Assembly (NCBI RefSeq): GCF_022406875.1
Contig: NZ_CP023018.1
Location: 221,575 to 285,574, forward strand
From: Ectothiorhodosinus mongolicus
Lineage (GTDB): Bacteria; Pseudomonadota; Gammaproteobacteria; Ectothiorhodospirales; Ectothiorhodospiraceae
DNA: 64,000 bases
Reading direction: 5' to 3'
Made by a program: the position numbers and the translations under genes. Under the pieces are notes generated by a model. That model worked only from the letters and a program-made list of their open reading frames with translations. It was not told the origin of the DNA and searched no databases. Of this stretch, positions 1-64,000 are shown in pieces. Each line of letters starts with the position of its first letter. The stretch's first letter is position 1.

Positions 1-19
1 TCCAACGCAAGGGGCGCAT
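1..19 (-). CDS. rseB: Probable start of rseB (sigma-E regulatory protein), only six codons visible
   Basis: An ATG at 17-19 on the minus strand lies 4 nt after the rseA stop codon and reads M-R-P-L-R-W before the window ends. In gammaproteobacteria rseB (mucB), encoding the periplasmic protein that protects RseA from proteolysis, usually follows rseA. The assignment rests on position alone. Confidence 0.4.
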
Positions 20-23
20 CAAC

Positions 24-665
24 TCAGTTACCACCGGAAACGGGCACGCCCACAGAAACCGCTACCGGCGCCCGACCCATCGTTGACTCGGCATGGTTTT
101 GCATGTAGCGATTGATAAGCTGATGATTGATATCGATGCCTCCCGAAGTCAGCGTTGGTTGCGTCAGCGGCGAATACTGCGGGCTGGCCCACGCTGGCGA
201 CTCCTGTCCCAGCCAAGGCAACTGACCTGCTGGCGCACTGGCCACTGGCTGCGCAGCGGCACTGGGTGCGCTGGTTGCGGGCTGCGTCGTTGGCGCGGTG
301 GCGACCACCGGGCTCAAATCGGGCCCCACAGAGGTGGTGGTGAACTGCACACCCACTAAGATGGCCAAGGCAACGCCGGCGGCCACACCGATCCCGCCCA
401 CGGCCTTTAAAGGACGGCGCTGGCGCACCCAAAATGGCGCCTTCTCCAGCGGCTCATCAGCCATGGCGGCCTGAATCCGCGCAGACAGATCGGTATCGGC
501 CTGCCAGCGTGCGCCGCGCATCACATCACCCATGAGATGATAGCGGCTGTAACGCCCGCGTAGCTCGGCATCATGCTGCAACTCATCCATGAGCCGACGC
601 TGCTCAAAAGCCCCAGCCTCTCCGTCTATCAGGGCTGACAACCGTTCCTCTTTGGATACACTCAT
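24..665 (-). CDS. rseA: Anti-sigma-E factor RseA/MucA
   Basis: Inner-membrane anti-sigma factor that holds sigma-E inactive until envelope stress triggers its proteolysis. The N-terminal half (about residues 5-70) has the RseA cytoplasmic pattern, with a K-E-E-R-L-S-A-L-I-D-G-E-A start and a R-G-R-Y-S-R-Y-H-L-M-G-D segment that resembles the sigma-binding part of RseA and MucA. One hydrophobic helix at about 88-110 is the membrane span. The remainder is a periplasmic tail rich in Pro, Ala and Thr. The length of 213 aa is normal for the family. It starts 21 nt after the rpoE stop, so the two are surely co-transcribed. The periplasmic tail is the least conserved part. Confidence 0.93.
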   Translation of the reverse strand: MSVSKEERLSALIDGEAGAFEQRRLMDELQHDAELRGRYSRYHLMGDVMRGARWQADTDLSARIQAAMADEPLEKAPFWVRQRRPLKAVGGIGVAAGVALAILVGVQFTTTSVGPDLSPVVATAPTTQPATSAPSAAAQPVASAPAGQLPWLGQESPAWASPQYSPLTQPTLTSGGIDINHQLINRYMQNHAESTMGRAPVAVSVGVPVSGGN

Positions 666-686
666 ACGCTTCTCACTTTCTGAACA

Positions 687-1262
687 TTAGCTCAGCAAAG
701 GCTGTAACACTTTATCAATGGCTTCTCGAGCACGAAAAATACGCGAACGCACCGTGCCAATGGGGCACTCCATAGTTTGCGCAATCTCCTCATAGCTCAA
801 ACCCTCGAGTTCTCGCAGGGTAATCGCCACCCGTAAATCCTCGGGCAAGCGCGCGATCACATCCTGCACGGCCTGACTTATTTCCTCAGACAGCAATTCC
901 CCTTCCGGGGTTGCATAATCTTTTAACGCGGATTCGCCGCCCATCTGTTCCGCATCCTGCGCATCCACCCCATAATCAGGCGTACGCCGGCCTTCTGAGA
1001 CCAGATAGTTTTTAGCGGTGTTGATCGCAATGCGGTACAGCCAAGTATAAAACTGGCTCTCACCACGGAAGCGGGCAATGCCCCGGTAGGCCTTAATAAA
1101 GGCTTCTTGGGTCACATCCATGGCCGTGGCCTGATCACGCACATAGCGTGACACGAGGTTGACGATCCGATGCTGGTATTTGAGCACCAGGAGGTCGAAA
1201 GCCGCTTTATTGCCTGCTTGCACACTTCTGACCAACTCCTCATCACTTGCCTTGTTGCCCAT
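687..1262 (-). CDS. rpoE: RNA polymerase sigma factor RpoE/AlgU (sigma-E, ECF family)
   Basis: Extracytoplasmic-function sigma factor for the envelope stress response. Region 2 (about residues 25-90) contains D-V-T-Q-E-A-F-I-K-A-Y-R and the core-binding and -10-reading helix with F-Y-T-W-L-Y-R-I-A-I-N. Region 4 (about 135-186) holds the -35-reading helix-turn-helix with L-S-Y-E-E-I-A-Q and G-T-V-R-S-R-I-F-R-A-R. The length of 191 aa matches E. coli RpoE. It heads the rpoE-rseA-(rseB) operon and is divergent from nadB, the same arrangement as in E. coli. Autoregulation by sigma-E is expected from the family, but I could not find a convincing GAACTT/TCTGA promoter pair upstream. Confidence 0.96.
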   Translation of the reverse strand: MGNKASDEELVRSVQAGNKAAFDLLVLKYQHRIVNLVSRYVRDQATAMDVTQEAFIKAYRGIARFRGESQFYTWLYRIAINTAKNYLVSEGRRTPDYGVDAQDAEQMGGESALKDYATPEGELLSEEISQAVQDVIARLPEDLRVAITLRELEGLSYEEIAQTMECPIGTVRSRIFRAREAIDKVLQPLLS

Positions 1263-1370
1263 TCGGGCTATCCCCCTTTAAGGAGCGCTTCCCCTTGCTC
1301 CAGTGTGATGGACAGTGACTGCCTGAATTGGTTCGGGTGTTGATACAAAAATCGCCCCCAACATAACCCA

Positions 1371-1386
1371 AGGCATCAGAATGCCT
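1371..1386. promoter_or_regulatory. Small perfect inverted repeat between rpoE and nadB
   Basis: AGGCAT-CAGA-ATGCCT gives a 6-bp palindrome with a 4-nt spacer, 24 bp before the nadB start in the 147-bp divergent intergenic region. It may be an operator, or a short hairpin in the nadB leader. No regulator can be named from the sequence. Confidence 0.35.
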
Positions 1387-1409
1387 CAAGTTGCATTACA
1401 CTGGCGGGC

Positions 1410-3032
1410 ATGACGACACACTCCTCCCCGCGCAACACCACCCACGGCGATGTTTTGATCATCGGCAGTGGGGCGGCCGGCCTGACCTTGGCGCTGCATT
1501 TAGCCGAGACGCAACAAGTCATGGTGCTGAGCAAAGGCCCGATCACAGAAGGCAGCACCCGCTATGCCCAGGGCGGCATCTCCGCGGTATTGGATCAACA
1601 AGACTCACTGGATGCACATGTACGCGACACCCTGACCGCGGGCGGCGGGCTATGCGATGAGCCGGCCGTGCGTTTTGCCGTCGATGCCGGGCCTGCAGCG
1701 ATTGCCTGGCTGCTGGATATGGGCGTGCCATTCACCCAAGAGACCAATGCCGAAGGCAAGGTGCAGCTGCATCTAACGCGCGAGGGTGGCCACAGCCATC
1801 GGCGCGTGGTGCATGCCGCTGACGCCACCGGTGAGGCTGTGGAAAACACCTTGGTGCAGCGCGTCCGCCAGCACCCCAATATCCGCCTATTTGAACACCA
1901 TATCGCCGTGGATCTCATCACCACCGAAAAGATGGGCCTGAGCGAGAACCGCTGTGCGGGCGCCTACGTGCTGGATTTAGAGGCGCAGCGGGTCGATGTG
2001 TTTGCCGCACCCGCCGTGGTGCTCGCCACCGGCGGTGCCAGTAAAGCCTATCTCTACAGCAGCAATCCCGATGGCGCCACCGGTGATGGCATTGCCATGG
2101 CTTGGCGGGCGGGCTGTCGCATCGGCAATATGGAATTCATGCAGTTCCACCCCACCTGTTTGTACCACCCCAAAGCCAAGTCTTTTCTCATCTCTGAGGC
2201 GGTGCGTGGTGAAGGCGGCCGCTTGTTGCGCCCCGATGGCACGCGCTTTATGCCCGAGTTTGATGAACGCGATGAGCTCGCCCCGCGCGATATCGTCGCC
2301 CGTGCCATTGATCATGAGATGAAGCGACTGGGCGCCGAGTGCATGTATTTGGACATCTCCCACAAACCGGCGGAGTTTATTCAGCAGCACTTCCCAATGA
2401 TTTATCAACGCTGCCTGGACTATGGCTTTGATATGACCCAAGAGCCGCTGCCGGTGGTGCCCGCGGCGCATTACACCTGCGGCGGCATCGCTACCGACTT
2501 GCATGCGCGCACCGACTTGCCAGGGCTTTACGCCGTCGGTGAAGTCGCCTACACCGGCCTGCATGGCGCCAATCGCATGGCCAGCAACTCACTGCTGGAG
2601 TGCCTGGTGTTCGCTCGAGCCGCAGCAGAGCATATCAGTGCGCATCCGCCAGCGCCTCTGCCCAAAACCACAATCCCGCCCTGGGACGAAAGCCGCGTCA
2701 CCGATTCCGATGAAGAGGTGGTGGTGTCCCATAACTGGGATGAGCTGCGCCGTTTTATGTGGGACTATGTGGGCATTGTGCGCAGCACCAAACGGCTGCA
2801 ACGGGCTTTGCGCCGCGTCGAGCTGCTGCGCGGCGAAATTCATGAGTACTATAGCCACTTTCGCATCAGCAATGACCTTCTGGAGCTGCGCAATCTGGCT
2901 GTGGTGGCGGAGATCATCATCCGCAGCGCGCTCAGCCGCCAAGAAAGCCGCGGCCTGCATTACACCCTGGATTACCCCAAGCCCGACCCCGCTTTGGACG
3001 GCATCCCGACCCTGCTAAAGATCACACCTTAA
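1410..3032 (+). CDS. nadB: L-aspartate oxidase NadB
   Basis: FAD enzyme that oxidises L-aspartate to iminoaspartate, the first step of de novo NAD synthesis. The dinucleotide-binding motif G-S-G-A-A-G is at residues 19-24, after a beta strand V-L-I-I. Other family hallmarks include S-T-R-Y-A-Q-G-G-I (substrate loop), [15 protein letters not shown] and the C-terminal helical domain with S-R-Q-E-S-R-G-L-H. The length of 540 aa equals the E. coli enzyme. It is divergent from rpoE, and its 3' end overlaps the convergent orn gene by 11 bp. nadA and nadC are not in the window. The ribosome site before the ATG is weak (GGCGGG). Confidence 0.97.
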
Positions 3033-3570
3033 GCAAAAACTCACGGTAGTGACGCAGCTCAGCGATGGAGTCGCGGATATCGGCTAGCGCCTCATGCCGG
3101 CTGTCTTTTTCCACACTGGCCACGACATTGGGCGCCCAGCGCTTGGCCAGCTCTTTCAGCGTACTCACATCAATACTGCGGTAATGGAAGAAGGCCTCCA
3201 GCTCAGGCATGCAGCGCGCTAAAAAGCGCCGATCCTGGCAAATACTGTTGCCGCACATGGGTGAGACATGCGGCGGTACATATTGCTGAAGAAACTGAAT
3301 GGTGGCTTGCTCGGCGTCAACTTCGGTGAACACGCTCTCGCGCACTCGCTGAATCAATCCGGACTGACCATGGGTGTTCTGATTCCATTCATCCATAGAA
3401 TCCAGCACTTCGTCGCTTTGATGCACTGCCATCACCGGCCCTTCTGCCAAGATGTTTAAGGCTTTATCGGTGACGATGGTGGCGATCTCAATAATATAGT
3501 CCGACTGGGGATCCAAACCCGTCATCTCCAGATCAATCCATACCAAGTTTTCAGCATGCATGGCCATCAT
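3022..3570 (-). CDS. orn: Oligoribonuclease Orn
   Basis: 3'-5' exoribonuclease that degrades very short RNAs, including pGpG from c-di-GMP breakdown. DEDDh-family residues are visible: D13 and E15 in I-D-L-E-M-T-G-L, the central G-N-S-I-x-Q-D-R-R-F, and the C-terminal [10 protein letters not shown] with the catalytic His and Asp. The 182-residue length and near-continuous likeness to E. coli Orn make this secure. M4 (position 3561) is an alternative start. It converges on nadB with an 11-bp overlap of the coding ends and is divergent from phhB across a short gap. Confidence 0.97.
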
Positions 3571-3664
3571 TGGAATCCTTGCTTTTGGTGGCGAAAATCG
3601 CGATCGACCTCGCTTTAACGGTACAGTCTACACGTTCAACACGCCAAAACTTTGGAGTTTGCTC

Positions 3665-4012
3665 ATGTCTGATGATCTTAGCACCCGCCACTGCAAAGCC
3701 TGTGAAGGACTCGCCGGACCTGTGTCCTCCACCGAAATCGCGAAGCTCAAACAAGGGCTGCATGCCGATTGGGAAATTGATGCCGAGAGCAAAAGTATCA
3801 GCCGGCGCTTCCGCTTTTCGGATTATTACCGCACTATAGCGTTTGTGAATGCTGTCGCCTTCATCGCTCATGTCGAGGATCATCATCCCGATCTGAGCGT
3901 AGGGTATAGTCAGTGTCATGTTGTTTGGTCCACCCATGCTGTGGGTGGTCTGTCGGAAAACGATTTTATTTGTGCCGCTAAGGTGGATGCGTTGGTTCAA
4001 ACGGATGAGTAG
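3665..4012 (+). CDS. phhB: Pterin-4a-carbinolamine dehydratase
   Basis: Dehydrates 4a-hydroxytetrahydrobiopterin and so regenerates the pterin cofactor used by phenylalanine hydroxylase. In bacteria without that enzyme it may act in folate or molybdopterin metabolism. The 115-residue protein carries the family signature E-D-H-H-P-D-L (71-77), followed by a W-S-T-H-A-x-G-G-L strand and helix. The reading frame is open further upstream, but the ATG at 3665 gives the family's usual N-terminus (M-S-D-D-L). Its TAG stop overlaps the GTG start of rsgA by one base, so the two are translationally coupled. phhA is not in the window. Confidence 0.9.
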   Translation: MSDDLSTRHCKACEGLAGPVSSTEIAKLKQGLHADWEIDAESKSISRRFRFSDYYRTIAFVNAVAFIAHVEDHHPDLSVGYSQCHVVWSTHAVGGLSENDFICAAKVDALVQTDE

Positions 4013-4899
4013 TGTTTAATCATTCGCGCCAAGGCCGTATCGTTCGGCGTTTTGGGGCTCGTCTGCTGGTTGAAGACGAGGCCGGTGCGGTGGTGGCTTG
4101 CGTCACACGCCGGCGTCTAGACGACGCCGTCTGTAATGATGCGGTGCTGTGGGAGCCTCAAGGTGATGCCTCAGCCGATGGGGTGGTCACCGAAGTCTTG
4201 CCGCGCACCAATTTGCTGGAGCGCGTTGATAGCCGCGGTCAGCCCAAGCGCGTAGCTGCCAATATCGATCAACTGGTGATTGTCTGCGGGGTTGAACCCG
4301 AGCTGAACGCCGGCCTCATTGATCAGTACTTGGTGGCCGCCGAAAATCTTCCGGCACGAGCCATCATTGTCTACAACAAAATCGATCTGCTGCCGGATTT
4401 GCAACTGCCCGCGGCGCTCGGAGACTACCCACCTTTGGGCTATCCGTTATTGCTGGTCAGCACGAAAACCGGCTTTGGCATGGATCTGCTGCTGCTTGAA
4501 CTCAGCAAAGGCACCAGCGTCTTGGTCGGCCAATCGGGTGTGGGGAAATCCTCGCTGGTGAAAACTCTACTGCCCGATTTAGACATCCGCATTGGTGCGC
4601 TGTCGACGATGGGCGGTGAAGGCGGGCGTCATACCACCAGCCACACCACCCGCTATGCCCTGCCTGGCGGCGGCCATCTGATTGATTCTCCGGGCGTGCG
4701 GGATTTTGCGCCGGGAGCATTGAGCGTGGCGCAGCTCACTCGCGGCTTTGTCGAGATCGGCCAAATCAGCAGTGAGTGCCGCTTTCATAATTGCACGCAC
4801 CGCATTGAGCCCGGCTGCGCGGTGATGCAAGCAGCGGTCGCTGATGGCATCAGCCAACGGCGCTACGAGAGCTATTTAAGCCTACTGACCTCCGCCTAG
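4012..4899 (+). CDS. rsgA: Ribosome small-subunit GTPase RsgA (YjeQ)
   Basis: Late 30S assembly GTPase that helps release RbfA and check the decoding centre. It shows the circularly permuted order typical of the family: N-K-I-D (G4, residues 122-125) comes before G-Q-S-G-V-G-K-S-S (G1, 173-181) and D-S-P-G (G3, 225-228). An OB-fold precedes them, and a C-terminal zinc motif follows with C256, C261, H263 and C269 at the same spacing as in E. coli. At 295 aa it lacks the roughly 50-residue N-terminal extension of the E. coli protein. The start is GTG, overlapping the phhB stop. The last 18 bp overlap the convergent HIT gene. Confidence 0.95.
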   Translation: MFNHSRQGRIVRRFGARLLVEDEAGAVVACVTRRRLDDAVCNDAVLWEPQGDASADGVVTEVLPRTNLLERVDSRGQPKRVAANIDQLVIVCGVEPELNAGLIDQYLVAAENLPARAIIVYNKIDLLPDLQLPAALGDYPPLGYPLLLVSTKTGFGMDLLLLELSKGTSVLVGQSGVGKSSLVKTLLPDLDIRIGALSTMGGEGGRHTTSHTTRYALPGGGHLIDSPGVRDFAPGALSVAQLTRGFVEIGQISSECRFHNCTHRIEPGCAVMQAAVADGISQRRYESYLSLLTSA

Positions 4900-5241
4900 G
4901 CCGTGGGCGCCGGTGAGGCGCTGACCGCCCAGGACATGGGCGTGCACGTGATACACCACCTGCCCGCCATACTCATTACAGTTGATCACCACGCGATAGC
5001 CTTCATCAGCCAGCCCCTGTTCGCGCGCCAAGTTCGCCGTGGCCCTCAACAAATGCCCGGCCAAGGCGTTTTCCTCGGCGGTGAAATCATTCAGCGTGGC
5101 GATGTGTTTGCGCGGAATCACCAAGGCATGAAATGCCGCCACCGGGTTGATGTCGCGAAAGGCGATGACATGCTCGTCTTCATAGAGCTTTTCGGCCGGC
5201 AACTCACCGTTGACGATACGACAAAAAATACAATCGCTCAT
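4882..5241 (-). CDS. HIT-family nucleotide hydrolase (HinT-like)
   Basis: Histidine-triad purine nucleoside phosphoramidase, cytoplasmic. The C-terminal active-site motif H-V-H-A-H-V is intact, and the N-terminus M-S-D-C-I-F-C-R-I with D-I-N-P-V-A and H-x-L-V-I-P-R-K-H is classic HinT. The ATG at 5241 gives the usual 119-residue protein. The frame is open far upstream, but that part is the recR gene read out of frame. It lies 16 bp after recR as the last gene of the dnaX-ybaB-recR run, and its 3' end overlaps rsgA by 18 bp. Confidence 0.93.
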   Translation of the reverse strand: MSDCIFCRIVNGELPAEKLYEDEHVIAFRDINPVAAFHALVIPRKHIATLNDFTAEENALAGHLLRATANLAREQGLADEGYRVVINCNEYGGQVVYHVHAHVLGGQRLTGAHGLGGGQ

Positions 5242-5257
5242 GCATCCTCCTGGCTGA

Positions 5258-5854
5258 TCAGTAATCGCGGCGGCTGGCAAAAGCATGCGACAGCGTACCG
5301 CGGTCGACAAACTCCAAATCGCCGCCCAAAGGCACGCCGTGGGCGATGCGCGTGCTGCGAATCCCCCGCTGACGCGCCAATTCATGAATGTAATGGGCGG
5401 TGACCTCGCCCTCAACCGTCGTGCCCATGGCCAAGATAAGCTCATCGATTTCACCGGCATCGAGCCGCTGCTCGAGCTGATCGAGCCCCAACTCTTCGGG
5501 GCCAATACCATCCAGCGGCGACAATTGCCCCAACAGCACATGGTAGCGGCCGCGAAAACCCGTGGCCTGATCGATGGCCAGCACATCAGCCGGCGTTTCG
5601 ACCACGCAAAGACTGCGCGGGTCACGGCTGGCATCGCTGCAAATGCCGCAGACATCGTGCTCGGTCAGTGTGCGGCAGATGCGGCAATGGCCAATACGCT
5701 CCACCGCCTCACCAAGCACCAAACCCAAGCGCCGTGCGCCCTCACGGTCACGCTCCAAAACGTGCAAAGCCATGCGCTGCGCGGACTTGGGGCCGACACC
5801 CGGCAAGCAGCGCAGGGCGTCCACTAAGGCATCAAGCAAGGGGCTACCAGACAT
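5258..5854 (-). CDS. recR: Recombination mediator RecR
   Basis: Acts with RecF and RecO to load RecA onto SSB-coated gaps. Visible features are the N-terminal helix-hairpin-helix L-P-G-V-G-P-K-S-A, a four-cysteine zinc site (C57, C60, C69, C72) and the Toprim domain beginning [11 protein letters not shown]-terminal G-G-D-L-E-F-V-D segment completes the family pattern. The length of 198 aa is standard. Order dnaX-ybaB-recR is the conserved gammaproteobacterial arrangement. Confidence 0.97.
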
Positions 5855-5906
5855 GAATAACCTTGGCGCGGGCTAGAAGCGGGTGGAGAGCAGGCGCAAA
5901 GCGATC

Positions 5907-6233
5907 TTAGAACGGCATCTTAAAGCCGGGCGGCAAACCCATGCCCTGGGTGACGCCGCTCAAATGATCGCGGGTCATGTCTTCGACCTTTTGCACGGCG
6001 TCGTTAATGGCCGCTGCCAGCAAGTCCTCAAGCATATCGCGGTCTTCTTCAAAGACGCTGGGATCCACTTTCACGCCGCTGACGCCATGTTTGCCATTCA
6101 TCACCACGTTGACCATGCCGCCGCCGGCGCTGCCGGTGACTTCCATTTCCGCTAGCTCGGCCTGAGCCTTGGCCATGTCTTCCTGCATTTTCTGGGCCTG
6201 CTTCATGATATTACCAAGACCACCCTTCAACAT
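5907..6233 (-). CDS. ybaB: Nucleoid-associated protein YbaB/EbfC
   Basis: Small dimeric DNA-binding protein of 108 aa. It starts [17 protein letters not shown], with a long charged helix and the family's G-x-V-x-V-x-M-N-G-K-H segment. It lies between dnaX and recR, 52 bp upstream of recR and 56 bp downstream of dnaX, as in most gammaproteobacteria. Confidence 0.95.
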
Positions 6234-6289
6234 CGGACTTCCCCCTATCGAAATAAGAACTTCGGATCATAAATCATTATGCCGGTGCG

Positions 6290-7933
6290 TTAATGCTCCG
6301 CCGGCGACTCATCCACGGGTCGAATACTGCCCGGGATTACCTCAGCGCCAAAGGCTTCGCCCAACGCCTGCGTCATGGGATCAGCGGCAATGGCCGCCTC
6401 GGCTTCTTGCTGTTTGGCATCACTGGCTTGCTGCTGGAGGACCGCAGGGGTCACCACCTCCGCCTCTCCCAGCTTAATGACCACGCGCAGCTCCTCGCCA
6501 TAGGCTTTCTTGACCGCGGCCTCTAGGCGCTGCACCGCGTTGGGCGTCTTTAGGCTTTCATGCTGCGGTGCCAAGCCCAGCACCCACTGCGTCTCGCTGC
6601 GCTCCAGCAGCGCACAATTCTGTGCCAGCTGCGCCGCCATGCCCGCCAGCCCCAGCTCCGCCACCACCGCCGACCAATCCGCATCAGCGGGTGGCGCCAC
6701 CGCGTTTGCGGTTGGGCTGGCTTGGGTTGCCACTGACGCCGTTTCGGCTGAAGCACCTGACTTTGACCGAGGTGGCGCTGACGGACTTGGTGACGCTGCC
6801 TGAGCCGGTGACAATGCGGCTGCCGCCGCCGAGGACGCAGTCACTGCAGCTCTCCGATCGAAGGCGAGCATGCGCAGCAGCAGCATCTCGAGGCCGCTGC
6901 GCGGGTCGGGCGCCCACACGAAGTCACGGCGGCCGTGAATGGCGATTTGGTAATACAACTGCACATGTTCGGGACTGAGCTGGCCGGCCAAATCCTGCAA
7001 TAGCTCGGTATCCTCGGATAACGACTCGGCCACCTCCGGCACCTGCTGCACCAAAGCGACCTGATGCAGCAAAGTGGTCAAATCCGTCAGTACTGAGGCG
7101 TAATCCGGTGCCTGCGTATCGAGCTCAGCGACCACCGCCAGCATCGCCCGCGCATCCGCATCCGCCACCGCGCGCAATAAACCGCCTAGATGCGCCCGCG
7201 AAATCCCACCCAGCATGTCATTCACGGTATCCGCCGCCACCGACCCGCCGCCAAAGCCAATCGCCTGATCCAACAGACTCAAAGCATCACGCATGCTGCC
7301 ATGAGCGGCGCGTGCCAGCTGGCCCAAAGCCTCTGGCTCACAGGCAATCGACTCTTGCTCTAAGACATAAGCCAAATGCTGCGCAATCAAATCCGTGGGC
7401 ATCGCCTTAAGATTGAACTGCAAACACCGCGACAAGATTGTCACCGGCAGCTTTTGCCGATCGGTAGTCGCCAACAAGAACTTCACATGTGGCGGCGGCT
7501 CCTCCAAAGTCTTTAACAGCGCATTAAAGCTGTGCGTCGACAGCATATGCACTTCGTCAATCAGATAGATCTTGAAGCGCCCGCGGGTCGGCGCATAGGG
7601 CACATTTTCCAAAAGCTCGCGGGTATCGTCGACGCCCGTACGCGAGGCTGCATCCACCTCAATCAAATCCACAAAGCGTCCGCTGTCGATCTCCTGACAA
7701 GCGCTGCACACCCCACAGGGCGTCGCCGTGATGCCGGTTTCACAGTTCAAACACTTAGCCAGCACGCGTGCAATCGTGGTTTTGCCCACGCCGCGTGTGC
7801 CGGTGAACAAATACGCATGATGCAGGCGATCGTCTTTTAAGGCATTGACCAGCGCCCGCACCACATGCGGCTGACCGACTAATGCCTCGAAATTGCGGGG
7901 CCGCCACTTACGGGCAAGAACCTGATAACTCAT
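6290..7933 (-). CDS. dnaX: DNA polymerase III subunit tau/gamma, DnaX
   Basis: Clamp-loader ATPase that holds the replicase together. Residues 1-220 form the AAA+ core: Walker A G-T-R-G-V-G-K-T (45-52), zinc cysteines C64, C73, C76 and C79, and L-I-D-E-V-H-M-L-S as Walker B. Then come the collar and an Ala/Pro/Ser-rich linker (about 370-430), followed by a C-terminal tau region. The ATG at 7933 gives the canonical M-S-Y-Q-V-L-A-R-K-W. An upstream in-frame ATG at 7972 would run into the SRP RNA gene. I did not see an A-AAA-AAG slippery site, so a programmed frameshift to gamma is not supported here. At 547 aa it is shorter than E. coli tau (643). Confidence 0.95.
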   Translation of the reverse strand: MSYQVLARKWRPRNFEALVGQPHVVRALVNALKDDRLHHAYLFTGTRGVGKTTIARVLAKCLNCETGITATPCGVCSACQEIDSGRFVDLIEVDAASRTGVDDTRELLENVPYAPTRGRFKIYLIDEVHMLSTHSFNALLKTLEEPPPHVKFLLATTDRQKLPVTILSRCLQFNLKAMPTDLIAQHLAYVLEQESIACEPEALGQLARAAHGSMRDALSLLDQAIGFGGGSVAADTVNDMLGGISRAHLGGLLRAVADADARAMLAVVAELDTQAPDYASVLTDLTTLLHQVALVQQVPEVAESLSEDTELLQDLAGQLSPEHVQLYYQIAIHGRRDFVWAPDPRSGLEMLLLRMLAFDRRAAVTASSAAAAALSPAQAASPSPSAPPRSKSGASAETASVATQASPTANAVAPPADADWSAVVAELGLAGMAAQLAQNCALLERSETQWVLGLAPQHESLKTPNAVQRLEAAVKKAYGEELRVVIKLGEAEVVTPAVLQQQASDAKQQEAEAAIAADPMTQALGEAFGAEVIPGSIRPVDESPAEH

Positions 7934-7950
7934 CCAGCTGGCCTGTATAA

Positions 7951-8065
<115 letters not shown>

Positions 8066-8110
8066 ATGACGCAGGTGCGGGACATCAATGCCCCCTTGAA
8101 AACACGAATG

Positions 8111-8140
8111 ATTATGCGGGCTTGGGCTCCAAAGCGTCAA
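8111..8140 (-). promoter_or_regulatory. Sigma-70 promoter for the SRP RNA
   Basis: Minus strand TTGACG (8140-8135), an 18-bp spacer and CATAAT (8116-8111). Initiation would fall near 8104, giving a 5' leader of about 40 nt that would be trimmed off, as E. coli 4.5S RNA is trimmed by RNase P. Confidence 0.55.
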
Positions 8141-8246
8141 CCAAACTCCACGCCAATAATCCCTGCAAGGCTGAGGCCCATCAGTTCTGTGGCGCGCGCA
8201 ACCTGCTACACTCGGCATCTGGTTTTCATCGCCTGATTGCACGCCC

Positions 8247-9488
8247 ATGAGCACATTATCCGCTGACTACCGCCGCCACCCCACGACCCAGGTCCGCATT
8301 GGCCCGGTCACGGTGGGCAGCGACCACCCCGTCACCATCCAATCGATGACCAACACCGACACCGCGGATGATATTCGTACCGTGGTGCAAGTCGCCGAAC
8401 TGGCGCGCGCCGGCTCAGAACTGGTGCGCATCACCGTTAACACCGAAGAAGCCGCTGCGGCGGTCCCCAAGATCCGCGAAAAACTCGATGCCATGGGCCT
8501 TGATGTGCCGCTGGTCGGGGATTTTCACTTCAATGGCCACAAACTGCTGACCAAATATCCCGAATGCGCCGAGGCGCTGGCCAAACTGCGCATCAACCCG
8601 GGCAATGTCGGCCGCGGCAGCAAACGCGATACCCAGTTTGCGCAAATGATCGAGATCGCCTGCCGTTACGATAAACCCATTCGCATTGGCGTCAATTGGG
8701 GCAGCCTGGATCAAGAGCTTCTGGCGCGCATGATGGATGAGAACGCCCAGAACTCCGAGCCACTTACCGCCGACGCGGTGAATCAAGAGGCTCTGATCCA
8801 ATCGGCCCTCGGCAGCGCCGCCCGCGCCGAAGAGATCGGTTTGCCGCATGACCGCATCATTATCTCCTGTAAGGTCAGCGGCGTGCAGCCCCTGATTCGC
8901 GTCTACACCGAACTGGCGCGCCGCTGTGACTACCCGCTGCACTTGGGACTCACCGAGGCCGGCATGGGCGTCAAAGGCATCGTGTCCTCAACCGCCGCCC
9001 TGTCCGTGCTGCTGCAGCAAGGCATTGGCGACACCATCCGCATCTCACTGACCCCGGAACCCGGCGCCTCGCGCACTCAAGAGGTCATCGTCGCCCAAGA
9101 AATCCTGCAAAGCCTCGATGTACGCCGCTTTGCCCCCGCAGTGGTCGCCTGCCCCGGCTGTGGCCGCACCTCCAGCGACTACTTCCAACATCTGGCGCAA
9201 GACATCCAAACGTACATCCGCCACAAAATGCCGGAATGGGCCGAGCAATATCCGGGCGTTGAGGATATGACCGTGGCGGTCATGGGCTGCGTGGTCAACG
9301 GCCCCGGCGAGAGCAAACACGCCAATATCGGCATCAGCCTGCCCGGTACTGGCGAACAACCCGTCGCTCCGGTCTATGAAGATGGCGAGAAAACCGTGAC
9401 TCTCAAGGGCGACCAGATCGCCGAGGAATTCCAAGCCATGGTCGAGCGCTACATCGAGCGCACCTACGGCCAAGCCAAAGCTTCTTAG
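8247..9488 (+). CDS. ispG: 4-hydroxy-3-methylbut-2-enyl diphosphate synthase IspG (GcpE)
   Basis: Iron-sulfur enzyme of the MEP isoprenoid pathway that reduces MEcPP to HMBPP. The [4Fe-4S] ligands are visible as C302 and C305 (C-P-G-C-G-R-T), C348 and E355 (G-C-V-V-N-G-P-G-E). The N-terminal TIM-barrel part has the I-Q-S-M-T-N-T-D-T motif and R-I-N-P-G-N-V-G. At 413 aa it is about 40 residues longer than the E. coli enzyme, mainly in the segment around 150-200 (W-G-S-L-D and following). It is divergent from the SRP RNA gene and followed by tRNA-Val. Confidence 0.96.
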
Positions 9489-9499
9489 CCGCCAAAACA

Positions 9500-9528
9500 T
9501 TGACCCTTTGGGGTCAGATGCCTATACT
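9500..9528 (+). promoter_or_regulatory. Sigma-70 promoter for tRNA-Val (and probably the kdn operon)
   Basis: TTGACC (9500-9505), 17-bp spacer, TATACT (9523-9528), followed by a G+C-rich discriminator CGCGGCTC typical of stringently controlled stable-RNA promoters. The spacer contains a short palindrome, GACCC-TTTG-GGGTC. It sits 12 bp after the ispG stop. Confidence 0.75.
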
Positions 9529-9544
9529 CGCGGCTCTTGAGCTT

Positions 9545-9619
9545 GGGCGGTTAGCTCAGTGGTAGAGCACTGCCTTCACACGGCAGGGGTCACTAGTTCG
9601 AACCTAGTACCGCCCACCA
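9545..9619 (+). tRNA. tRNA-Val (anticodon CAC)
   Basis: 75-nt cloverleaf. The acceptor GGGCGGT (9545-9551) pairs with ACCGCCC (9609-9615), and CCA is encoded at 9617-9619. The D-arm has TAGCTCAGTGGTAGAGC, the anticodon loop TTCACAC has CAC at 577-579 of the 9-kb block (9577-9579), and the T-arm has GTTCGAAC. It reads GUG codons. Confidence 0.95.
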
Positions 9620-9644
9620 TTTTCCTTCAGATTTAAGGTGATAC

Positions 9645-10832
9645 ATGCCCGGCTTTGAGTGGTTTGGTTCAGAAGAGAGAGCCGAGGCGCTCGAGGTCCT
9701 CGATCACGGCGTGCTCATGCGCTATGGTTTTGATGGCCAGCGCCAAGGCAAGTGGAAGGCTTTGGAATTTGAGAAAGCCCTGGCCGATCGCATGCAACTG
9801 CCCTACGCCCATGTCTGCTCCAGCGGCACCACCGCCGTTTTCACCGCTATGGCCTGCGCCGGAATTGGTGCTGGCGACGAGGTCATCGTCCCGCCCTTCA
9901 CTTTTGTGGCGGATATCGAGGGCGCGCTCTATGCCGGCGCCATCCCAGTCTATTCCGAAATCGATGAGACCCTGAACCTCGACCCCAATAAACTGGAAGA
10001 GAAAATTACCGAGCGCACCAAAGCTGTGCTGCTGGTGCATATGTGCGGCTCTATGGCCCACGTAGCTCAGATCCGTGATATTTGCGCCAAGCACAATCTC
10101 ATTCTGATTGAAGACGTGGCGCAAGCCATCGGCGCCTCTTATCAAGGCCAAATGCTCGGCAGCTTCGGACTATGCGGCTGTTTCTCCTTTGACTACGTCA
10201 AGACCATCACCTGCGGTGAAGGCGGCGGCATCGTCAGCTCTGATAAAGACTTCTACGACCGCTGCCAGGCATTCACCGATCATGGCCACGACCATCTAGG
10301 CGCAGATCGCGGCGCCGATAAACACCCGATCATGGGCTTTAACTTTCGCATTGGCGAGCTCAACGCCGCCATTGGTTTGGCCCAGCTGCGCAAACTTGAT
10401 GACATCATTGCCCGCAACCGGCGCAACAAAGCCCTGATTAAGGATCAGCTCAGAGATATCCCCGGCCTGCGCCTGCGTGACGTGCCGGATCCTGAGGGTG
10501 ATTCCGCCACGTTCTTAAGCTTTATCCTGCCGGATGAGCCCACAGCCCTGCGCGCCCGCAAAGAGCTGGGCGAAGCGGGCGTTGATGGCTGCCTGCACTG
10601 GTACTCCAACAACTGGCACTACTACCGTAGCTGGGATCATTTCGCCGAGCTCAAAAGCCCCAACCCGCTATACCAGACCATGTCCGATGACTTCCGCAAG
10701 CCAAACTTGCCCCAATCTGACGCCATTATGGCTGGCACCCTATCGATGCTGATTAAGCTCTCTTGGGATGAAGGCGAATGCATTGAGCGCGGCCGGAAAA
10801 TGCGCGAAGTGCTGATGAGCGTGTTGAGCTAA
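9645..10832 (+). CDS. kdnA: 8-amino-3,8-dideoxy-Kdo aminotransferase KdnA (DegT/DnrJ family)
   Basis: PLP enzyme of the DegT/DnrJ/EryC1/StrS fold, predicted to transaminate 8-oxo-Kdo to Kdo8N. The PLP lysine is K186 in S-F-D-Y-V-K-T-I, followed by the family's G-E-G-G-G. Other hallmarks are S-S-G-T-T-A at 59-64, I-E-D-V-A-Q-A-I-G near 155-163, and N-F-R-I-G-E-L-N-A-A-I-G. The length of 395 aa is normal. A good ribosome site AAGGTG lies 5 bp before the ATG. The specific call comes from the operon: kdsB and a KdnB-type dehydrogenase follow within 5 and 8 bp, the set characterised in Shewanella oneidensis. Taken alone it would only be a DegT-family sugar aminotransferase. Confidence 0.88.
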   Translation: MPGFEWFGSEERAEALEVLDHGVLMRYGFDGQRQGKWKALEFEKALADRMQLPYAHVCSSGTTAVFTAMACAGIGAGDEVIVPPFTFVADIEGALYAGAIPVYSEIDETLNLDPNKLEEKITERTKAVLLVHMCGSMAHVAQIRDICAKHNLILIEDVAQAIGASYQGQMLGSFGLCGCFSFDYVKTITCGEGGGIVSSDKDFYDRCQAFTDHGHDHLGADRGADKHPIMGFNFRIGELNAAIGLAQLRKLDDIIARNRRNKALIKDQLRDIPGLRLRDVPDPEGDSATFLSFILPDEPTALRARKELGEAGVDGCLHWYSNNWHYYRSWDHFAELKSPNPLYQTMSDDFRKPNLPQSDAIMAGTLSMLIKLSWDEGECIERGRKMREVLMSVLS

Positions 10833-10837
10833 GCCTC

Positions 10838-11599
10838 ATGCATACGGCGATCATCGTCCCGGCGCGCCTGGGCTCCACCCGCTTTCCCCAAAAACTGCTG
10901 CACCCCGTGCGCGGTAAACCCGTTTTGCTGTGGACCGCTGAACAAATCCGTCGCGAAGCCCCAGAGTTTGATTTGTGGTTTGCCGTTGATAGCGAACGCC
11001 TGAAAAATCTTTTAGAGGCCGAAGGCTACCGCGCTGTCATCACTGATCCAGAGCTACCCAGCGGAACCGATCGCATTGCCGCGGCCAATGAACAAATCGG
11101 CGCCGCACGCATCATCAATGTGCAAGCCGATGAGCCCATGGTGACAGGCGAACAAATCCGCTTACTGGATAAAATTCTTACCCCCGGCGTGGATATGGCG
11201 ACCTTAGGCTTTCCGCTGACCACCGACCGCGATTACCACAACCCCAACCACGTCAAAATGGTCTGCGCGCAAGACGGCGCAGCACTTTACTTCTCGCGCT
11301 CGCCCATTCCGTATGTGCGTGAGACGGTGGGGCGTTATGACGCCGATCTCACCGGCCCCGAGGGGGTTTTGATTCATGTGGGCTTGTTTGCCTACACCCA
11401 AGAATTTCTCGCCACTTTTGCCAAGCTGCCGATGAGCCACTTAGAGCGCCTTGAGAAACTAGAAATGCTGCGCGCTCTGGAACATGGCTATCGTATTGCC
11501 ACCGCCGTCACCCATGATACGCTGATCGAAATTGACACTCCTGAGAACATCATTCAGTTTGAAGAAGCCGTCACCGAACACTTTAATCCCGAGTATTAA
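10838..11599 (+). CDS. kdsB: CMP-Kdo / CMP-Kdo8N cytidylyltransferase KdsB
   Basis: Activates Kdo-type sugars with CTP for transfer to lipid A. The N-terminal nucleotide-binding motif P-A-R-L-G-S-T-R-F-P-x-K-L-L is at residues 8-21, with V-Q-A-D-E-P in the middle and Y-F-S-R-S-P-I-P-Y and H-x-G-L-F-A-Y in the second half. The length of 253 aa is standard. It is placed between kdnA and kdnB with a 5-bp gap upstream and 8 bp downstream, so the amino-sugar Kdo8N is its probable substrate. Whether plain Kdo is also used cannot be told from sequence. Confidence 0.93.
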   Translation: MHTAIIVPARLGSTRFPQKLLHPVRGKPVLLWTAEQIRREAPEFDLWFAVDSERLKNLLEAEGYRAVITDPELPSGTDRIAAANEQIGAARIINVQADEPMVTGEQIRLLDKILTPGVDMATLGFPLTTDRDYHNPNHVKMVCAQDGAALYFSRSPIPYVRETVGRYDADLTGPEGVLIHVGLFAYTQEFLATFAKLPMSHLERLEKLEMLRALEHGYRIATAVTHDTLIEIDTPENIIQFEEAVTEHFNPEY

Positions 11600-11607
11600 T
11601 CGCCCCT

Positions 11608-12675
11608 ATGTATAAGAATCTCCGCGTTGTTCCGCACATGGTCTTTGGCCGCGGCAGTTTCAATCAGCTGGATGACATCCTGCGCGCCTACCGCACCGAC
11701 GAAGGCTCGCATGTGGTCTACCTCATCGACGCTATCCATGAGCATCGCCCGCTGATTCACCGAGTGCCCATTCATAAAAACGACCTGATTATTCTCGTTA
11801 ATGTCGATACCGAACCCAAAACCAGTTATGTCGATGAACTGGTACAACGCGTCAATGAATATTCCAATCGCCCACCGGATGCCATCATCGGCTTGGGTGG
11901 TGGTAGTACTCTGGACTTGGCTAAAGCGGTGGCATTGATGCTTACCAATCCCGGCTCTGCGGCCGACTATCAGGGCTGGGATCTGGTGAAAAACCCCGGC
12001 ATTACCCACATCGGCATCCCCACCCTCGCCGGCACTGGCGCAGAAATCTCCCGCACGACCGTGCTCACTGGCCCCACCCGCAAGCTCGGCATCAACTCCG
12101 ACTTCACCCCCTTCGATCAAATCATCATGGATGCGGAATTGGTTGAGGGTGTGCCCACCGATCAGTGGTTTTATACCGGCATGGACTGTTACATCCACAA
12201 TGCCGAAGCACTGGCAGGATCCTTCATCAACACCTTCGCCCAGGCCTATGCTGAGAAGTCCTTGGATCTGTGCCGCGATGTCTACTTGGGTGATGACCCC
12301 GAGGCTGACGACAAACTCATGGTGGCGTCCTATTTTGGCGGCATGAGCATCGCCTACTCACAGGTGGGTGTGGCCCATGCGCTGAGCTATGGATTGTCCT
12401 TCTTGTTGGGCACCCGTCATGGCGTGGGCAACTGCATCGTCTTTGATCAGCTGGATGACTACTACGGCCCCTATGTCGAAGAGTTTCGTCGCATGATGGA
12501 CAAGCACAATATCCAGCTGCCCCGTGGCGTCACCAAAGACGTCGATGAAGCGGGCATGGAGAAGATGATCGATGTCGCCCTGGGTCTTGAACCTTTGTGG
12601 CAAAACGCTCTAGGACCTGACTGGAAATCCATCATGACCCGCGAGAAAGTGCGCGCCCTGTACGAGCGTATGTAA
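11608..12675 (+). CDS. kdnB: Kdo 8-dehydrogenase KdnB (iron-dependent alcohol dehydrogenase family)
   Basis: Predicted to oxidise C8 of free Kdo to the aldehyde used by KdnA. It is a group III metal-dependent alcohol dehydrogenase: NAD-binding G-L-G-G-G-S-T-L-D (95-103), A-G-T-G-A-E-I-S (141-148), and metal ligands D193, H197, H257 and H271. The length is 355 aa. It is the third gene of the operon, with an 8-bp gap to kdsB. No clear terminator follows before the convergent DUF2442 gene 45 bp away. Family membership is certain, and the Kdo substrate is inferred from the operon. Confidence 0.88.
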   Translation: MYKNLRVVPHMVFGRGSFNQLDDILRAYRTDEGSHVVYLIDAIHEHRPLIHRVPIHKNDLIILVNVDTEPKTSYVDELVQRVNEYSNRPPDAIIGLGGGSTLDLAKAVALMLTNPGSAADYQGWDLVKNPGITHIGIPTLAGTGAEISRTTVLTGPTRKLGINSDFTPFDQIIMDAELVEGVPTDQWFYTGMDCYIHNAEALAGSFINTFAQAYAEKSLDLCRDVYLGDDPEADDKLMVASYFGGMSIAYSQVGVAHALSYGLSFLLGTRHGVGNCIVFDQLDDYYGPYVEEFRRMMDKHNIQLPRGVTKDVDEAGMEKMIDVALGLEPLWQNALGPDWKSIMTREKVRALYERM

Positions 12676-12720
12676 CCTCACCCCGCATCCCCGGAGTTTG
12701 CGTTCCCAAAGCTATTGGAG

Positions 12721-12987
12721 CTAGACGGTCTTCGCGACTTTCGGGAAGCGCTCCGGGTTCTCGATGATATCGCGAGTAAGATCCACATCAATATCCGGCC
12801 AATAAAAATGGTCAGGAGATACCTCCTGCACATTTAATATGGCCTTGACCGGCTGATCCTTAAACCATGGAAACGCCTCATAGGACATGAACATTTCATG
12901 ATCATGCGCGAGCAGCCATACCCCATGACTCGATATATGAGTCACTTCAACCGCCGAAGCAGCTTTTCCATGCGTCGATAAGCTCAA
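12721..12987 (-). CDS. DUF2442-domain protein
   Basis: Small protein with the DUF2442 pattern: a H-E-M-F-M-S-Y-E-x-F-P-W-F segment, then V-x-P-D-H-F-Y-W-P-D-I-D-V-D-L. The start is uncertain. A TTG at 12987 has GAGGAG 7 bp upstream, and a TTG at 13002 is also in frame. Either way it overlaps the DUF4160 gene, so the pair is translationally coupled. DUF4160/DUF2442 pairs are widespread and often treated as candidate toxin-antitoxin modules, but no activity can be claimed here. Confidence 0.8.
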   Translation of the reverse strand: MSLSTHGKAASAVEVTHISSHGVWLLAHDHEMFMSYEAFPWFKDQPVKAILNVQEVSPDHFYWPDIDVDLTRDIIENPERFPKVAKTV

Positions 12988-13186
12988 GGTGGCGCTCCTC
13001 AATCAGTGACTGAATTTCTCTAATCTGCCTTTGATTGTAATGATAGCTCTTTTCTAGCTGAAGCACTGGCTCTAACCAGAATTTAGCCTCTCCATCCCCA
13101 GAGACTACATGCACGTGCATTCTTGACTCTTCGCGGGAGAAAAAGAAAAAACGATAGCCTCGCTCTCTAAAAATTGTTGGTGTCAT
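12947..13186 (-). CDS. DUF4160-domain protein
   Basis: 79-residue protein beginning M-T-P-T-I-F-R-E-R-G-Y-R-F-F-F-F-S, followed by H-V-H-V-x-x-G-x-G-E-A-K-F-W-L-E-P, which is the DUF4160 signature. A C-terminal helix carries I-E-E-R-H-L-E-L-I-D-A-W. It is first in a two-gene unit with DUF2442. Its role is unknown; it may be the toxin-like partner of a TA-like module. The coding ends overlap by about 40 bp. Confidence 0.83.
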   Translation of the reverse strand: MTPTIFRERGYRFFFFSREESRMHVHVVSGDGEAKFWLEPVLQLEKSYHYNQRQIREIQSLIEERHLELIDAWKSCFGG

Positions 13187-13211
13187 TGGAGACTTCCTTG
13201 TCGTTGTGAAC

Positions 13212-13835
13212 TCAAATTAGCGACTTGAATAAGCAGAAGTTGAAGTTTTGGACTGCGCCGGCGGGCGTCATGTGCTCCACTGCGGCGTGCTTGATGATGC
13301 TAAATCCTTGCCCCAGTGTTTCCTGCAGGCTTTCCGGGCCATAGCGCACCACCGGCAACCCACTGCAGCGCTCCGGTCCATCCAGCGCGAAGGTGGCCAT
13401 CAACACCCATCCACCGGGGCGCAGTGACCGCATCAAACGTTGAACATACGCCTCGCGGTGCGCCGCCTCCGTGAGGAAATGGAATACGGCCCGATCATGC
13501 CAAAGATCAAAGCGATCATTGGGTAATTCGGCTTGCGTGATATCTTCAACTCGCCACTCCACAGCGTCGGCCGCCGCGTCCAGTCGGTTACGTGACTGCT
13601 GCAACGCTTGCTCGGAAATATCCAACACGGTCAGATCGGTAAAACCGGCCGCTACTAGCTCATCAATCAGAGTCGACATCCCGCCCCCGACATCGATGAT
13701 GCCGGCCTCAGAAGGCAAAGCCAGCCCCTGAATCCATTCTAAGGACAGCCCCCCACCTTGCTGATACCAGCTCAAAGACTCACCAGGCCGCGTGCCGTAA
13801 ACAGTCTCCCAATGCGCCTTGTCCGGTGCTGCCAT
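13212..13835 (-). CDS. Class I SAM-dependent methyltransferase
   Basis: Rossmann-fold methyltransferase of 207 aa. Motif I is I-I-D-V-G-G-G-M-S-T near residues 46-55, followed by the acidic end of strand 2 (T-V-L-D-I-S), then D-L-W-H-D-R-A-V-F-H-F and a L-R-P-G-G-W-V-L strand. This resembles the small-molecule or thiopurine-like methyltransferases often annotated only as class I. The ATG at 13835 has GGGAGG 7 bp upstream and is preferred over a TTG at 13853. The substrate is unknown. It is divergent from the ETHE1-like gene, which could hint at sulfur or detoxification chemistry, but that is speculation. Confidence 0.85.
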   Translation of the reverse strand: MAAPDKAHWETVYGTRPGESLSWYQQGGGLSLEWIQGLALPSEAGIIDVGGGMSTLIDELVAAGFTDLTVLDISEQALQQSRNRLDAAADAVEWRVEDITQAELPNDRFDLWHDRAVFHFLTEAAHREAYVQRLMRSLRPGGWVLMATFALDGPERCSGLPVVRYGPESLQETLGQGFSIIKHAAVEHMTPAGAVQNFNFCLFKSLI

Positions 13836-13961
13836 CAAACTGCCTCCCGCCAACTACCGCCGAATTCCATCACTTTACCTGCTTCTATTTGCATCGGCGA
13901 TAGAACAACCGATATGTTCGATAGTCAGACGAATTGAAGTGACCGAAGACGAGGCAATGCG

Positions 13962-14714
13962 ATGCTTTTTCGACAATTGTACGAACCCGATTCTTCCACT
14001 TTCACCTACTTGCTGTCTTGTCCGGACACGGGCGTTACCGCTCTGATCGACCCGGTGCTGGAGACGGTGGAGCGGGACCTGGAAGTGCTGCAGTCGATGG
14101 GGCTCAAGCTGGACTATGCCATCGAAACTCATATCCACGCCGACCACATCACTGGCGCCAAAAAGCTGAAAAACGCCACCGGCTGTCAAATCGCTGGACC
14201 CGCACAGGATGAGCTACCCTGCCGTGATATTGGCCTGACCGAAGGCGCAGCTTTTCAGATCGGCGGCATCACGCTCAACCCTCTGTTTACGCCTGGACAT
14301 ACCGACACGCATCACGCCTATCTGCTGGATCATCATGGCATGCCGATGCTGTTCTCCGGCGATGCCCTGCTGATCGAGGCCTGCGGGCGCACGGATTTCC
14401 AATCGGGCGATGCGCATGTGCTCTACCGGAGCATCCACAACAAGTTCTTTCGCTTACCGGACGAGACCTTGGTCTATCCGGCGCATGACTACGAAGATCG
14501 CCGCATCACCACTATCGGGCAGGAAAAACTGCGCAACCCGCGTCTCGGTAAGAACCGCAGTGAAGAGGAATTTGTGGCGATCATGAACGGGCTTGATCTG
14601 CCCTACCCCCGCAAAATCGACTTCTCGGTGCCGGGCAACGAACTTTGCGGAATGTGTCCGGACAACATGCCCGAAGAGATGAAAGGCTTGTGCAAAGACA
14701 GCCAGCAGCGCTAA
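13962..14714 (+). CDS. ETHE1-like persulfide (sulfur) dioxygenase, MBL fold
   Basis: Mononuclear-iron metallo-beta-lactamase-fold enzyme that oxidises glutathione persulfide to sulfite in sulfide detoxification. The T-H-I-H-A-D-H motif is at 56-62, T-P-G-H-T at 110-114, and S-G-D-A-L-L-I-E-A-C-G-R-T-D-F-Q at 132-147. H57, H113 and D134 correspond to the iron ligands of ETHE1, and A-C-G-R-T-D-F is diagnostic of the persulfide dioxygenase branch. At 250 aa it is of normal length. A C-x-x-C near the C-terminus (L-C-G-M-C) is extra. It is divergent from a methyltransferase, and no rhodanese or sulfide:quinone reductase is nearby. Confidence 0.9.
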   Translation: MLFRQLYEPDSSTFTYLLSCPDTGVTALIDPVLETVERDLEVLQSMGLKLDYAIETHIHADHITGAKKLKNATGCQIAGPAQDELPCRDIGLTEGAAFQIGGITLNPLFTPGHTDTHHAYLLDHHGMPMLFSGDALLIEACGRTDFQSGDAHVLYRSIHNKFFRLPDETLVYPAHDYEDRRITTIGQEKLRNPRLGKNRSEEEFVAIMNGLDLPYPRKIDFSVPGNELCGMCPDNMPEEMKGLCKDSQQR

Positions 14715-14727
14715 ACCCAACAATACG

Positions 14728-15081
14728 TCATGCGGTTTTCAAGTACATATCGATGTGCATGGAGGAGTAAGGGCAAATAACCCCGTTTCTTACGGTTCGC
14801 TCGAGCAATCCAAGATCAGTAAGCACCACAACATCTTGATGCACCCGCTTCACATCACGCCCCACCATGCGAGCCAGTTCACGTATTGATATCTCCCCCT
14901 TACCCTGCGCTGCTCGCACGAGCTCCCATCTTTTTTCTGTCAGTTGAGCGAAGAATTGAGCCGGGGTCTCGAAATTTAGAACCTCGCCCTGATAAGTCTC
15001 TGAATTCGCTAGTTGGCCCGCACGTCGCAAAGCACTTCTCCAATCTGACTCTAAAGTAATAGTGAGATAACGATCAGTCAC
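14728..15081 (-). CDS. HTH antitoxin-like regulator (TumA type)
   Basis: 117-residue DNA-binding protein with a winged helix in its second half. I-S-I-R-E-L-A-R-M-V-G-R-D-V-K-R-V-H-Q-D reads as helix-turn-helix, and T-D-L-G-L-L-E-R-T as the start of the wing. It resembles the HVO_A0114-type regulators that accompany DUF6516/TumE toxins. The start is GTG, overlapping the stop of the upstream toxin remnant (GTGA). The partner toxin is truncated, so this looks like an orphan antitoxin. Confidence 0.75.
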   Translation of the reverse strand: MTDRYLTITLESDWRSALRRAGQLANSETYQGEVLNFETPAQFFAQLTEKRWELVRAAQGKGEISIRELARMVGRDVKRVHQDVVVLTDLGLLERTVRNGVICPYSSMHIDMYLKTA

Positions 15082-15230
15082 GATTCTCTCCTGGCGGCAA
15101 CAGCCGAGATGAAATCTTCAGTTAACTGCTCCACCGAAATGAATTGATAAGGATATTCCTTTCCATCCAAGTGAAAGTGATCGCCCTTACCCCGTTCATT
15201 ATCAAAGCCAATAAAGTGAGTATCATGTTG
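15078..15230 (-). pseudogene. Remnant of a TumE (DUF6516) toxin, N-terminus lost
   Basis: Fifty codons without a start, reading F-I-G-F-D-N-E-R-G-K-G-D-H-F-H-L-D-G and then Y-Q-F-I-S-V-E-Q-L. This is the C-terminal half of the DUF6516/TumE family (usually about 100-120 aa). An in-frame TGA at 15231-15233 closes the frame 1 nt after the uvrB stop, so the 5' half of the toxin was deleted up to the end of uvrB. Its own TGA overlaps the GTG of the antitoxin gene, the normal coupling of an intact pair. It is too short for the annotated gene set and easily missed. Confidence 0.7.
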
Positions 15231-15234
15231 TCAA

Positions 15235-17247
15235 TCATGCCAACATCATCAGGTCTTTGCGCAGGGACTCGATCTCATCACGAAGCTGCGCCGCCTGCTC
15301 GAACTCGAGATCGCGAGCATGTTGGAACATGCGCTTCTCCATCTCTTCAATGCGCTTGGCCAGATCATCGGGTGAGAGCTTGGCATAGCGACCTTTTTCC
15401 TCGGCCACCTTGGCATAGCGCTTGGCTGAGGCCCCGCTGCCGCCAGCGTAGGCGCCTTCCATGATATCGGCGATGCGTTTTTGTACGCTGCGCGGAGTAA
15501 TGCCATTGGCTTCGTTAAAGGCCAGCTGTTTCTCACGGCGCCGCTCGGTCTCATCCATGGCCCGGCGCATTGACCCGGTGATTTTATCGGCATACAAAAT
15601 GGCCTTGCCCTTGAGGTTGCGCGCCGCACGACCAATGGTCTGGATCAATGAGCGTTCTGATCTGAGAAACCCCTCTTTGTCCGCATCCAGAATCGCCACC
15701 AGCGATACCTCCGGCATATCCAAGCCCTCGCGCAGCAAGTTAATCCCCACCAGCACATCAAACTCGCCCAAGCGCAGATCGCGAATAATTTCCACCCGCT
15801 CCACCGTATCGATATCCGAATGCAGGTAGCGCACGCGCACGCCATGCTCACCCAGATATTCCGTGAGATCCTCGGCCATGCGCTTGGTGAGTGTGGTCAC
15901 CAACACCCGCTCTTGATCAGCCACACGCAAATGAATCTCCGAGAGCAAATCCTCTACCTGGGTGGTCGCCGGGCGCACTTCCACACCGGGATCCACCAAG
16001 CCAGTGGGACGCACCACTTGTTCGACCACCTGCCCCGCTCGTTCGCTTTCCCATGGGCCTGGAGTGGCTGACACATGAATGATCTGCGGCGTGATATTCA
16101 AAAACTCTTCGAATTTTAAGGGGCGATTATCCAGAGCGGAGGGCAAACGAAACCCGTAACCCACCAAGGTCTCCTTGCGCGAGCGATCACCGTTATACAT
16201 GGCCCCCAGCTGCGGCACGGTGACATGGCTTTCATCCAGCACCATCAAGGCATCATCCGGCAGGTAATCGAGAAAACACGGCGGCGGCTCACCGGCTTTG
16301 CGTCCCGATAAATAGCGTGAGTAGTTCTCGATACCCGAGCAATAACCCAGCTCCAGCATCATCTCCAGATCGAAGCGGGTGCGCTGCTCCAGGCGCTGTG
16401 CCTCGACCAACTTATCGGCTTGTCGTAGCTCATCCAGGCGCTCGCGCAGCTCCTCTTTGATCTTCTCAATCGCCTCCAAAAGGGTCTCACGAGGCGTGGC
16501 ATAATGTGTTTTGGGATAGATAGTTAGACGCGGAACTTTGCGTGACACTTCACCTGTGAGCGGATCAAAATACGAGAGCTGCTCGATCTCATCATCAAAT
16601 AGCTCAATGCGCACAGCCTCGCGCTCGGATTCGGCGGGGTACACATCAATCACCTCACCGCGTACGCGATAGGTGCCGCGACCCAGGTCCAAATCATTGC
16701 GCGTGTATTGCAGCTCAGCCAGGCGTCGTAGCAATTGCCGCTGATCGATCACATCGCCGCGCTTGATGTGCAACACCATCTCCAAATAGGCACGTGGATC
16801 CCCCAGGCCATAGATGGCGGAGACACTGGCGACGATGATGGCATCGCGGCGCTCCAGTAAGGCGCGCGTAGCCGACAAGCGCATCTGCTCGATGTGGTCG
16901 TTGATCGAGGAGTCTTTCTCGATATAGGTATCCGAGGACGGCACATAGGCCTCGGGCTGGTAGTAGTCGTAATAAGACACGAAATACTCCACGGCATTAT
17001 CCGGGAAGAACTCCTTCATCTCACCGTAGAGCTGCGCTGCCAGAGTCTTATTCGGCGCCATGATGATGGTGGGGCGCTGTGAGCGGGCAATCACATTGGC
17101 GATGGTGAAAGTCTTACCCGAGCCCGTGACCCCCAAAAGAATCTGGTGCGCCAGGCCACTATCTAGCCCATCCAGCAGCTGTTCAATGGCTTTGGGCTGA
17201 TCACCGGCCGGGGTATAACCCGTTTTTAAAACAAAACCTGCCGACAT
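15235..17247 (-). CDS. uvrB: Excinuclease ABC subunit B, UvrB
   Basis: DNA-damage verification helicase of nucleotide excision repair. Walker A G-V-T-G-S-G-K-T is at 39-46. The beta-hairpin [11 protein letters not shown] clamps DNA, and V-L-D-E-S-H-V-T-V is the Walker B region. The helicase C-terminal domain ends with I-G-R-A-A-R-N, and the C-terminal UVR motif ([12 protein letters not shown]) binds UvrC. The ATG at 17247 gives [11 protein letters not shown] and 670 aa, close to E. coli (673). An upstream ATG at 17301 is unlikely. It is divergent from the aminotransferase gene. Confidence 0.97.
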
Positions 17248-17323
17248 GCGCTTATCTTTAATCCCCAATTTCAGTATGATTAACCCGCAATCGCCACTCA
17301 CTTTCTAGCAAGCGGACAGACCT

Positions 17324-18508
17324 TTGGACATCAAGCTCTCCTCACGCGTTCAGCGCATCAAGCCCTCGCCCACTTTGGCCGTGACCGCTTTGGCGGCGCA
17401 GCTTAAAGCCCAAGGCCGCGACATCATTGGCCTAGGCGCCGGCGAACCGGATTTTGATACCCCCGAGTCCATCAAACAGGCCGGCATCACTGCCATTCGT
17501 GAGGGCAAAACCAAGTATACCCCAGTGGGCGGCACGGTCGGCCTGAAAAAGGCGATCATCGACAAATTCGCGCGCGACAACGGCCACGACTACAAGCCCG
17601 AGCAGATCCTCGTGTCCTGCGGCGGCAAGCAAAGCTTTTACAACCTCACTCAAGCCCTGCTCAATGAAGGCGACGAGGTCATCATCCCCGCCCCCTACTG
17701 GGTTTCCTACCCCGATATGGTGCTGTTGGCTGATGGCAAGCCGGTGATCGTTACCGCTGATCAGTCTCAGCATTTCAAAATGACACCCGCGCAGCTTGAG
17801 GCGGCGATTAACTCCAAGACCCGCTTAGTGGTGATCAATAGCCCTTCTAACCCCACGGGCGTGGCCTATACCCGCGAGGAACTGGCGGCTTTGGGTCAGG
17901 TGCTGCTGCGTCATCCCAATGTCTTAGTGGCCACCGATGATATGTACGAACACATTCTGTTCCGCGGCCAGACCTTCTGTAACATTTTGATGGCCTGCCC
18001 CGAGCTATACCCCCAGACCATGGTGTTAAACGGCGTCTCCAAGGCCTATTCCATGACCGGCTGGCGTATCGGTTACGCCGCTGGCCCTGTGGAGATCATC
18101 AAGGCCATGACCAATATTCAGTCGCAAAGCACCTCTAACCCCACCTCGATCAGCCAAGAAGCCGCACAAGCCGCGCTCAATGGCGATCAGGGCTGTGTCG
18201 AAGAGATGCGCGCCGCCTTCGAAAAACGCCATGACTACCTGCACAAGGCGCTCAACGAAATCCCCGGCGTGGATTGCCTGCCCGCCGATGGCACCTTCTA
18301 CTTGTTCCCCGGCATGCAGGGCGCGATGCAGGCCTTGGGCTATGACAATGACATCGACTTCTCGTCGATGCTCTTGGAAAAAGTCGGCGTTGCCTTGGTG
18401 CCCGGCAGTGCGTTTGGCCTAGATGGCCACATGCGCCTGTCTTTTGCCACCAGCATGGAGAACCTGGAGAAAGCGGTGGAACGCATCGCTAAGGCTGTGC
18501 AGGGCTGA
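17324..18508 (+). CDS. Class I aminotransferase, aspartate/prephenate type
   Basis: Fold-type I PLP enzyme of 394 aa in the I-gamma/AspC-like branch. It has S-x-R-V-x-x-I-K-P-S-P-T at the N-terminus, G-A-G-E-P-D-F-D-T-P, N-S-P-S-N-P-T-G (172-179), and the PLP lysine K240 in N-G-V-S-K-A-Y-S-M-T-G-W-R-I-G-Y. Likely reaction is aspartate plus 2-oxoglutarate, perhaps with prephenate as a second substrate. It starts with TTG at 17324. It is followed by a promoter and tRNA-Asn, so it is probably monocistronic. Confidence 0.93.
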   Translation: MDIKLSSRVQRIKPSPTLAVTALAAQLKAQGRDIIGLGAGEPDFDTPESIKQAGITAIREGKTKYTPVGGTVGLKKAIIDKFARDNGHDYKPEQILVSCGGKQSFYNLTQALLNEGDEVIIPAPYWVSYPDMVLLADGKPVIVTADQSQHFKMTPAQLEAAINSKTRLVVINSPSNPTGVAYTREELAALGQVLLRHPNVLVATDDMYEHILFRGQTFCNILMACPELYPQTMVLNGVSKAYSMTGWRIGYAAGPVEIIKAMTNIQSQSTSNPTSISQEAAQAALNGDQGCVEEMRAAFEKRHDYLHKALNEIPGVDCLPADGTFYLFPGMQGAMQALGYDNDIDFSSMLLEKVGVALVPGSAFGLDGHMRLSFATSMENLEKAVERIAKAVQG

Positions 18509-18519
18509 ATGCGTGCTGC

Positions 18520-18548
18520 TTGACGCCTCAAGCCCGAGCCCGTAAACT
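18520..18548 (+). promoter_or_regulatory. Sigma-70 promoter for tRNA-Asn
   Basis: TTGACG (18520-18525), 17-bp spacer, TAAACT (18543-18548), then a G+C-rich CGCG discriminator, the same design as the tRNA-Val promoter. It starts 12 bp after the aminotransferase stop. Confidence 0.7.
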
Positions 18549-18563
18549 CGCGTGCTTTCCCAT

Positions 18564-18639
18564 TCCCCGGTAGCTCAGTCGGTAGAGCGGGTGACTGTTA
18601 ATCACTAGGTCGGCGGTTCGAGCCCGTCCCGGGGAGCCA
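18564..18639 (+). tRNA. tRNA-Asn (anticodon GTT)
   Basis: 76-nt cloverleaf. TCCCCGG (18564-18570) pairs with CCGGGGA (18629-18635), and CCA is encoded at 18637-18639. The anticodon GTT is at 18597-18599 in loop CTGTTAA, and the T-arm reads GGTTCGAGCC. Confidence 0.96.
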
Positions 18640-18642
18640 ATC

Positions 18643-18698
18643 AAAAAAGGGGACGGATTTATTTTTCCGCAAGGAAAAATAAATCCGTCCCCTTTTTT
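18643..18698. repeat. 56-bp perfect palindrome, also a likely terminator for tRNA-Asn
   Basis: Two 26-bp arms are joined by GCAA, with poly-A outside the left arm and poly-T outside the right arm. The core of the arm is GGGGACGGATTTATTTTT. It begins 3 bp after the tRNA CCA. The same core recurs at 21317, 23854, 24528 and, with one change, 26679. The ends allow termination in both directions. Confidence 0.9.
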
Positions 18699-18713
18699 GC
18701 GTTTGTGAACCGC

Positions 18714-18743
18714 TTGACAGCGGCAAGAATGCTGCGCTGCAAT
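18714..18743 (+). promoter_or_regulatory. Possible promoter for the patatin-GntP pair
   Basis: TTGACA (18714-18719), 18-bp spacer, TGCAAT (18738-18743), 30 bp ahead of the ATG and just after the palindrome. The -10 matches 4 of 6 bases. Confidence 0.4.
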
Positions 18744-18772
18744 AGAGCTACATTCTCCAGTGGAGTAGCCGC

Positions 18773-19876
18773 ATGCCTAGCCCCTCGCAACCCAAAATCG
18801 TTGACCTCGCCCTGCAAGGCGGTGGTGCTCACGGCGCACTCACTTGGGGCGTGCTTGATCGTCTCTTGGCTGATGAGCGCATTCAAATCTCTGGCATTAG
18901 CGGCACCAGTGCCGGCGCCATGAACGCCGTGGTGCTGGCCGATGGTCTGCAGCGCGGTGGTCGCGATGGCGCGCGCGAAGCCCTCGAGCAGTTCTGGCTG
19001 GCGGTGAGTAATGCCGCCCGATTCTCACCGATGCAGCGCAGCCTCTGGGACCACATGACCAGCAACTACAGCCTCGATCAATCCCCCGGCTACCTGTTCT
19101 TCGAGCAGCTCACCCGCCAGTTCTCGCCCTATGAGCTCAATCCGCTCAACATCAACCCGCTGCGCGATCTGGTCGCCGCCCAAGTCGATTTTGAGCGCGT
19201 CAATCAATGCCCCGATGTCAAAGTCTTCGTCACTGCCACCAATGTGCGCACCGGCCGCGGCCGCACTTTCAGCCAGCCTGAGCTCACGGTCGACAGCGTC
19301 ATGGCCTCAGCCTGCCTGCCGTTCATGTTCCAAGCAGTGGAGATCGACGGTGAGGCCTACTGGGATGGCGGATATATTGGCAACCCTGCCCTCTACCCGT
19401 TGGTGGAAGACAAAGCCACCCGTGACCTGATCGTCGTGCAGATCAACCCACTGATGCGTGAAGACCTGCCGCGCACCGGTCGCGACATCATCAACCGCAT
19501 CAATGAGATCACCTTCAATGCCAGCCTCATCAAAGAGCTGCGCCTGATCGAGCTGCTGCATGAACTGATCGAAGTCGAGCAGCTAGAATCCGAGCGCTAC
19601 CGCGACATTTTCGTGCACTTGATCCATGCCCACGAGGAACTCAAGGATCTCGATGCCTCCAGCAAACTCAATGCCGAATGGGCCTATTTGCAGCACTTGC
19701 GGGAACGCGGCTGGACCTGGGCCGATCGCTTTTTGCAGCACCATTATGAGGATTTGGGAGTGCGCGGCACGTTTGACATGACCGATCTTTTTGATGGCGA
19801 CAGCTTCCGCTCACCTTTGAGCGACGCCGACAAAAGCCAGAAAAGCCAGAAAAGCAACAAAGGGACCCAGTCATGA
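18773..19876 (+). CDS. Patatin-like phospholipase (DUF3734-type)
   Basis: Ser-Asp dyad lipid acyl hydrolase of 367 aa. The oxyanion G-G-G-A-H-G is at 16-21, the nucleophile elbow G-T-S-A-G at 44-48 (S46), and the D-G-G dyad Asp at 198 (D198). A C-terminal part with R-I-N-E-I-T-F-N resembles DUF3734, seen in patatins next to short-chain fatty or hydroxybutyrate genes. The C-terminus carries a short tandem repeat (K-S-Q-K-S-Q-K-S-N-K) from a 9-bp DNA duplication. A clear AGTGGAG ribosome site precedes the ATG. Its TGA overlaps the ATG of the GntP permease, so both are translated together. No signal peptide is seen. Confidence 0.9.
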   Translation: MPSPSQPKIVDLALQGGGAHGALTWGVLDRLLADERIQISGISGTSAGAMNAVVLADGLQRGGRDGAREALEQFWLAVSNAARFSPMQRSLWDHMTSNYSLDQSPGYLFFEQLTRQFSPYELNPLNINPLRDLVAAQVDFERVNQCPDVKVFVTATNVRTGRGRTFSQPELTVDSVMASACLPFMFQAVEIDGEAYWDGGYIGNPALYPLVEDKATRDLIVVQINPLMREDLPRTGRDIINRINEITFNASLIKELRLIELLHELIEVEQLESERYRDIFVHLIHAHEELKDLDASSKLNAEWAYLQHLRERGWTWADRFLQHHYEDLGVRGTFDMTDLFDGDSFRSPLSDADKSQKSQKSNKGTQS

Positions 19877-21318
19877 TCGGCCTGATGGTCGTTTTCATCG
19901 CGCTTTTTCTGCTGATTTATCTGGCGTATCGCGGCGTCAGCCTGCTCATTCTCACTCCAGCGCTGGCGACTTTTGCGGTCGTTGCCAGCCGTGAGGGCAG
20001 TGCGCTGGGCAGCTACACGCAGATCTTCATGGGGGGTGCCGGCAACTTCATCACCCTCTACTTCCCCATTTTTCTGCTCGGCGCGGTATTCGGCAAGCTC
20101 ATGGAAGACTCCGGCAGCGCCCAAACCCTCGCCAATGGCATCATTGCCAAGCTCGGGGCCGGACGCGCCATCTTGGCGGTGGTGCTCTCCGGTGCGGTGA
20201 TGACTTATGGCGGTGTGTCATTGTTCGTGGTCGCTTTCGCGGTATTCCCCATCGCCGCCGCCTTGTTCCGTCAGGCCAATATCCCTAAGCGGTTGATACC
20301 GGCGACCATCGCGCTGGGCGCGTTCACCTTCACCATGACCGCCCTGCCCGGCACGCCTTCCATCCAAAACGCGATCCCCATGCCCTATTTCGGCACCAGT
20401 CCATTTGCCGCTCCGGGACTGGGCGTGATTACTGCCTTGATCATGTTTGGCCTAGGGTTGATGTGGCTGCAGTACCGCGCGCGCAGCCTGGCTGCTGAGG
20501 GCTATGGCGATCATCCCGATGCCGAGTTTAGCCCCAATCGCGAGCTGCGTGAGAAGGCCGCTGGCGAGGGCTTTGACCTGATGGAGCTGCCTGTTGAGCA
20601 GCCCGCCAAAGACCAGCCCTCATTTGTGGTGGCCGTGCTGCCTTTGATCACCGTGATCGCCGTCAACCTGTTGTTCACCTTTGTGGTGATTCCACGCATG
20701 GACACTGGGTTTTTGGCGCTGCCGCTGTATGGTGAGACCGATATCGAGGCGGTGCGCGGCGTCTGGTCGGTGATTGTGGGGCTGGTGTGTGCTTTGCTGT
20801 TGCTGTTAGCGATGAACTGGCGGCGCCTGCCGGGTTTGAAACAAACTCTGGACAATGGCGCTAATGCCTCGCTGGTGCCGATTTTTAATACCGCTAGCTT
20901 GGTGGGTTTTGGTGCGGTGATTGCTTCGCTCAGCGCATTCTTGCTGATCCGCGATAGCGTCGTCACCTTGGGCGGCGATAACCCGCTGATTTCTTTGGCG
21001 ATTGCCGTGAATATTCTGGCGGGCATGACTGGCTCTGCCTCTGGTGGCATGAGTATCGCGCTATCCACGCTGGGGGATACCTACCTGGAGATGGCTCGTG
21101 TGGCTGGCATCAATCCCGAGCTGCTGCACCGCGTCACCGCCGTGGCCACCGGTGGCCTGGATACCCTGCCGCATAATGGCGCGGTCATCACACTCTTGGC
21201 TATCGCCGGCCTTACCCACCGCCAGGCCTACTTCGATCTTGCCATGGTCGCTATGCTGGCGCCTTTCATCTCGCTAATCGCGCTCATCACCCTCGGCACC
21301 CTCTTCGGCAACTTCTAA
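19873..21318 (+). CDS. GntP-family transporter
   Basis: Integral membrane symporter of 481 aa with 12 or more hydrophobic helices. Family features include G-G-V-S-L-F-V-V-A-F-A-V-F-P and the T-A-L-P-G-T-P-S-I-Q-N motif near residue 155-165, and a late G-M-T-G-S-A-S-G-G-M-S-I loop. GntP members carry gluconate, or in relatives beside patatin and hydroxybutyrate dehydrogenase genes, D-3-hydroxybutyrate and other short hydroxy acids. The coupling to a DUF3734-type patatin favours the latter, as an inference. The start overlaps the patatin stop (ATGA). Its TAA forms the first bases of the downstream palindrome. Confidence 0.88.
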   Translation: MIGLMVVFIALFLLIYLAYRGVSLLILTPALATFAVVASREGSALGSYTQIFMGGAGNFITLYFPIFLLGAVFGKLMEDSGSAQTLANGIIAKLGAGRAILAVVLSGAVMTYGGVSLFVVAFAVFPIAAALFRQANIPKRLIPATIALGAFTFTMTALPGTPSIQNAIPMPYFGTSPFAAPGLGVITALIMFGLGLMWLQYRARSLAAEGYGDHPDAEFSPNRELREKAAGEGFDLMELPVEQPAKDQPSFVVAVLPLITVIAVNLLFTFVVIPRMDTGFLALPLYGETDIEAVRGVWSVIVGLVCALLLLLAMNWRRLPGLKQTLDNGANASLVPIFNTASLVGFGAVIASLSAFLLIRDSVVTLGGDNPLISLAIAVNILAGMTGSASGGMSIALSTLGDTYLEMARVAGINPELLHRVTAVATGGLDTLPHNGAVITLLAIAGLTHRQAYFDLAMVAMLAPFISLIALITLGTLFGNF

Positions 21319-21370
21319 AAAGGGGACGGATTTATTTTTCCTAAAGGAAAAATAAATCCGTCCCCTTTTT
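21317..21370. repeat. 54-bp perfect palindrome after the GntP gene (bidirectional terminator-like)
   Basis: Two 25-bp arms around TAAA, with the same arm as the 18643 element minus one outer A. The left arm includes the last two bases of the GntP stop codon. It separates two convergent genes and has A-tract and T-tract ends, so it can terminate both. Confidence 0.9.
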
Positions 21371-21372
21371 AG

Positions 21373-21410
21373 CCGTCCCCTTTTTTGCCTATTTTCGGGG
21401 TACGACCCCA
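21373..21410. repeat. Extra half-element plus GGGGTACGACCCCA palindrome
   Basis: CCGTCCCCTTTTTTG at 21373-21387 is a lone right half-arm of the palindrome family. GGGGTACGACCCCA at 21397-21410 lies inside the last codons of the DUF4143 gene, so the repeat supplies that protein's C-terminal V-V-P-R-K. Confidence 0.7.
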
Positions 21411-22558
21411 ATTAGGTCGCGCCAACCCAACACTTGCACAGGCTTACGCTCGTGGGATCCCGTGCCTCCGTAGATCAGAGTGGGGTTTTGCGCCATTGAC
21501 CCAGCTAGCCCGACCCAGCGTTCTAGGCCAGTAAAGAAATCCTTATTCAGGGTCTGCCCCGATTTGATCTCGACCGGCATCAAGCGGTCAGCAGATTCAA
21601 TCAACAGATCGACCTCATTTCCATTGCTGTCGCGCCAATAATAGAACAGCGGGCGCTCGCCGCGATTAAGCCAGGCCTTACGCAACTCACTGACCACCCA
21701 CGTCTCAAAAATTGCACCCCGTAATGGGTGGGTAACCAATTGCGCCTTACCCTGAATACCGAGCAACCAGCACAGCAGCCCTGTATCCAAAAAGTACAGC
21801 TTGGGTGCCTTGACTAGGCGTTTTCTGAAATTCGCATAATGGGGCTGCAACAAAAACAGTACATAGCTGGCCTCGAGCACCGAAATCCAAGCCCGTGCTG
21901 TATTGTGGGTGATCCCGCTGTCGGCCGCCAACGATGATAGGTTGAGAATCTGTCCACTCCGACCAGCGCACAAACGTACAAAGCGCTGAAAGGCGTCCAA
22001 ATCCTGCACGTTGAGCATCTGACGCACATCGCGTTCAACGTATGAGGCAACGTAAGCTGGAAACCAATGCTGCGGGGTAATCAGGCGATCGTACAAGGTG
22101 GGATAGCCACCGGTGAATAAGTGAGTGTCGAGATCCTCTGACGATATCCCTGCGCAGACCAATTCGCTGTGGCTCAACGGCAATAATTCAACAAAGGCGG
22201 TACGGCCAGCGAGCGACTGCGAAATCCCCGACATCAGCCCGAACTGCTGAGATCCAGTGAGTAAAAAGCGGCCCATGCGCCTATCTTCATCTACATTAGA
22301 CTGCAAATAGGACAACAGGTCTGGCGCCCGTTGCACCTCATCCAGAACGCCGCCATCCGGCAGAGTGGCTAAAAAACCGCGCGGATCTTCCACGGCCAGG
22401 GCCCTAAGATCTGGGTCTTCCAATGATCGATAGGGACGCTCAGCAAAAATACTGCGCGCTAGCGTCGTCTTGCCCGATTGCCTTGGCCCGGTAATAGTCA
22501 CGATGGGAAAACCAGCCAAAAGCTGGCGCACAAGCGAATAGGCAGCACGCGGAATCAT
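21389..22558 (-). CDS. AAA ATPase with DUF4143 (putative DNA-associated)
   Basis: 389-residue protein. The N-terminal P-loop domain has Walker A G-P-R-Q-S-G-K-T at 24-31 and G-V-L-D-E-V-Q-R-A-P-D-L as Walker B. The L-L-T-G-S-Q-Q-F segment is sensor 1. The C-terminal DUF4143 domain has L-Y-F-L-D-T-G-L-L-C-W-L-L-G and a PD-(D/E)XK-like N-E-V-D-L-L-I-E ... P-V-E-I-K-S-G. This large family is frequently transferred and its job is unsettled. The last codons fall in a repeat copy, so the C-terminus may have been rewritten by it. It stands alone between two repeat clusters. Confidence 0.92.
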   Translation of the reverse strand: MIPRAAYSLVRQLLAGFPIVTITGPRQSGKTTLARSIFAERPYRSLEDPDLRALAVEDPRGFLATLPDGGVLDEVQRAPDLLSYLQSNVDEDRRMGRFLLTGSQQFGLMSGISQSLAGRTAFVELLPLSHSELVCAGISSEDLDTHLFTGGYPTLYDRLITPQHWFPAYVASYVERDVRQMLNVQDLDAFQRFVRLCAGRSGQILNLSSLAADSGITHNTARAWISVLEASYVLFLLQPHYANFRKRLVKAPKLYFLDTGLLCWLLGIQGKAQLVTHPLRGAIFETWVVSELRKAWLNRGERPLFYYWRDSNGNEVDLLIESADRLMPVEIKSGQTLNKDFFTGLERWVGLAGSMAQNPTLIYGGTGSHERKPVQVLGWRDLIGVVPRK

Positions 22559-22583
22559 GAAGCTAAACTAGCACAAATTATGC

Positions 22584-22608
22584 AAATTGAGAATCTGATT
22601 CTCAATTT
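22584..22608. promoter_or_regulatory. Perfect 11-bp inverted repeat upstream of the DUF4143 gene
   Basis: AAATTGAGAAT-CTG-ATTCTCAATTT is centred about 38 bp before the ATG at 22558 (minus strand). It is A+T-rich and symmetrical, so it looks like a dimeric regulator site. It is superficially Fur-like (GAGAAT...ATTCTC), but the half-site spacing differs from the usual Fur box. Confidence 0.5.
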
Positions 22609-22616
22609 ATGAAACA

Positions 22617-22644
22617 GGGTACGACCCCGTTTGGGGTCGTACCC
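22617..22644. repeat. GGGTACGACCCC palindrome
   Basis: Twelve-bp arms with a GTTT loop, built on the GGGGTCGTACCCC repeat. It ends 7 bp before the stop of the alcohol dehydrogenase gene on the minus strand and could be its terminator, although no T-tract follows. Confidence 0.75.
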
Positions 22645-22650
22645 CCACGT

Positions 22651-23727
22651 TTAATTGCTGATCGCGACCTTGAGCACGCCATCGCGCTGATTCGAGAACA
22701 GGTCATAAGCGGCGACAATGTCCTCAAGAGCATAGCGATGCGTCACCAAAGGCCCAAGATCAATGCGGTTACGGGCGATGATGTTCATCAGCCGCCGCAT
22801 GCGCTCTTTGCCGCCCGGACACAGCGAGGTGATGATCTTGTGATCCCCAAGCCCCGCACAAAACGCATCCAAGGGAATGGTCAAATCCCCGGAATACACA
22901 CCCAAACTGGATAAAGTGCCACCCGGCTTGAGTACCCGCAGCGCCGATTCAAAAGTCGACTGCAAACCCAAAGCCTCAATCGAGGCATCGACGCCGCGCC
23001 CGCCGGTGATTTTCATGATCTCGGAGACGACATCCACCTTGCGGAAATCCAAGGTTACGTCCGCGCCCATCTGCCGCGCCATCTCCAGACGCGCATCCAC
23101 CCCATCCACTGCGATAACCATGCCCGCCCCACGCAACCGTGCACCGGCCGTCGCACACAGCCCAATCGGCCCTTGCGCGAACACCGCGACGATATCGCCG
23201 ATGCGGATATTCGCGGATTCGGCGCCGGCAAAGCCTGTGGACATGATGTCCGGGCACATCAAGACCTGCTCATCGCTCAACCCATCCGGCACGGGCGCCA
23301 AATTGGCCTGCGCATCAGGCACCAGCAGGTACTCAGCCTGCGAGCCGTCAATCGTGTTACCAAAGCGCCAGCCACCCATGGGCTTGTAGCCATGCGCATG
23401 ATGCCCGCCGTCCTGGGCGCAGCAATCATCCTGACACGCATAGGAGGTAAAGCTGGGACAAATGGCACCGGCGATGACTCGCTGACCCTCCTGATATCCC
23501 TGCACATTCGCCCCCAGTTTCTCGATGATACCCACCGGTTCGTGACCGATCGTCAATCCACTGGCCACCGGATACTCGCCTTTAAGGATATGCACATCCG
23601 TGCCACAAATGGTCGTCGTGGTAATGCGCATCAAGGCATCGTTGGGGCCGATATCCGGGATCGGCTTATCCTCGATCTCCACGCGTCCGGGTTCCACAAA
23701 AACAGCAGCTTTCATCATCTGGGCCAT
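22651..23727 (-). CDS. Zinc-dependent secondary alcohol dehydrogenase (TbADH/CbADH-like)
   Basis: 358-residue medium-chain dehydrogenase. Catalytic zinc ligands are C41 (C-G-T-D-V-H), H62 with E63 (G-H-E), and D161 in C-P-D-I-M-S-T-G-F-A-G-A-E. The Rossmann A-Q-G-P-I-G is near 183-188. The G-G-W-R-F-G-N-T-I-D-G segment closely follows the Thermoanaerobacter and Clostridium secondary alcohol dehydrogenases. Unlike those, it has an extra cysteine cluster (C90, C98, C102, C103) that could bind a structural zinc. The substrate is unknown, likely an isopropanol-type or aldehyde-type compound. It appears to be a single-gene unit. Confidence 0.9.
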   Translation of the reverse strand: MAQMMKAAVFVEPGRVEIEDKPIPDIGPNDALMRITTTTICGTDVHILKGEYPVASGLTIGHEPVGIIEKLGANVQGYQEGQRVIAGAICPSFTSYACQDDCCAQDGGHHAHGYKPMGGWRFGNTIDGSQAEYLLVPDAQANLAPVPDGLSDEQVLMCPDIMSTGFAGAESANIRIGDIVAVFAQGPIGLCATAGARLRGAGMVIAVDGVDARLEMARQMGADVTLDFRKVDVVSEIMKITGGRGVDASIEALGLQSTFESALRVLKPGGTLSSLGVYSGDLTIPLDAFCAGLGDHKIITSLCPGGKERMRRLMNIIARNRIDLGPLVTHRYALEDIVAAYDLFSNQRDGVLKVAISN

Positions 23728-23853
23728 GACAGTCTCTCCGGTTGATTAGAGGGCATCATCCAAGCTTTGCGGATTCACCTCACCATTATCAACCGGCCAG
23801 ATGACACTTATGCGATGGCAAAATGATGCAGCGCAAGAAAACTGCGCCAAAAT

Positions 23854-23910
23854 GGGGACGGATTTATTTTTGTGCCGAGAGGGGTCTGCACTAAATGGGG
23901 TCTGACCCCA
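23854..23910. repeat. Repeat cluster between the ADH and YoeB-type genes
   Basis: One left half-arm GGGGACGGATTTATTTTT (23854-23871), then GGGGTCTG at 23881 and TGGGGTCTGACCCCA at 23896-23910. It lies in a 216-bp intergenic stretch between the start of the ADH gene and the 3' end of the toxin gene, where I see no reading frame of interest. Confidence 0.75.
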
Positions 23911-23943
23911 GAAGGAACATCAACTACTTGCGGTAGTTATACG

Positions 23944-24207
23944 TTATTCATAGTGGGTCCAGAGTCTGAGAACTTTCACCACCTGCTCGTCCTCTAGCAC
24001 TTGGTAAACCAAGCGATGCTGAATATTGATGCGGCGTGAATAGGCCCCCGTGAGATCACCAATAAGCTTCTCAAACGGCGGCGGCGTGCCGAACGGATCT
24101 TCTGCTAAAAGCGCTAACAGTTCCTGAGCTTTCGGTTTGAGACCGCTTGAGGCCAACTTCTTGGCATCCTTCTGAGCTTGCTTGGTGTACACCAACGTCC
24201 ATGTCAC
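23944..24207 (-). CDS. Txe/YoeB-family mRNA interferase toxin
   Basis: 87-residue RelE-superfamily toxin that would cut mRNA on the ribosome. It has P-F-E-K-L (E46), the Y-S-R-R-I-N-I-Q-H-R-L-V-Y strand (R65 in the position of YoeB R65), and an R-L-W-T-H-Y C-terminus, where H85 and Y86 match the terminal His-Tyr of YoeB. It starts with GTG, overlapping the antitoxin TGA (GTGA). The key residues are all present, so it is probably active. Confidence 0.93.
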   Translation of the reverse strand: MTWTLVYTKQAQKDAKKLASSGLKPKAQELLALLAEDPFGTPPPFEKLIGDLTGAYSRRINIQHRLVYQVLEDEQVVKVLRLWTHYE

Positions 24208-24446
24208 CAGTCCAGCTCCTCATCGCACTCATCCACAGGGGTTTCCATCCCCTCACGAATAGACTCACGCATACCCGGTACGGAAAGCAGATGAAGTGTC
24301 TCCTGAATGGCAGACCAGTCTTCCTCCGACACCAAAATGGCTTTGTTCCGCTTACCCATAATGACGATGGGTTGATGCGACTCAGCAGTCTCATCAATTA
24401 ACCGATATAGGTTGCTGCGCGCCTCAGTCGCTGTGATTCCCGTCAT
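24204..24446 (-). CDS. YefM/Phd-family antitoxin
   Basis: 80-residue partner of the YoeB-type toxin. M-T-G-I-T-A-T-E-A-R-S-N-L-Y-R-L-I-D-E opens the Phd/YefM DNA-binding domain, followed by P-I-V-I-M-G-K-R-N-K-A-I-L-V-S-E-E-D-W. The C-terminal third is acidic and would wrap the toxin. The ATG at 24446 is chosen because the upstream extension (to 24563) runs through repeat DNA. The pair is autoregulated in known cases. Confidence 0.93.
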   Translation of the reverse strand: MTGITATEARSNLYRLIDETAESHQPIVIMGKRNKAILVSEEDWSAIQETLHLLSVPGMRESIREGMETPVDECDEELDW

Positions 24447-24527
24447 GATGCACCTCTCACATGTTCGATCTTGCCACAATTGTACGGTTTTAGGTACGTA
24501 CGTCAAGACGAACGCCATTTGGGTAAA

Positions 24528-24618
24528 GGGGACGGATTTATTTTTGGGGTCGTACCCCAGCATTACGACCCCAATTGGTGCACTGAATGGGGTCAGACCC
24601 CATTTGGGGTCGTACCCC
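24528..24618. repeat. Dense repeat cluster upstream of the antitoxin and SulP genes
   Basis: In about 90 bp there are a left half-arm GGGGACGGATTTATTTTT (24528-24545), GGGGTCGTACCCCA (24546-24559), TACGACCCCAATTGG, TGGGGTCAGACCCCA (24588-24602) and GGGGTCGTACCCC (24606-24618). Both the GTCGTAC and GTCAGAC variants occur side by side. The antitoxin's operator should lie between this cluster and 24446. Confidence 0.85.
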
Positions 24619-24664
24619 GTCTTTATTGGTTATAAGCATTAGCTGATTTGGTTATACTTGGCGC

Positions 24665-26680
24665 ATGAACGCGCTATTGCTCCGCTTGCTGCCGTTTTTG
24701 CGCTGGCAGCGGCCCTCTGCTGAGATCCTTAAGGCTGATTTTTCCGCCGGGCTGGCTGTGGCGCTGGTTTTGGTGCCGCAGTCGATGGCGTACGCGCAGC
24801 TGGCCGGTCTGCCACCGGTATATGGCCTGTATGCTTCGCTGCTGCCGGTGATCGTCGCCGCGCTATGGGGCTCATCGAATCAGCTGGCCACCGGCCCTGT
24901 CGCCGTGGTCTCGCTATTGACCGCCGCGGCATTAATACCCCTAACCACTCCGGGCTCGGCCGAATACATCGCCTTAGCCATTCTTTTGGCCTTTATGGTA
25001 GGCATCATCCAGCTGACCATGGGCGTTTTGCGCATGGGCGCGCTGGTGAGCTTCATCTCCCATCCGGTGATTGTCGGCTTTACCAATGCCGCGGCGCTGA
25101 TTATCGGTCTATCACAGCTCAACAAGCTCCTGGGCATCCCCATCGATACCAGCGGCCACTTCATGCTCGGGCTGATCGGCATGCTCATGGACATCGCCCA
25201 AATCCATTGGCTAACGCTAGCGTTTGGCCTTGGCGCCATTGCTTTGATGGCCGGCCTAAAACGCTACCTTCCCAAATGGCCGGGGGTGTTGGTAGCGGTG
25301 GTAGTGGCCACCCTCATCAGCGCCCTGATTGGCTTTGAAAACAAAACCGAAATCGACATTAGCAAGGTCGAACCCGCCCCCGTCCAGGAACAAATGCTAA
25401 CGCTGGCCGACCTCAAACGCGAAATGGCCCGTCTCGACAACCAAATCCGCGAGGCGGCAGGGCGCATGGATGATGCTACCGCCCTATTAAAAGCCGAGCT
25501 GGCTTACCGGCAACTGCTTTGGCAGGACGAGCGCGACACGCTCGCTGCTGAGGCGGGACCCCTACTCCGTGAGCTGCGGCAACTGCGCTTCGTCCTCGAT
25601 GAGACGGTTGGCGGCTTTGTCGTCGATGACGCCGGCCATTGGCGCTATGGCGGTATGGTTGAGGATCGCGTCACCATGAACGCCGGTGGCAAAGTCATTG
25701 GCAGCATCCCCGCAGGTCTGCCTGAGCTGCGCCTGCCGGAGATGAGCACCTCGAAAATTCTGGCACTGATGTCCGCCGCCTTTGTGATCGCCTTGGTGGG
25801 CTTTACCGAGGCCATCGCCATTGCACGCGCCATCGCCGGGCGCACTGGCCAGCGCCTCGACCCCAATCAAGAGCTCATCGGTCAGGGCCTTGGCAACCTG
25901 GTGGGCAGTGTCACCCAGGCCTACCCAGTCAGCGGCTCGTTCTCGCGCTCGGCGGTCAACCTCAATGCCGGCGCACGTACCGGATTGTCCTCGGTATTTA
26001 CGGCCGTTTTGATCCTGCTGGTGCTGCTGTTCATGACCTCGTGGTTTTATCACTTGCCGGAGGCCGTGCTGGCCGCGGTGATCATGATGGCAGTGGCGGG
26101 CCTGATTAACTTTAAGGCGATTCAGCATGCCTGGACCGCCAGCCGACATGATGGCATTGCCGCCGTGGTCACCTTTGTGGCGACGCTCGCCGTGGCCCCG
26201 AACCTGGACATTGGCATTCTCATCGGCGTGGGTGTGGCCATCGCCCTATTTTTGTATCGCACCATGCGCCCGCGCGTCTCGGAGCTGGCGCGGCACAGCG
26301 ACGGCACGCTGCGCGAGGCCCAGCGCTATGGCCTGACCACCGATGATGAGATCGGCCTGCTACGCTTTGACCGCTCTTTGTATTTCGCCAATGCGCCCTA
26401 CTTCGAGGACGCCGTGCTCGAACAGGCCGCCCGTCACCCCAATGCCAAATACCTCATCATCGTCACCAAGGGCATTAACGAGATTGACGCCTCCGGTGAA
26501 GAGGTCATCCGCTCGCTGGTGGCGCGCCTCAAAGCCCGCGGCGTCACCCTCGTCTTCGCCGGCCTTAAAGCCCAAGTCTTAGAAGTTATGGAGCGCACCC
26601 ACCTGGTCGATGTCATCGGCCGCGAAAACATCTACCGCTCCACCGAAACCTGCATCGAAGACGTCCGCCGCCGAAAATAG
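24665..26680 (+). CDS. SulP-family anion transporter with STAS domain and a large hydrophilic insertion
   Basis: 671-residue SulP permease, probably for sulfate, bicarbonate or another anion. The N-terminal Sulp motif has L-A-V-A-L-V-L-V-P-Q-S-M-A-Y-A-Q-L-A-G-L-P-P (two overlapping pieces, 30-51). About 10-12 membrane helices follow, and a STAS domain begins near residue 560. Residues 231-340 are hydrophilic, partly coiled-coil-like (repeated L-K-x-E-M, A-E-L-A, W-Q-D-E-R), and interrupt the membrane domain where most SulP proteins (about 560-600 aa) have a short loop. No ribosome site is obvious. TATACT at 24653-24658 would start transcription near the ATG itself. No repressor or carbonic anhydrase gene is adjacent. 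Confidence 0.9.
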   Translation: MNALLLRLLPFLRWQRPSAEILKADFSAGLAVALVLVPQSMAYAQLAGLPPVYGLYASLLPVIVAALWGSSNQLATGPVAVVSLLTAAALIPLTTPGSAEYIALAILLAFMVGIIQLTMGVLRMGALVSFISHPVIVGFTNAAALIIGLSQLNKLLGIPIDTSGHFMLGLIGMLMDIAQIHWLTLAFGLGAIALMAGLKRYLPKWPGVLVAVVVATLISALIGFENKTEIDISKVEPAPVQEQMLTLADLKREMARLDNQIREAAGRMDDATALLKAELAYRQLLWQDERDTLAAEAGPLLRELRQLRFVLDETVGGFVVDDAGHWRYGGMVEDRVTMNAGGKVIGSIPAGLPELRLPEMSTSKILALMSAAFVIALVGFTEAIAIARAIAGRTGQRLDPNQELIGQGLGNLVGSVTQAYPVSGSFSRSAVNLNAGARTGLSSVFTAVLILLVLLFMTSWFYHLPEAVLAAVIMMAVAGLINFKAIQHAWTASRHDGIAAVVTFVATLAVAPNLDIGILIGVGVAIALFLYRTMRPRVSELARHSDGTLREAQRYGLTTDDEIGLLRFDRSLYFANAPYFEDAVLEQAARHPNAKYLIIVTKGINEIDASGEEVIRSLVARLKARGVTLVFAGLKAQVLEVMERTHLVDVIGRENIYRSTETCIEDVRRRK

Positions 26681-26751
26681 GGACAGATTTATTTTTCGCC
26701 GAAAAGGGGTCTGTCCCCATTTTTTGAAAAAAGGGGTCTGTCCCCATTTTT
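26680..26751. repeat. Repeat cluster and bidirectional terminator between sulP and the giant gene
   Basis: GGGACAGATTTATTTTT (26680-26696, a one-base variant of the family core) is followed by two copies of AAAAGGGGTCTGTCCCC with T-tracts (about 26702-26724 and 26729-26751). The copies are palindromic and face both convergent genes. The last bases are the TAA stop of the giant gene. Confidence 0.85.
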
Positions 26752-29700
26752 AGTCGAAGTCGAGAACGAGCTCGGTAGAGGTGCGGTTGCCTTCGCTATC
26801 GATAGCGATCACCTGCACCACCAGCTGACGTATACCCTCAGGTGGCTGCCCGGTAAAGCGCAGTGACCCGGGCTCAAAGTTCAGCCACGAGGGCAGAGGC
26901 GAACCATCCAAAGTCACCGCCTCATAGCGCAGATTCTGCGTAGGATCGCTGTGCTCGAAGGTGTTAGCCGGCAACTCGTATAGGAACGGAATGTTGACAG
27001 CGAAGCGCTGCGGCTCAGGACGACGCACGTTCACAAACGCGCGATTATCACCTACACGCACGTCGGCTGCCGAACTCACTGTACCCACGCGAACTTCAGC
27101 AACAACGAGACCCGGACGCGATGCCTGTGCGGCCTCCAAAGAGACGCCCTGCAAACGACTTGGAGCCCCATCAGCTATAGAGCGCAACTCACGACCAGCG
27201 TCTGGGCCCAAACCCGGTGGGGTTGCAGATCCGGGCACGACAATCACTGGTGGGGGCGGGTCAAATTCGAGGTTTGGCGTAATATCCAGAGCGTCAAACA
27301 GCGCCTGCAGCTCGCCCCCGAAACCTTGACCTTGGAAGCCCTGACTAAATTGCACCTGCTCAATTCCCCCAATTGGATTAGGCAAAATTGGGTCACCGTT
27401 ATTAACTGGAGGGTTCAACCCAGGTATCAGGTTTACCGCACCCGTTTCAGTCCGCAACACTTGATCGGGCTGGCCCGTCAGCGCAATCTCACGGCCCACG
27501 AAGAGCTGATCACCGGTAGTCGCAATCGATCCAGCAAGCGTGATTTCACCCACAAAGTCAAAGCGCTCTTCATCATCGTAAAGGCGATCGGGATCACTGC
27601 TCAGCGGCGCAAGATCGGTCACCAGCGCTTCATCCGGATCCGTCCACTGCGAGCCCACCCGCACATCCAGCGCCGCCAGTGGGTTGGTCTGACCCACTTC
27701 ATCCAACGTGATGGTGGGCACTTCAGTATCCGGCTGTAGCGTGATTGCCCGCAGCACGAGAGTGTGGAGGCCGTTGCCACTGTCATCCACCGATCCCTCA
27801 AAGGTGATCGACGGATCCAGCGAGACCAACAGCCGGATGAAGCCATTGTCTCCATTATTGCCAATGGTCGTGGCCCCGGTGTAGCGCTGGGTCTCAAAGG
27901 TGGTCACATCCGCGTTCAGATTAATGGTCTCGGCATTGATATCGACCGCCCACGGGTTGAGATCCTGATTGCCCTTATTAGCACTATAAGCACTCCAACG
28001 AATGGTCTTGTAGGCATCCGGGTCGCTGGGATCGACAAGGTTCATGCCGATCTGGCCGTTAACCGTCACATTGCCTTCTGTTGCGGAGACCACCAGCGAA
28101 CGCTTAGCGTCTTTAGAGCCCTTGCCGGCGCTGACTGCCCCATCAAAGCGGATATCACCCGATTCGGAGAGGAAGTTCGGCACCGCCGGGGTAACGAGCA
28201 AGATGCCGCCGTTGTCGGTCACCTGGGTCGCCGTGCCGGAGCTCAAGAAGGTTAAATCACCACCAAATGTTTGATCACCCAGCGTGGTTACATTCGACAG
28301 CAGCGTAACCGGGCCATCCACCGACAAGGCGGGCAGCGTTAGACCCGTCACATCCAGCGTGCCGCCGTCTGAGATTACCCGACCTGCGCTACCCAATGAG
28401 CTATTTTGTGTGGCAGTTAAAGTGGCGGCGCCCATATCCAGGCTGCCTGAGAAGCTATTATCCCCGCTGACCGTGTAGTTATCCGAGCCACGAAGGACCA
28501 AATCACCGGTGCCACTCAGGGTATTGCCAATGGTCAGCGCGGTGGTATTGGACAAGATCTCAAGCGTGCCGTCGTTGGCAATGGCGCTGCCAACCAATCC
28601 AGCCGAGTCAAGCTCATAAATCACCCGCACGGCGTCCGGAATGACAACCTCTGCCACGTTATCGATGGCAGTGGCATCTTTACGATCAGGGATAGCGCCA
28701 TCGGCCCAGTTTGATGGATCCGTCCAGAAACCAAAGTTCGCACCCACCCAGGTCACGCTCTCACGCTGGGTGATGGTGCCGGTGATGCCATCATCTTCTG
28801 TCGTTAGCGCTGTGCTGTTGAGCGCATAATTCAGGGCATCGGCACCGGTTAGGCGAACATTTAAGGAGACACCTAAATTAGAGCCCACATGGCGGTCAGC
28901 GAACTCACCCGATCCAAACACTTCGAGCTGATCACCCAGCAGGATTGGCGAGCCCGGTAAGTTCGCATCCGCAAACCCTAAATCCAGATCCCGAATGCGC
29001 GTGCCGCCGTCATACACTTTTTCAAGCTCGGTAAGGCCAAGATCAGCCGCGCCAATCACCTTAGGTGCCACCGTCAAAGCGCCCACCAAACGAAGGCGAC
29101 TAAACGCATCGCCTTCAAGTGTTAACCCTGACTCGCTCAGGTTATAGCCACCCACCGACAATTGCCCTGCGCCACTTCCGACACCCTCCGTCACTGCGAT
29201 TGAGAATGCGGCAATATCATCGGCCGTGAAATCTCCACCTGCGCCCGGTGCAATCGTGTAAACACCCGTAGTCGTATCTAGATTAGCATCCAGCGTGGTC
29301 GGCGCAATGGCGTCTTCCGCCCAATACTGAACCGTCAAGGTAGGCTCGAACGTGACCGCCTGGTTGATCGGCGTATCGCCATAAGTGAGAGATGGCGCAC
29401 CGAGGTTGACGCGCAGCAGCAGTGAACCGCGCGGCAGAATCTCAAATTCCGCTGCTGCATAGTTAAGCGCATAGTTATTGGCAAAGCCGCCTGAGGCCGT
29501 GAGCGCATAAATCCCCTCATCCTCACCCGCCACACGCGAAATCTCAGGCAGATCCGCACCAAACACCGCTTTATCCTGCGTTCCCACAAAGCCTTGGAAG
29601 AGCAGACCCGCATAGCCAGTCACATCATCAGCGCCCAGTAATTTCGCATCATCCACAGGCCGCACGGTCAGCGGCGCCGGGCGAATTACGCTGGCGTCAT

Positions 29701-32700
29701 TACCCGCCAGCGTCACCGTATAGTTGTTGCCCGCATTGCCATCGATGATGTCAATAAAATCAAGCGTTACCGTGCGGTCTAACAACTCACCATCCGCATC
29801 GCGCAGCACATCTGGCCCGCCTACAAAGGTGATTTCAGCGGCCTCAATGAAATCCGCACCAACAAGCTGCGCGGTCATCGCATCCAGCTCGTCTTGGGTG
29901 GCCACATGCAACGCACTGGCGTCATAGAGCTTATCGATAATCGGCGCCGTGACCGTAACGATACGCGGCGTGATAGTAATCTCGGTCTGCTCAACACTCA
30001 GCGGCAGGTAATTACTGGTCAAGGCGCCCGCATTGCCGGTGAGCGTAAGCCCTGCAACCGAATCAGGATTAATAGCACCGCCGGTAACGTGCTTGTTATC
30101 CAGCGCCATCAGACCGGCTGCGGTAAAGGTCTCCGCATTCACACCCGTGATGGTCACCACGCTACCCTCGACCACAGCGGTGCCATCATATTGGCGCTCC
30201 GCCACGGCGCTGAGCGTGGCGGGATCGATGGTGGCCTCAGTCGTGCCTTGTAATGTGATGTCATAGTTGACTGCATCATCGCCCAAGATCGTCTCTGTCA
30301 AGGTGACGGTTTTACTCAAGACACTGCCATCGGCCCCGCGGCGCACATTGGCATCATCAAACACGCCAGTGGCTCCCACTTGCACATTATCGCCCGCAAT
30401 CATGCCGTTACCTTCAAGCGTGCTGGCACGGTTGGCGATATCAACATCCACCGTGGCTAGTGCATTGCCGTCATAGACCTTATCGGCAGCGCTAATACCA
30501 CTAATCGTCAATGCCAACGGGTTAATGGTGGCCGTAGTCTCGCCCTGCGCGGTGATGTCATAGTTACCACGCTCGGCACCGGAGAAGATCTCATTCAATG
30601 TCACGGTTTGCGCGATCGGCGTGCCATCGGCATCACGCACCACATTTTTGCTAGCGAAGGTACCGGTCACGGCCACATCGACTTCATCGCCAGTGATCAA
30701 GCCATCGAGCACGATCTGTGTATCGTCAATCACGGCCACATCGGTCTGATCATAATCGCGATCGGTGGAAGTAATACCACTGATGTTAATGGCCTTAGGT
30801 GTGATGGTGGCCTGAATAATGTCATCCGCGACGGTGTAGTTGCTGGCAAAGCCACCGAAGAAGCCATCGCTGATGCTGTAGACCACCGTGACATCCTTGG
30901 CTACCGCCGCGCTTAGCGGATCAGCCAGATCAGCGCGCGAGACGTTGGCATCAGCAAACGTACCCACGGCCCCAGCGAGCTCAACCGTTTGCGTGCCGAC
31001 CAAATTATCGAACAGGCGCTCAGGGAACACATCAGCCACCGTGATCGTGGCCGCATCGCTTTGGTCGTACTCTTTATCATCGACTACCGTGGCGTTATCT
31101 GCCGAGATCGTCAGGATGCGCGGCTCAATAGTGGCCGTAGCTTCCAGCTGATCAGCGATGGTGTAGTTCAACCAATCCGCTCCGCTGTAACTACTTGTCA
31201 AAGTGACAGTTTGTGCCAGCAGGTTGCCATCGGCATCTCTACGCACATTGGCATTGGCGAACTCGCCGCTAGAAGTAATGATGACCTCATCGCCAGTCAC
31301 CAAGCCGTCGCGCACAGCACCACTGACATCCACCAAGGCATTCGTGGTGGCATCGTATTGACGATTTGCCACGGTGAGACCTGAAATCGTCAGACCACGA
31401 GGAGTGATGGTCGCGGTCGTGCTGCCCTGAGCGGTGACATCATAGTTCACCAATTGGGCCCCGCCGAAGGTCTCGGTCAGGGTCACATGCTTAGCGATTG
31501 GGTTGCCATCAGCATCGCGCAGGACGTTCTTGTCGTTAAAGAGTGCCGTGGCAGCAACAGTGACGTTATCGCCATCGATCAAACCGCCAGCAATTAGCAC
31601 GGCATTGGTCACGCCGCTAACATCCGCGCTTCCAACATTATTACCATCGTATTCTTTATTAGCAACGGTGATGCCACTAATGGTCAACGCCTTGGGCGTG
31701 ATCGCAGCAGCCTCGACCAAAGTTTCGCCCGCGAGGCTGTAGTTGCTGGCAATCCCGCCATTGGCACCATTGAGCAAGGTGTAGGTGACGGTCACATCCT
31801 GCTCCAACGGGTCAGCCCCATCACGCACCACATCCTGGCCCGCAAAGGTGCCGGCACCCGTCACACCCAGCTGCTCGTTGCCGATCATATCGGCCAGCGT
31901 GCCCGCCGTGACGCTAGCGACATCAGTCTGATCGTAGACCTTATCGGCCACGGTGGTACCGCTGATGCTCAGCGCTTTCTGGGTAATCGTGGCAGTCGCC
32001 GAACCCTGAGCCGTGATGATGTAGTTACGCCGATCTGCGCCCGTGTAGGTTTCGGCCAGATTGACTATCTTGCTCTGCGCGCTGGTGCCATCCCAATTCA
32101 CATTGGCATCCGCGAAGAAGCCGTTGGCAGCCACCTCAACATCATCGCCGGCAAAAAGCCCGTCGAGGACGACATTGCTGAGATCCACATTGGTCGAGAT
32201 ATCACCATCGTAGATCTTATCTTCAACCGTTATGCCGCTGATCGTGAGCGAGGCCGGGGTAATCGAACCCGAAGTAAACACCTGATCAGTAATGCTGTAA
32301 TTCAGCAAATCCGCCCCACCATAACTGCTGCTGAGAATGACGAGTTTGTTGTCGCCCACATTCCAGTCATCAGAGGTGTTGCTGGCATTTCGGAAAGTGC
32401 CCGTTGCCGTCACTTCGACCTCATCGCCATAAACCAAACCATTGAGCAGCAGGTTGTCTTGCGAAATCGTCGCCTCAACATTCCGGTTGTAAACCTTGGT
32501 ATCAGCCGTCAGTCCCGAGACGATCAGAGTGCGAGGCGTGATCGTGGCGGTATCACTCGACTGAATCGTCACGGTGTAGTTACCCAGATCGGCGCCGGCG
32601 GCCACGCCGTTAATCGTGACGTTTTGTGAGGTCACCTGATTGCTTGCGTACTGCACATTCTCATTAGCAAACGTACCCGTGGCGCTCACGGTGACAACAT

Positions 32701-35700
32701 CGGTGCCGATCAAACCGGTGAACGAGGCATTCGAGACATCAATCATCGCCTCGGCATTGCCGTCATAGACCTTATCCAAAGCCTCCAAATCGGTGATATT
32801 GAGCGCAATCGGGTTGATCGTTGCGGTGGTAGTTCCCTGGCGCTCAAAGGTGTAGTTACGAGCATCGGCACCACCGAAGGTTTCAATCAGGTTGACGGTT
32901 TTGCTGGTGACCGTGCCCGTGGCCGGATCATCGGTGCGCGCTACGCGATGGTCGGTAAACTCACCGGTGGCGCTAATGGTCAGCGTGTCGTCAGCAATCA
33001 TGCCCAGCGATACCCAATGATCCGCGTCAAATGCACTGACATCGACGGTCGCAATTGCGGTGCCGTCGTAATCCCGATCAGCTGCGGTGATACCGCTAAT
33101 CGTCAATACTTTAGGCGTAATGGACGCCTCGGTCGTGGCACTGGTTTGCACCAGGCTGTAGTTCACGGCCAGGCCTGCATCGGCGCCCGTGCCATTGGCC
33201 AGACCGAGCCCAGTGATTGAGACGAGCTTATCATTACCAACGTTTTTATCTGCAAACCGAGCGGTAGCCGTAAAGCCGAGGGTTTCATCGCCCACTAGCC
33301 CGGTATAGTCAACGCTATCGATATTGCCATTTCGCGTGCCGTCATATTGGCGATCGGCAACGGCGATAGCACCCAAGGTCAACTCGCGCGGCGTGATTCG
33401 GGCGGTGGTGCTGGCCTGATCAGTAAAGCTGTAGTTCCCGGCATCTGCGCCGGTGTAGAGGAAGTCAGACAGGGTAACGATTTGAGACTCAATCGTACCG
33501 TTGGTGCTGTTGATCACCACATTAGAGCCAGCAAATTGCCCGTCTGCTGCCACATTCACCTGATCGCCAAAGACCAGACCGCTAATGACGACGCTATTGG
33601 TGTTTAACGTGGCCACGTCATCGCCGTCATAAACCTTATCGGCCGCGGTGATACCAGAGACCGTCACCAATTTCGGGCTAATGGTCGCGCTAGCAGTGCC
33701 CTGCTTGGTGATCGTGTAGTTGCGCAGTGCCGAGCCGCTGTAGCTTTCGTTCAGCGTAACATCTTTTGCAATGACATTAGTGCCATCATAGGCCACGTTC
33801 CTGTCGGCAAAGCTACCCGTCGCGGTGACAGACATTGTCAGGATATCGTCTTCAAACATGCCGCCGTCGTTGCTTGCTCCACCCCAGCTAATGTTGCTGG
33901 TGCCGATCGATGCTCGTGTCGTGCCATCGTAGTCACGATCCCCGGCGGTGATGCCCGAGATGGTGATCTCACGCGGCGTGATGTCAGCGTTAGTAGTAGC
34001 CTGGTCTACCAGGATGTAGTTATCCAGCGAGGTGCCGGAGCCTGCCGCATAACTCGTGCTGGTGATCGCAACCAGCTTGTTGCTACCGGCATTAAAGTCA
34101 TTGGCGGTGTTCATGGCATTGCGGAACACGCCTGTTGCGCTATCCACCGTAATCGTCTCGCCATCCACCACGCCCACAAAGGTGGCATCCGAGCCATCGA
34201 TTGTGGCCGTGGCATTGCGATCGTAGGTCTTATCTTGGGCCGTTAGCCCAGACACAGTCACCGTTCTGGGCGTTATATCAGCGCTTGTACTTGCCTGGCC
34301 TGTGAAACTGTAGTTCGCAGCATCCAAACCTGCCAAGTTTGCATAGTTAATGGTTACGTTTTGACCAAAACCAGCATTGAAGTCATCAAATGTTCCAGTG
34401 GCTGAAATCACCACGGCATCACCAGCAATTAAGCCAGCATCAATTAACTTCGCGGTGGTGATTCCGCTGAGATCCAAAGTGGCCACATCGTTGCCGTCAT
34501 AAACTTTATCGGCAGCGGTGATGAAACTGGTGTTGGATAAATCCAACGTTTTAGCCGTGATATCCGCCGTGGTTGAGGCCTGACCCGTGAAGGTGTAGTT
34601 ACCCGCATCGGTGCCGGTCAGTGCGGAGTAGCTGAGGGTGACTGGCTTGCCGTCGGCTACGTTTTTATCCGCAAAGGCGCCAGTGACGTTGATGTCAACA
34701 TCATCGCCACTGAGCATGCCGGCAGCTACCAGCGCTGCAGTGTCAACAGCGCTTAAATCCAAGGTGGCCGATACCGTGCCGTCATAGGTTCTGTTATTGG
34801 CAGTAATCAGATTTGCATTGGAGATATTCAGCGCAATCGGCTTGATCATGGCGGTGGTGCTGCCCTGCAGGGTAACGGTGTAGTTACCCAGATCGTTACC
34901 GCTGAGCGTCTCGGTCAAATTCACGGTCTTGGCAATCACATCGCCCTGGGCATCACGGGCGACATGCTTATCATCAAACGCCCCCGTTGCGCTGAGCGTG
35001 AGGTCATCGCCTGAGACGCGGCCGATGGCAGCCCAGTCGACGCTGTCATTCACGGTGACTGACGTGTCGCCGTTGTAATCTCGGTCATCTGCCGTAATAC
35101 CAGCGATGGTAATGGCCTTGGGCGTGATCGCCGCTGTGGTGGTCGTCTGGCCGACCAAGTTGTAGTTGCCAGCCTGATCGCCATCGAGATCGTCGTAGGT
35201 GATATTGACATTCTTATTAAGAATCTGGGTATTGTCATTGGAGTCGCGCTCTACATCCTTGTCAGCAAATGCACCGGTGGCGGTAACGATCACATCATCG
35301 CCTGCGATGAGCCCCGCGGTAATCAGCGCTGAATTGGTCAGTCCACTTAAATCAAGCGTGGCCAAGGTGCTGCCGTCATAAACCTTATCGGCTGCGGTCA
35401 CCAGACCAGCTGAAGAGAAGTCGAGATCGCGCGCAGTGATCTTAGCCAACACAGTGCCCTGAGAGACGATGTTGTAGTTGCGAACATCTGACCCAGAGAA
35501 TATTTCTGTCAACGTCACGGTTTGAGCGATGACATCACCGTCATCATTGCGCGCAACATTTCGGCTACCAAATAGGCCAGTGGCGCTAATACCGAGATCA
35601 TCGCCGGCAACCATACCCAACGATTCCCAATAGGATGAGTCAAACATGCTGACATCAACCGATGCAGTCCGAGTGCCGTTGTAGGTCTTGTCACTCACTG

Positions 35701-38700
35701 TGATACCGCTAATCGTGAGCGTTTTTGCCTCAATGCTGGCCTGAGTAGTGGCCTGATCAATAATGATGTAATTACCCAACAAGGTGTTGTTATTGCCCTC
35801 GGTGTAACTACTGCCGCTGATCTGCACCAGCTTGCCCAAGCCCACGTTCTTGCTGTTTTCCGTATTGAGTGCGTTACGGAAGGTACCGGTGGCTCCAGTC
35901 ACCGTAATCGACTCACCCGAAATCAGGCCATTGAAAGTGGCCCCGCTAAGGTCGATGGTGGCAACGGCCGTGCCGTCATAAATGCGATCTTCCGCAACAA
36001 GACCGGATACCGTTAACGTTTGCGGTGTGATGGTGGCCGTGGTGGTGGTCTGCTTCGTGAAAGCGTAGTTACCCGCATGCGCACCACCAAAACTATAGTC
36101 TGTCAGGTTGACGGTCTGTGAGGTGACGGCATTGTTGTTGCTCGAATCGCGGGCCACATCCTTACTGGCAAAGGCCCCATTGACAGCCACGGTGACCTCA
36201 TCCCCCTGAATCAGGCCTGGCATGGTGATATTGCTGGTATTCAGGATGGCGATAGCGTCACCATCATAGGCCTTGTCTGCGGCAGTAATGCCGGCAATGG
36301 TGACCGCCAGTGGGTTAATCGTCGCCTCGGTTGTATCCTGGGTGACGATGTTGTAGTTGCGCACATCGAGCCCAGAGAATGTCTCGATTAATGTCACCGT
36401 CTGAGCGATGACATTACCGTCATTATCGCGCGCGACGTTTCGGCTACCAAACGCACCCGTGACATCAATCGTGACAACATCACCATCGATCAGGCCATCA
36501 AGAACGAGGCCGGTGAGAGCGTTGTCGCCATCGCGCTTGAGTGTAGCGGCAACTGTACCGTCGTAGTCCCGGTCGTTGGCTTGGATACCGCTAACCGTCA
36601 AAGTCTTAGGATTAATCGAGGCCTGCGTGGTGGCCTGATCAATGATGATGTAATTATCCAACGAGGTGTCGTCATTGCCCGCCGAATAGCTGCTGCCACT
36701 AATCTGCACCAGCTTATCCTGGCCCACATTTTTATCATCATCGGAGTTAAAGGCATTGCGGAACTTGCCGCTTACCGAAGCCACATTAATCGACTCGCCA
36801 AAGACAATGCCGTCAAACTCGACATTGCTAGTGTCAATCGTCGCGTTGGTCGTGCCGTCGTAGTCTCTGTCCTGCGCAGTCAGACCAGTCACTGTCAAGA
36901 TTTGCGGTGTAATGGTGGCGGTGGTGGTTGCCTGCCCGGTGAAGGTGTAGTTACCTGCATCAGCACCACCAAAACTGTAATTATCAAGGGTCACAATCTG
37001 TGAGGTGACGGCATCGTTATCGTTTGAGTCACGCGCCACATCTTTACTATCAAATGTACCCGTGGCACTAACGGTGACCACATCACCTTGAATTAACCCT
37101 GGAACGCTTGTGCTTCCTGTCAACCCAAATGTTGCGTTGCTGACATCAACCTGCGCGATGTTGTTGCCGTCATAGGCTTTATCTACGGCAGTAATACCGG
37201 CAATGGTGACCTGGCGTTGATTAATCGTGCCATCGCTAAAGAATGCGTTGTCGGCTACCAGTTGGTAGTTCGCGGCATCACTGCCACTTAAGGTGATGTT
37301 ATTGACCACAAACTGCGCAGCGTTCGCAGCAGTGGCATTGCGGCTGGCGAACTGGCCAACACCAGTAACGGTGACGTCATCAGTGTGGTCGTTGCTGCCA
37401 GTGACAATACCGTCTGAACCCAGCGCCAAGTCTGGCATGGCGGTGGTGCCGTCATAAGTCTTGGTGTTGCCACCGGTCACCGTTGCGGTGATGGTCTTTG
37501 GTGTGACGGTCAGTGCGCCTTGGCGGAAGAAATGTGCCGTAATAGGGCTTGCATAACTTACCGACACCGTTCTCGTTTCTGTAATGGTGTAGTTACCCGC
37601 ATTGATCAAACCAGCAGAGCTCAGGTTGCTACTTTCGTTCTCGATCCCTAATCCGAAACCGCTGAGCAAAGTAGTGTCATCACCCGTTTTAATGGTCCAA
37701 ACATTGCTGGATTCGGTGCTAGTCAGCGTGATGATACCGTCTTCAACAGTAGAGTATCGCGCCTGGGCAATCGTCAGGGTTGGCGTATCGCCATAAGTCA
37801 TCGCCACATCAGCGATATCGACCACCAGCACGCCATTACCAGCGGTGGTTAAGGTGCCATCCTCAAAGGTGAGGTCATAGTTAATGGCGGTGGCCGAAGC
37901 GGTTACGGTAGACTCAGTATTGCCATCCTTATCAGGGGTCCCGGCTGTGCCCACTGATGTGTCCAAGCCCGACAGCACCGCACTCGTCTCACCATTGACG
38001 AAACCACTAAAGGTATAAGTAAACGCAGGATCCTCTTCACCGGCGAGCTTGACGGTGTCGTTCACCTTGATGGTCAGGGCTGCTTTGCCGATAGTGATGT
38101 TATCGACAGTCATGGTGCTGCCATTCGTCGCATCTACATTAATGACGTAGTTGCTTGCCAGACCACCCGATGTATTGGTCGCATCATCGTCATCAGCCAA
38201 GGTATATGCCACTGTCACGCCATTATAGGTACCAGCATTCGCCGACGGTAGTGTGCCCCTAGCGGTGATATCGAGGCTCTCGCCACCTACTAAACCGCTG
38301 ACCGATCCGGCTTCAAGTGCAATGGTGGTTCGGCCAGTGTAGGTGTAACCACCAGTGGCTGCGGCGGTTCCTGTAATCGTCAGCACCGCTGGCGTGATAT
38401 TGCCCACTGTGTTGAACGTTGTTCCAACCAGCTCGTAGTTGGTTGCCGTACCTGTGCCATCACCCAATGCCAGGCTAGACACGCTCACGCCAATGCGCGA
38501 GCCCACGTTTTTATCAGCAAAGGTCGCCGTACCGGTCAGATTAAGCGTTTCTGAGTCTACTAGGCCAGACAGCGTGAAACTGCCGATGTCGCCACCGGTG
38601 GTCGCGTCATACACCTTGTCATCAATACCAATCGCGCTAACGGTCAAGGTACGTGGCGTGATATCCGCGGTGGTTGTCTGCTGAAGCGTAAAGTTGTAGT

Positions 38701-41700
38701 TGCCGGCATCGCCGCCGCCCACCGTTTCAGTGAGGCTCACCTCAATCCCATTGCCAGCATTGGCGCTAGCGAATTCGCCCGTGGCAGTGACTTGAATGTC
38801 ATCACCGGCTACCAGTTCGGCAATCGTAACGCCCGAGAGATCAATCTGTGCCTCTGTGGTGCCGTCGTATTCACGGTTGAGTGCATTGATCCCCTTAATG
38901 GTGGCCTCTCTGGCGAGGATCTTCGCTGTCGTGGTGCCCTGCCCTGTGATGCTGTAGTTGCCCACATCAGCACCACCAAAGGTTTCGGTCAGGGTGACAG
39001 TCTTGTCGGCGACTGTGCCGCCCACGTTACCGTCAACCCAGGCCACATTCTTATCGGCAAACTGACCTGTCGCCGAAACGGTGAGCGTATCGCCAGCGAG
39101 CATGCCCAGACTTTCCCATTCCGTTGTGGTGAGTGCCGACACATCCACCGTTGCAGTCGCCGTCCCGTCATAAACCCGATCAGCCACTGTCAGTCCGCTC
39201 ACCGTAATGGCCTTGGGCGTAATACTGGCCGTGGTATTGAAGCTATTCGCTGCCAATTGGTAATTCGAGGCGGTACCGGTCGCGCCATCCGCCAGCGTTA
39301 GGCTGGAGACTGCCACGCCAATGCGCGAGCCAACATTTTTATTGGCAAAGGTGGCGGTACCAGTCAGCTCAAGCGTCTCTGACTCTACTAGACCAGACAG
39401 CGTGAAGCTGTCGATGGTACCAGCGGTGGTCGCGTCATACACCTTGTCGTCAATACCTATGGCGCTAACCGTTAGCGTACGTGGCGTGATATCCGCTGTG
39501 GTTGTCTGCTGGAAAGTAAAGTTGTAGTTGCCCGCATCGCTGCCACCAACTGTTTCGGTGAGATTCACGATAATGCCATTCGCTGCGTCAACGCTGGCAA
39601 AATCGCCGGTGGCACTTATTGTTATCTCATCACCAGCCACCAACTCGGCGATGGTTACCCCCGAAACATCAATCTGCGCGTCCGTGGTGCCATCGTATTC
39701 ACGGTTGAGTGCCGTGATGCCCGAAATAGTGGCGGCCAGCGGGGTGATTTTGGCAGTGGTGGTGCCCTGCCCAGTAATGGTGTAGTTGCCAACCTGGGCA
39801 CCATCGAAGGTTTCCGTTAGGGTGACTTCTTTGGCAATGACCGTGGTGCCATCGTTATCGTAGGAGACGTTCTTGTCAGCGAAGGCCCCGGTGGCTGACA
39901 CCGTCACCACATCATTTCCAACCAAGCCACTAAAGCTCGCGCCGCTAACATTTACCGTGGCAGCCGTCGTACCGTCGTAAACCCGATCAGCCACTTCCAG
40001 ACCACTGACCGTAAGGGCTTTAGGCGTAATGGTGGCCGTGGTGGTTGGCTGCCATTTCACCTCATAGTTGCCAGCCTGCGCACCATTTAGCGAAGCAAAA
40101 TCGAGCGTCACCGTCTGCGCGATTACCTCGTCACCGCCATACGCCACATCTTTGCTGGCAAAAGTACCCGTGGCGGAAATCGTGCCCAGAACATCACCAC
40201 TGATGAGCCCCACACTCTCCAGTATTTCCGTCGTGATACCCGTGACATCCACGGTGGCCGTCGTATTACCGTTATAGATCTTGTCGGCTGCTGTGACATC
40301 GGTGCGGCCACTGAGATCCAGCACACGCTTGTCGATATCCCCCAAGGCTGTCTCTTGGCGCGTGAAACTGTAGTTACGAGCATCTGCTCCACTGAAGGTT
40401 TCAGTCAGGTTTACGGTAATACCCGTTCCCGCATTGATATCATCGAAGACACCTGTTGCACTGAGCACGACATCATCGCCGGCAATCAGGCCATCCAACG
40501 ACGAATCACTGGTGTTAGTGAAGGTAGCGCCCGAGACAACCACAGTAGCTGCGTCGGTGCCATCATAGACCTTGGTATCAGCGGTAATACCACCAACTGT
40601 GACACCCCGCTGAGTGATCTTGGCCTCGGCCGTACCCTGTGCGGTGATCAGGTAGTTATCCAGCGATGTGTTGGCACCGGCTGTAAAGGTCTCATTCAGC
40701 GTAACGGTCTTATCAATGACCGTGCTGCCGCTATAAGCGACATTCTTGTCGGCGAAGGCACCACTAATGCTGATATCTATCGTGTCACCTGAGATAACAC
40801 CAACATCAGTCCAATTGATGCCGTTCGTAATATCCCCGCTGGCCACATCGACCGTGCCGTCATACACCCGGTCAGCCACCGTAATACCGCTGATGGTGAT
40901 GGCTTTTGGTGTAATAGTGGCCGTGGTGGTCAGCTGATCGGTAATCGTATAGTTACCCAGATCGTCGCCAGTGTACTGGGTGGTGATGTTGACTTGCTTG
41001 TCGACGCCCGCGTTGAAGTCGACAAAGCTTCCGCTGACGGTAGCGATAGTCACGATATCACCGGCCACCAGGCCATTAAAGACAACACCGGAATCGTCAA
41101 TCGTCGCATCCGTTGTGCGATCGTAGACTCGATCGTTCGCTGTCAAACCAGCAACCGTCATCGACTTGGGCGTGATCTTGGCGTTGGTGGCTGTCGTCTG
41201 ACCGATAAAGTCATAGTTACCGGCGTCTGCACCGGCAAGCGCCGAGTACGTGATGTTTACTGTCTTGGTGACAACGTTATCGTTAGTGTCCCTTGCGACA
41301 TTCTTGTCATCAAACGCACCCGCAGCTGTGATCACCACTTCATCGCCCGCAATAAGCCCGTTCGCTTCCAGCGCCGTTGGCGTTAAGCCACTGAGATCAA
41401 GCGTGGCCGTAGTTGATCCGTCATACACCTTGTCCAACGCAGTGATCAGGGTCGTGCCTGATAGATCCAATGCCGCTGGATCGATCTTAGCCTGAGCGGT
41501 GCCCTGAGCAGTGATGGTGTAATTCCCAATGCTCGCGCCACCAAAAGTCTCGGTGAGTGTCACTGTCTTCGCGATTACATTGCCATTGAGATCACGCGCC
41601 ACGTTTTTATCGGCAAATTGCCCCGTAGCCGAAACGGTGAGCGTATCGCCGACAAGCATACCCAGACTTTGCCATTCCGATGTGCTGAGTGCTGACACAT

Positions 41701-44700
41701 CCACCGTGGCATTGACCGTACCGTCGTAATCTCGGTCAGATGCAGTAATACCGCTGATAGTGATGGCTTTTGGCGTAATCGTTGCGCGCGTGGTGGCCTG
41801 ATGAATGATGTTGTAGTTATTAATATCATCGCCTGATGCGCTGCCGGACAGAGCGACGAGCTTGTTGATGCCGGCATTGAAGTCATCCGCATCATTGTCT
41901 TCGTTGCGGAATTTACCGGTTGCCGAGATCACAACATTATCTCCCGCAATCAGCCCAGCCAGCGTCACGTTAGAGACGATGACGCTAGCCGTGGCATTGC
42001 GGTCATATTCCTTGTCTTCAGCGGTGATGCCGCTAACCACCAAATCACGCACCGTAATATCGGCCGTGGTGCTGGTCTGATTGGTGATACTGTAGTTCGC
42101 AACATCCAAACCACCGAAGGTGTTGGTGAGCGTGACGATCTTGCCGGTGCCGACATTACGGCTGTCAAAGACACCGCTGGAACGCACGGTAATTTCATCA
42201 CCGGCCACCAAGCCATTGAACTGAGCATCCGCCACAACCACGCTGGCAATATCAGTGCCATCGTAGACTCGGTTCTCGGCGGTGATGCCCGATACTATCA
42301 ACGTTTTTGGTGTGATATTAGCGCTGGCCGACGGCAGCAAGAGACTGTAGTTACTGGCTGCGGTGCCTGTCAGGGTCAAGCCTGTGATGGTAATCGGCTT
42401 GGCATCACCGACGTTTTTATCGGCAAACACACCTGTGGCGGTTCCACCGATCGAGACAGCATCACCACTCACCACGCCACCATTAACACCAGCACCTAAG
42501 TTAGCCTCTCCCGATAGAGTGGCGTTAACCGTGCCGTCATAGACGCGGCCAACCCCAGTCAAACCCGTGACCGTTAACTGACGCGGCGTGATGTTGCCCA
42601 AGAGGCCGCCAAGTAGCGTGTAGTTGCCGGCTTGTGCACCGCCCAAAGACAGGCCAGCCAGCGTGACGACCTTATCGGTGCCAGCATTCGCGTCTGCGAA
42701 GTTACCTTCAATGGGATCATCAGTTAAGCCCACCAAAGTGACCTCATCAGCACCAATGGCAAATACCTCAGGCGTACCGGAAATGGTGGCGGCCACCTCT
42801 CCGTCATACACCTTATCGGCTACCGACAAGCCCACAATACGAATCGCTGCTGGGGTGATGTTTGCAGTGCTCACTGAAGGTGCGGTCAATGTGTAGTTGC
42901 CTCGATCCGTCCCCGAGAGCTCCACGCCACTCACCGTCACCTCGATATCGTCAGCTACATTACGATCGGCAAACTCTGCGGCCACTGCATTTAAGTCAAG
43001 CGCGACATCGTCAGTTAGGAATACGCCATCCAAGAACGCGCCCGAAGCCAATGTCGCGATGTTGGTGCCGTCATAGACTCGGTCTTCGGCGACCAGGCCA
43101 CTGACATCTCCATTGTCATCGGTTGCAGTGAGGATGCTAATGCTCTTGGGCGTAATATCACCGGTCACACCCACCGGATCAATCAGCGTGTAGTTGGTGG
43201 CAAGCCCGGTAGTGCCCGTGGTGCCATCAGCCAAGATATAGTCGGTGACCGCCACATCCTTGCCAATGCCCGCATTGCGATCGGCGAAGATGGCCTGAAC
43301 GGCGCTAGTGTCTAGGCTCAGCGTCTCGAACTGGCCATCGCTATATTCAATACCCTGCACAGAACCGAAATTACTCACCGTGGCATTCAGGGTTGTGTCG
43401 TAGACTCTGGACGCAATCTCCACGCCTGTAACGGTGACTTCCACCGGCAAGATACGCGCGGTGATGCCCTGCGGCTGGGTGATACTGTAGTTGCCCGCAT
43501 CGGCACCGGTGATATCCAAACCGACAACGGTCACATCCTTAGCGATCACCGCCTGCGTGGCTAGGTTGCGCGCTACATCCGCATCAGCAAAGCTGCCGAT
43601 GGCGGTGCCTGTGAGCTGCACATCATCATTGAATAATGGGTTGATAACTGCCGTGCCAATGAGCTCTGCCGTTGTGGTTCGGTCATACAAACGATCTTCT
43701 ACCGTCAGGCCCTGCACGGTGAGTTCATACGGCGTGATCTCACCAATATTGGCGCCGACCAAGGTGATGGTGTAGTTGTTGTTGACGTTTTCGCCATCGC
43801 CATCAAGCAGCAAGGCGCTGAGCAGGTTTACCTGCTTGTCTGACTGAACTGCGCCACTACCGTCACGTTTGACCGAGGCACTATTAAACTCAAGATCAAA
43901 CCCACCCACGGCATCGGTACCGAAGAGCTGGGTGCCATTCGTTGCCGTTAACGACACGCCAGTGAGCACTGCCCCATCATCTTCACTAATAATGGTGGTG
44001 GTGTCATAGACGCGGCTGACTGACCCGAGCGCACCGGTCAGCTCTAGCGTCAGCGCCGCCTGAGAGATATCGACGGTGGCACCCGTGGCCTCCACGATGG
44101 TGTAGTTAACCGCCTTGTCACCGGCCAGCAACACGCCATCGAGCTCAATAATCGCTTTATCTTCCGCAGCGTCCTTATTTTCCGTCAGACCAAACGCACC
44201 AGGCGCAAAGTTCACGTTGACATCGTCTTCGTCACCGTTCAGCAAGCCATCGATGGTGACGCCACTATCCGAGAGCTGAACCTCGCGGGTACCGTCATAC
44301 ACACGGTCCACACCCGAGATGCCGCTCACCGTCACATCCAGCGGGTTGATGATGCTGGTGGTGTTGCTCTGATAGGTGATGACGTAGTTATTGCCGTCAT
44401 TGCCATCATTGATGCTGACCCCAGAGACCAACACTTCTTTATCGGCCAGAACCAGTCCATCAGCATCGCGGCTGACATTGGCATTGGCAAATTCGAAGCT
44501 GCCACCGACCAAAAGATCGCCGCCGAAGAGCTCGGTCTGTGTGTCAGGGTCATCGGTTTGGAAGACCACCGCACTGGCAACATTTACGTTGGTCGTGCCG
44601 TCGTAATCTTTTTCAACATCACTCGAGGAGATGGTGATCTGCGCAGGGGTAATATCGGCGGTGTAAGTAATTGCCAAGCGCTCGGGTGAGCTCGGATCAG

Positions 44701-47700
44701 TCAGATCAAAGTCATCGTTGGCAACCGTAAGGATCACACCATAGTTACTGGCATCAGTACCGCCAAGGGTAATCGAGCGCAGCGTCACGGTTTTATCATC
44801 GCCCACATGCCGGGTGTCAAACTCAGCCAAATAATCATCGATCAGCAGGCCGCGCACCGACTCACCGGTTGCCGCAATAATAAAGCTGGCCCTATCGGTG
44901 CCCGAGAGCTCGGCATTAACCGTGCCGTCATACACCCGACTCACGGCATCCAATCCACCAATGGTCAGCATGGCTGCCGTGATATCGGCAGTGAGGGTCA
45001 ATCCTGAAATGTCATAGTTGCCCGCCTCGGCGCCGGTCAAGGCAAACCCGGTCACACTCACATCCTTATCGCGGCCCACATTGGCGTTGTCAAAGCTCGC
45101 GGATGCGCCCGTGTTTACCAGCGTTACTTGATCAGCACCCAACACACCACTTAAAACGCCATCAAGCGCTGTGGGCGTGTCGCCCTCCGCAAAATCTGCA
45201 TTGACTAAGGTCGCGTCTGTCGTGCCATCGTAATCACGGCTGAGCGCTTTAATACCGCCCACGGTTAATTCCGCGGGATTGATGGTGGCCGTGACATTCT
45301 GTGGTTGGACCAAGGTGTAGTTGCGTGCATCGGCCCCGCTGATGGTGTACCCCGCAACTGTGACCGCCTGCTCAATGACCGCATTGCTGCCGTCACGCGC
45401 CACGTTGGCATCATCAAAAGTCGCCACGGCTGTGCCACCTAAGGTGACGTCATCGATAGTGCCCGCCACTTCAATCGGTGCAATAGACCCGCCCTGGGTG
45501 ATCGTGGCAGCCGTAGTCGTATCATAGGTCTTATCAGCCACTTGCACGCCAGTAATGGAAAGCAGTGCACGGCTGATATCCACCGTCACATCGCTCGGCA
45601 AGACCAGATTATAGTTGCCATTATCATCACCGGTGCCCAGCGAGAGCCCACTGATGGTGACTGCTTTACCCAGGCCGGCATGTTTGTCTGCCAGCGTGCC
45701 TATCTCCTCACCGTCTAGGCTCACGGTATCACCGGCCAGCGCAGTCACCGTCGCGCCCGATACCTCAACCACAGTGGTGGCATCATAGGCACGATTGGTC
45801 GCAACAATACCCGTCACCAACAAGTCACGCTGCGTGATTTCACCGCCGGCGTGGGTGTAGGTGGCAGCCAGCATGTAGTTGGCGGCGCTGGCGCCCGCTA
45901 GGGTAATGACATTAGTGTCATTGATGGTCAGCAGTTTGTCGGTGCCGACGTTTTTGTTATCAAAGGCATTCGTGATCGGGCCGTTAAGCGTGGCCGTGAC
46001 GTCATCAAGGCCCACCAAATTGGTCAGGGTGATATCAGCAGTATCCAGATCGCGGGTGGCGTCATAGACACGGCTGGCCGTCATCTCAAGCGTCAGTTCG
46101 CGTGGCGTCACTGTTGCAACACCACTGACCACCGAGCCGGCACTGAGCTGATAGTTGCCCACATCATCGCCGGTTAGGTTAAAGGTGCCGGCGCCCACAA
46201 AGGTGGTGGTGCCGGCATTGACGTTGGCCACCGTGGCTACCAGATCGGGCGAATCAACGCTCACCGCATCCAGCTGCCCGGAGCGCGTCACTACCCCATC
46301 AAGCGTGTAGCTAATTTGATTGCTTGATAGCGCATTGCTGCCGTCATACACCTTAGTGGCGGTTGCCGTGGGCGAGAGGGTAAGCAGCTTGGGCGTAATG
46401 GTACCGCTGGCATCATACGTTGCACCCACCACCGTGTAGTTAAAGGCATCAGCGCCGGTGAGCATGGCATTGCTGATATTGAGCGCCTGGGAGGTCACCG
46501 CACCGGAATCGTTGTCGTAGGCCACATTTTCGCTGGCGAAGGTGGCGGTGACATTCAAGCCCACCTGCTCGCTGCCCACCACATTATTGACGCTCGTGAT
46601 TGGGTTGCTCAGCGCCGTGGTGCCGTCATACACCTTAGTGCCGGTGACCGTGGCATCAATGATGCGCCTGTCGATCGTGCCGATGCCGCTAATGGTGCTG
46701 CTGCTCAAAACATAGTTACTGGCCACGCCACCGTTGCTGCCATCAGTAAGACTGATGCCTGACACGGTAAAGTTACGGCTACCGGCATTGCGATTATCAA
46801 ACGCAGCCGTATCAAAGGTGATGTTCAGTTCTTGTGCGTTACCATTTGCATCGTTAACGCCTGTATTGACCGTAAGATCCGGTGTCATCGCCACCGTGCC
46901 ATCGTATTGGCGGCTGGTGGTGGTGGCGACCGCATCAATGACCTTCGGCGTGACTGTTATTTTTCCGGTGTTTTCGACGCGGAAGGTGAACTGGGTACCA
47001 TCTTTGGTGAAGGTGTAATTGGCATTGCTGTTGCTCGCCAAGACCACCGCGCCATCAACTACGCTCAGGCTGATATTGCCAACACCCTCAGTGGGCGCAA
47101 ACGCAACGCCGTATTCACCCACATTAGCCAGGCGGGCAGCGCCATCTGAGGTGGTATTTTTAACAGTGAATACTTCATCAATCGTCACGCCGGAGTTATT
47201 CGGTGTTTCCGTGGTAAAGGCAACGGCCTTTAAGTCCACCGTGCCCACACCACCGCGATCGGTCAGCGCCACATCAGACAGGGTGCCACCCAGACGGGTG
47301 TAGGTATCGCCGGCCAATGTATTGGCATCCAACTCAGTACCATATTCCTTACTGGCACTGCCGGTATAGATGGTCAGCAAGTTAGCCGCCGTTGCGGGTG
47401 TCTCACTGGCAAACACATAGCGATTGCCCGATGCGGTAACGCCGCTGTAGTCCCCAGTCGCCCAGGTCGTCTGCCACATTGCGCCGTTGCCACTGGCAAG
47501 AATATCGGCAGCATCGTCGCTAGAGCCAAACTGGCTGTAGTTGATTTGGTTACCTGTGCCTTGTTCAATCTCCCAGCCCGCTGACCAGACCTGCCAAGCG
47601 CCACCAGCTGCCACCGCATCAGCACCGCGATTGTTAATGAAATGACCAGTCATGCCGGCATCGAGCAGCACATCGCCAGCGCTTGAGATGATCCGCGCGC

Positions 47701-50700
47701 CAGTGCCGATTGTCATGCTGTCGGCCGTTGCCCCAGCGAGTACGAAGCCATTGTCCTGAGTGCTATCCACACCCGCGGCGAGCGTGATATTGCCGCTGGC
47801 CTGCACGGTCTGATCAATGCTGATGGCGCGGGCACCGGTCACAGACACGCTCGCGGCATTGGTTATGCCATCCACACCCGCCACGCTGCCGATGGTCATG
47901 TTGGCATCAGTGGCGCCCAGGCTGATATTGCCGGTGCTGTTGGATGCCAGGGTGCCAATGACGTTTTCTTCGTCCAGGGTGATGTCTCCCGCACCACTGA
48001 GCAGCAAGGCATCCACATCCAGCGTCATGCCCGTGGCCTGATCCACCGCGTTGGCGCTACGCAGCGTTAAGGCCTTACCGGCATCCAGCGCCAGATCGTT
48101 ATCCAGGGCGATACGGTTGAAATCGAGCACTAGGTGGCTCGCAACTTCCGCGGCGGTGATTGGCGCACCGTCCACCGTGCCGCTTAAGGTCATGACCGGG
48201 CTCACTGCCGGCGTTGTTGCGTAGCTGCCACTGCCACCAATGGTCAGCGTGTCAATGGCTTGTAGGTTGGCTAGATCCGTGACACTGAGGCTCGCTGTGC
48301 CGGCCACTTTTTCCATCAGGGTCAAATCACCGCCGCCTTGCTGCAGCAGGTTCACGTTGACACCCTGCAAGGCGCGATCAAAGGTCAGATGCCCGGCGGT
48401 GGTCAGCGCGCGGTAGTTCAGGGTCAAATCACCGCCCGCGGCAACCGCTGCGCCATCACCTGCAGTCGCGCTGACCACACCCAGCGCATCAAAGGTGAGT
48501 GCTTTGCCCGTATCGCTGGCCAGGGTACCGCTGTCGAACGTGATCGCATCGCCATAAACGGTGAGCGGATTAAACACGGTCAGCGTTGACCCGGCATCAA
48601 TTGAAACGGTCACATCACCGCGCAGGTTGGCATCAGGCGCCGCGTTACCAATGATCACCGAAGCAAACGAATTACCCAGACGCGAGAGATCGCCAAAGGT
48701 GAGATCCAGCGTGTTGGCATCGGTGTTGGCATTGCCGCCCAATGCAATGTCCAGACCATCGGTAAAGGTTGTCAGCGTGAGTGATTGCCCGGCCGCATCA
48801 GCGGTAAGCAATTGGATGAAGTCCATTTCATCGGCGCTCAATACCCGATCGCCCACCAGGGTGGTTTTACTGCCCAGCGAAATCAGATCACTCGCGGTCA
48901 GATCCCCCTTGATCGTGGTGGTGCCCGTCGTGTTCTCCACCACCAGCTCAGCCAAGTGGCGCACTGAGCCAATTGAGCCATCGAGTGTGATGTTTGCTGA
49001 ACCTGCACGCAGACGCAGCGAATGCGTGCCGGCCGTGTCAGGCTCAACCACATTACCCAGCACAATGGCGCCGTTGGCCTGTGCGGTGTTTAATACCGTA
49101 TCACCCATGAGTGTCACGGCCGTGTCGCTATCACCCAGCGTGAGTGCGCCACCGATATTAAATGTACCGGCAATCTCAACAGCTGAGGCAGCGGTGACAG
49201 TGAGCCCAGCGGCGCTAAAGACATCCGTGCCTTGATCGCCAAGCTGGACCTGCCCGGTGTTCTCAAGCACCAGCGGGACATTGCCCAGGGTATTCACCCC
49301 ACCGGTCATGCGCAGGTCATAAGCGCCGGCCGCCAGCGAGAAGTCGGTGGCAATGTTAGTGTTGCCAGCAAAACTCAGCGTACTGCCAGCTTCAACCGAC
49401 TGAACTTGAAGGTTGGCAGCCTCAACCGGGCCGGCAAAGCTGGCATTGCCGGTGTTGACGAGCTTGATAGTACCCAGATCGGTGCCCACCGCGCCCGTCA
49501 CATTAATCGATCCGGTCGTATCGAGGGTTAAGTTAGAGCTCGCCCCACCGGCGGTACCGGCCACACTGCCGATATTCACCGCCCCGCTGCTACCACTGCC
49601 AATGCTCAGCAGCGTGCCATCGGCCAGCACCACGGCGCCTAGCGTCACCACGGCGGTCATGGCGGCGCCGGGCTTAATACTGGAGTTGCCCAGCACATCC
49701 AGATTGCTGGTGGTCACGGCATTATCGAAGGTATTGAGCTCACCAAACAGCGTGGTATCACCCGCCGTGTGAGTAAAGCCACCACGGAAGTTGAACACAT
49801 CGGCAGCGGCATTACCTAAGTTGACCGTGCCTGAGGTGGTCAATGTCGTGGTATCGATGACATCCGTGACATCACCATAGAAGCTCACATCAAAGCTGCC
49901 GCTGTTGGCCATACGGGTGGCAAACACACTATCGGCAAAGGTGATCGCGCCATCGGCGGCTTTCAGATAAATCGCATCAATGCGGTCTGCACTGCTGCCA
50001 ACCTCAGCGTTAAAGGTCATGTCGCCAGCACTTTCGATGGTCAGCGAGGCCAAATCGGTGCCCACAGCGCCATCAATCGACGCTGTGCCGGTGGTATCGA
50101 TCACTACGCGGCTCTTGCCTCCGCCTGCGCTGCCAGAGATTGATCCTGTGGTCAGATCGGCCGCCACACCGGTGCCGATAGTCAGCGTGACATCATCAGC
50201 CAACACTGCATTGGCTAGCGTAATGGCGCCTGTCGATACGCCACCGACCGAGCTCGTGGCGGTAAAGTCAATCGCGCTGGCTCCGCCGAAGTTAATAACG
50301 CCAGTATCGCCAGCAGCAGCCCCAGCGGTAAATGTACCGGCCAGTGTCCGCGTGGCAGCATTTGTTGCCGTAATACCGCCGACAAAATCAAACTGCGCAT
50401 CAGCGCTGGTACCCATCAGTAAGGAACCCGTGTTGGCAATGTTGGTGACACCACCCACCGCGTTATTCTCACCGCGCAGCTCAATGTCGTAAGCTTGATT
50501 ATTCAACCCAGCCTGACCGCCCGCGGTGACATTGCCGGCAATATCCAGATCGCCTGCCACCCGCACCAATTCACCATCTGCTGTGCCCTGAATCGTCAGA
50601 CTGGCACCAGCCAAATCACCCTGGAAGTCGATGCCATTGGAATTGTTTACCGTGATAGCACCATCGGTGTTCACATCGCCGGCAATCGTGATCGCAGCAG

Positions 50701-53700
50701 TGCTGTTTAGCGTCAGGTTTGATGCTGCGCCGCCTGTTGTGCCGCTGATCGCGCCGGTTGCAATCGTCGAGGCCTGACCCTCGCCAATGACAAGGCTAGC
50801 ACCACTGGACATCACCACATCAGCCAGCGTGATGTCGCCCGTAGCGGCATCGGTGAAGATCGGATTCAACGGATCATCATTGGTGAAGAAACGCCCGCCA
50901 ATGACCGCGGTATCGACCACTTCGGCGGAGGCTGCGCTAAGATCAATTTCGCTTGCGCCTTCCGCAGCAATCAAACCGGCCAGACGGAGGCTGGTGGGGG
51001 CAGTGTTGGCAAGCACGCCACCGACAAACGAGATCCGGTCACCGGCGTTGTCACCGATTTGCACGCGACCGCGGTTGTTAAACACGGTCTGCCCGCCAAT
51101 ACGTGAATGGAAACCATTGAGATCCACGTTATACGCCGCGGTGCCCGCCTCAATGGTCAGGCCCGAAGCAATCATCGTCTCACCACCAAACTCAATGGTG
51201 CGGCCTTCGGCAGTATCTTGGATCGTGATCTGGTCTTGCGCCACAGCGTTCATGAACCGGATACCGCCAGACTGCACAATCGTCATATCACCGGTGCCAT
51301 TAAACGCCTGAGCCTGAATGGTGGCAATGCCATCAATCACTTCGGGCGCCGTGGCCAAGCGATTAATCACCAACTGTGCGTTGTTGGTGACTGTGCCACT
51401 GACCAAGGCCGTGTTGACTGTGCCATCACCGATTTGCAAGGTGCCGTTGTCAACCAACACGGTGCCGGAGCCAATAGTGATGCCTGAGCCGCTAAACGCC
51501 TGGGTGCCAGCGCCGATAACCTCAATGTTTGTGGTGCCGCGCAGGCTATTAATCAGACCCGAGAAATTGCCGTTGCTATCATTCACGCCGATCACCAGCG
51601 TACCCTCGTTCGGGTTCTGGTTATTGGCGATGGCCGTGCGGGTAATCAAGCCGCCGCCCTTGAGTGCGTCGATATAAACGTTGGTATCGTCTTGACCGGC
51701 TGCAGGCGCAATACCCGAATCCCAAAGATCAAGCGTTGTCCCAGCCAGTAGCGTCAGCGACGCTTTGTTGTCTGTCCAGTCCGTTACTGCGCTATTTGAC
51801 AAACGCAGGGTGCCACTGCCCAGAACAATCTCTCCACCCGCACTCATGGCAATCGAGCCACCAGCGTTACCCACCAGGCTACGCACCGCATTCGCTGGGC
51901 CTTGACGTATCAGGGTACCAGCGCCAGTGTAGGTGATGTTGCGCCCGAAGGTAGCCAGGTTTGGCGCCAGCTCCATGGTGGCGCCAGCAGCCACATCAAT
52001 ACCGCGGGTGTTGGTTGTTGCTGTGGCAAAGACCAGCTTGCCGGCTTCGACATTGGTTTGCACGGTAAAGAAGTTATTGTTGTTGGTCAGTGTGGTCATG
52101 CCCGTGCCACGCTGGACAAAACTACCCGTGAGTTGGTCCGTATCTGCCACTGGCTGAGCGGTGAACGGATCAACGGCACCGGTGCTGGTGATCATTTGCG
52201 TCATCACCACGTTGTCGCTACGGTTCATCACCAAGGAACCATTGGTGATAACGATACGGCCACCCGGCAGGTTACCGGTGGTGCCACCATCACCAATCTG
52301 CAGCACGCCACCTTGAACCTGAGTGGTGCCGCTGTAGGTGTTATTACCAGTAAAGACCTGTGTACCCTCACCCACCTTGATCAGGTTGCGCACACGGTCA
52401 CCCGCACCCGGATTAAAGTCGACAATCGAGCCCGAGAACACCGCGGCCTCACGTTGTCCATTGGTATCAAGCGCCATACCCACACCGCCAGCCACACCAA
52501 TCACCGGTGTGCTGCGGAAGGCATTACTGCGCCAGCCACCCGCCCAGGTGCCCGCACCGGTCAAGGCATCGACGCGAACTTCAGCCTCAACACTACGGAA
52601 AGTGGCACCGGCTTCGATGTTCAGGCTCGAGAGGTTGTTATCCCAGTTCTCGTTGCCGAACGACCCTGCCACAAAGGTGCCGCCTGCGATGTCAATCCAC
52701 GACCCAGCAGCGAGCTCAAAACGCGCCGCACGTGGGCCCCAGACTAGCAAACCATTGCCGCTCTTGCGCCATGTGCCGGTTCCTTCAAAGACTGTGTTAG
52801 TCGGCATGTCACGCGTGCCCGAAGCCACATGGAAATCAAGCACGCCATCGCTATTAATCACCCAGCGCGAGGAGCGATTCAGATTCGAAATCTTAAGGGT
52901 GCCGTCGTTAATCGTGGTGACACCCGTGTAGAACTGATTGCCACTGGAGAGCTCAAGCTCAGCGCTACCGGCCTTGGTGATATTCAGAATCGCATTACCA
53001 CTGGAGACGTTTCGCACATAGCCATTGAAGTTTTGGTTCACTGTTTGAGTGATATTCAGTGTGCCTTGGGTCGGCGTTGCCGTGTTACCGTCTTGCCAGA
53101 CTTGGATCACACCGCGTTCTGAGCGAGTACCGGCCAGAATGTTGCCGATGGTCTGCGTGGTCCCATAGGTTTCTAGGTAAGAGTAGCTTCTGCCGCTGTT
53201 CACAAACTCTACATCGGCTAATACGCCGAGCTGATTATCCGCTCCAAACTGCAAGCGCGCATTACGCACCTGCACGCTGCCATCAGCGTTACCGATAATC
53301 ACGCGGCCGCGGTCAGCGGCATCCAAGTTATCCCAAGCTGCCGTATTAGTGTAAAGCGACGGGCCATCGGCACGGTTAAGCACGAGATTGGCTTCGGAGA
53401 TCTGCGTGTTGCCCAAATAGGTGTTGGCACCAGTGAGCGTCAAAGTGCGATTACCCGTGACCTCAATGCCGTAAGCATTGGCACCCGAGGTGATTTCGCT
53501 GGCGATGGTCAAATTACCATGGCCAAGCACACTAATTCGCGCATTGTCAGTCAGGGTTATTTTGCCGTTATAGGTGGCCAGACCACCACCAGGCCCGCTA
53601 CCTGTTGAGCCGGTGTAGGTATACGCAAACAAGGCACCCCAGCGCTCGCCGCCTGGCTGTGACCAGCCCGTGCCCTCGATTTCCAAGGGGCTGTCATAGG

Positions 53701-56700
53701 TGCCACCGGCACCCATGTAGAGTTGGCCATCGTTGATGACTTTGACTGTTGGCCGGTTTACCCCAAGATCAGCCTGGCTAAACACCACCAAACGCGCATT
53801 GTCGATCACAAAGTTCGCATCTTCACTCATGGTGTTGGTGCCGGTGTAGCGATAGTCACCCGCACCGCGCACACCAACGCCAGCGGCGTTTTGATTGTTA
53901 CTGCGGAAGATCAACGAACCGTCACCGCTGATATCGTGACCGATGCGGATCACGCCTTCCACGTTTTGACGATCGCCGCGGAAGTACTCTAAGGTTGCGC
54001 CCGCAGCAACATGGACTGGGTTGCTGTTTGATATCGAGCCGACATACCCGCCCGCGCCGATTTGCAGCGTGCCCGCCTGCACATCAATGCCGCCCGTGTT
54101 CAAGCTGCCGTTGGTCAGCGTCAGCGTGCCTTCCCCTTTTTTGATTAGCTGCAGCGGCGCACCACGGTTGGTGCCACCTGTCCAGGAGTTACGCAGCCGG
54201 CCGTTGTAAACGAGGTCAACATCCTGATTGATGATCAACACACCCTTGGCATTGCCATACTGCGCTGCAGTTCGGGTGTCGTCTTCGTAGTTCTGGATGT
54301 GGGCTGCCGCCGGATTGCGACCCGTAGAGATATTGCCCACTTCCTGGGTGGTATCACCCAAGGTCATGTAGTTGTAGTTAAAGGTGGTATCAAACACGAT
54401 ATCCACCTTCGAGCCGAGCTGGTAATTGAGCCGAGGATCAGGGGTTCGGTTGTTTGCGCCACTGTTGGCAGCGCCAACCCCAAACTCCAGCATCGAAGCC
54501 GTGTCGGGATACACCCAGCCGTTATTCACTCGGTGATCAATGATGATGGTGCCGCGCGGGCGATTCACCGAGTTGTGATTAGTTGGATCGTTGGGATCAA
54601 CATAGAGTGCTGGGCCATTTAGGTTAGCCAGCTTGAGCTGGCCATCGCCCACCACCGTGTCGCCGGTGAAGGTGCTGAAACCTGTGAGAATAATGCGGCC
54701 ATTACCCCACTTTTCAATGCCGTAGCCTGCGCTTGTGCCAGAGACATCGCCATTAGCGGCGATGACAATCCCATCGCTGATCACACCACCAATCGTGCCG
54801 TCTTGGCCGCGCCATGCGCCAATTCGAGCATCACCAGTTAACAGAATGTCACCGGTGAAGTCACCCTTAATCATCCGCAACGCACCAAGCTGGCCGACAC
54901 CCTCTCTCCAGCCTATACCCTCAAGCTCAAGATCGTTGGTGACAGTACCCGTGGCCACATCAATCATGAGCTGACCATCATCGAGCACCTTGATTGTGCC
55001 GGGTTTAACGCCATCAGTAGTCGTTTGACCCAAGCCGCTGGCGTGCATCAAATGCATGCGCGCACCCGCCTCAATAATGGTGTCACCCGTGAAGTCGGGG
55101 CTTGCTACCCGGAACTGATACGAACCGGTGTTGTTTACGTTGGTTGATTTCAGGCGAAGCGTGCCCGGTCCTGAAAGCGAATGACCCACGCTGATCGCCG
55201 AGGTGTTCGTGCGGAAATACTGCAGCGTGCTGGTTTCATGAATGAACACATCGCCGGCTATGTAACCGGTGGTGCCGCTATTACCAATCTGCATCACGCT
55301 GGCAGGCGCGCTCGCACCCGCCGCACCAATGGTGGTATTACCGGTAAAGCTGCTATTGGCCTGCAAGGTCAGCTGGCCACTGCCCGTGTGCGTGAGGTTA
55401 CCCGTGCCACTGACCACTCCCGTCCACAGCTGTGCAGTGGTGCTTTCGTTGAGCAGCGTGGCGCCGTTATCAATGCGAATCGTGCCACCGTAGCTGCTGC
55501 TACCGGCGCTTGCCAAGCTGCCGGTTTCAGCAATGCGCAGCGTGCCGTTGCGCACCTGCGTAGCCCCGGGGTAGATATTGGCGCCGCTGAGAATCAGCTC
55601 AGCACCGCCCGTCTTAATCAATGTCGGTGCATTGGTACCACGACGGTCGATGGTGGCACTGATTTCCAAATCACCGATGGTGTTAAACGTGGTGGTCTGA
55701 TCCAGCGTCAGGCTGCCACCAGCCGCCGTTGCAGATATGGTGGCAATCGGATCGCCATTGGCCACCGTGTTGGAGGTCACATTCAATGTGCCGGCCGGGT
55801 TAAAACCGTAATTGGCAGGCCGGCCCAGAATTAACTCACCGCCGGTCATATTCAGGTTAAAGGTGCCACCACCGAAGAAATGCTGGGCATGCTCGGCCCC
55901 ACCCACGGTGCCGCCGACGATGTTCAGCGTGTGAATCGACTGGCCGGCTGCCCAACCAAAGGTATGGTCAGCGGCGTAGTCCACCATGCCACCCGCATTC
56001 ACCGTCAACACACCTCGTATCGTACCCACGCTACCACCACGACCCAACCACAGCGTGCCGCCGTCCACAGTGGTGCCACCGGTGAAGGTGTTGTTGGCAT
56101 TGAGCGTCATCTCGCTATTGCCATCTTTAATCAGCGCGCCGGCACCGCTGATCACACCGGTGAATGACTGGCTGTCGCCATCGGTATTGGCAAACTTAAA
56201 GGTCGCGCCATTGGCGATGCTAATGGTGCTGGTGTAGATATTGGCCGCATTGCCACTGGTCATCGTACCCGCACCGCCAATCTCGAGCACACCGGCCTCA
56301 ATATTGGTCGGGCCGCTAAAGCGGTTATCACCCTTGAGCACCAAAGCGCCCGAGCCCTCTTTGTTAAAGCGCGCTGTGCTGGGGTTACCAAACAACGAAT
56401 CCAGCGCACCATTGATGGTCAACGTGGCACCCGCGTCAGCCACGTCAATGGTGGCGGTGATGTTGTTTTCTAATACGGCGCCACGGTCGGTGTCGGCATC
56501 TGCTGTGCCCACATAGCGCAGCGTGCCGCCGGCAAAGCGCAGATTACCCACACCGCTGTTCGATGCGCCGATACTGCTGTTCTCACCACCATCTTTAATG
56601 GTCGTGGCTTCGAGCACACCACTGACCAAGCGCGTGGCGCCGGTGTAGGTGTTCGCGGCACTTAACTTGAGCGTCTTGTTACCCGTCAGCTCGATGCCAT

Positions 56701-59700
56701 AGTCACCGTCTGGGGAGCTAATGGTGCCGGTGATGTCCATGTTTCCGAAGTTCAACACGCTCATGCGGGTGTCACCGGTCAGTGTGATATCACCACTGTA
56801 GGTAATCGCACCACCACCTGCACCTGATCCTGTTGGACCGGTGTAGCTATAGCCAAATAACGCACCCCACTGCGTGCCATCGGGCTGCTTCCAGCCCATG
56901 CCTTCAATTTCCAGAGGGCTAGAGAAGGTGCCGCCTGATCCCAGATAAAGCTGACCGCCGTCTTTGATCTTGACCGTGGTTTCACCAAACCCATTATCAT
57001 CCACCGCACCGAGGTTTGCTTGGTTAAAGACCACCAAGCGAGCACTATCGATCTCGAAGGTGCCGGAAGACGACAATGTATTCGCGCCCGTGTAACGATA
57101 GTCACCGGCACCATTAACCGTGCTGTTATTACTCTTGAATCGCAGCGTGCCATCACCAGTGATGTCGTGGCCAACAAAAATCTGGCCCTCTGCGAGCGTT
57201 CGATCGCCGCGGAAATACTCCAGCGTGCCATCGCTCTCAATCGTTACGGTGGTGGCATTGCTGAGCGCACCCACAAAACCACCGTCACCAATTTGCAGGG
57301 TGCCGGCCTTAACCGTGGTGGCACCGGTGTAGGTATTATTGGCCACGATGATGGTGCGATGTGTGCCCTCTTTCGTGACCGTGCCTGACCCAGTAATCGG
57401 CGCATTCAAGCGAATGGTGCCCGCACCGTCACCGGCAAAGGTCAGTGAAGTGTTATTGGTAATGCTGGTGCCGCTGCCCGCGTTCCAGTCATACGCTGTA
57501 TTGTTTAACAGCGTGGCGCCACCAGTGCCGATGGTAAAGCCATGGCCATTGTTTAAATCGTTGGCATTGCCAATGTATTCAATCGTACCGTTCGCTACTT
57601 GCGTGCGGCTAGATGCGTCGGCCAATTCGCCAATGCCGCCGTCCTGACCCCAACGCCAGGTGTTCACCTGCAAGCTAGAATCACCGGTAATCGTTAAGGT
57701 CGCGCCATTGTTAAAGCCGGTATAAAGACGCCCAGTCGGGGCAATCTGCAGCACGCCATTGCTGACCGTAGTATCGCCGCGGAAGGTGTTGCGTGCCGAC
57801 AGAATCAAGGTGCCGCTACCGGCCTGCTCGATCTCACCGGTGCCTGAGATCACGCCCGCAATGGTTTGCTGCCCGCTGTAATTAAAGATCAGCGTGCCGT
57901 TATTTAAAATATTGCCGCTATAGCTAAAGGGACTGTTGGCAGTGCCCAAGCCACCCTGGAACTCGAGCACACCGCCTCGCACCGTGGTGTCACCCGTGTA
58001 GAGGCTGTCACCTGAGAGGATCAGCTTGCCGACGTTGCCTTTTTCAAACCGGCCATTGGTAGCTGCCGTGCCGCCAGACAGGGTGAGCACAACACTGCTG
58101 CTCTGATCAACAGCAATACGACCCCAGCTGTTGGCGGCAATGGTAAAGCCGCGATCGATTTCAATCGTGCCACCGTTGTAACGCAGAATGCCACCATCGA
58201 GCACGATGTTGCCGACATCAGCTGAGGCGGCACCAATGCTGCTGGCGACGCCGCCATCGGCCAGTGTTAAGGCATCAATTAACCCACCGGCAATACGCGT
58301 GACACCCGTGTAGGTGTTGGTGCCGGTCAGCGCCATAAACCCACTACCCGCTTTGGTGATGCCGCCGCTGCCACTAATGACACCTGCATAGGTCGTTGTG
58401 CTGTTGTTGACACCAGCAGTCAAGGTGCCAGAGCCTAATGTGACATCACCACCGGTGGTACCACCACCGTCCAAAGAGCCAATGGTGTTGCTAAAGTCAT
58501 TCAGGTTGAGCAAGACGTCGGCGGTATTGGTCAACTCAAACGCCGAATTGCTGCTTAAGCCCGTGGTCGAGCCGGCCTTGATTTCACCGGCATTGATGGT
58601 GGTGGTGCCGCTGTAGACATTGTTGCCAGAGAGGAGCAGCACACCATCACCGGTTTTGGTCAGGAAACTGGCCTGACGGGTGGCCGTGCCGGTCGCGGCG
58701 CTATTGACCAAATTAGCTGAAATGGTCAGCGTCTTGTTGTCAGCAATGTCAAATGTCGTTCCGGTGGCTTGCGCCATACCCAGCGCGGCTGAACCCACAC
58801 CAGAAATGATAGCATCATCGGTTACCGTGACATCACCCGCCAATCCCCAGGCAAAGCCCTGCCAGCCACTGCCGTTGGAAGTCAGCGTGCCGCCATCCAT
58901 GTTCAAGGTGCCGATGCGGTTAAAGCTGCTGCCGGTGAGTGTGCCGCCAGCGTTAATATTGATCTCAGGATTGACCACCACGCTGTGGTTGCCCCACATG
59001 TCACCGACAGTGAACGACAACGTGCCGCCATCATTAATGGTGTAGTCGGCACCGGCGACGTTCGCGCCATCACGCCGACCGGCCATCACCAGCGTGCCGT
59101 TTTCTACCATGGTAGTACCGGTGTAGGTGAGCTGCGTGCCAGCCAGTGTCTGGTTACCTGTGCCGGTCATCACCAGATTCAGCTTTGTTGTGCCACCATT
59201 CTGGGTGTCACGCAAAAAGCCGTTGTATTCATAGCTACCCGTGCCGTTTAAGGTCAACGTGCCATCGGTCGCATGATCGATGTCTTGATTAGTCCAGCTG
59301 CGACTTTGAACAACTGCCCCTGCCTGCGTGCCCGTTGAGCCGGCATTCATACCCGCCAGTGTCTGGTTGGTGCCGCGCAGCTCAAACCGACCCCAATTGC
59401 CAGCGGTGTTGCCAAATGTCAGTTCAACGCCTGCACCAAACTGATTATCTTCATACATGCGCAGATACGGCTCGGTGCTGCTGCCAGTACCCAGCACCAC
59501 ATCGCCAACGACGGCAGGCCCACTGGCGCTAGCTAGTTCAACGATACCGTTTTCAATTAGAAGGTCACCGGTGAAAGTGTTTTGATTGGTGAGTCTGAGC
59601 GTACCGGTGCCAGTTTTTTCTAGATCAAAACTGCCGCCGGTTTCACTAATGACGCCGCTGATCGTGCCGCTCGCACTGGTGCCCCAAGCGGTGATGCGCG

Positions 59701-62700
59701 AGTTACCTTTGAGCGTGATGCTGCCGCTCAATGTGCCACTCGACAGACGGATTGCACCCAATCGGGCTGTGGATTCCAGCCACCCGTCGCCTGTGATCGA
59801 AATGTTGTTGCTTAGCGTGCTACCACCAATCGCAACCGACAGCTGGCTGTTGTCTAAGACATCGATGTCAGCGGTGCCTAAGCCACCGGTGGCCAACAGA
59901 CGGGCTTTGTCGACAATAATGTCGCCGGCCAGATCCGCATTGGTCTGGCTGAAATTGAAGCTACCCTGACCAGATGCGCCTGAGCTGCGCACAATCACGG
60001 TGCTGGTGTCGTTGGCGCCCGCACTCACAATGGTGTGGGCAACGGTGCTGTCACCCGTGCGATCAAAAATCAGAAAAGACCCATCGCCCACATTGACTGT
60101 ACCCGTACCCAACACCCCGGCATTGGTTCTGACACCCACCTGCAACGTCTTGCCGTCTGCGATGTTGGTGGTACCGGTAAATGAACTGTTGCCAGCTAGG
60201 GTGAGCTTACCGGTGCCCTGCTGATTAAACGTGCCCGAACCCGTGATCACCCCGTTCCATTGCTGTAGGGCTGTGGTGGCATTGGTCAGCGTGCCATTGA
60301 TGACGATATTGCCGGGATAGTTACCGCCATCAGCGGCAGCTAGACGCCCGCCGCCTGAGATAAGCAAAGTCCCGGCATTGACTGTTGTATTACCGGTGTA
60401 GCGATTGTCGCCCGAGAGCTCTAACGTGCCGGCACCGCCCTTGGTCACAGCGCCACCATTGCCGCTCTGCGTGAGCGACGCGCTGATGAGCAACTCGCTA
60501 CCATAGTCGGTCACGCCATCGGCTTTCGCAGGAATATTAAAGCTCGGCTGGGTGTTGTCGACCCGCAGGCGAATACGCCCGCTGATCACCGCTTGCGCGG
60601 TGGGGTTGGTGACCGTAACGCTCGTGCCACCCCACTCCCACCAATTGCCGGTACTGGCAGATGACACACCGCCGTTAATTCTGAGCTCACCACCACCACT
60701 GAAATTCACGCCGCCCGACATGTTCCAGAGGTGCTCATTCGAAGTACCACTTGCGGGAACAAGTTTCTCAACCAATGCACCATTGCGAATATTCAGGGTG
60801 GTGACGTTTTCACCAGTACGCCAACCCAGAATGGCAGTATAGCTGGTGCCGAGCTGCACTGTGGTGCGCGGGTCACCTACCGAATCACCCTCAGCATCAA
60901 CAGTCAGCACACCGCGGACCGTGCCAACGCCTGACAAGCTTGGCGTGCCACCGTTCAAGAACAGCGTGCCGCCGGTGATCTTGGTGCCAGACGTTGTGCC
61001 TAAGTTATCCAGACCACCCACTGTGGTGCCACCGGTGTAGGTGTTTTGACGGGTGAGTTCGAGCTTGCCGGCGTCTGTTTTAAACAGCGCACCGGCACCA
61101 TCGATGACACCGGTGATCGTCTGCTCCACACCTGCCGAGGGACTAAAGACAATACCGGTATTGTTAGCAAGCGAAATCGATGAACCGTATGAGTCATTGG
61201 TGTTGCCACCCGTTAGCGTGCCCTGATAAATCAAGCGACCTGCGTTAACTGTTGTGTTGCCGCTATAGCGGGCATTGCCTTGAATTTCGAGTGAACCTGC
61301 GCCTGTTTTATTAAATGCCGAACTCACCATGCTGGTGCTTGAACCTGCACCCAGGGTGCCACCGAATGTCAGTCGCGTGTTGCCACTGGTCACTTCAATG
61401 GTGGCGTTGCCGCCATCGGTCAGCAAAATCGAGCGATCAATCTCAACGGAGGTGCCGGTATAACGGAACGTACCGCCACGCAGAACCAACTTATCAGGGG
61501 TATTGGCTGATGCGCCGATGTGACTGTTTTCGCCACCATCAGCCAGATCGGAAACACTCAGCACACCGCTACCCACATAGGTTCTACCGGAGTAACTATT
61601 ATCCGCATTGGTGAGTGTCAGGGTGCCACTATTCCACTTGCGCAGCTCACCCGTACCACTGATGACGCCGCTTAGTGTTTGGCTTTGGTTGCTGTCTATT
61701 TCAAATATCGACGTGCCGTTGATGGTGATGCTCTTGTCGTAATTGCGACTCGTCGTTGTGGTGCTATTTAACGATGCAGTACCAGATACCGCCAAGTGCC
61801 CTTGCTCAACAGTGATCGTGCCCGTGAAGGTGTTGTGATTCTGCAGGTTAAGACGCCCGGCACCCAGCTTGGTGAAATCACCACTGCCAGATACCACCAC
61901 TGGAATCGAAGCGGTGTGACCATTGGTATCAACAAACCCACCACCTGTGCCTAAGTTAAAACCAATGTTGCGGCCATTGACTACTAGGGTGATGTTGTTG
62001 GCAGCGGCTTTCAGCGTACCCCCATCGAAATTCACATTCGAAGCTTTAGACGGATCGCCCGAGTGAATCCGTCTAGCCGTCTCAAGCGTGCCGCCATACA
62101 GATTGATGGCGCTATTGGTGTCTCTGCTACCCCAGGGGTTAAACCAGATTGACGACGCATCCCAGTTGGCCACCACATCGCCCGGCGCACCCACGTTAAC
62201 CTGGCCGCCGGTGTTAATCGTCATGATGCCGGTGCCGGCCGCACCTGAGTTGTTGTAACGACCACCGATGTAAACCGCCGCACCGCCATTGCCGATGTTC
62301 AGTACGCCGCCATCGTTGACGACGACAGTGCCCACCGAGTTACTGCTTGATCCCACAGAGAACACATGCCGGTTGCCTGCGGCCTGCGTGAAGGTGCCAT
62401 CGATTTCTAGCGTGGCGCCATTGGTGATGCGCACGTTGCGCGTACGCGTCACGTCACCATCGGCACCGATAATCAGCTTGCCACCATAGACAAAGGTGTC
62501 ACCCGTGTGCTGAACCGATCCATTAAAGGTTTGCTCGCCGCTGCCCACTTTTTCGATGCTAAGGGTGCGTCTTGGATTCAAGATATCGCCTTCGAATACA
62601 CCCCCAGTGCGATTGCCAGCACCGATATAGAGTCTGCCATCGGCATTGATGCTCGGATGACCAAAACTAAAGTTGCCCGAGCCCGTCAAGTTACCGATTC

Positions 62701-64000
62701 GAACTTCATCTTCATCGCTCATATTGAAAAGCGCGCCAGATGCGATATTCAAATCAGCCTGGTTATTGGTCCAAGTCGATGCTGTTGGCCAACCTAAACG
62801 AATACTGCCGGCTTTGACATCAATGAGTGCTCCGGCGCTCATCTCGAGCGTGCCGCCATTACCTTCGTATAGCCTGAGCTCACCTGCACCCGTTTTTTCT
62901 ATGGTGCCAGTGCCGCTGTAGGTAATTCTTCGGGCGTAGCTCCCAAAACCACCACTGGCGATGTTGTACTCCAACGTTGCGCCAGTAGCGATATCGAATT
63001 GTGATGTGGAGACCCTACCACCGGTGATGATGATTCGGCCCGCATCAATATCGGTTCGCCCTGAGTAGGTGTTGTTACCGCTGAAAGTCACAGCACCACC
63101 ACCTATTTTCCTGATTGTGGCTTGTGAGCTCTCAGTGATGGCCGCACTGATCAACAACTCGCTATCGACATTGGCGTTATCTGCCACGTTAATCGTCAGT
63201 GACGGTTGCCCAGATGCAACACCATCAGGCCGCAGGCGAATGCGCCCAGTGATCTTGGCTTGGTTCTCGGCCGTGGAATTGATGACACTAATGCTGCTGC
63301 CGCCCCATTCGAGCCAGTTAGCGGTGGTGTCTGATGAGGTGCCGCCATTAACCCGGAACTCACCCCCCCCATCAAAATTCACGCCGCCGGTCATTCGCCA
63401 AACATGCTGCTTGTTCAGGGAATCAACCAAACCACCTTTGATATTCAAGGTGGTGACGCGCTGATTGGGGTTCCAACCGAGCGATGCATCGCTGTTTCCA
63501 GACAGCTTAACCGTGCCCCCGGCATTCACCGTTAACTCGCCGGTAAGCACACCTCTGCCAGAATCGTTGCTGCTCGAGTCAAATAGTTCGAGTACGCCAT
63601 CATCAACCACGGTGCCACCGGTGAAGCTGTTCACCCCGGTGAGCACAAGCTCGCCAGAGCCAACTTTCTTAAGACCACCGGCACCAAATGCTGTGCCATG
63701 GAATTCGGTGTTAGTCGTGTTACCCACCGTGAGTGTGGTGGTATCAGCTAATAAAGCATGACCCCACATGCCACGATCTTTGCTACTAGCCAGCGAGCCG
63801 ATCGTGAGGTCGTGTTTCACCTCGAGGCCAGCATCGGGATCAACCGTGACTGCATTGGCTGCGCTCAAAGCGGCAGCGTTATCTGCCACCAGCAAGCCAC
63901 GATCCACGGTCACTGCACCTGTAAAACCGCTGTTATCTGCTGAGAGGGTTACTGCGCCCGAGAACGACAGTTCGGCCACACCATAACCACCGGCAGTGCT
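26750..64000 (-). CDS. Giant exported repeat adhesin, N-terminus outside the window (more than 12,400 residues)
   Basis: A single minus-strand frame without a stop runs from the window edge to TAA at 26750-26752. The first codons, at the edge (S-T-A-G-G-Y-G-V-A-E-L-S), are already repeat sequence, with no signal peptide, so the gene starts further upstream. Order from N to C: about 27 PATR-type strands (51.4-64.0 kb), a hemagglutinin-like beta-helix (47.4-51.4 kb), about 60 YDG/MBG units (28.8-47.4 kb), a short beta-rich section and a C-terminal CADG-like domain. I noticed no cysteine. The composition is Gly, Thr, Asp, Ala and Val. No transmembrane barrel, Hemolysin-type calcium repeats or LPXTG-like anchor is seen at the C-terminus, which ends L-V-L-D-F-D. 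Probable role: surface adhesin or biofilm matrix fibre. By comparison with FHA-like proteins, export is probably by a two-partner (type Vb) route, but neither TPS domain nor TpsB is in view. Confidence 0.9.
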   Translation of the reverse strand, partial: STAGGYGVAELSFSGAVTLSADNSGFTGAVTVDRGLLVADNAAALSAANAVTVDPDAGLEVKHDLTIGSLASSKDRGMWGHALLADTTTLTVGNTTNTEFHGTAFGAGGLKKVGSGELVLTGVNSFTGGTVVDDGVLELFDSSSNDSGRGVLTGELTVNAGGTVKLSGNSDASLGWNPNQRVTTLNIKGGLVDSLNKQHVWRMTGGVNFDGGGEFRVNGGTSSDTTANWLEWGGSSISVINSTAENQAKITGRIRLRPDGVASGQPSLTINVADNANVDSELLISAAITESSQATIRKIGGGAVTFSGNNTYSGRTDIDAGRIIITGGRVSTSQFDIATGATLEYNIASGGFGSYARRITYSGTGTIEKTGAGELRLYEGNGGTLEMSAGALIDVKAGSIRLGWPTASTWTNNQADLNIASGALFNMSDEDEVRIGNLTGSGNFSFGHPSINADGRLYIGAGNRTGGVFEGDILNPRRTLSIEKVGSGEQTFNGSVQHTGDTFVYGGKLIIGADGDVTRTRNVRITNGATLEIDGTFTQAAGNRHVFSVGSSSNSVGTVVVNDGGVLNIGNGGAAVYIGGRYNNSGAAGTGIMTINTGGQVNVGAPGDVVANWDASSIWFNPWGSRDTNSAINLYGGTLETARRIHSGDPSKASNVNFDGGTLKAAANNITLVVNGRNIGFNLGTGGGFVDTNGHTASIPVVVSGSGDFTKLGAGRLNLQNHNTFTGTITVEQGHLAVSGTASLNSTTTTSRNYDKSITINGTSIFEIDSNQSQTLSGVISGTGELRKWNSGTLTLTNADNSYSGRTYVGSGVLSVSDLADGGENSHIGASANTPDKLVLRGGTFRYTGTSVEIDRSILLTDGGNATIEVTSGNTRLTFGGTLGAGSSTSMVSSAFNKTGAGSLEIQGNARYSGNTTVNAGRLIYQGTLTGGNTNDSYGSSISLANNTGIVFSPSAGVEQTITGVIDGAGALFKTDAGKLELTRQNTYTGGTTVGGLDNLGTTSGTKITGGTLFLNGGTPSLSGVGTVRGVLTVDAEGDSVGDPRTTVQLGTSYTAILGWRTGENVTTLNIRNGALVEKLVPASGTSNEHLWNMSGGVNFSGGGELRINGGVSSASTGNWWEWGGTSVTVTNPTAQAVISGRIRLRVDNTQPSFNIPAKADGVTDYGSELLISASLTQSGNGGAVTKGGAGTLELSGDNRYTGNTTVNAGTLLISGGGRLAAADGGNYPGNIVINGTLTNATTALQQWNGVITGSGTFNQQGTGKLTLAGNSSFTGTTNIADGKTLQVGVRTNAGVLGTGTVNVGDGSFLIFDRTGDSTVAHTIVSAGANDTSTVIVRSSGASGQGSFNFSQTNADLAGDIIVDKARLLATGGLGTADIDVLDNSQLSVAIGGSTLSNNISITGDGWLESTARLGAIRLSSGTLSGSITLKGNSRITAWGTSASGTISGVISETGGSFDLEKTGTGTLRLTNQNTFTGDLLIENGIVELASASGPAVVGDVVLGTGSSTEPYLRMYEDNQFGAGVELTFGNTAGNWGRFELRGTNQTLAGMNAGSTGTQAGAVVQSRSWTNQDIDHATDGTLTLNGTGSYEYNGFLRDTQNGGTTKLNLVMTGTGNQTLAGTQLTYTGTTMVENGTLVMAGRRDGANVAGADYTINDGGTLSFTVGDMWGNHSVVVNPEININAGGTLTGSSFNRIGTLNMDGGTLTSNGSGWQGFAWGLAGDVTVTDDAIISGVGSAALGMAQATGTTFDIADNKTLTISANLVNSAATGTATRQASFLTKTGDGVLLLSGNNVYSGTTTINAGEIKAGSTTGLSSNSAFELTNTADVLLNLNDFSNTIGSLDGGGTTGGDVTLGSGTLTAGVNNSTTTYAGVISGSGGITKAGSGFMALTGTNTYTGVTRIAGGLIDALTLADGGVASSIGAASADVGNIVLDGGILRYNGGTIEIDRGFTIAANSWGRIAVDQSSSVVLTLSGGTAATNGRFEKGNVGKLILSGDSLYTGDTTVRGGVLEFQGGLGTANSPFSYSGNILNNGTLIFNYSGQQTIAGVISGTGEIEQAGSGTLILSARNTFRGDTTVSNGVLQIAPTGRLYTGFNNGATLTITGDSSLQVNTWRWGQDGGIGELADASSRTQVANGTIEYIGNANDLNNGHGFTIGTGGATLLNNTAYDWNAGSGTSITNNTSLTFAGDGAGTIRLNAPITGSGTVTKEGTHRTIIVANNTYTGATTVKAGTLQIGDGGFVGALSNATTVTIESDGTLEYFRGDRTLAEGQIFVGHDITGDGTLRFKSNNSTVNGAGDYRYTGANTLSSSGTFEIDSARLVVFNQANLGAVDDNGFGETTVKIKDGGQLYLGSGGTFSSPLEIEGMGWKQPDGTQWGALFGYSYTGPTGSGAGGGAITYSGDITLTGDTRMSVLNFGNMDITGTISSPDGDYGIELTGNKTLKLSAANTYTGATRLVSGVLEATTIKDGGENSSIGASNSGVGNLRFAGGTLRYVGTADADTDRGAVLENNITATIDVADAGATLTINGALDSLFGNPSTARFNKEGSGALVLKGDNRFSGPTNIEAGVLEIGGAGTMTSGNAANIYTSTISIANGATFKFANTDGDSQSFTGVISGAGALIKDGNSEMTLNANNTFTGGTTVDGGTLWLGRGGSVGTIRGVLTVNAGGMVDYAADHTFGWAAGQSIHTLNIVGGTVGGAEHAQHFFGGGTFNLNMTGGELILGRPANYGFNPAGTLNVTSNTVANGDPIATISATAAGGSLTLDQTTTFNTIGDLEISATIDRRGTNAPTLIKTGGAELILSGANIYPGATQVRNGTLRIAETGSLASAGSSSYGGTIRIDNGATLLNESTTAQLWTGVVSGTGNLTHTGSGQLTLQANSSFTGNTTIGAAGASAPASVMQIGNSGTTGYIAGDVFIHETSTLQYFRTNTSAISVGHSLSGPGTLRLKSTNVNNTGSYQFRVASPDFTGDTIIEAGARMHLMHASGLGQTTTDGVKPGTIKVLDDGQLMIDVATGTVTNDLELEGIGWREGVGQLGALRMIKGDFTGDILLTGDARIGAWRGQDGTIGGVISDGIVIAANGDVSGTSAGYGIEKWGNGRIILTGFSTFTGDTVVGDGQLKLANLNGPALYVDPNDPTNHNSVNRPRGTIIIDHRVNNGWVYPDTASMLEFGVGAANSGANNRTPDPRLNYQLGSKVDIVFDTTFNYNYMTLGDTTQEVGNISTGRNPAAAHIQNYEDDTRTAAQYGNAKGVLIINQDVDLVYNGRLRNSWTGGTNRGAPLQLIKKGEGTLTLTNGSLNTGGIDVQAGTLQIGAGGYVGSISNSNPVHVAAGATLEYFRGDRQNVEGVIRIGHDISGDGSLIFRSNNQNAAGVGVRGAGDYRYTGTNTMSEDANFVIDNARLVVFSQADLGVNRPTVKVINDGQLYMGAGGTYDSPLEIEGTGWSQPGGERWGALFAYTYTGSTGSGPGGGLATYNGKITLTDNARISVLGHGNLTIASEITSGANAYGIEVTGNRTLTLTGANTYLGNTQISEANLVLNRADGPSLYTNTAAWDNLDAADRGRVIIGNADGSVQVRNARLQFGADNQLGVLADVEFVNSGRSYSYLETYGTTQTIGNILAGTRSERGVIQVWQDGNTATPTQGTLNITQTVNQNFNGYVRNVSSGNAILNITKAGSAELELSSGNQFYTGVTTINDGTLKISNLNRSSRWVINSDGVLDFHVASGTRDMPTNTVFEGTGTWRKSGNGLLVWGPRAARFELAAGSWIDIAGGTFVAGSFGNENWDNNLSSLNIEAGATFRSVEAEVRVDALTGAGTWAGGWRSNAFRSTPVIGVAGGVGMALDTNGQREAAVFSGSIVDFNPGAGDRVRNLIKVGEGTQVFTGNNTYSGTTQVQGGVLQIGDGGTTGNLPGGRIVITNGSLVMNRSDNVVMTQMITSTGAVDPFTAQPVADTDQLTGSFVQRGTGMTTLTNNNNFFTVQTNVEAGKLVFATATTNTRGIDVAAGATMELAPNLATFGRNITYTGAGTLIRQGPANAVRSLVGNAGGSIAMSAGGEIVLGSGTLRLSNSAVTDWTDNKASLTLLAGTTLDLWDSGIAPAAGQDDTNVYIDALKGGGLITRTAIANNQNPNEGTLVIGVNDSNGNFSGLINSLRGTTNIEVIGAGTQAFSGSGITIGSGTVLVDNGTLQIGDGTVNTALVSGTVTNNAQLVINRLATAPEVIDGIATIQAQAFNGTGDMTIVQSGGIRFMNAVAQDQITIQDTAEGRTIEFGGETMIASGLTIEAGTAAYNVDLNGFHSRIGGQTVFNNRGRVQIGDNAGDRISFVGGVLANTAPTSLRLAGLIAAEGASEIDLSAASAEVVDTAVIGGRFFTNDDPLNPIFTDAATGDITLADVVMSSGASLVIGEGQASTIATGAISGTTGGAASNLTLNSTAAITIAGDVNTDGAITVNNSNGIDFQGDLAGASLTIQGTADGELVRVAGDLDIAGNVTAGGQAGLNNQAYDIELRGENNAVGGVTNIANTGSLLMGTSADAQFDFVGGITATNAATRTLAGTFTAGAAAGDTGVINFGGASAIDFTATSSVGGVSTGAITLANAVLADDVTLTIGTGVAADLTTGSISGSAGGGKSRVVIDTTGTASIDGAVGTDLASLTIESAGDMTFNAEVGSSADRIDAIYLKAADGAITFADSVFATRMANSGSFDVSFYGDVTDVIDTTTLTTSGTVNLGNAAADVFNFRGGFTHTAGDTTLFGELNTFDNAVTTSNLDVLGNSSIKPGAAMTAVVTLGAVVLADGTLLSIGSGSSGAVNIGSVAGTAGGASSNLTLDTTGSINVTGAVGTDLGTIKLVNTGNASFAGPVEAANLQVQSVEAGSTLSFAGNTNIATDFSLAAGAYDLRMTGGVNTLGNVPLVLENTGQVQLGDQGTDVFSAAGLTVTAASAVEIAGTFNIGGALTLGDSDTAVTLMGDTVLNTAQANGAIVLGNVVEPDTAGTHSLRLRAGSANITLDGSIGSVRHLAELVVENTTGTTTIKGDLTASDLISLGSKTTLVGDRVLSADEMDFIQLLTADAAGQSLTLTTFTDGLDIALGGNANTDANTLDLTFGDLSRLGNSFASVIIGNAAPDANLRGDVTVSIDAGSTLTVFNPLTVYGDAITFDSGTLASDTGKALTFDALGVVSATAGDGAAVAAGGDLTLNYRALTTAGHLTFDRALQGVNVNLLQQGGGDLTLMEKVAGTASLSVTDLANLQAIDTLTIGGSGSYATTPAVSPVMTLSGTVDGAPITAAEVASHLVLDFNRIALDNDLALDAGKALTLRSANAVDQATGMTLDVDALLLSGAGDITLDEENVIGTLASNSTGNISLGATDANMTIGSVAGVDGITNAASVSVTGARAISIDQTVQASGNITLAAGVDSTQDNGFVLAGATADSMTIGTGARIISSAGDVLLDAGMTGHFINNRGADAVAAGGAWQVWSAGWEIEQGTGNQINYSQFGSSDDAADILASGNGAMWQTTWATGDYSGVTASGNRYVFASETPATAANLLTIYTGSASKEYGTELDANTLAGDTYTRLGGTLSDVALTDRGGVGTVDLKAVAFTTETPNNSGVTIDEVFTVKNTTSDGAARLANVGEYGVAFAPTEGVGNISLSVVDGAVVLASNSNANYTFTKDGTQFTFRVENTGKITVTPKVIDAVATTTSRQYDGTVAMTPDLTVNTGVNDANGNAQELNITFDTAAFDNRNAGSRNFTVSGISLTDGSNGGVASNYVLSSSTISGIGTIDRRIIDATVTGTKVYDGTTALSNPITSVNNVVGSEQVGLNVTATFASENVAYDNDSGAVTSQALNISNAMLTGADAFNYTVVGATYDASGTITPKLLTLSPTATATKVYDGSNALSSNQISYTLDGVVTRSGQLDAVSVDSPDLVATVANVNAGTTTFVGAGTFNLTGDDVGNYQLSAGSVVSGVATVTPRELTLEMTASRVYDATRDLDTADITLTNLVGLDDVTATLNGPITNAFDNKNVGTDKLLTINDTNVITLAGASAANYMLAATYTHAGGEITQRDLLVTGIVATNRAYDATTVVEVSGATVTALAGDTVSLDGEEIGTLADKHAGLGKAVTISGLSLGTGDDNGNYNLVLPSDVTVDISRALLSITGVQVADKTYDTTTAATITQGGSIAPIEVAGTIDDVTLGGTAVATFDDANVARDGSNAVIEQAVTVAGYTISGADARNYTLVQPQNVTATINPAELTVGGIKALSRDYDGTTDATLVNADFAEGDTPTALDGVLSGVLGADQVTLVNTGASASFDNANVGRDKDVSVTGFALTGAEAGNYDISGLTLTADITAAMLTIGGLDAVSRVYDGTVNAELSGTDRASFIIAATGESVRGLLIDDYLAEFDTRHVGDDKTVTLRSITLGGTDASNYGVILTVANDDFDLTDPSSPERLAITYTADITPAQITISSSDVEKDYDGTTNVNVASAVVFQTDDPDTQTELFGGDLLVGGSFEFANANVSRDADGLVLADKEVLVSGVSINDGNDGNNYVITYQSNTTSIINPLDVTVSGISGVDRVYDGTREVQLSDSGVTIDGLLNGDEDDVNVNFAPGAFGLTENKDAAEDKAIIELDGVLLAGDKAVNYTIVEATGATVDISQAALTLELTGALGSVSRVYDTTTIISEDDGAVLTGVSLTATNGTQLFGTDAVGGFDLEFNSASVKRDGSGAVQSDKQVNLLSALLLDGDGENVNNNYTITLVGANIGEITPYELTVQGLTVEDRLYDRTTTAELIGTAVINPLFNDDVQLTGTAIGSFADADVARNLATQAVIAKDVTVVGLDITGADAGNYSITQPQGITARILPVEVTVTGVEIASRVYDTTLNATVSNFGSVQGIEYSDGQFETLSLDTSAVQAIFADRNAGIGKDVAVTDYILADGTTGTTGLATNYTLIDPVGVTGDITPKSISILTATDDNGDVSGLVAEDRVYDGTNIATLASGAFLDGVFLTDDVALDLNAVAAEFADRNVADDIEVTVSGVELSGTDRGNYTLTAPSVSTANITPAAIRIVGLSVADKVYDGEVAATISGTPEVFAIGADEVTLVGLTDDPIEGNFADANAGTDKVVTLAGLSLGGAQAGNYTLLGGLLGNITPRQLTVTGLTGVGRVYDGTVNATLSGEANLGAGVNGGVVSGDAVSIGGTATGVFADKNVGDAKPITITGLTLTGTAASNYSLLLPSASANITPKTLIVSGITAENRVYDGTDIASVVVADAQFNGLVAGDEITVRSSGVFDSRNVGTGKIVTLTNTFGGLDVANYSITNQTSTTADITVRDLVVSGITAEDKEYDRNATASVIVSNVTLAGLIAGDNVVISATGKFRNEDNDADDFNAGINKLVALSGSASGDDINNYNIIHQATTRATITPKAITISGITASDRDYDGTVNATVDVSALSTSEWQSLGMLVGDTLTVSATGQFADKNVARDLNGNVIAKTVTLTETFGGASIGNYTITAQGTAQAKIDPAALDLSGTTLITALDKVYDGSTTATLDLSGLTPTALEANGLIAGDEVVITAAGAFDDKNVARDTNDNVVTKTVNITYSALAGADAGNYDFIGQTTATNAKITPKSMTVAGLTANDRVYDRTTDATIDDSGVVFNGLVAGDIVTIATVSGSFVDFNAGVDKQVNITTQYTGDDLGNYTITDQLTTTATITPKAITISGITVADRVYDGTVDVASGDITNGINWTDVGVISGDTIDISISGAFADKNVAYSGSTVIDKTVTLNETFTAGANTSLDNYLITAQGTAEAKITQRGVTVGGITADTKVYDGTDAATVVVSGATFTNTSDSSLDGLIAGDDVVLSATGVFDDINAGTGITVNLTETFSGADARNYSFTRQETALGDIDKRVLDLSGRTDVTAADKIYNGNTTATVDVTGITTEILESVGLISGDVLGTISATGTFASKDVAYGGDEVIAQTVTLDFASLNGAQAGNYEVKWQPTTTATITPKALTVSGLEVADRVYDGTTAATVNVSGASFSGLVGNDVVTVSATGAFADKNVSYDNDGTTVIAKEVTLTETFDGAQVGNYTITGQGTTTAKITPLAATISGITALNREYDGTTDAQIDVSGVTIAELVAGDEITISATGDFASVDAANGIIVNLTETVGGSDAGNYNFTFQQTTTADITPRTLTVSAIGIDDKVYDATTAGTIDSFTLSGLVESETLELTGTATFANKNVGSRIGVAVSSLTLADGATGTASNYQLAANSFNTTASITPKAITVSGLTVADRVYDGTATATVDVSALTTTEWESLGMLAGDTLTVSATGQFADKNVAWVDGNVGGTVADKTVTLTETFGGADVGNYSITGQGTTTAKILAREATIKGINALNREYDGTTEAQIDLSGVTIAELVAGDDIQVTATGEFASANAGNGIEVSLTETVGGGDAGNYNFTLQQTTTADITPRTLTVSAIGIDDKVYDATTGGDIGSFTLSGLVDSETLNLTGTATFADKNVGSRIGVSVSSLALGDGTGTATNYELVGTTFNTVGNITPAVLTITGTAAATGGYTYTGRTTIALEAGSVSGLVGGESLDITARGTLPSANAGTYNGVTVAYTLADDDDATNTSGGLASNYVINVDATNGSTMTVDNITIGKAALTIKVNDTVKLAGEEDPAFTYTFSGFVNGETSAVLSGLDTSVGTAGTPDKDGNTESTVTASATAINYDLTFEDGTLTTAGNGVLVVDIADVAMTYGDTPTLTIAQARYSTVEDGIITLTSTESSNVWTIKTGDDTTLLSGFGLGIENESSNLSSAGLINAGNYTITETRTVSVSYASPITAHFFRQGALTVTPKTITATVTGGNTKTYDGTTAMPDLALGSDGIVTGSNDHTDDVTVTGVGQFASRNATAANAAQFVVNNITLSGSDAANYQLVADNAFFSDGTINQRQVTIAGITAVDKAYDGNNIAQVDVSNATFGLTGSTSVPGLIQGDVVTVSATGTFDSKDVARDSNDNDAVTSQIVTLDNYSFGGADAGNYTFTGQATTTATITPQILTVTGLTAQDRDYDGTTNATIDTSNVEFDGIVFGESINVASVSGKFRNAFNSDDDKNVGQDKLVQISGSSYSAGNDDTSLDNYIIIDQATTQASINPKTLTVSGIQANDRDYDGTVAATLKRDGDNALTGLVLDGLIDGDVVTIDVTGAFGSRNVARDNDGNVIAQTVTLIETFSGLDVRNYNIVTQDTTEATINPLAVTIAGITAADKAYDGDAIAILNTSNITMPGLIQGDEVTVAVNGAFASKDVARDSSNNNAVTSQTVNLTDYSFGGAHAGNYAFTKQTTTTATITPQTLTVSGLVAEDRIYDGTAVATIDLSGATFNGLISGESITVTGATGTFRNALNTENSKNVGLGKLVQISGSSYTEGNNNTLLGNYIIIDQATTQASIEAKTLTISGITVSDKTYNGTRTASVDVSMFDSSYWESLGMVAGDDLGISATGLFGSRNVARNDDGDVIAQTVTLTEIFSGSDVRNYNIVSQGTVLAKITARDLDFSSAGLVTAADKVYDGSTLATLDLSGLTNSALITAGLIAGDDVIVTATGAFADKDVERDSNDNTQILNKNVNITYDDLDGDQAGNYNLVGQTTTTAAITPKAITIAGITADDRDYNGDTSVTVNDSVDWAAIGRVSGDDLTLSATGAFDDKHVARDAQGDVIAKTVNLTETLSGNDLGNYTVTLQGSTTAMIKPIALNISNANLITANNRTYDGTVSATLDLSAVDTAALVAAGMLSGDDVDINVTGAFADKNVADGKPVTLSYSALTGTDAGNYTFTGQASTTADITAKTLDLSNTSFITAADKVYDGNDVATLDLSGITTAKLIDAGLIAGDAVVISATGTFDDFNAGFGQNVTINYANLAGLDAANYSFTGQASTSADITPRTVTVSGLTAQDKTYDRNATATIDGSDATFVGVVDGETITVDSATGVFRNAMNTANDFNAGSNKLVAITSTSYAAGSGTSLDNYILVDQATTNADITPREITISGITAGDRDYDGTTRASIGTSNISWGGASNDGGMFEDDILTMSVTATGSFADRNVAYDGTNVIAKDVTLNESYSGSALRNYTITKQGTASATISPKLVTVSGITAADKVYDGDDVATLNTNSVVISGLVFGDQVNVAADGQFAGSNVVINSTNGTIESQIVTLSDFLYTGADAGNYSFTDQASTTARITPRELTLGAIAVADRQYDGTRNGNIDSVDYTGLVGDETLGFTATARFADKNVGNDKLVSITGLGLANGTGADAGLAVNYSLVQTSATTEASITPKVLTISGITAADRDYDGTAIATVDVSAFDADHWVSLGMIADDTLTISATGEFTDHRVARTDDPATGTVTSKTVNLIETFGGADARNYTFERQGTTTATINPIALNITDLEALDKVYDGNAEAMIDVSNASFTGLIGTDVVTVSATGTFANENVQYASNQVTSQNVTINGVAAGADLGNYTVTIQSSDTATITPRTLIVSGLTADTKVYNRNVEATISQDNLLLNGLVYGDEVEVTATGTFRNASNTSDDWNVGDNKLVILSSSYGGADLLNYSITDQVFTSGSITPASLTISGITVEDKIYDGDISTNVDLSNVVLDGLFAGDDVEVAANGFFADANVNWDGTSAQSKIVNLAETYTGADRRNYIITAQGSATATITQKALSISGTTVADKVYDQTDVASVTAGTLADMIGNEQLGVTGAGTFAGQDVVRDGADPLEQDVTVTYTLLNGANGGIASNYSLAGETLVEAAAITPKALTISGITVANKEYDGNNVGSADVSGVTNAVLIAGGLIDGDNVTVAATALFNDKNVLRDADGNPIAKHVTLTETFGGAQLVNYDVTAQGSTTATITPRGLTISGLTVANRQYDATTNALVDVSGAVRDGLVTGDEVIITSSGEFANANVRRDADGNLLAQTVTLTSSYSGADWLNYTIADQLEATATIEPRILTISADNATVVDDKEYDQSDAATITVADVFPERLFDNLVGTQTVELAGAVGTFADANVSRADLADPLSAAVAKDVTVVYSISDGFFGGFASNYTVADDIIQATITPKAINISGITSTDRDYDQTDVAVIDDTQIVLDGLITGDEVDVAVTGTFASKNVVRDADGTPIAQTVTLNEIFSGAERGNYDITAQGETTATINPLALTISGISAADKVYDGNALATVDVDIANRASTLEGNGMIAGDNVQVGATGVFDDANVRRGADGSVLSKTVTLTETILGDDAVNYDITLQGTTEATIDPATLSAVAERQYDGTAVVEGSVVTITGVNAETFTAAGLMALDNKHVTGGAINPDSVAGLTLTGNAGALTSNYLPLSVEQTEITITPRIVTVTAPIIDKLYDASALHVATQDELDAMTAQLVGADFIEAAEITFVGGPDVLRDADGELLDRTVTLDFIDIIDGNAGNNYTVTLAGNDASVIRPAPLTVRPVDDAKLLGADDVTGYAGLLFQGFVGTQDKAVFGADLPEISRVAGEDEGIYALTASGGFANNYALNYAAAEFEILPRGSLLLRVNLGAPSLTYGDTPINQAVTFEPTLTVQYWAEDAIAPTTLDANLDTTTGVYTIAPGAGGDFTADDIAAFSIAVTEGVGSGAGQLSVGGYNLSESGLTLEGDAFSRLRLVGALTVAPKVIGAADLGLTELEKVYDGGTRIRDLDLGFADANLPGSPILLGDQLEVFGSGEFADRHVGSNLGVSLNVRLTGADALNYALNSTALTTEDDGITGTITQRESVTWVGANFGFWTDPSNWADGAIPDRKDATAIDNVAEVVIPDAVRVIYELDSAGLVGSAIANDGTLEILSNTTALTIGNTLSGTGDLVLRGSDNYTVSGDNSFSGSLDMGAATLTATQNSSLGSAGRVISDGGTLDVTGLTLPALSVDGPVTLLSNVTTLGDQTFGGDLTFLSSGTATQVTDNGGILLVTPAVPNFLSESGDIRFDGAVSAGKGSKDAKRSLVVSATEGNVTVNGQIGMNLVDPSDPDAYKTIRWSAYSANKGNQDLNPWAVDINAETINLNADVTTFETQRYTGATTIGNNGDNGFIRLLVSLDPSITFEGSVDDSGNGLHTLVLRAITLQPDTEVPTITLDEVGQTNPLAALDVRVGSQWTDPDEALVTDLAPLSSDPDRLYDDEERFDFVGEITLAGSIATTGDQLFVGREIALTGQPDQVLRTETGAVNLIPGLNPPVNNGDPILPNPIGGIEQVQFSQGFQGQGFGGELQALFDALDITPNLEFDPPPPVIVVPGSATPPGLGPDAGRELRSIADGAPSRLQGVSLEAAQASRPGLVVAEVRVGTVSSAADVRVGDNRAFVNVRRPEPQRFAVNIPFLYELPANTFEHSDPTQNLRYEAVTLDGSPLPSWLNFEPGSLRFTGQPPEGIRQLVVQVIAIDSEGNRTSTELVLDFD
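26753..27010 (-). other. C-terminal CADG/He_PIG-like (cadherin-type) domain of the giant protein
   Basis: About the last 85 residues read P-F-L-Y-E-L-P-A-N-T-F, then L-R-Y-E-A, P-L-P-S-W-L-N-F-E, L-R-F-T-G-Q-P-P, and V-I-A-I-D-S-E-G-N. This is the putative-Ig/dystroglycan-type cadherin signature (P-S-W-L-x-F and F-x-G-x-P), which often binds calcium or sugar. It is the only such copy I see. Confidence 0.75.
27010..28765 (-). other. Beta-rich C-terminal section of the giant protein after the repeats
   Basis: Begins at W-V-G-A-N-F-G-F-W-T-D-P-S-N-W-A-D-G, an aromatic segment often seen just after YDG repeats in hemagglutinin-like proteins. It continues as beta-helix strands (T-L-E-I-L-S, L-V-L-R-G, F-G-G-D-L-T-F-L) and a longer proline-rich linker with P-P-P-P-V-I-V-V-P-G near 27240. 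No catalytic motif is recognised. Confidence 0.6.
28765..29680 (-). repeat. MBG_2 + YGDTP + YDG end cassette, C-terminal copy
   Basis: Three units in a fixed order: a MBG_2-like unit (A-P-L-T-V-R-P-V-D-D-A-K-L-L-G), a unit with L-T-Y-G-D-T-P, and a final YDG unit with K-V-Y-D-G-G-T-R. The same order occurs at 37.2-38.1 kb. Confidence 0.7.
35430..37220 (-). repeat. Three-unit higher-order duplication in the YDG array
   Basis: Two blocks of three different YDG units each (36.31-37.22 kb and 35.43-36.31 kb) correspond unit for unit. Examples are P-G-L-I-Q-G-D in both first units, F-R-N-A-[FL]-N in both second units and S-R-N-V-A-R in both third units. Period is about 0.9 kb. Confidence 0.75.
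37215..38090 (-). repeat. MBG_2 + YGDTP + YDG cassette, internal copy
   Basis: A-A-L-T-I-K-V-N-D-T-V-K-L-A-G-E-E-D-P, then V-A-M-T-Y-G-D-T-P-T-L-T, then N-T-K-T-Y-D-G-T-T. The order matches the C-terminal cassette at 28.77-29.68 kb, although the sequences have diverged. Confidence 0.7.
38395..39735 (-). repeat. Two-unit duplication in the YDG array
   Basis: A two-unit block at 39.215-39.735 kb and its copy at 38.395-38.905 kb share A-L-N-R-E-Y-D-G-T-T, S-G-V-T-I-A-E-L-V-A-G-D, S-A-I-G-I-D-D-K-V-Y-D-A-T-T and K-N-V-G-S-R-I-G-V. One different unit separates them. This is the clearest recent duplication in the array. Confidence 0.8.
47380..51400 (-). other. Filamentous-hemagglutinin-like beta-helix section
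   Basis: About 1,340 residues with strand repeats such as I-G-S-V-A-G-T-A-G-G-A-S-S-N-L-T-L, L-T-I-G-T-G and I-T-G-A-V-G-T-D-L. It ends near 47.4-47.6 kb with an aromatic block (W-Q-V-W-S-A-G-W-E-I-E-Q-G and W-Q-T-T-W-A-T-G-D), of the kind that precedes MBG repeats in other hemagglutinin-like proteins. Confidence 0.65.
53400..57280 (-). repeat. Long duplicated PATR blocks (53.40-54.05 and 56.63-57.28 kb; weaker copy 54.65-55.27 kb)
   Basis: Each block runs through E-Y-F-R-G-D-R, S-L-I-F-R-S-N-N, A-R-L-V-V-F-[NS]-Q, G-Q-L-Y-[LM]-G, P-L-E-I-E-G-x-G-W and G-I-E-[LV]-T-G-[NR]. Order and spacing are kept over about 215 residues. The third copy at 54.65-55.27 kb is more diverged. Confidence 0.75.
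60380..63490 (-). repeat. Duplicated N-terminal PATR blocks (63.06-63.49 and 60.38-60.84 kb)
   Basis: Both copies carry L-G-W-N/R-x-x-x-x-V-T-T-L-N-I, G-G-V-N-F-[DS]-G-G-G-E, T-x-N-W-x-E-W-G-G, R-I-R-L-R and S-E-L-L-I-S-A, then a PATR strand. A third trace (F-G-W-A-A-G-Q-S-I-H-T-L-N-I) is at about 55.96 kb. Confidence 0.75.

Follow-up and report, generated by a model that had tools for sequence, protein, structure and literature searches.

tRNA-mRNA operons and the Kdo8N pathway

In Escherichia coli, the operons thrT-tufB and metY-rimP-nusA place protein genes behind a tRNA with no intervening terminator. The same arrangement is encountered in the locus described here, although the two E. coli operons carry translation and transcription genes, whereas this one carries an apparently imported unit for an LPS sugar, which would be co-transcribed with the tRNA. 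The closest described pathway for the sugar itself, 8-amino-Kdo (Kdo8N), is that of Shewanella oneidensis, which employs KdnB, KdnA and KdsB (structures 5k8b and 5k8c); by homology, the same three enzymes are encoded here. One paper (PMC6357163) describes Kdo8N as a hallmark of Shewanella and prints its C8 signal there as near 44 ppm. The present genes instead reside in a single-contig genome of 1,995,095 bases from Ectothiorhodosinus mongolicus, described as a phototroph of Mongolian soda lakes (PMC8877833). They lie in a stretch of 64,000 nucleotides (G000:C1:221575-285574), referred to below as the window, whose positions are used throughout. The pathway is already known, and the locus counts as a variant of it by its context, its gene order, its descent and its sole copy of kdsB: three Kdo8N genes in a bacterium distant from Shewanella, probably a soda-lake purple sulfur bacterium, and from another branch of the family. 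In the open-licence part of the literature, a search listed no paper that places kdn genes downstream of a tRNA or reports Kdo8N genes from Ectothiorhodospiraceae.

A three-gene unit directly behind tRNA-Val

The tRNA-Val gene (9545-9619, plus strand; ARAGORN) bears the anticodon CAC and encodes its CCA end. It is followed on the same strand by a leader of 25 bases (9620-9644) and then by kdnA (9645-10832; 395 aa), predicted to encode the Kdo8N-forming aminotransferase of the DegT family (PF01041), kdsB (10838-11599; 253 aa), a predicted CMP-Kdo or CMP-Kdo8N synthetase (TIGR00466), and kdnB (11608-12675; 355 aa), a predicted Kdo 8-oxidase of the iron-containing alcohol dehydrogenase family (PF00465). 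The genes are separated by 5 bases (kdnA-kdsB) and 8 bases (kdsB-kdnB), so that the arrangement given in an initial sequence-only reading, including the distance from the tRNA, agrees with these coordinates. The same reading had noted a good ribosome site before kdnA; it is AAGGTGA, situated in the leader shortly 5′ of the kdnA ATG. No clear ribosome site is present in the 5- and 8-base gaps, and kdsB and kdnB are thus likely translated by coupling.

The assignments of KdnA and KdnB are firm. The top match of KdnA is 5k8b (E 8e-152; runner-up 1e-51), and KdnB matches 3rf7 (E 2e-149) and 5k8c (E 5e-147) over its full length (runner-up 5e-25). In both cases the Shewanella Kdn structures surpass the next family by at least 100 orders of magnitude in E-value, and both proteins are taken as orthologues of the solved Shewanella enzymes. 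In KdnA, K186 within SFDxVKTIT, which we take to be the PLP-binding lysine, is invariant across seven aligned homologues. KdsB passes the TIGR00466 cut-off only barely (158.7 vs 155.2 bits) and is classed as a remote member of the KdsB family. The genome further encodes KdsA (TIGR01362, 407.5 bits), WaaA (PF04413, 225 bits) and LpxK; together with the homologies of KdnA, KdnB and KdsB, the presence of KdsA and WaaA bears out the proposal of a complete Kdo8N module at the level of predicted enzymes.

Probable transcription from the tRNA promoter

Upstream of the tRNA lies a promoter-like site, TTGACC-17-TATACT followed by GC-rich CGCGGC (9500-9528, plus strand), with 10 of 12 matches. It is the sole plus-strand site with at least 9/12 matches in positions 9200-13300, a region that holds two such sites in all, compared with a mean of 2.7 after shuffling. 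Since this count is no higher than in shuffled sequence, the promoter call rests on conserved position in relatives and not on the scan: in nine congeners, 17-18 bases separate tRNA-Val from the end of a preceding site of 10-12 matches, and in E. mongolicus the corresponding distance is 16 bases.

What distinguishes the locus from its relatives is the far side of the tRNA. The tRNA-Val gene was searched for in 45 genomes and the best 30 loci were taken, our own being among both; of the 29 relatives' loci, one with only 5 bases past the tRNA was left out, leaving 28. A fold-based scan, requiring a hairpin of -8 kcal/mol or lower plus a T tract within 90 bases after the tRNA, found a terminator in 24 of these 28 best loci, including all nine congeners; those without a scored terminator were G019, G010, G053 and G050, the last at -7.7 kcal/mol. 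Random stretches of 90 bases from the window passed the same scan in 3 of 100 cases. In E. mongolicus, by contrast, no hairpin with a T tract was found within 90 bases after tRNA-Val, nor any on the plus strand between the tRNA and kdnA, in agreement with the earlier remark that no terminator is visible there; the four bases directly 3′ of the tRNA are T. An earlier, stricter scan (loops of up to 8 bases, few mismatches) had scored a terminator in 15 of the 28 relatives and a weak G-U-rich site inside kdnA, 84 bases past the tRNA. The fold-based scan is preferred because the stricter one missed bulged hairpins evident by eye. Structure in the leader is not significant (z -0.10), and the kdnA start region, folded alone, competes with the acceptor side of the tRNA.

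Read-through is favoured above all by the loss of the terminator together with a kdnA that starts 25 bases on, and the tRNA promoter probably drives the kdn genes. The read-through first suggested from the sequence thus gains a comparative footing: the terminator of the relatives is missing here, and kdnA sits in its place. Counting against it are the four T bases directly 3′ of the tRNA and the four relatives that likewise have no scored terminator. We envisage that a horizontally acquired kdnA-kdsB-kdnB unit was placed directly behind tRNA-Val(CAC), replacing the tRNA terminator, and that the tRNA promoter would now produce a single tRNA-kdn transcript. As the 3′ end of the tRNA matures, a kdn mRNA with its own ribosome site at kdnA would be freed; processing of tRNA precursors by RNase E is established in E. 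coli (PMC3985628). If the tRNA promoter does drive the kdn genes, an inner-core sugar would be tied to growth-rate control, much as the sequence-only reading had proposed, via one simple rearrangement, the loss of a terminator.

The same spacing can be read differently. The end of ispG lies 56 bases upstream of tRNA-Val, compared with 4.2-6 kb in the eight congener stretches that hold both genes, and the genome is smaller than those of the congeners; the closeness of tRNA and kdnA might then be a by-product of genome compaction, with kdn using a different type of promoter of its own or relying chiefly on transcription that runs on from ispG. Because no plus-strand terminator was found by scan in the ispG-tRNA interval, ispG read-through may indeed contribute. 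The promoter scans covered sigma-70-type sites, which leaves room for a promoter of another kind, yet within positions 9550-9660 the best sigma-70-like site reaches just 8/12, lies inside the tRNA and has a poor second hexamer, TCGAAC. Moreover, the tRNA promoter stands between ispG and kdnA regardless, with no terminator before kdnA. We regard this compaction account as rather unlikely.

Beyond tRNA-Val, a convergent uvrB is found in E. mongolicus, likewise in two of eight congener stretches (G001 and G008). In E. mongolicus the interval between the tRNA and uvrB accommodates the kdn unit, a DUF2442/DUF4160 pair, a methyltransferase, a metallo-beta-lactamase-fold protein and an HVO_A0114-family protein. 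A search of 11 stretches at E 1e-8 gave no match for the Kdn proteins, the methyltransferase, the metallo-beta-lactamase-fold protein or the HVO_A0114-family protein. An integrase-type insertion at the tRNA was considered and set aside, the tRNA end having no second copy in the 64-kb window at up to three mismatches. Foreign composition gave no contrast either, as the kdn genes have 55-57% G+C and the window 56.5%.

The only KdsB found and the probable loss of the ancestral copy

A TIGR00466 profile search of the genome gave a single match above the cut-off, the kdn-linked kdsB. Looking for a kdsB elsewhere, as had been suggested with the sequence-only reading, yielded besides it just one protein at 25.9 bits. 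This candidate second KdsB was rejected, as it scores best as a pseudaminic acid cytidylyltransferase (PseF), albeit below the cut-off of that model. Among 58 genomes, our own included, TIGR00466 had a match in 57 and one above the cut-off in 52. The KdsBs of the nine congeners score 290-305 bits, compared with 158.7 for the one in the window, and all nine are encoded in an lpxK-ycaR-kdsB arrangement. E. mongolicus has kept this run, with exbB, exbD, msbA, a glycosyltransferase, lpxK and ycaR, and with nudF and acs beyond (names given by eye from translations, except for LpxK and the WaaA-like protein); kdsB alone is missing. A remnant of the congener kdsB was sought in the lpxK block and rejected, the best match having E 2.2 against a cut-off of 1e-3. 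The KdsB of the window is 33-36% identical to those of the congeners and 40-44% identical to the linked KdsBs of Shewanella.

From these comparisons, an essential function of the canonical kdsB seems to have passed to the kdn unit. The simplest history is a gain of the kdn unit followed by loss of the ancestral kdsB from the lpxK-ycaR-kdsB operon, in what appears to have been that order; with that copy lost, the inner core would depend on the captured unit. As the replaced KdsB survives in 9/9 congeners searched, the locus constitutes a natural test of KdsB specificity.

Could the unit act in making some surface polysaccharide outside the lipid A-core region? For such a role speak a second, WaaA-like glycosyltransferase that adjoins lpxK and the PseF-like cytidylyltransferase of this genome. 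However, the WaaA-like gene beside lpxK is also matched in the congeners G006, G007 and G009, all of which lack KdnA. Furthermore, with a WaaA in the genome and the linked KdsB the only one found, this KdsB must feed lipid A. A destination outside the lipid A-core region is therefore very improbable.

Distribution and descent of the unit

KdnA is rare in the family, being found in one of 47 genomes, E. mongolicus alone (E 1e-100); an order-level search gave the identical 47 genomes. In a sample of 369 genomes from the class, seven have it, our own included. A named collection contributed at least 80 kdn loci from 540 candidates (E 1e-3); those 80 and six class loci make up the 86 that were compared with our own. 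Among the matches listed, the 87 loci comprise 37 with kdnA alone, 28 with kdnA-kdnB, 19 with kdnA-kdnB-kdsB, one with kdsB-kdnA-kdnB and two with kdnA-kdsB-kdnB (our own and L115), although in some of them genes are masked by the end of a contig, a short flank or a score cut-off. None of the 86 other loci among the matches listed has a tRNA on the same strand in the 1 kb upstream (at L136 and L143 the upstream sequence is shorter than 1 kb); Shewanella and the other kdn loci thus differ from ours, which has tRNA-Val directly upstream.

The description of the module as one known from Shewanella accordingly stands for gene content and falls for the rest: the order there is kdnA-kdnB-kdsB, as against kdnA-kdsB-kdnB here, and KdnA and KdnB come from another branch. 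In a joint KdnA and KdnB tree (built from 37 of 48 qualifying rows, seven of the 11 dropped being Shewanella), the window is sister to L115, from the Verrucomicrobiales bin H5_VER1, with support of 100/100. Forcing it together with Shewanella cost 116.8 log units and was rejected (p-AU 7e-8). Descent from Shewanella was dismissed on that p-AU of 7e-8 for the clade and on the differing gene order; by this phylogeny, KdnA and KdnB are of descent apart from Shewanella.

The L115 locus shares the gene order of the window, and its KdnA and KdnB are 59% and 67% identical to ours. It differs in that its kdsB frame is broken in the contig, in that another full-length KdsB is present in the genome, and in that its contig yielded no tRNA, as against tRNA-Val upstream here. 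This relationship suggests a donor of Verrucomicrobiota type. The donor phylum is only suggested, because L115 is one contig of 8.3 kb in a bin with unusual amino-acid make-up.

KdsB ancestry and the sugar of the inner core

With the unit in place, C8 of Kdo would be oxidised by KdnB and then aminated by KdnA. The linked KdsB, which may prefer the aminated sugar, would supply the CMP sugar used by WaaA, and Kdo8N would probably replace all or most Kdo in the inner core. That reading as a whole, of a captured kdn unit on a tRNA-kdn transcript, a lost canonical kdsB and an inner core in which Kdo8N displaces Kdo wholly or for the most part, is one we consider reasonably likely. Its stronger form is offered tentatively, as a possibility that we would not favour: the cell's only CMP-Kdo synthetase would be on a growth-regulated tRNA promoter, with its mRNA set free by tRNA maturation, so that inner-core LPS output would track tRNA and ribosome synthesis, and the LPS would contain Kdo8N only.

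The partnership of KdsB with kdn loci is variable. Of ten kdn genomes, three have KdsB only in linked form (E. mongolicus, G414 and G413, which is Shewanella ANA-3, where a single KdsB is linked to kdn as here), three have a linked KdsB and another (G089, G331 and G412, the linked copy being frame-broken in G412), and in four (G083, G098, G231 and G334) the only KdsB lies off the contig of kdnA, these being drafts in which adjacency across a gap is possible. Such unlinked sole KdsBs in 4/10 genomes indicate that the pathway can do without a linked KdsB.

The ancestry of the KdsB in the window depends on a single row. In both trees that were computed it falls outside the canonical clade (99/95 and 100/97). 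The first careful tree excluded L107, L139 and L175 and retained L115; here, grouping the window with the congeners was rejected (p-AU 0.00065), as were grouping it with Shewanella (0.02) and placing it inside the canonical group (0.02). L115 was excluded as well from the second tree because its kdsB frame is broken; a grouping with the congeners was then not rejected (p-AU 0.0855), and the window, on a long branch, took a position intermediate between the canonical rows and the remaining linked ones. Thus, the window KdsB joins the linked KdsBs only when the frame-broken L115 row is included.

This intermediate position bears on a substrate-neutral account of the kdsB replacement, in which KdsB still takes plain Kdo, KdnA and KdnB convert part of the pool, and the LPS is mixed. 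Besides this long branch, the mixed signature residues detailed below and the kdn genomes in which an unlinked KdsB is the only one speak for such an account. Nevertheless, kdsB is situated between kdnA and kdnB, the gain of the kdn unit accompanies the loss of the canonical kdsB, and work on Shewanella is consistent with a KdsB that uses Kdo8N. On balance we hold a mixed LPS to be less likely than not. The signature residues derive from 14 columns that separate the Shewanella and desulfobacterial linked KdsBs from 20 canonical KdsBs. At these columns the window KdsB is of linked type at six (two of which are gaps), of canonical type at three and of neither at five. Position E231 is a case in point, the linked rows having E and the canonical rows G in 20/20.

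KdsB and KdnB in other kdn-bearing genomes

Two members of the Gammaproteobacteria carry a second KdsB in addition to the one linked to their kdn genes (locus L101 in genome G331 and locus L102 in G089), and in each genome it is this second protein that scores higher. Such two-KdsB genomes possibly represent an intermediate state that precedes loss of the ancestral kdsB. In a Verrucomicrobiales bin, the kdsB of the kdn locus is split into two frames (L115:5954-6682), reflecting either an assembly error or a pseudogene; the same bin encodes another, full-length KdsB. In Desulfobacterales bins, KdnA is frequent and often accompanied by KdnB among the matches listed (L104-L183, 80 of 540 candidates). 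Shewanella KdnB needs molecular oxygen, which raises the question of what electron acceptor KdnB uses in strict anaerobes.

Sequence flanking the kdn unit

Upstream of the kdn unit, a perfect inverted repeat with 6-base arms and a 4-base loop (TGACCC/GGGTCA, 9501-9516) overlaps the -35 hexamer of the tRNA promoter. Comparison by eye indicated that the sequences upstream of this tRNA in the congeners lack it. The repeat may be an operator, or it may have arisen by chance.

Farther downstream, a glyoxalase II-like metallo-hydrolase gene (13962-14714) adjoins a minus-strand gene for a 117-aa HVO_A0114-family protein (14728-15081, PF25212); searches of the congener stretches matched neither product. 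Between these genes and kdnB, and convergent with the latter, lie a DUF4160 gene and then a DUF2442 gene (12724-13186, minus strand). Pairs of this type often accompany mobile cargo. The G+C content of the region, 47%, is below that of its surroundings.
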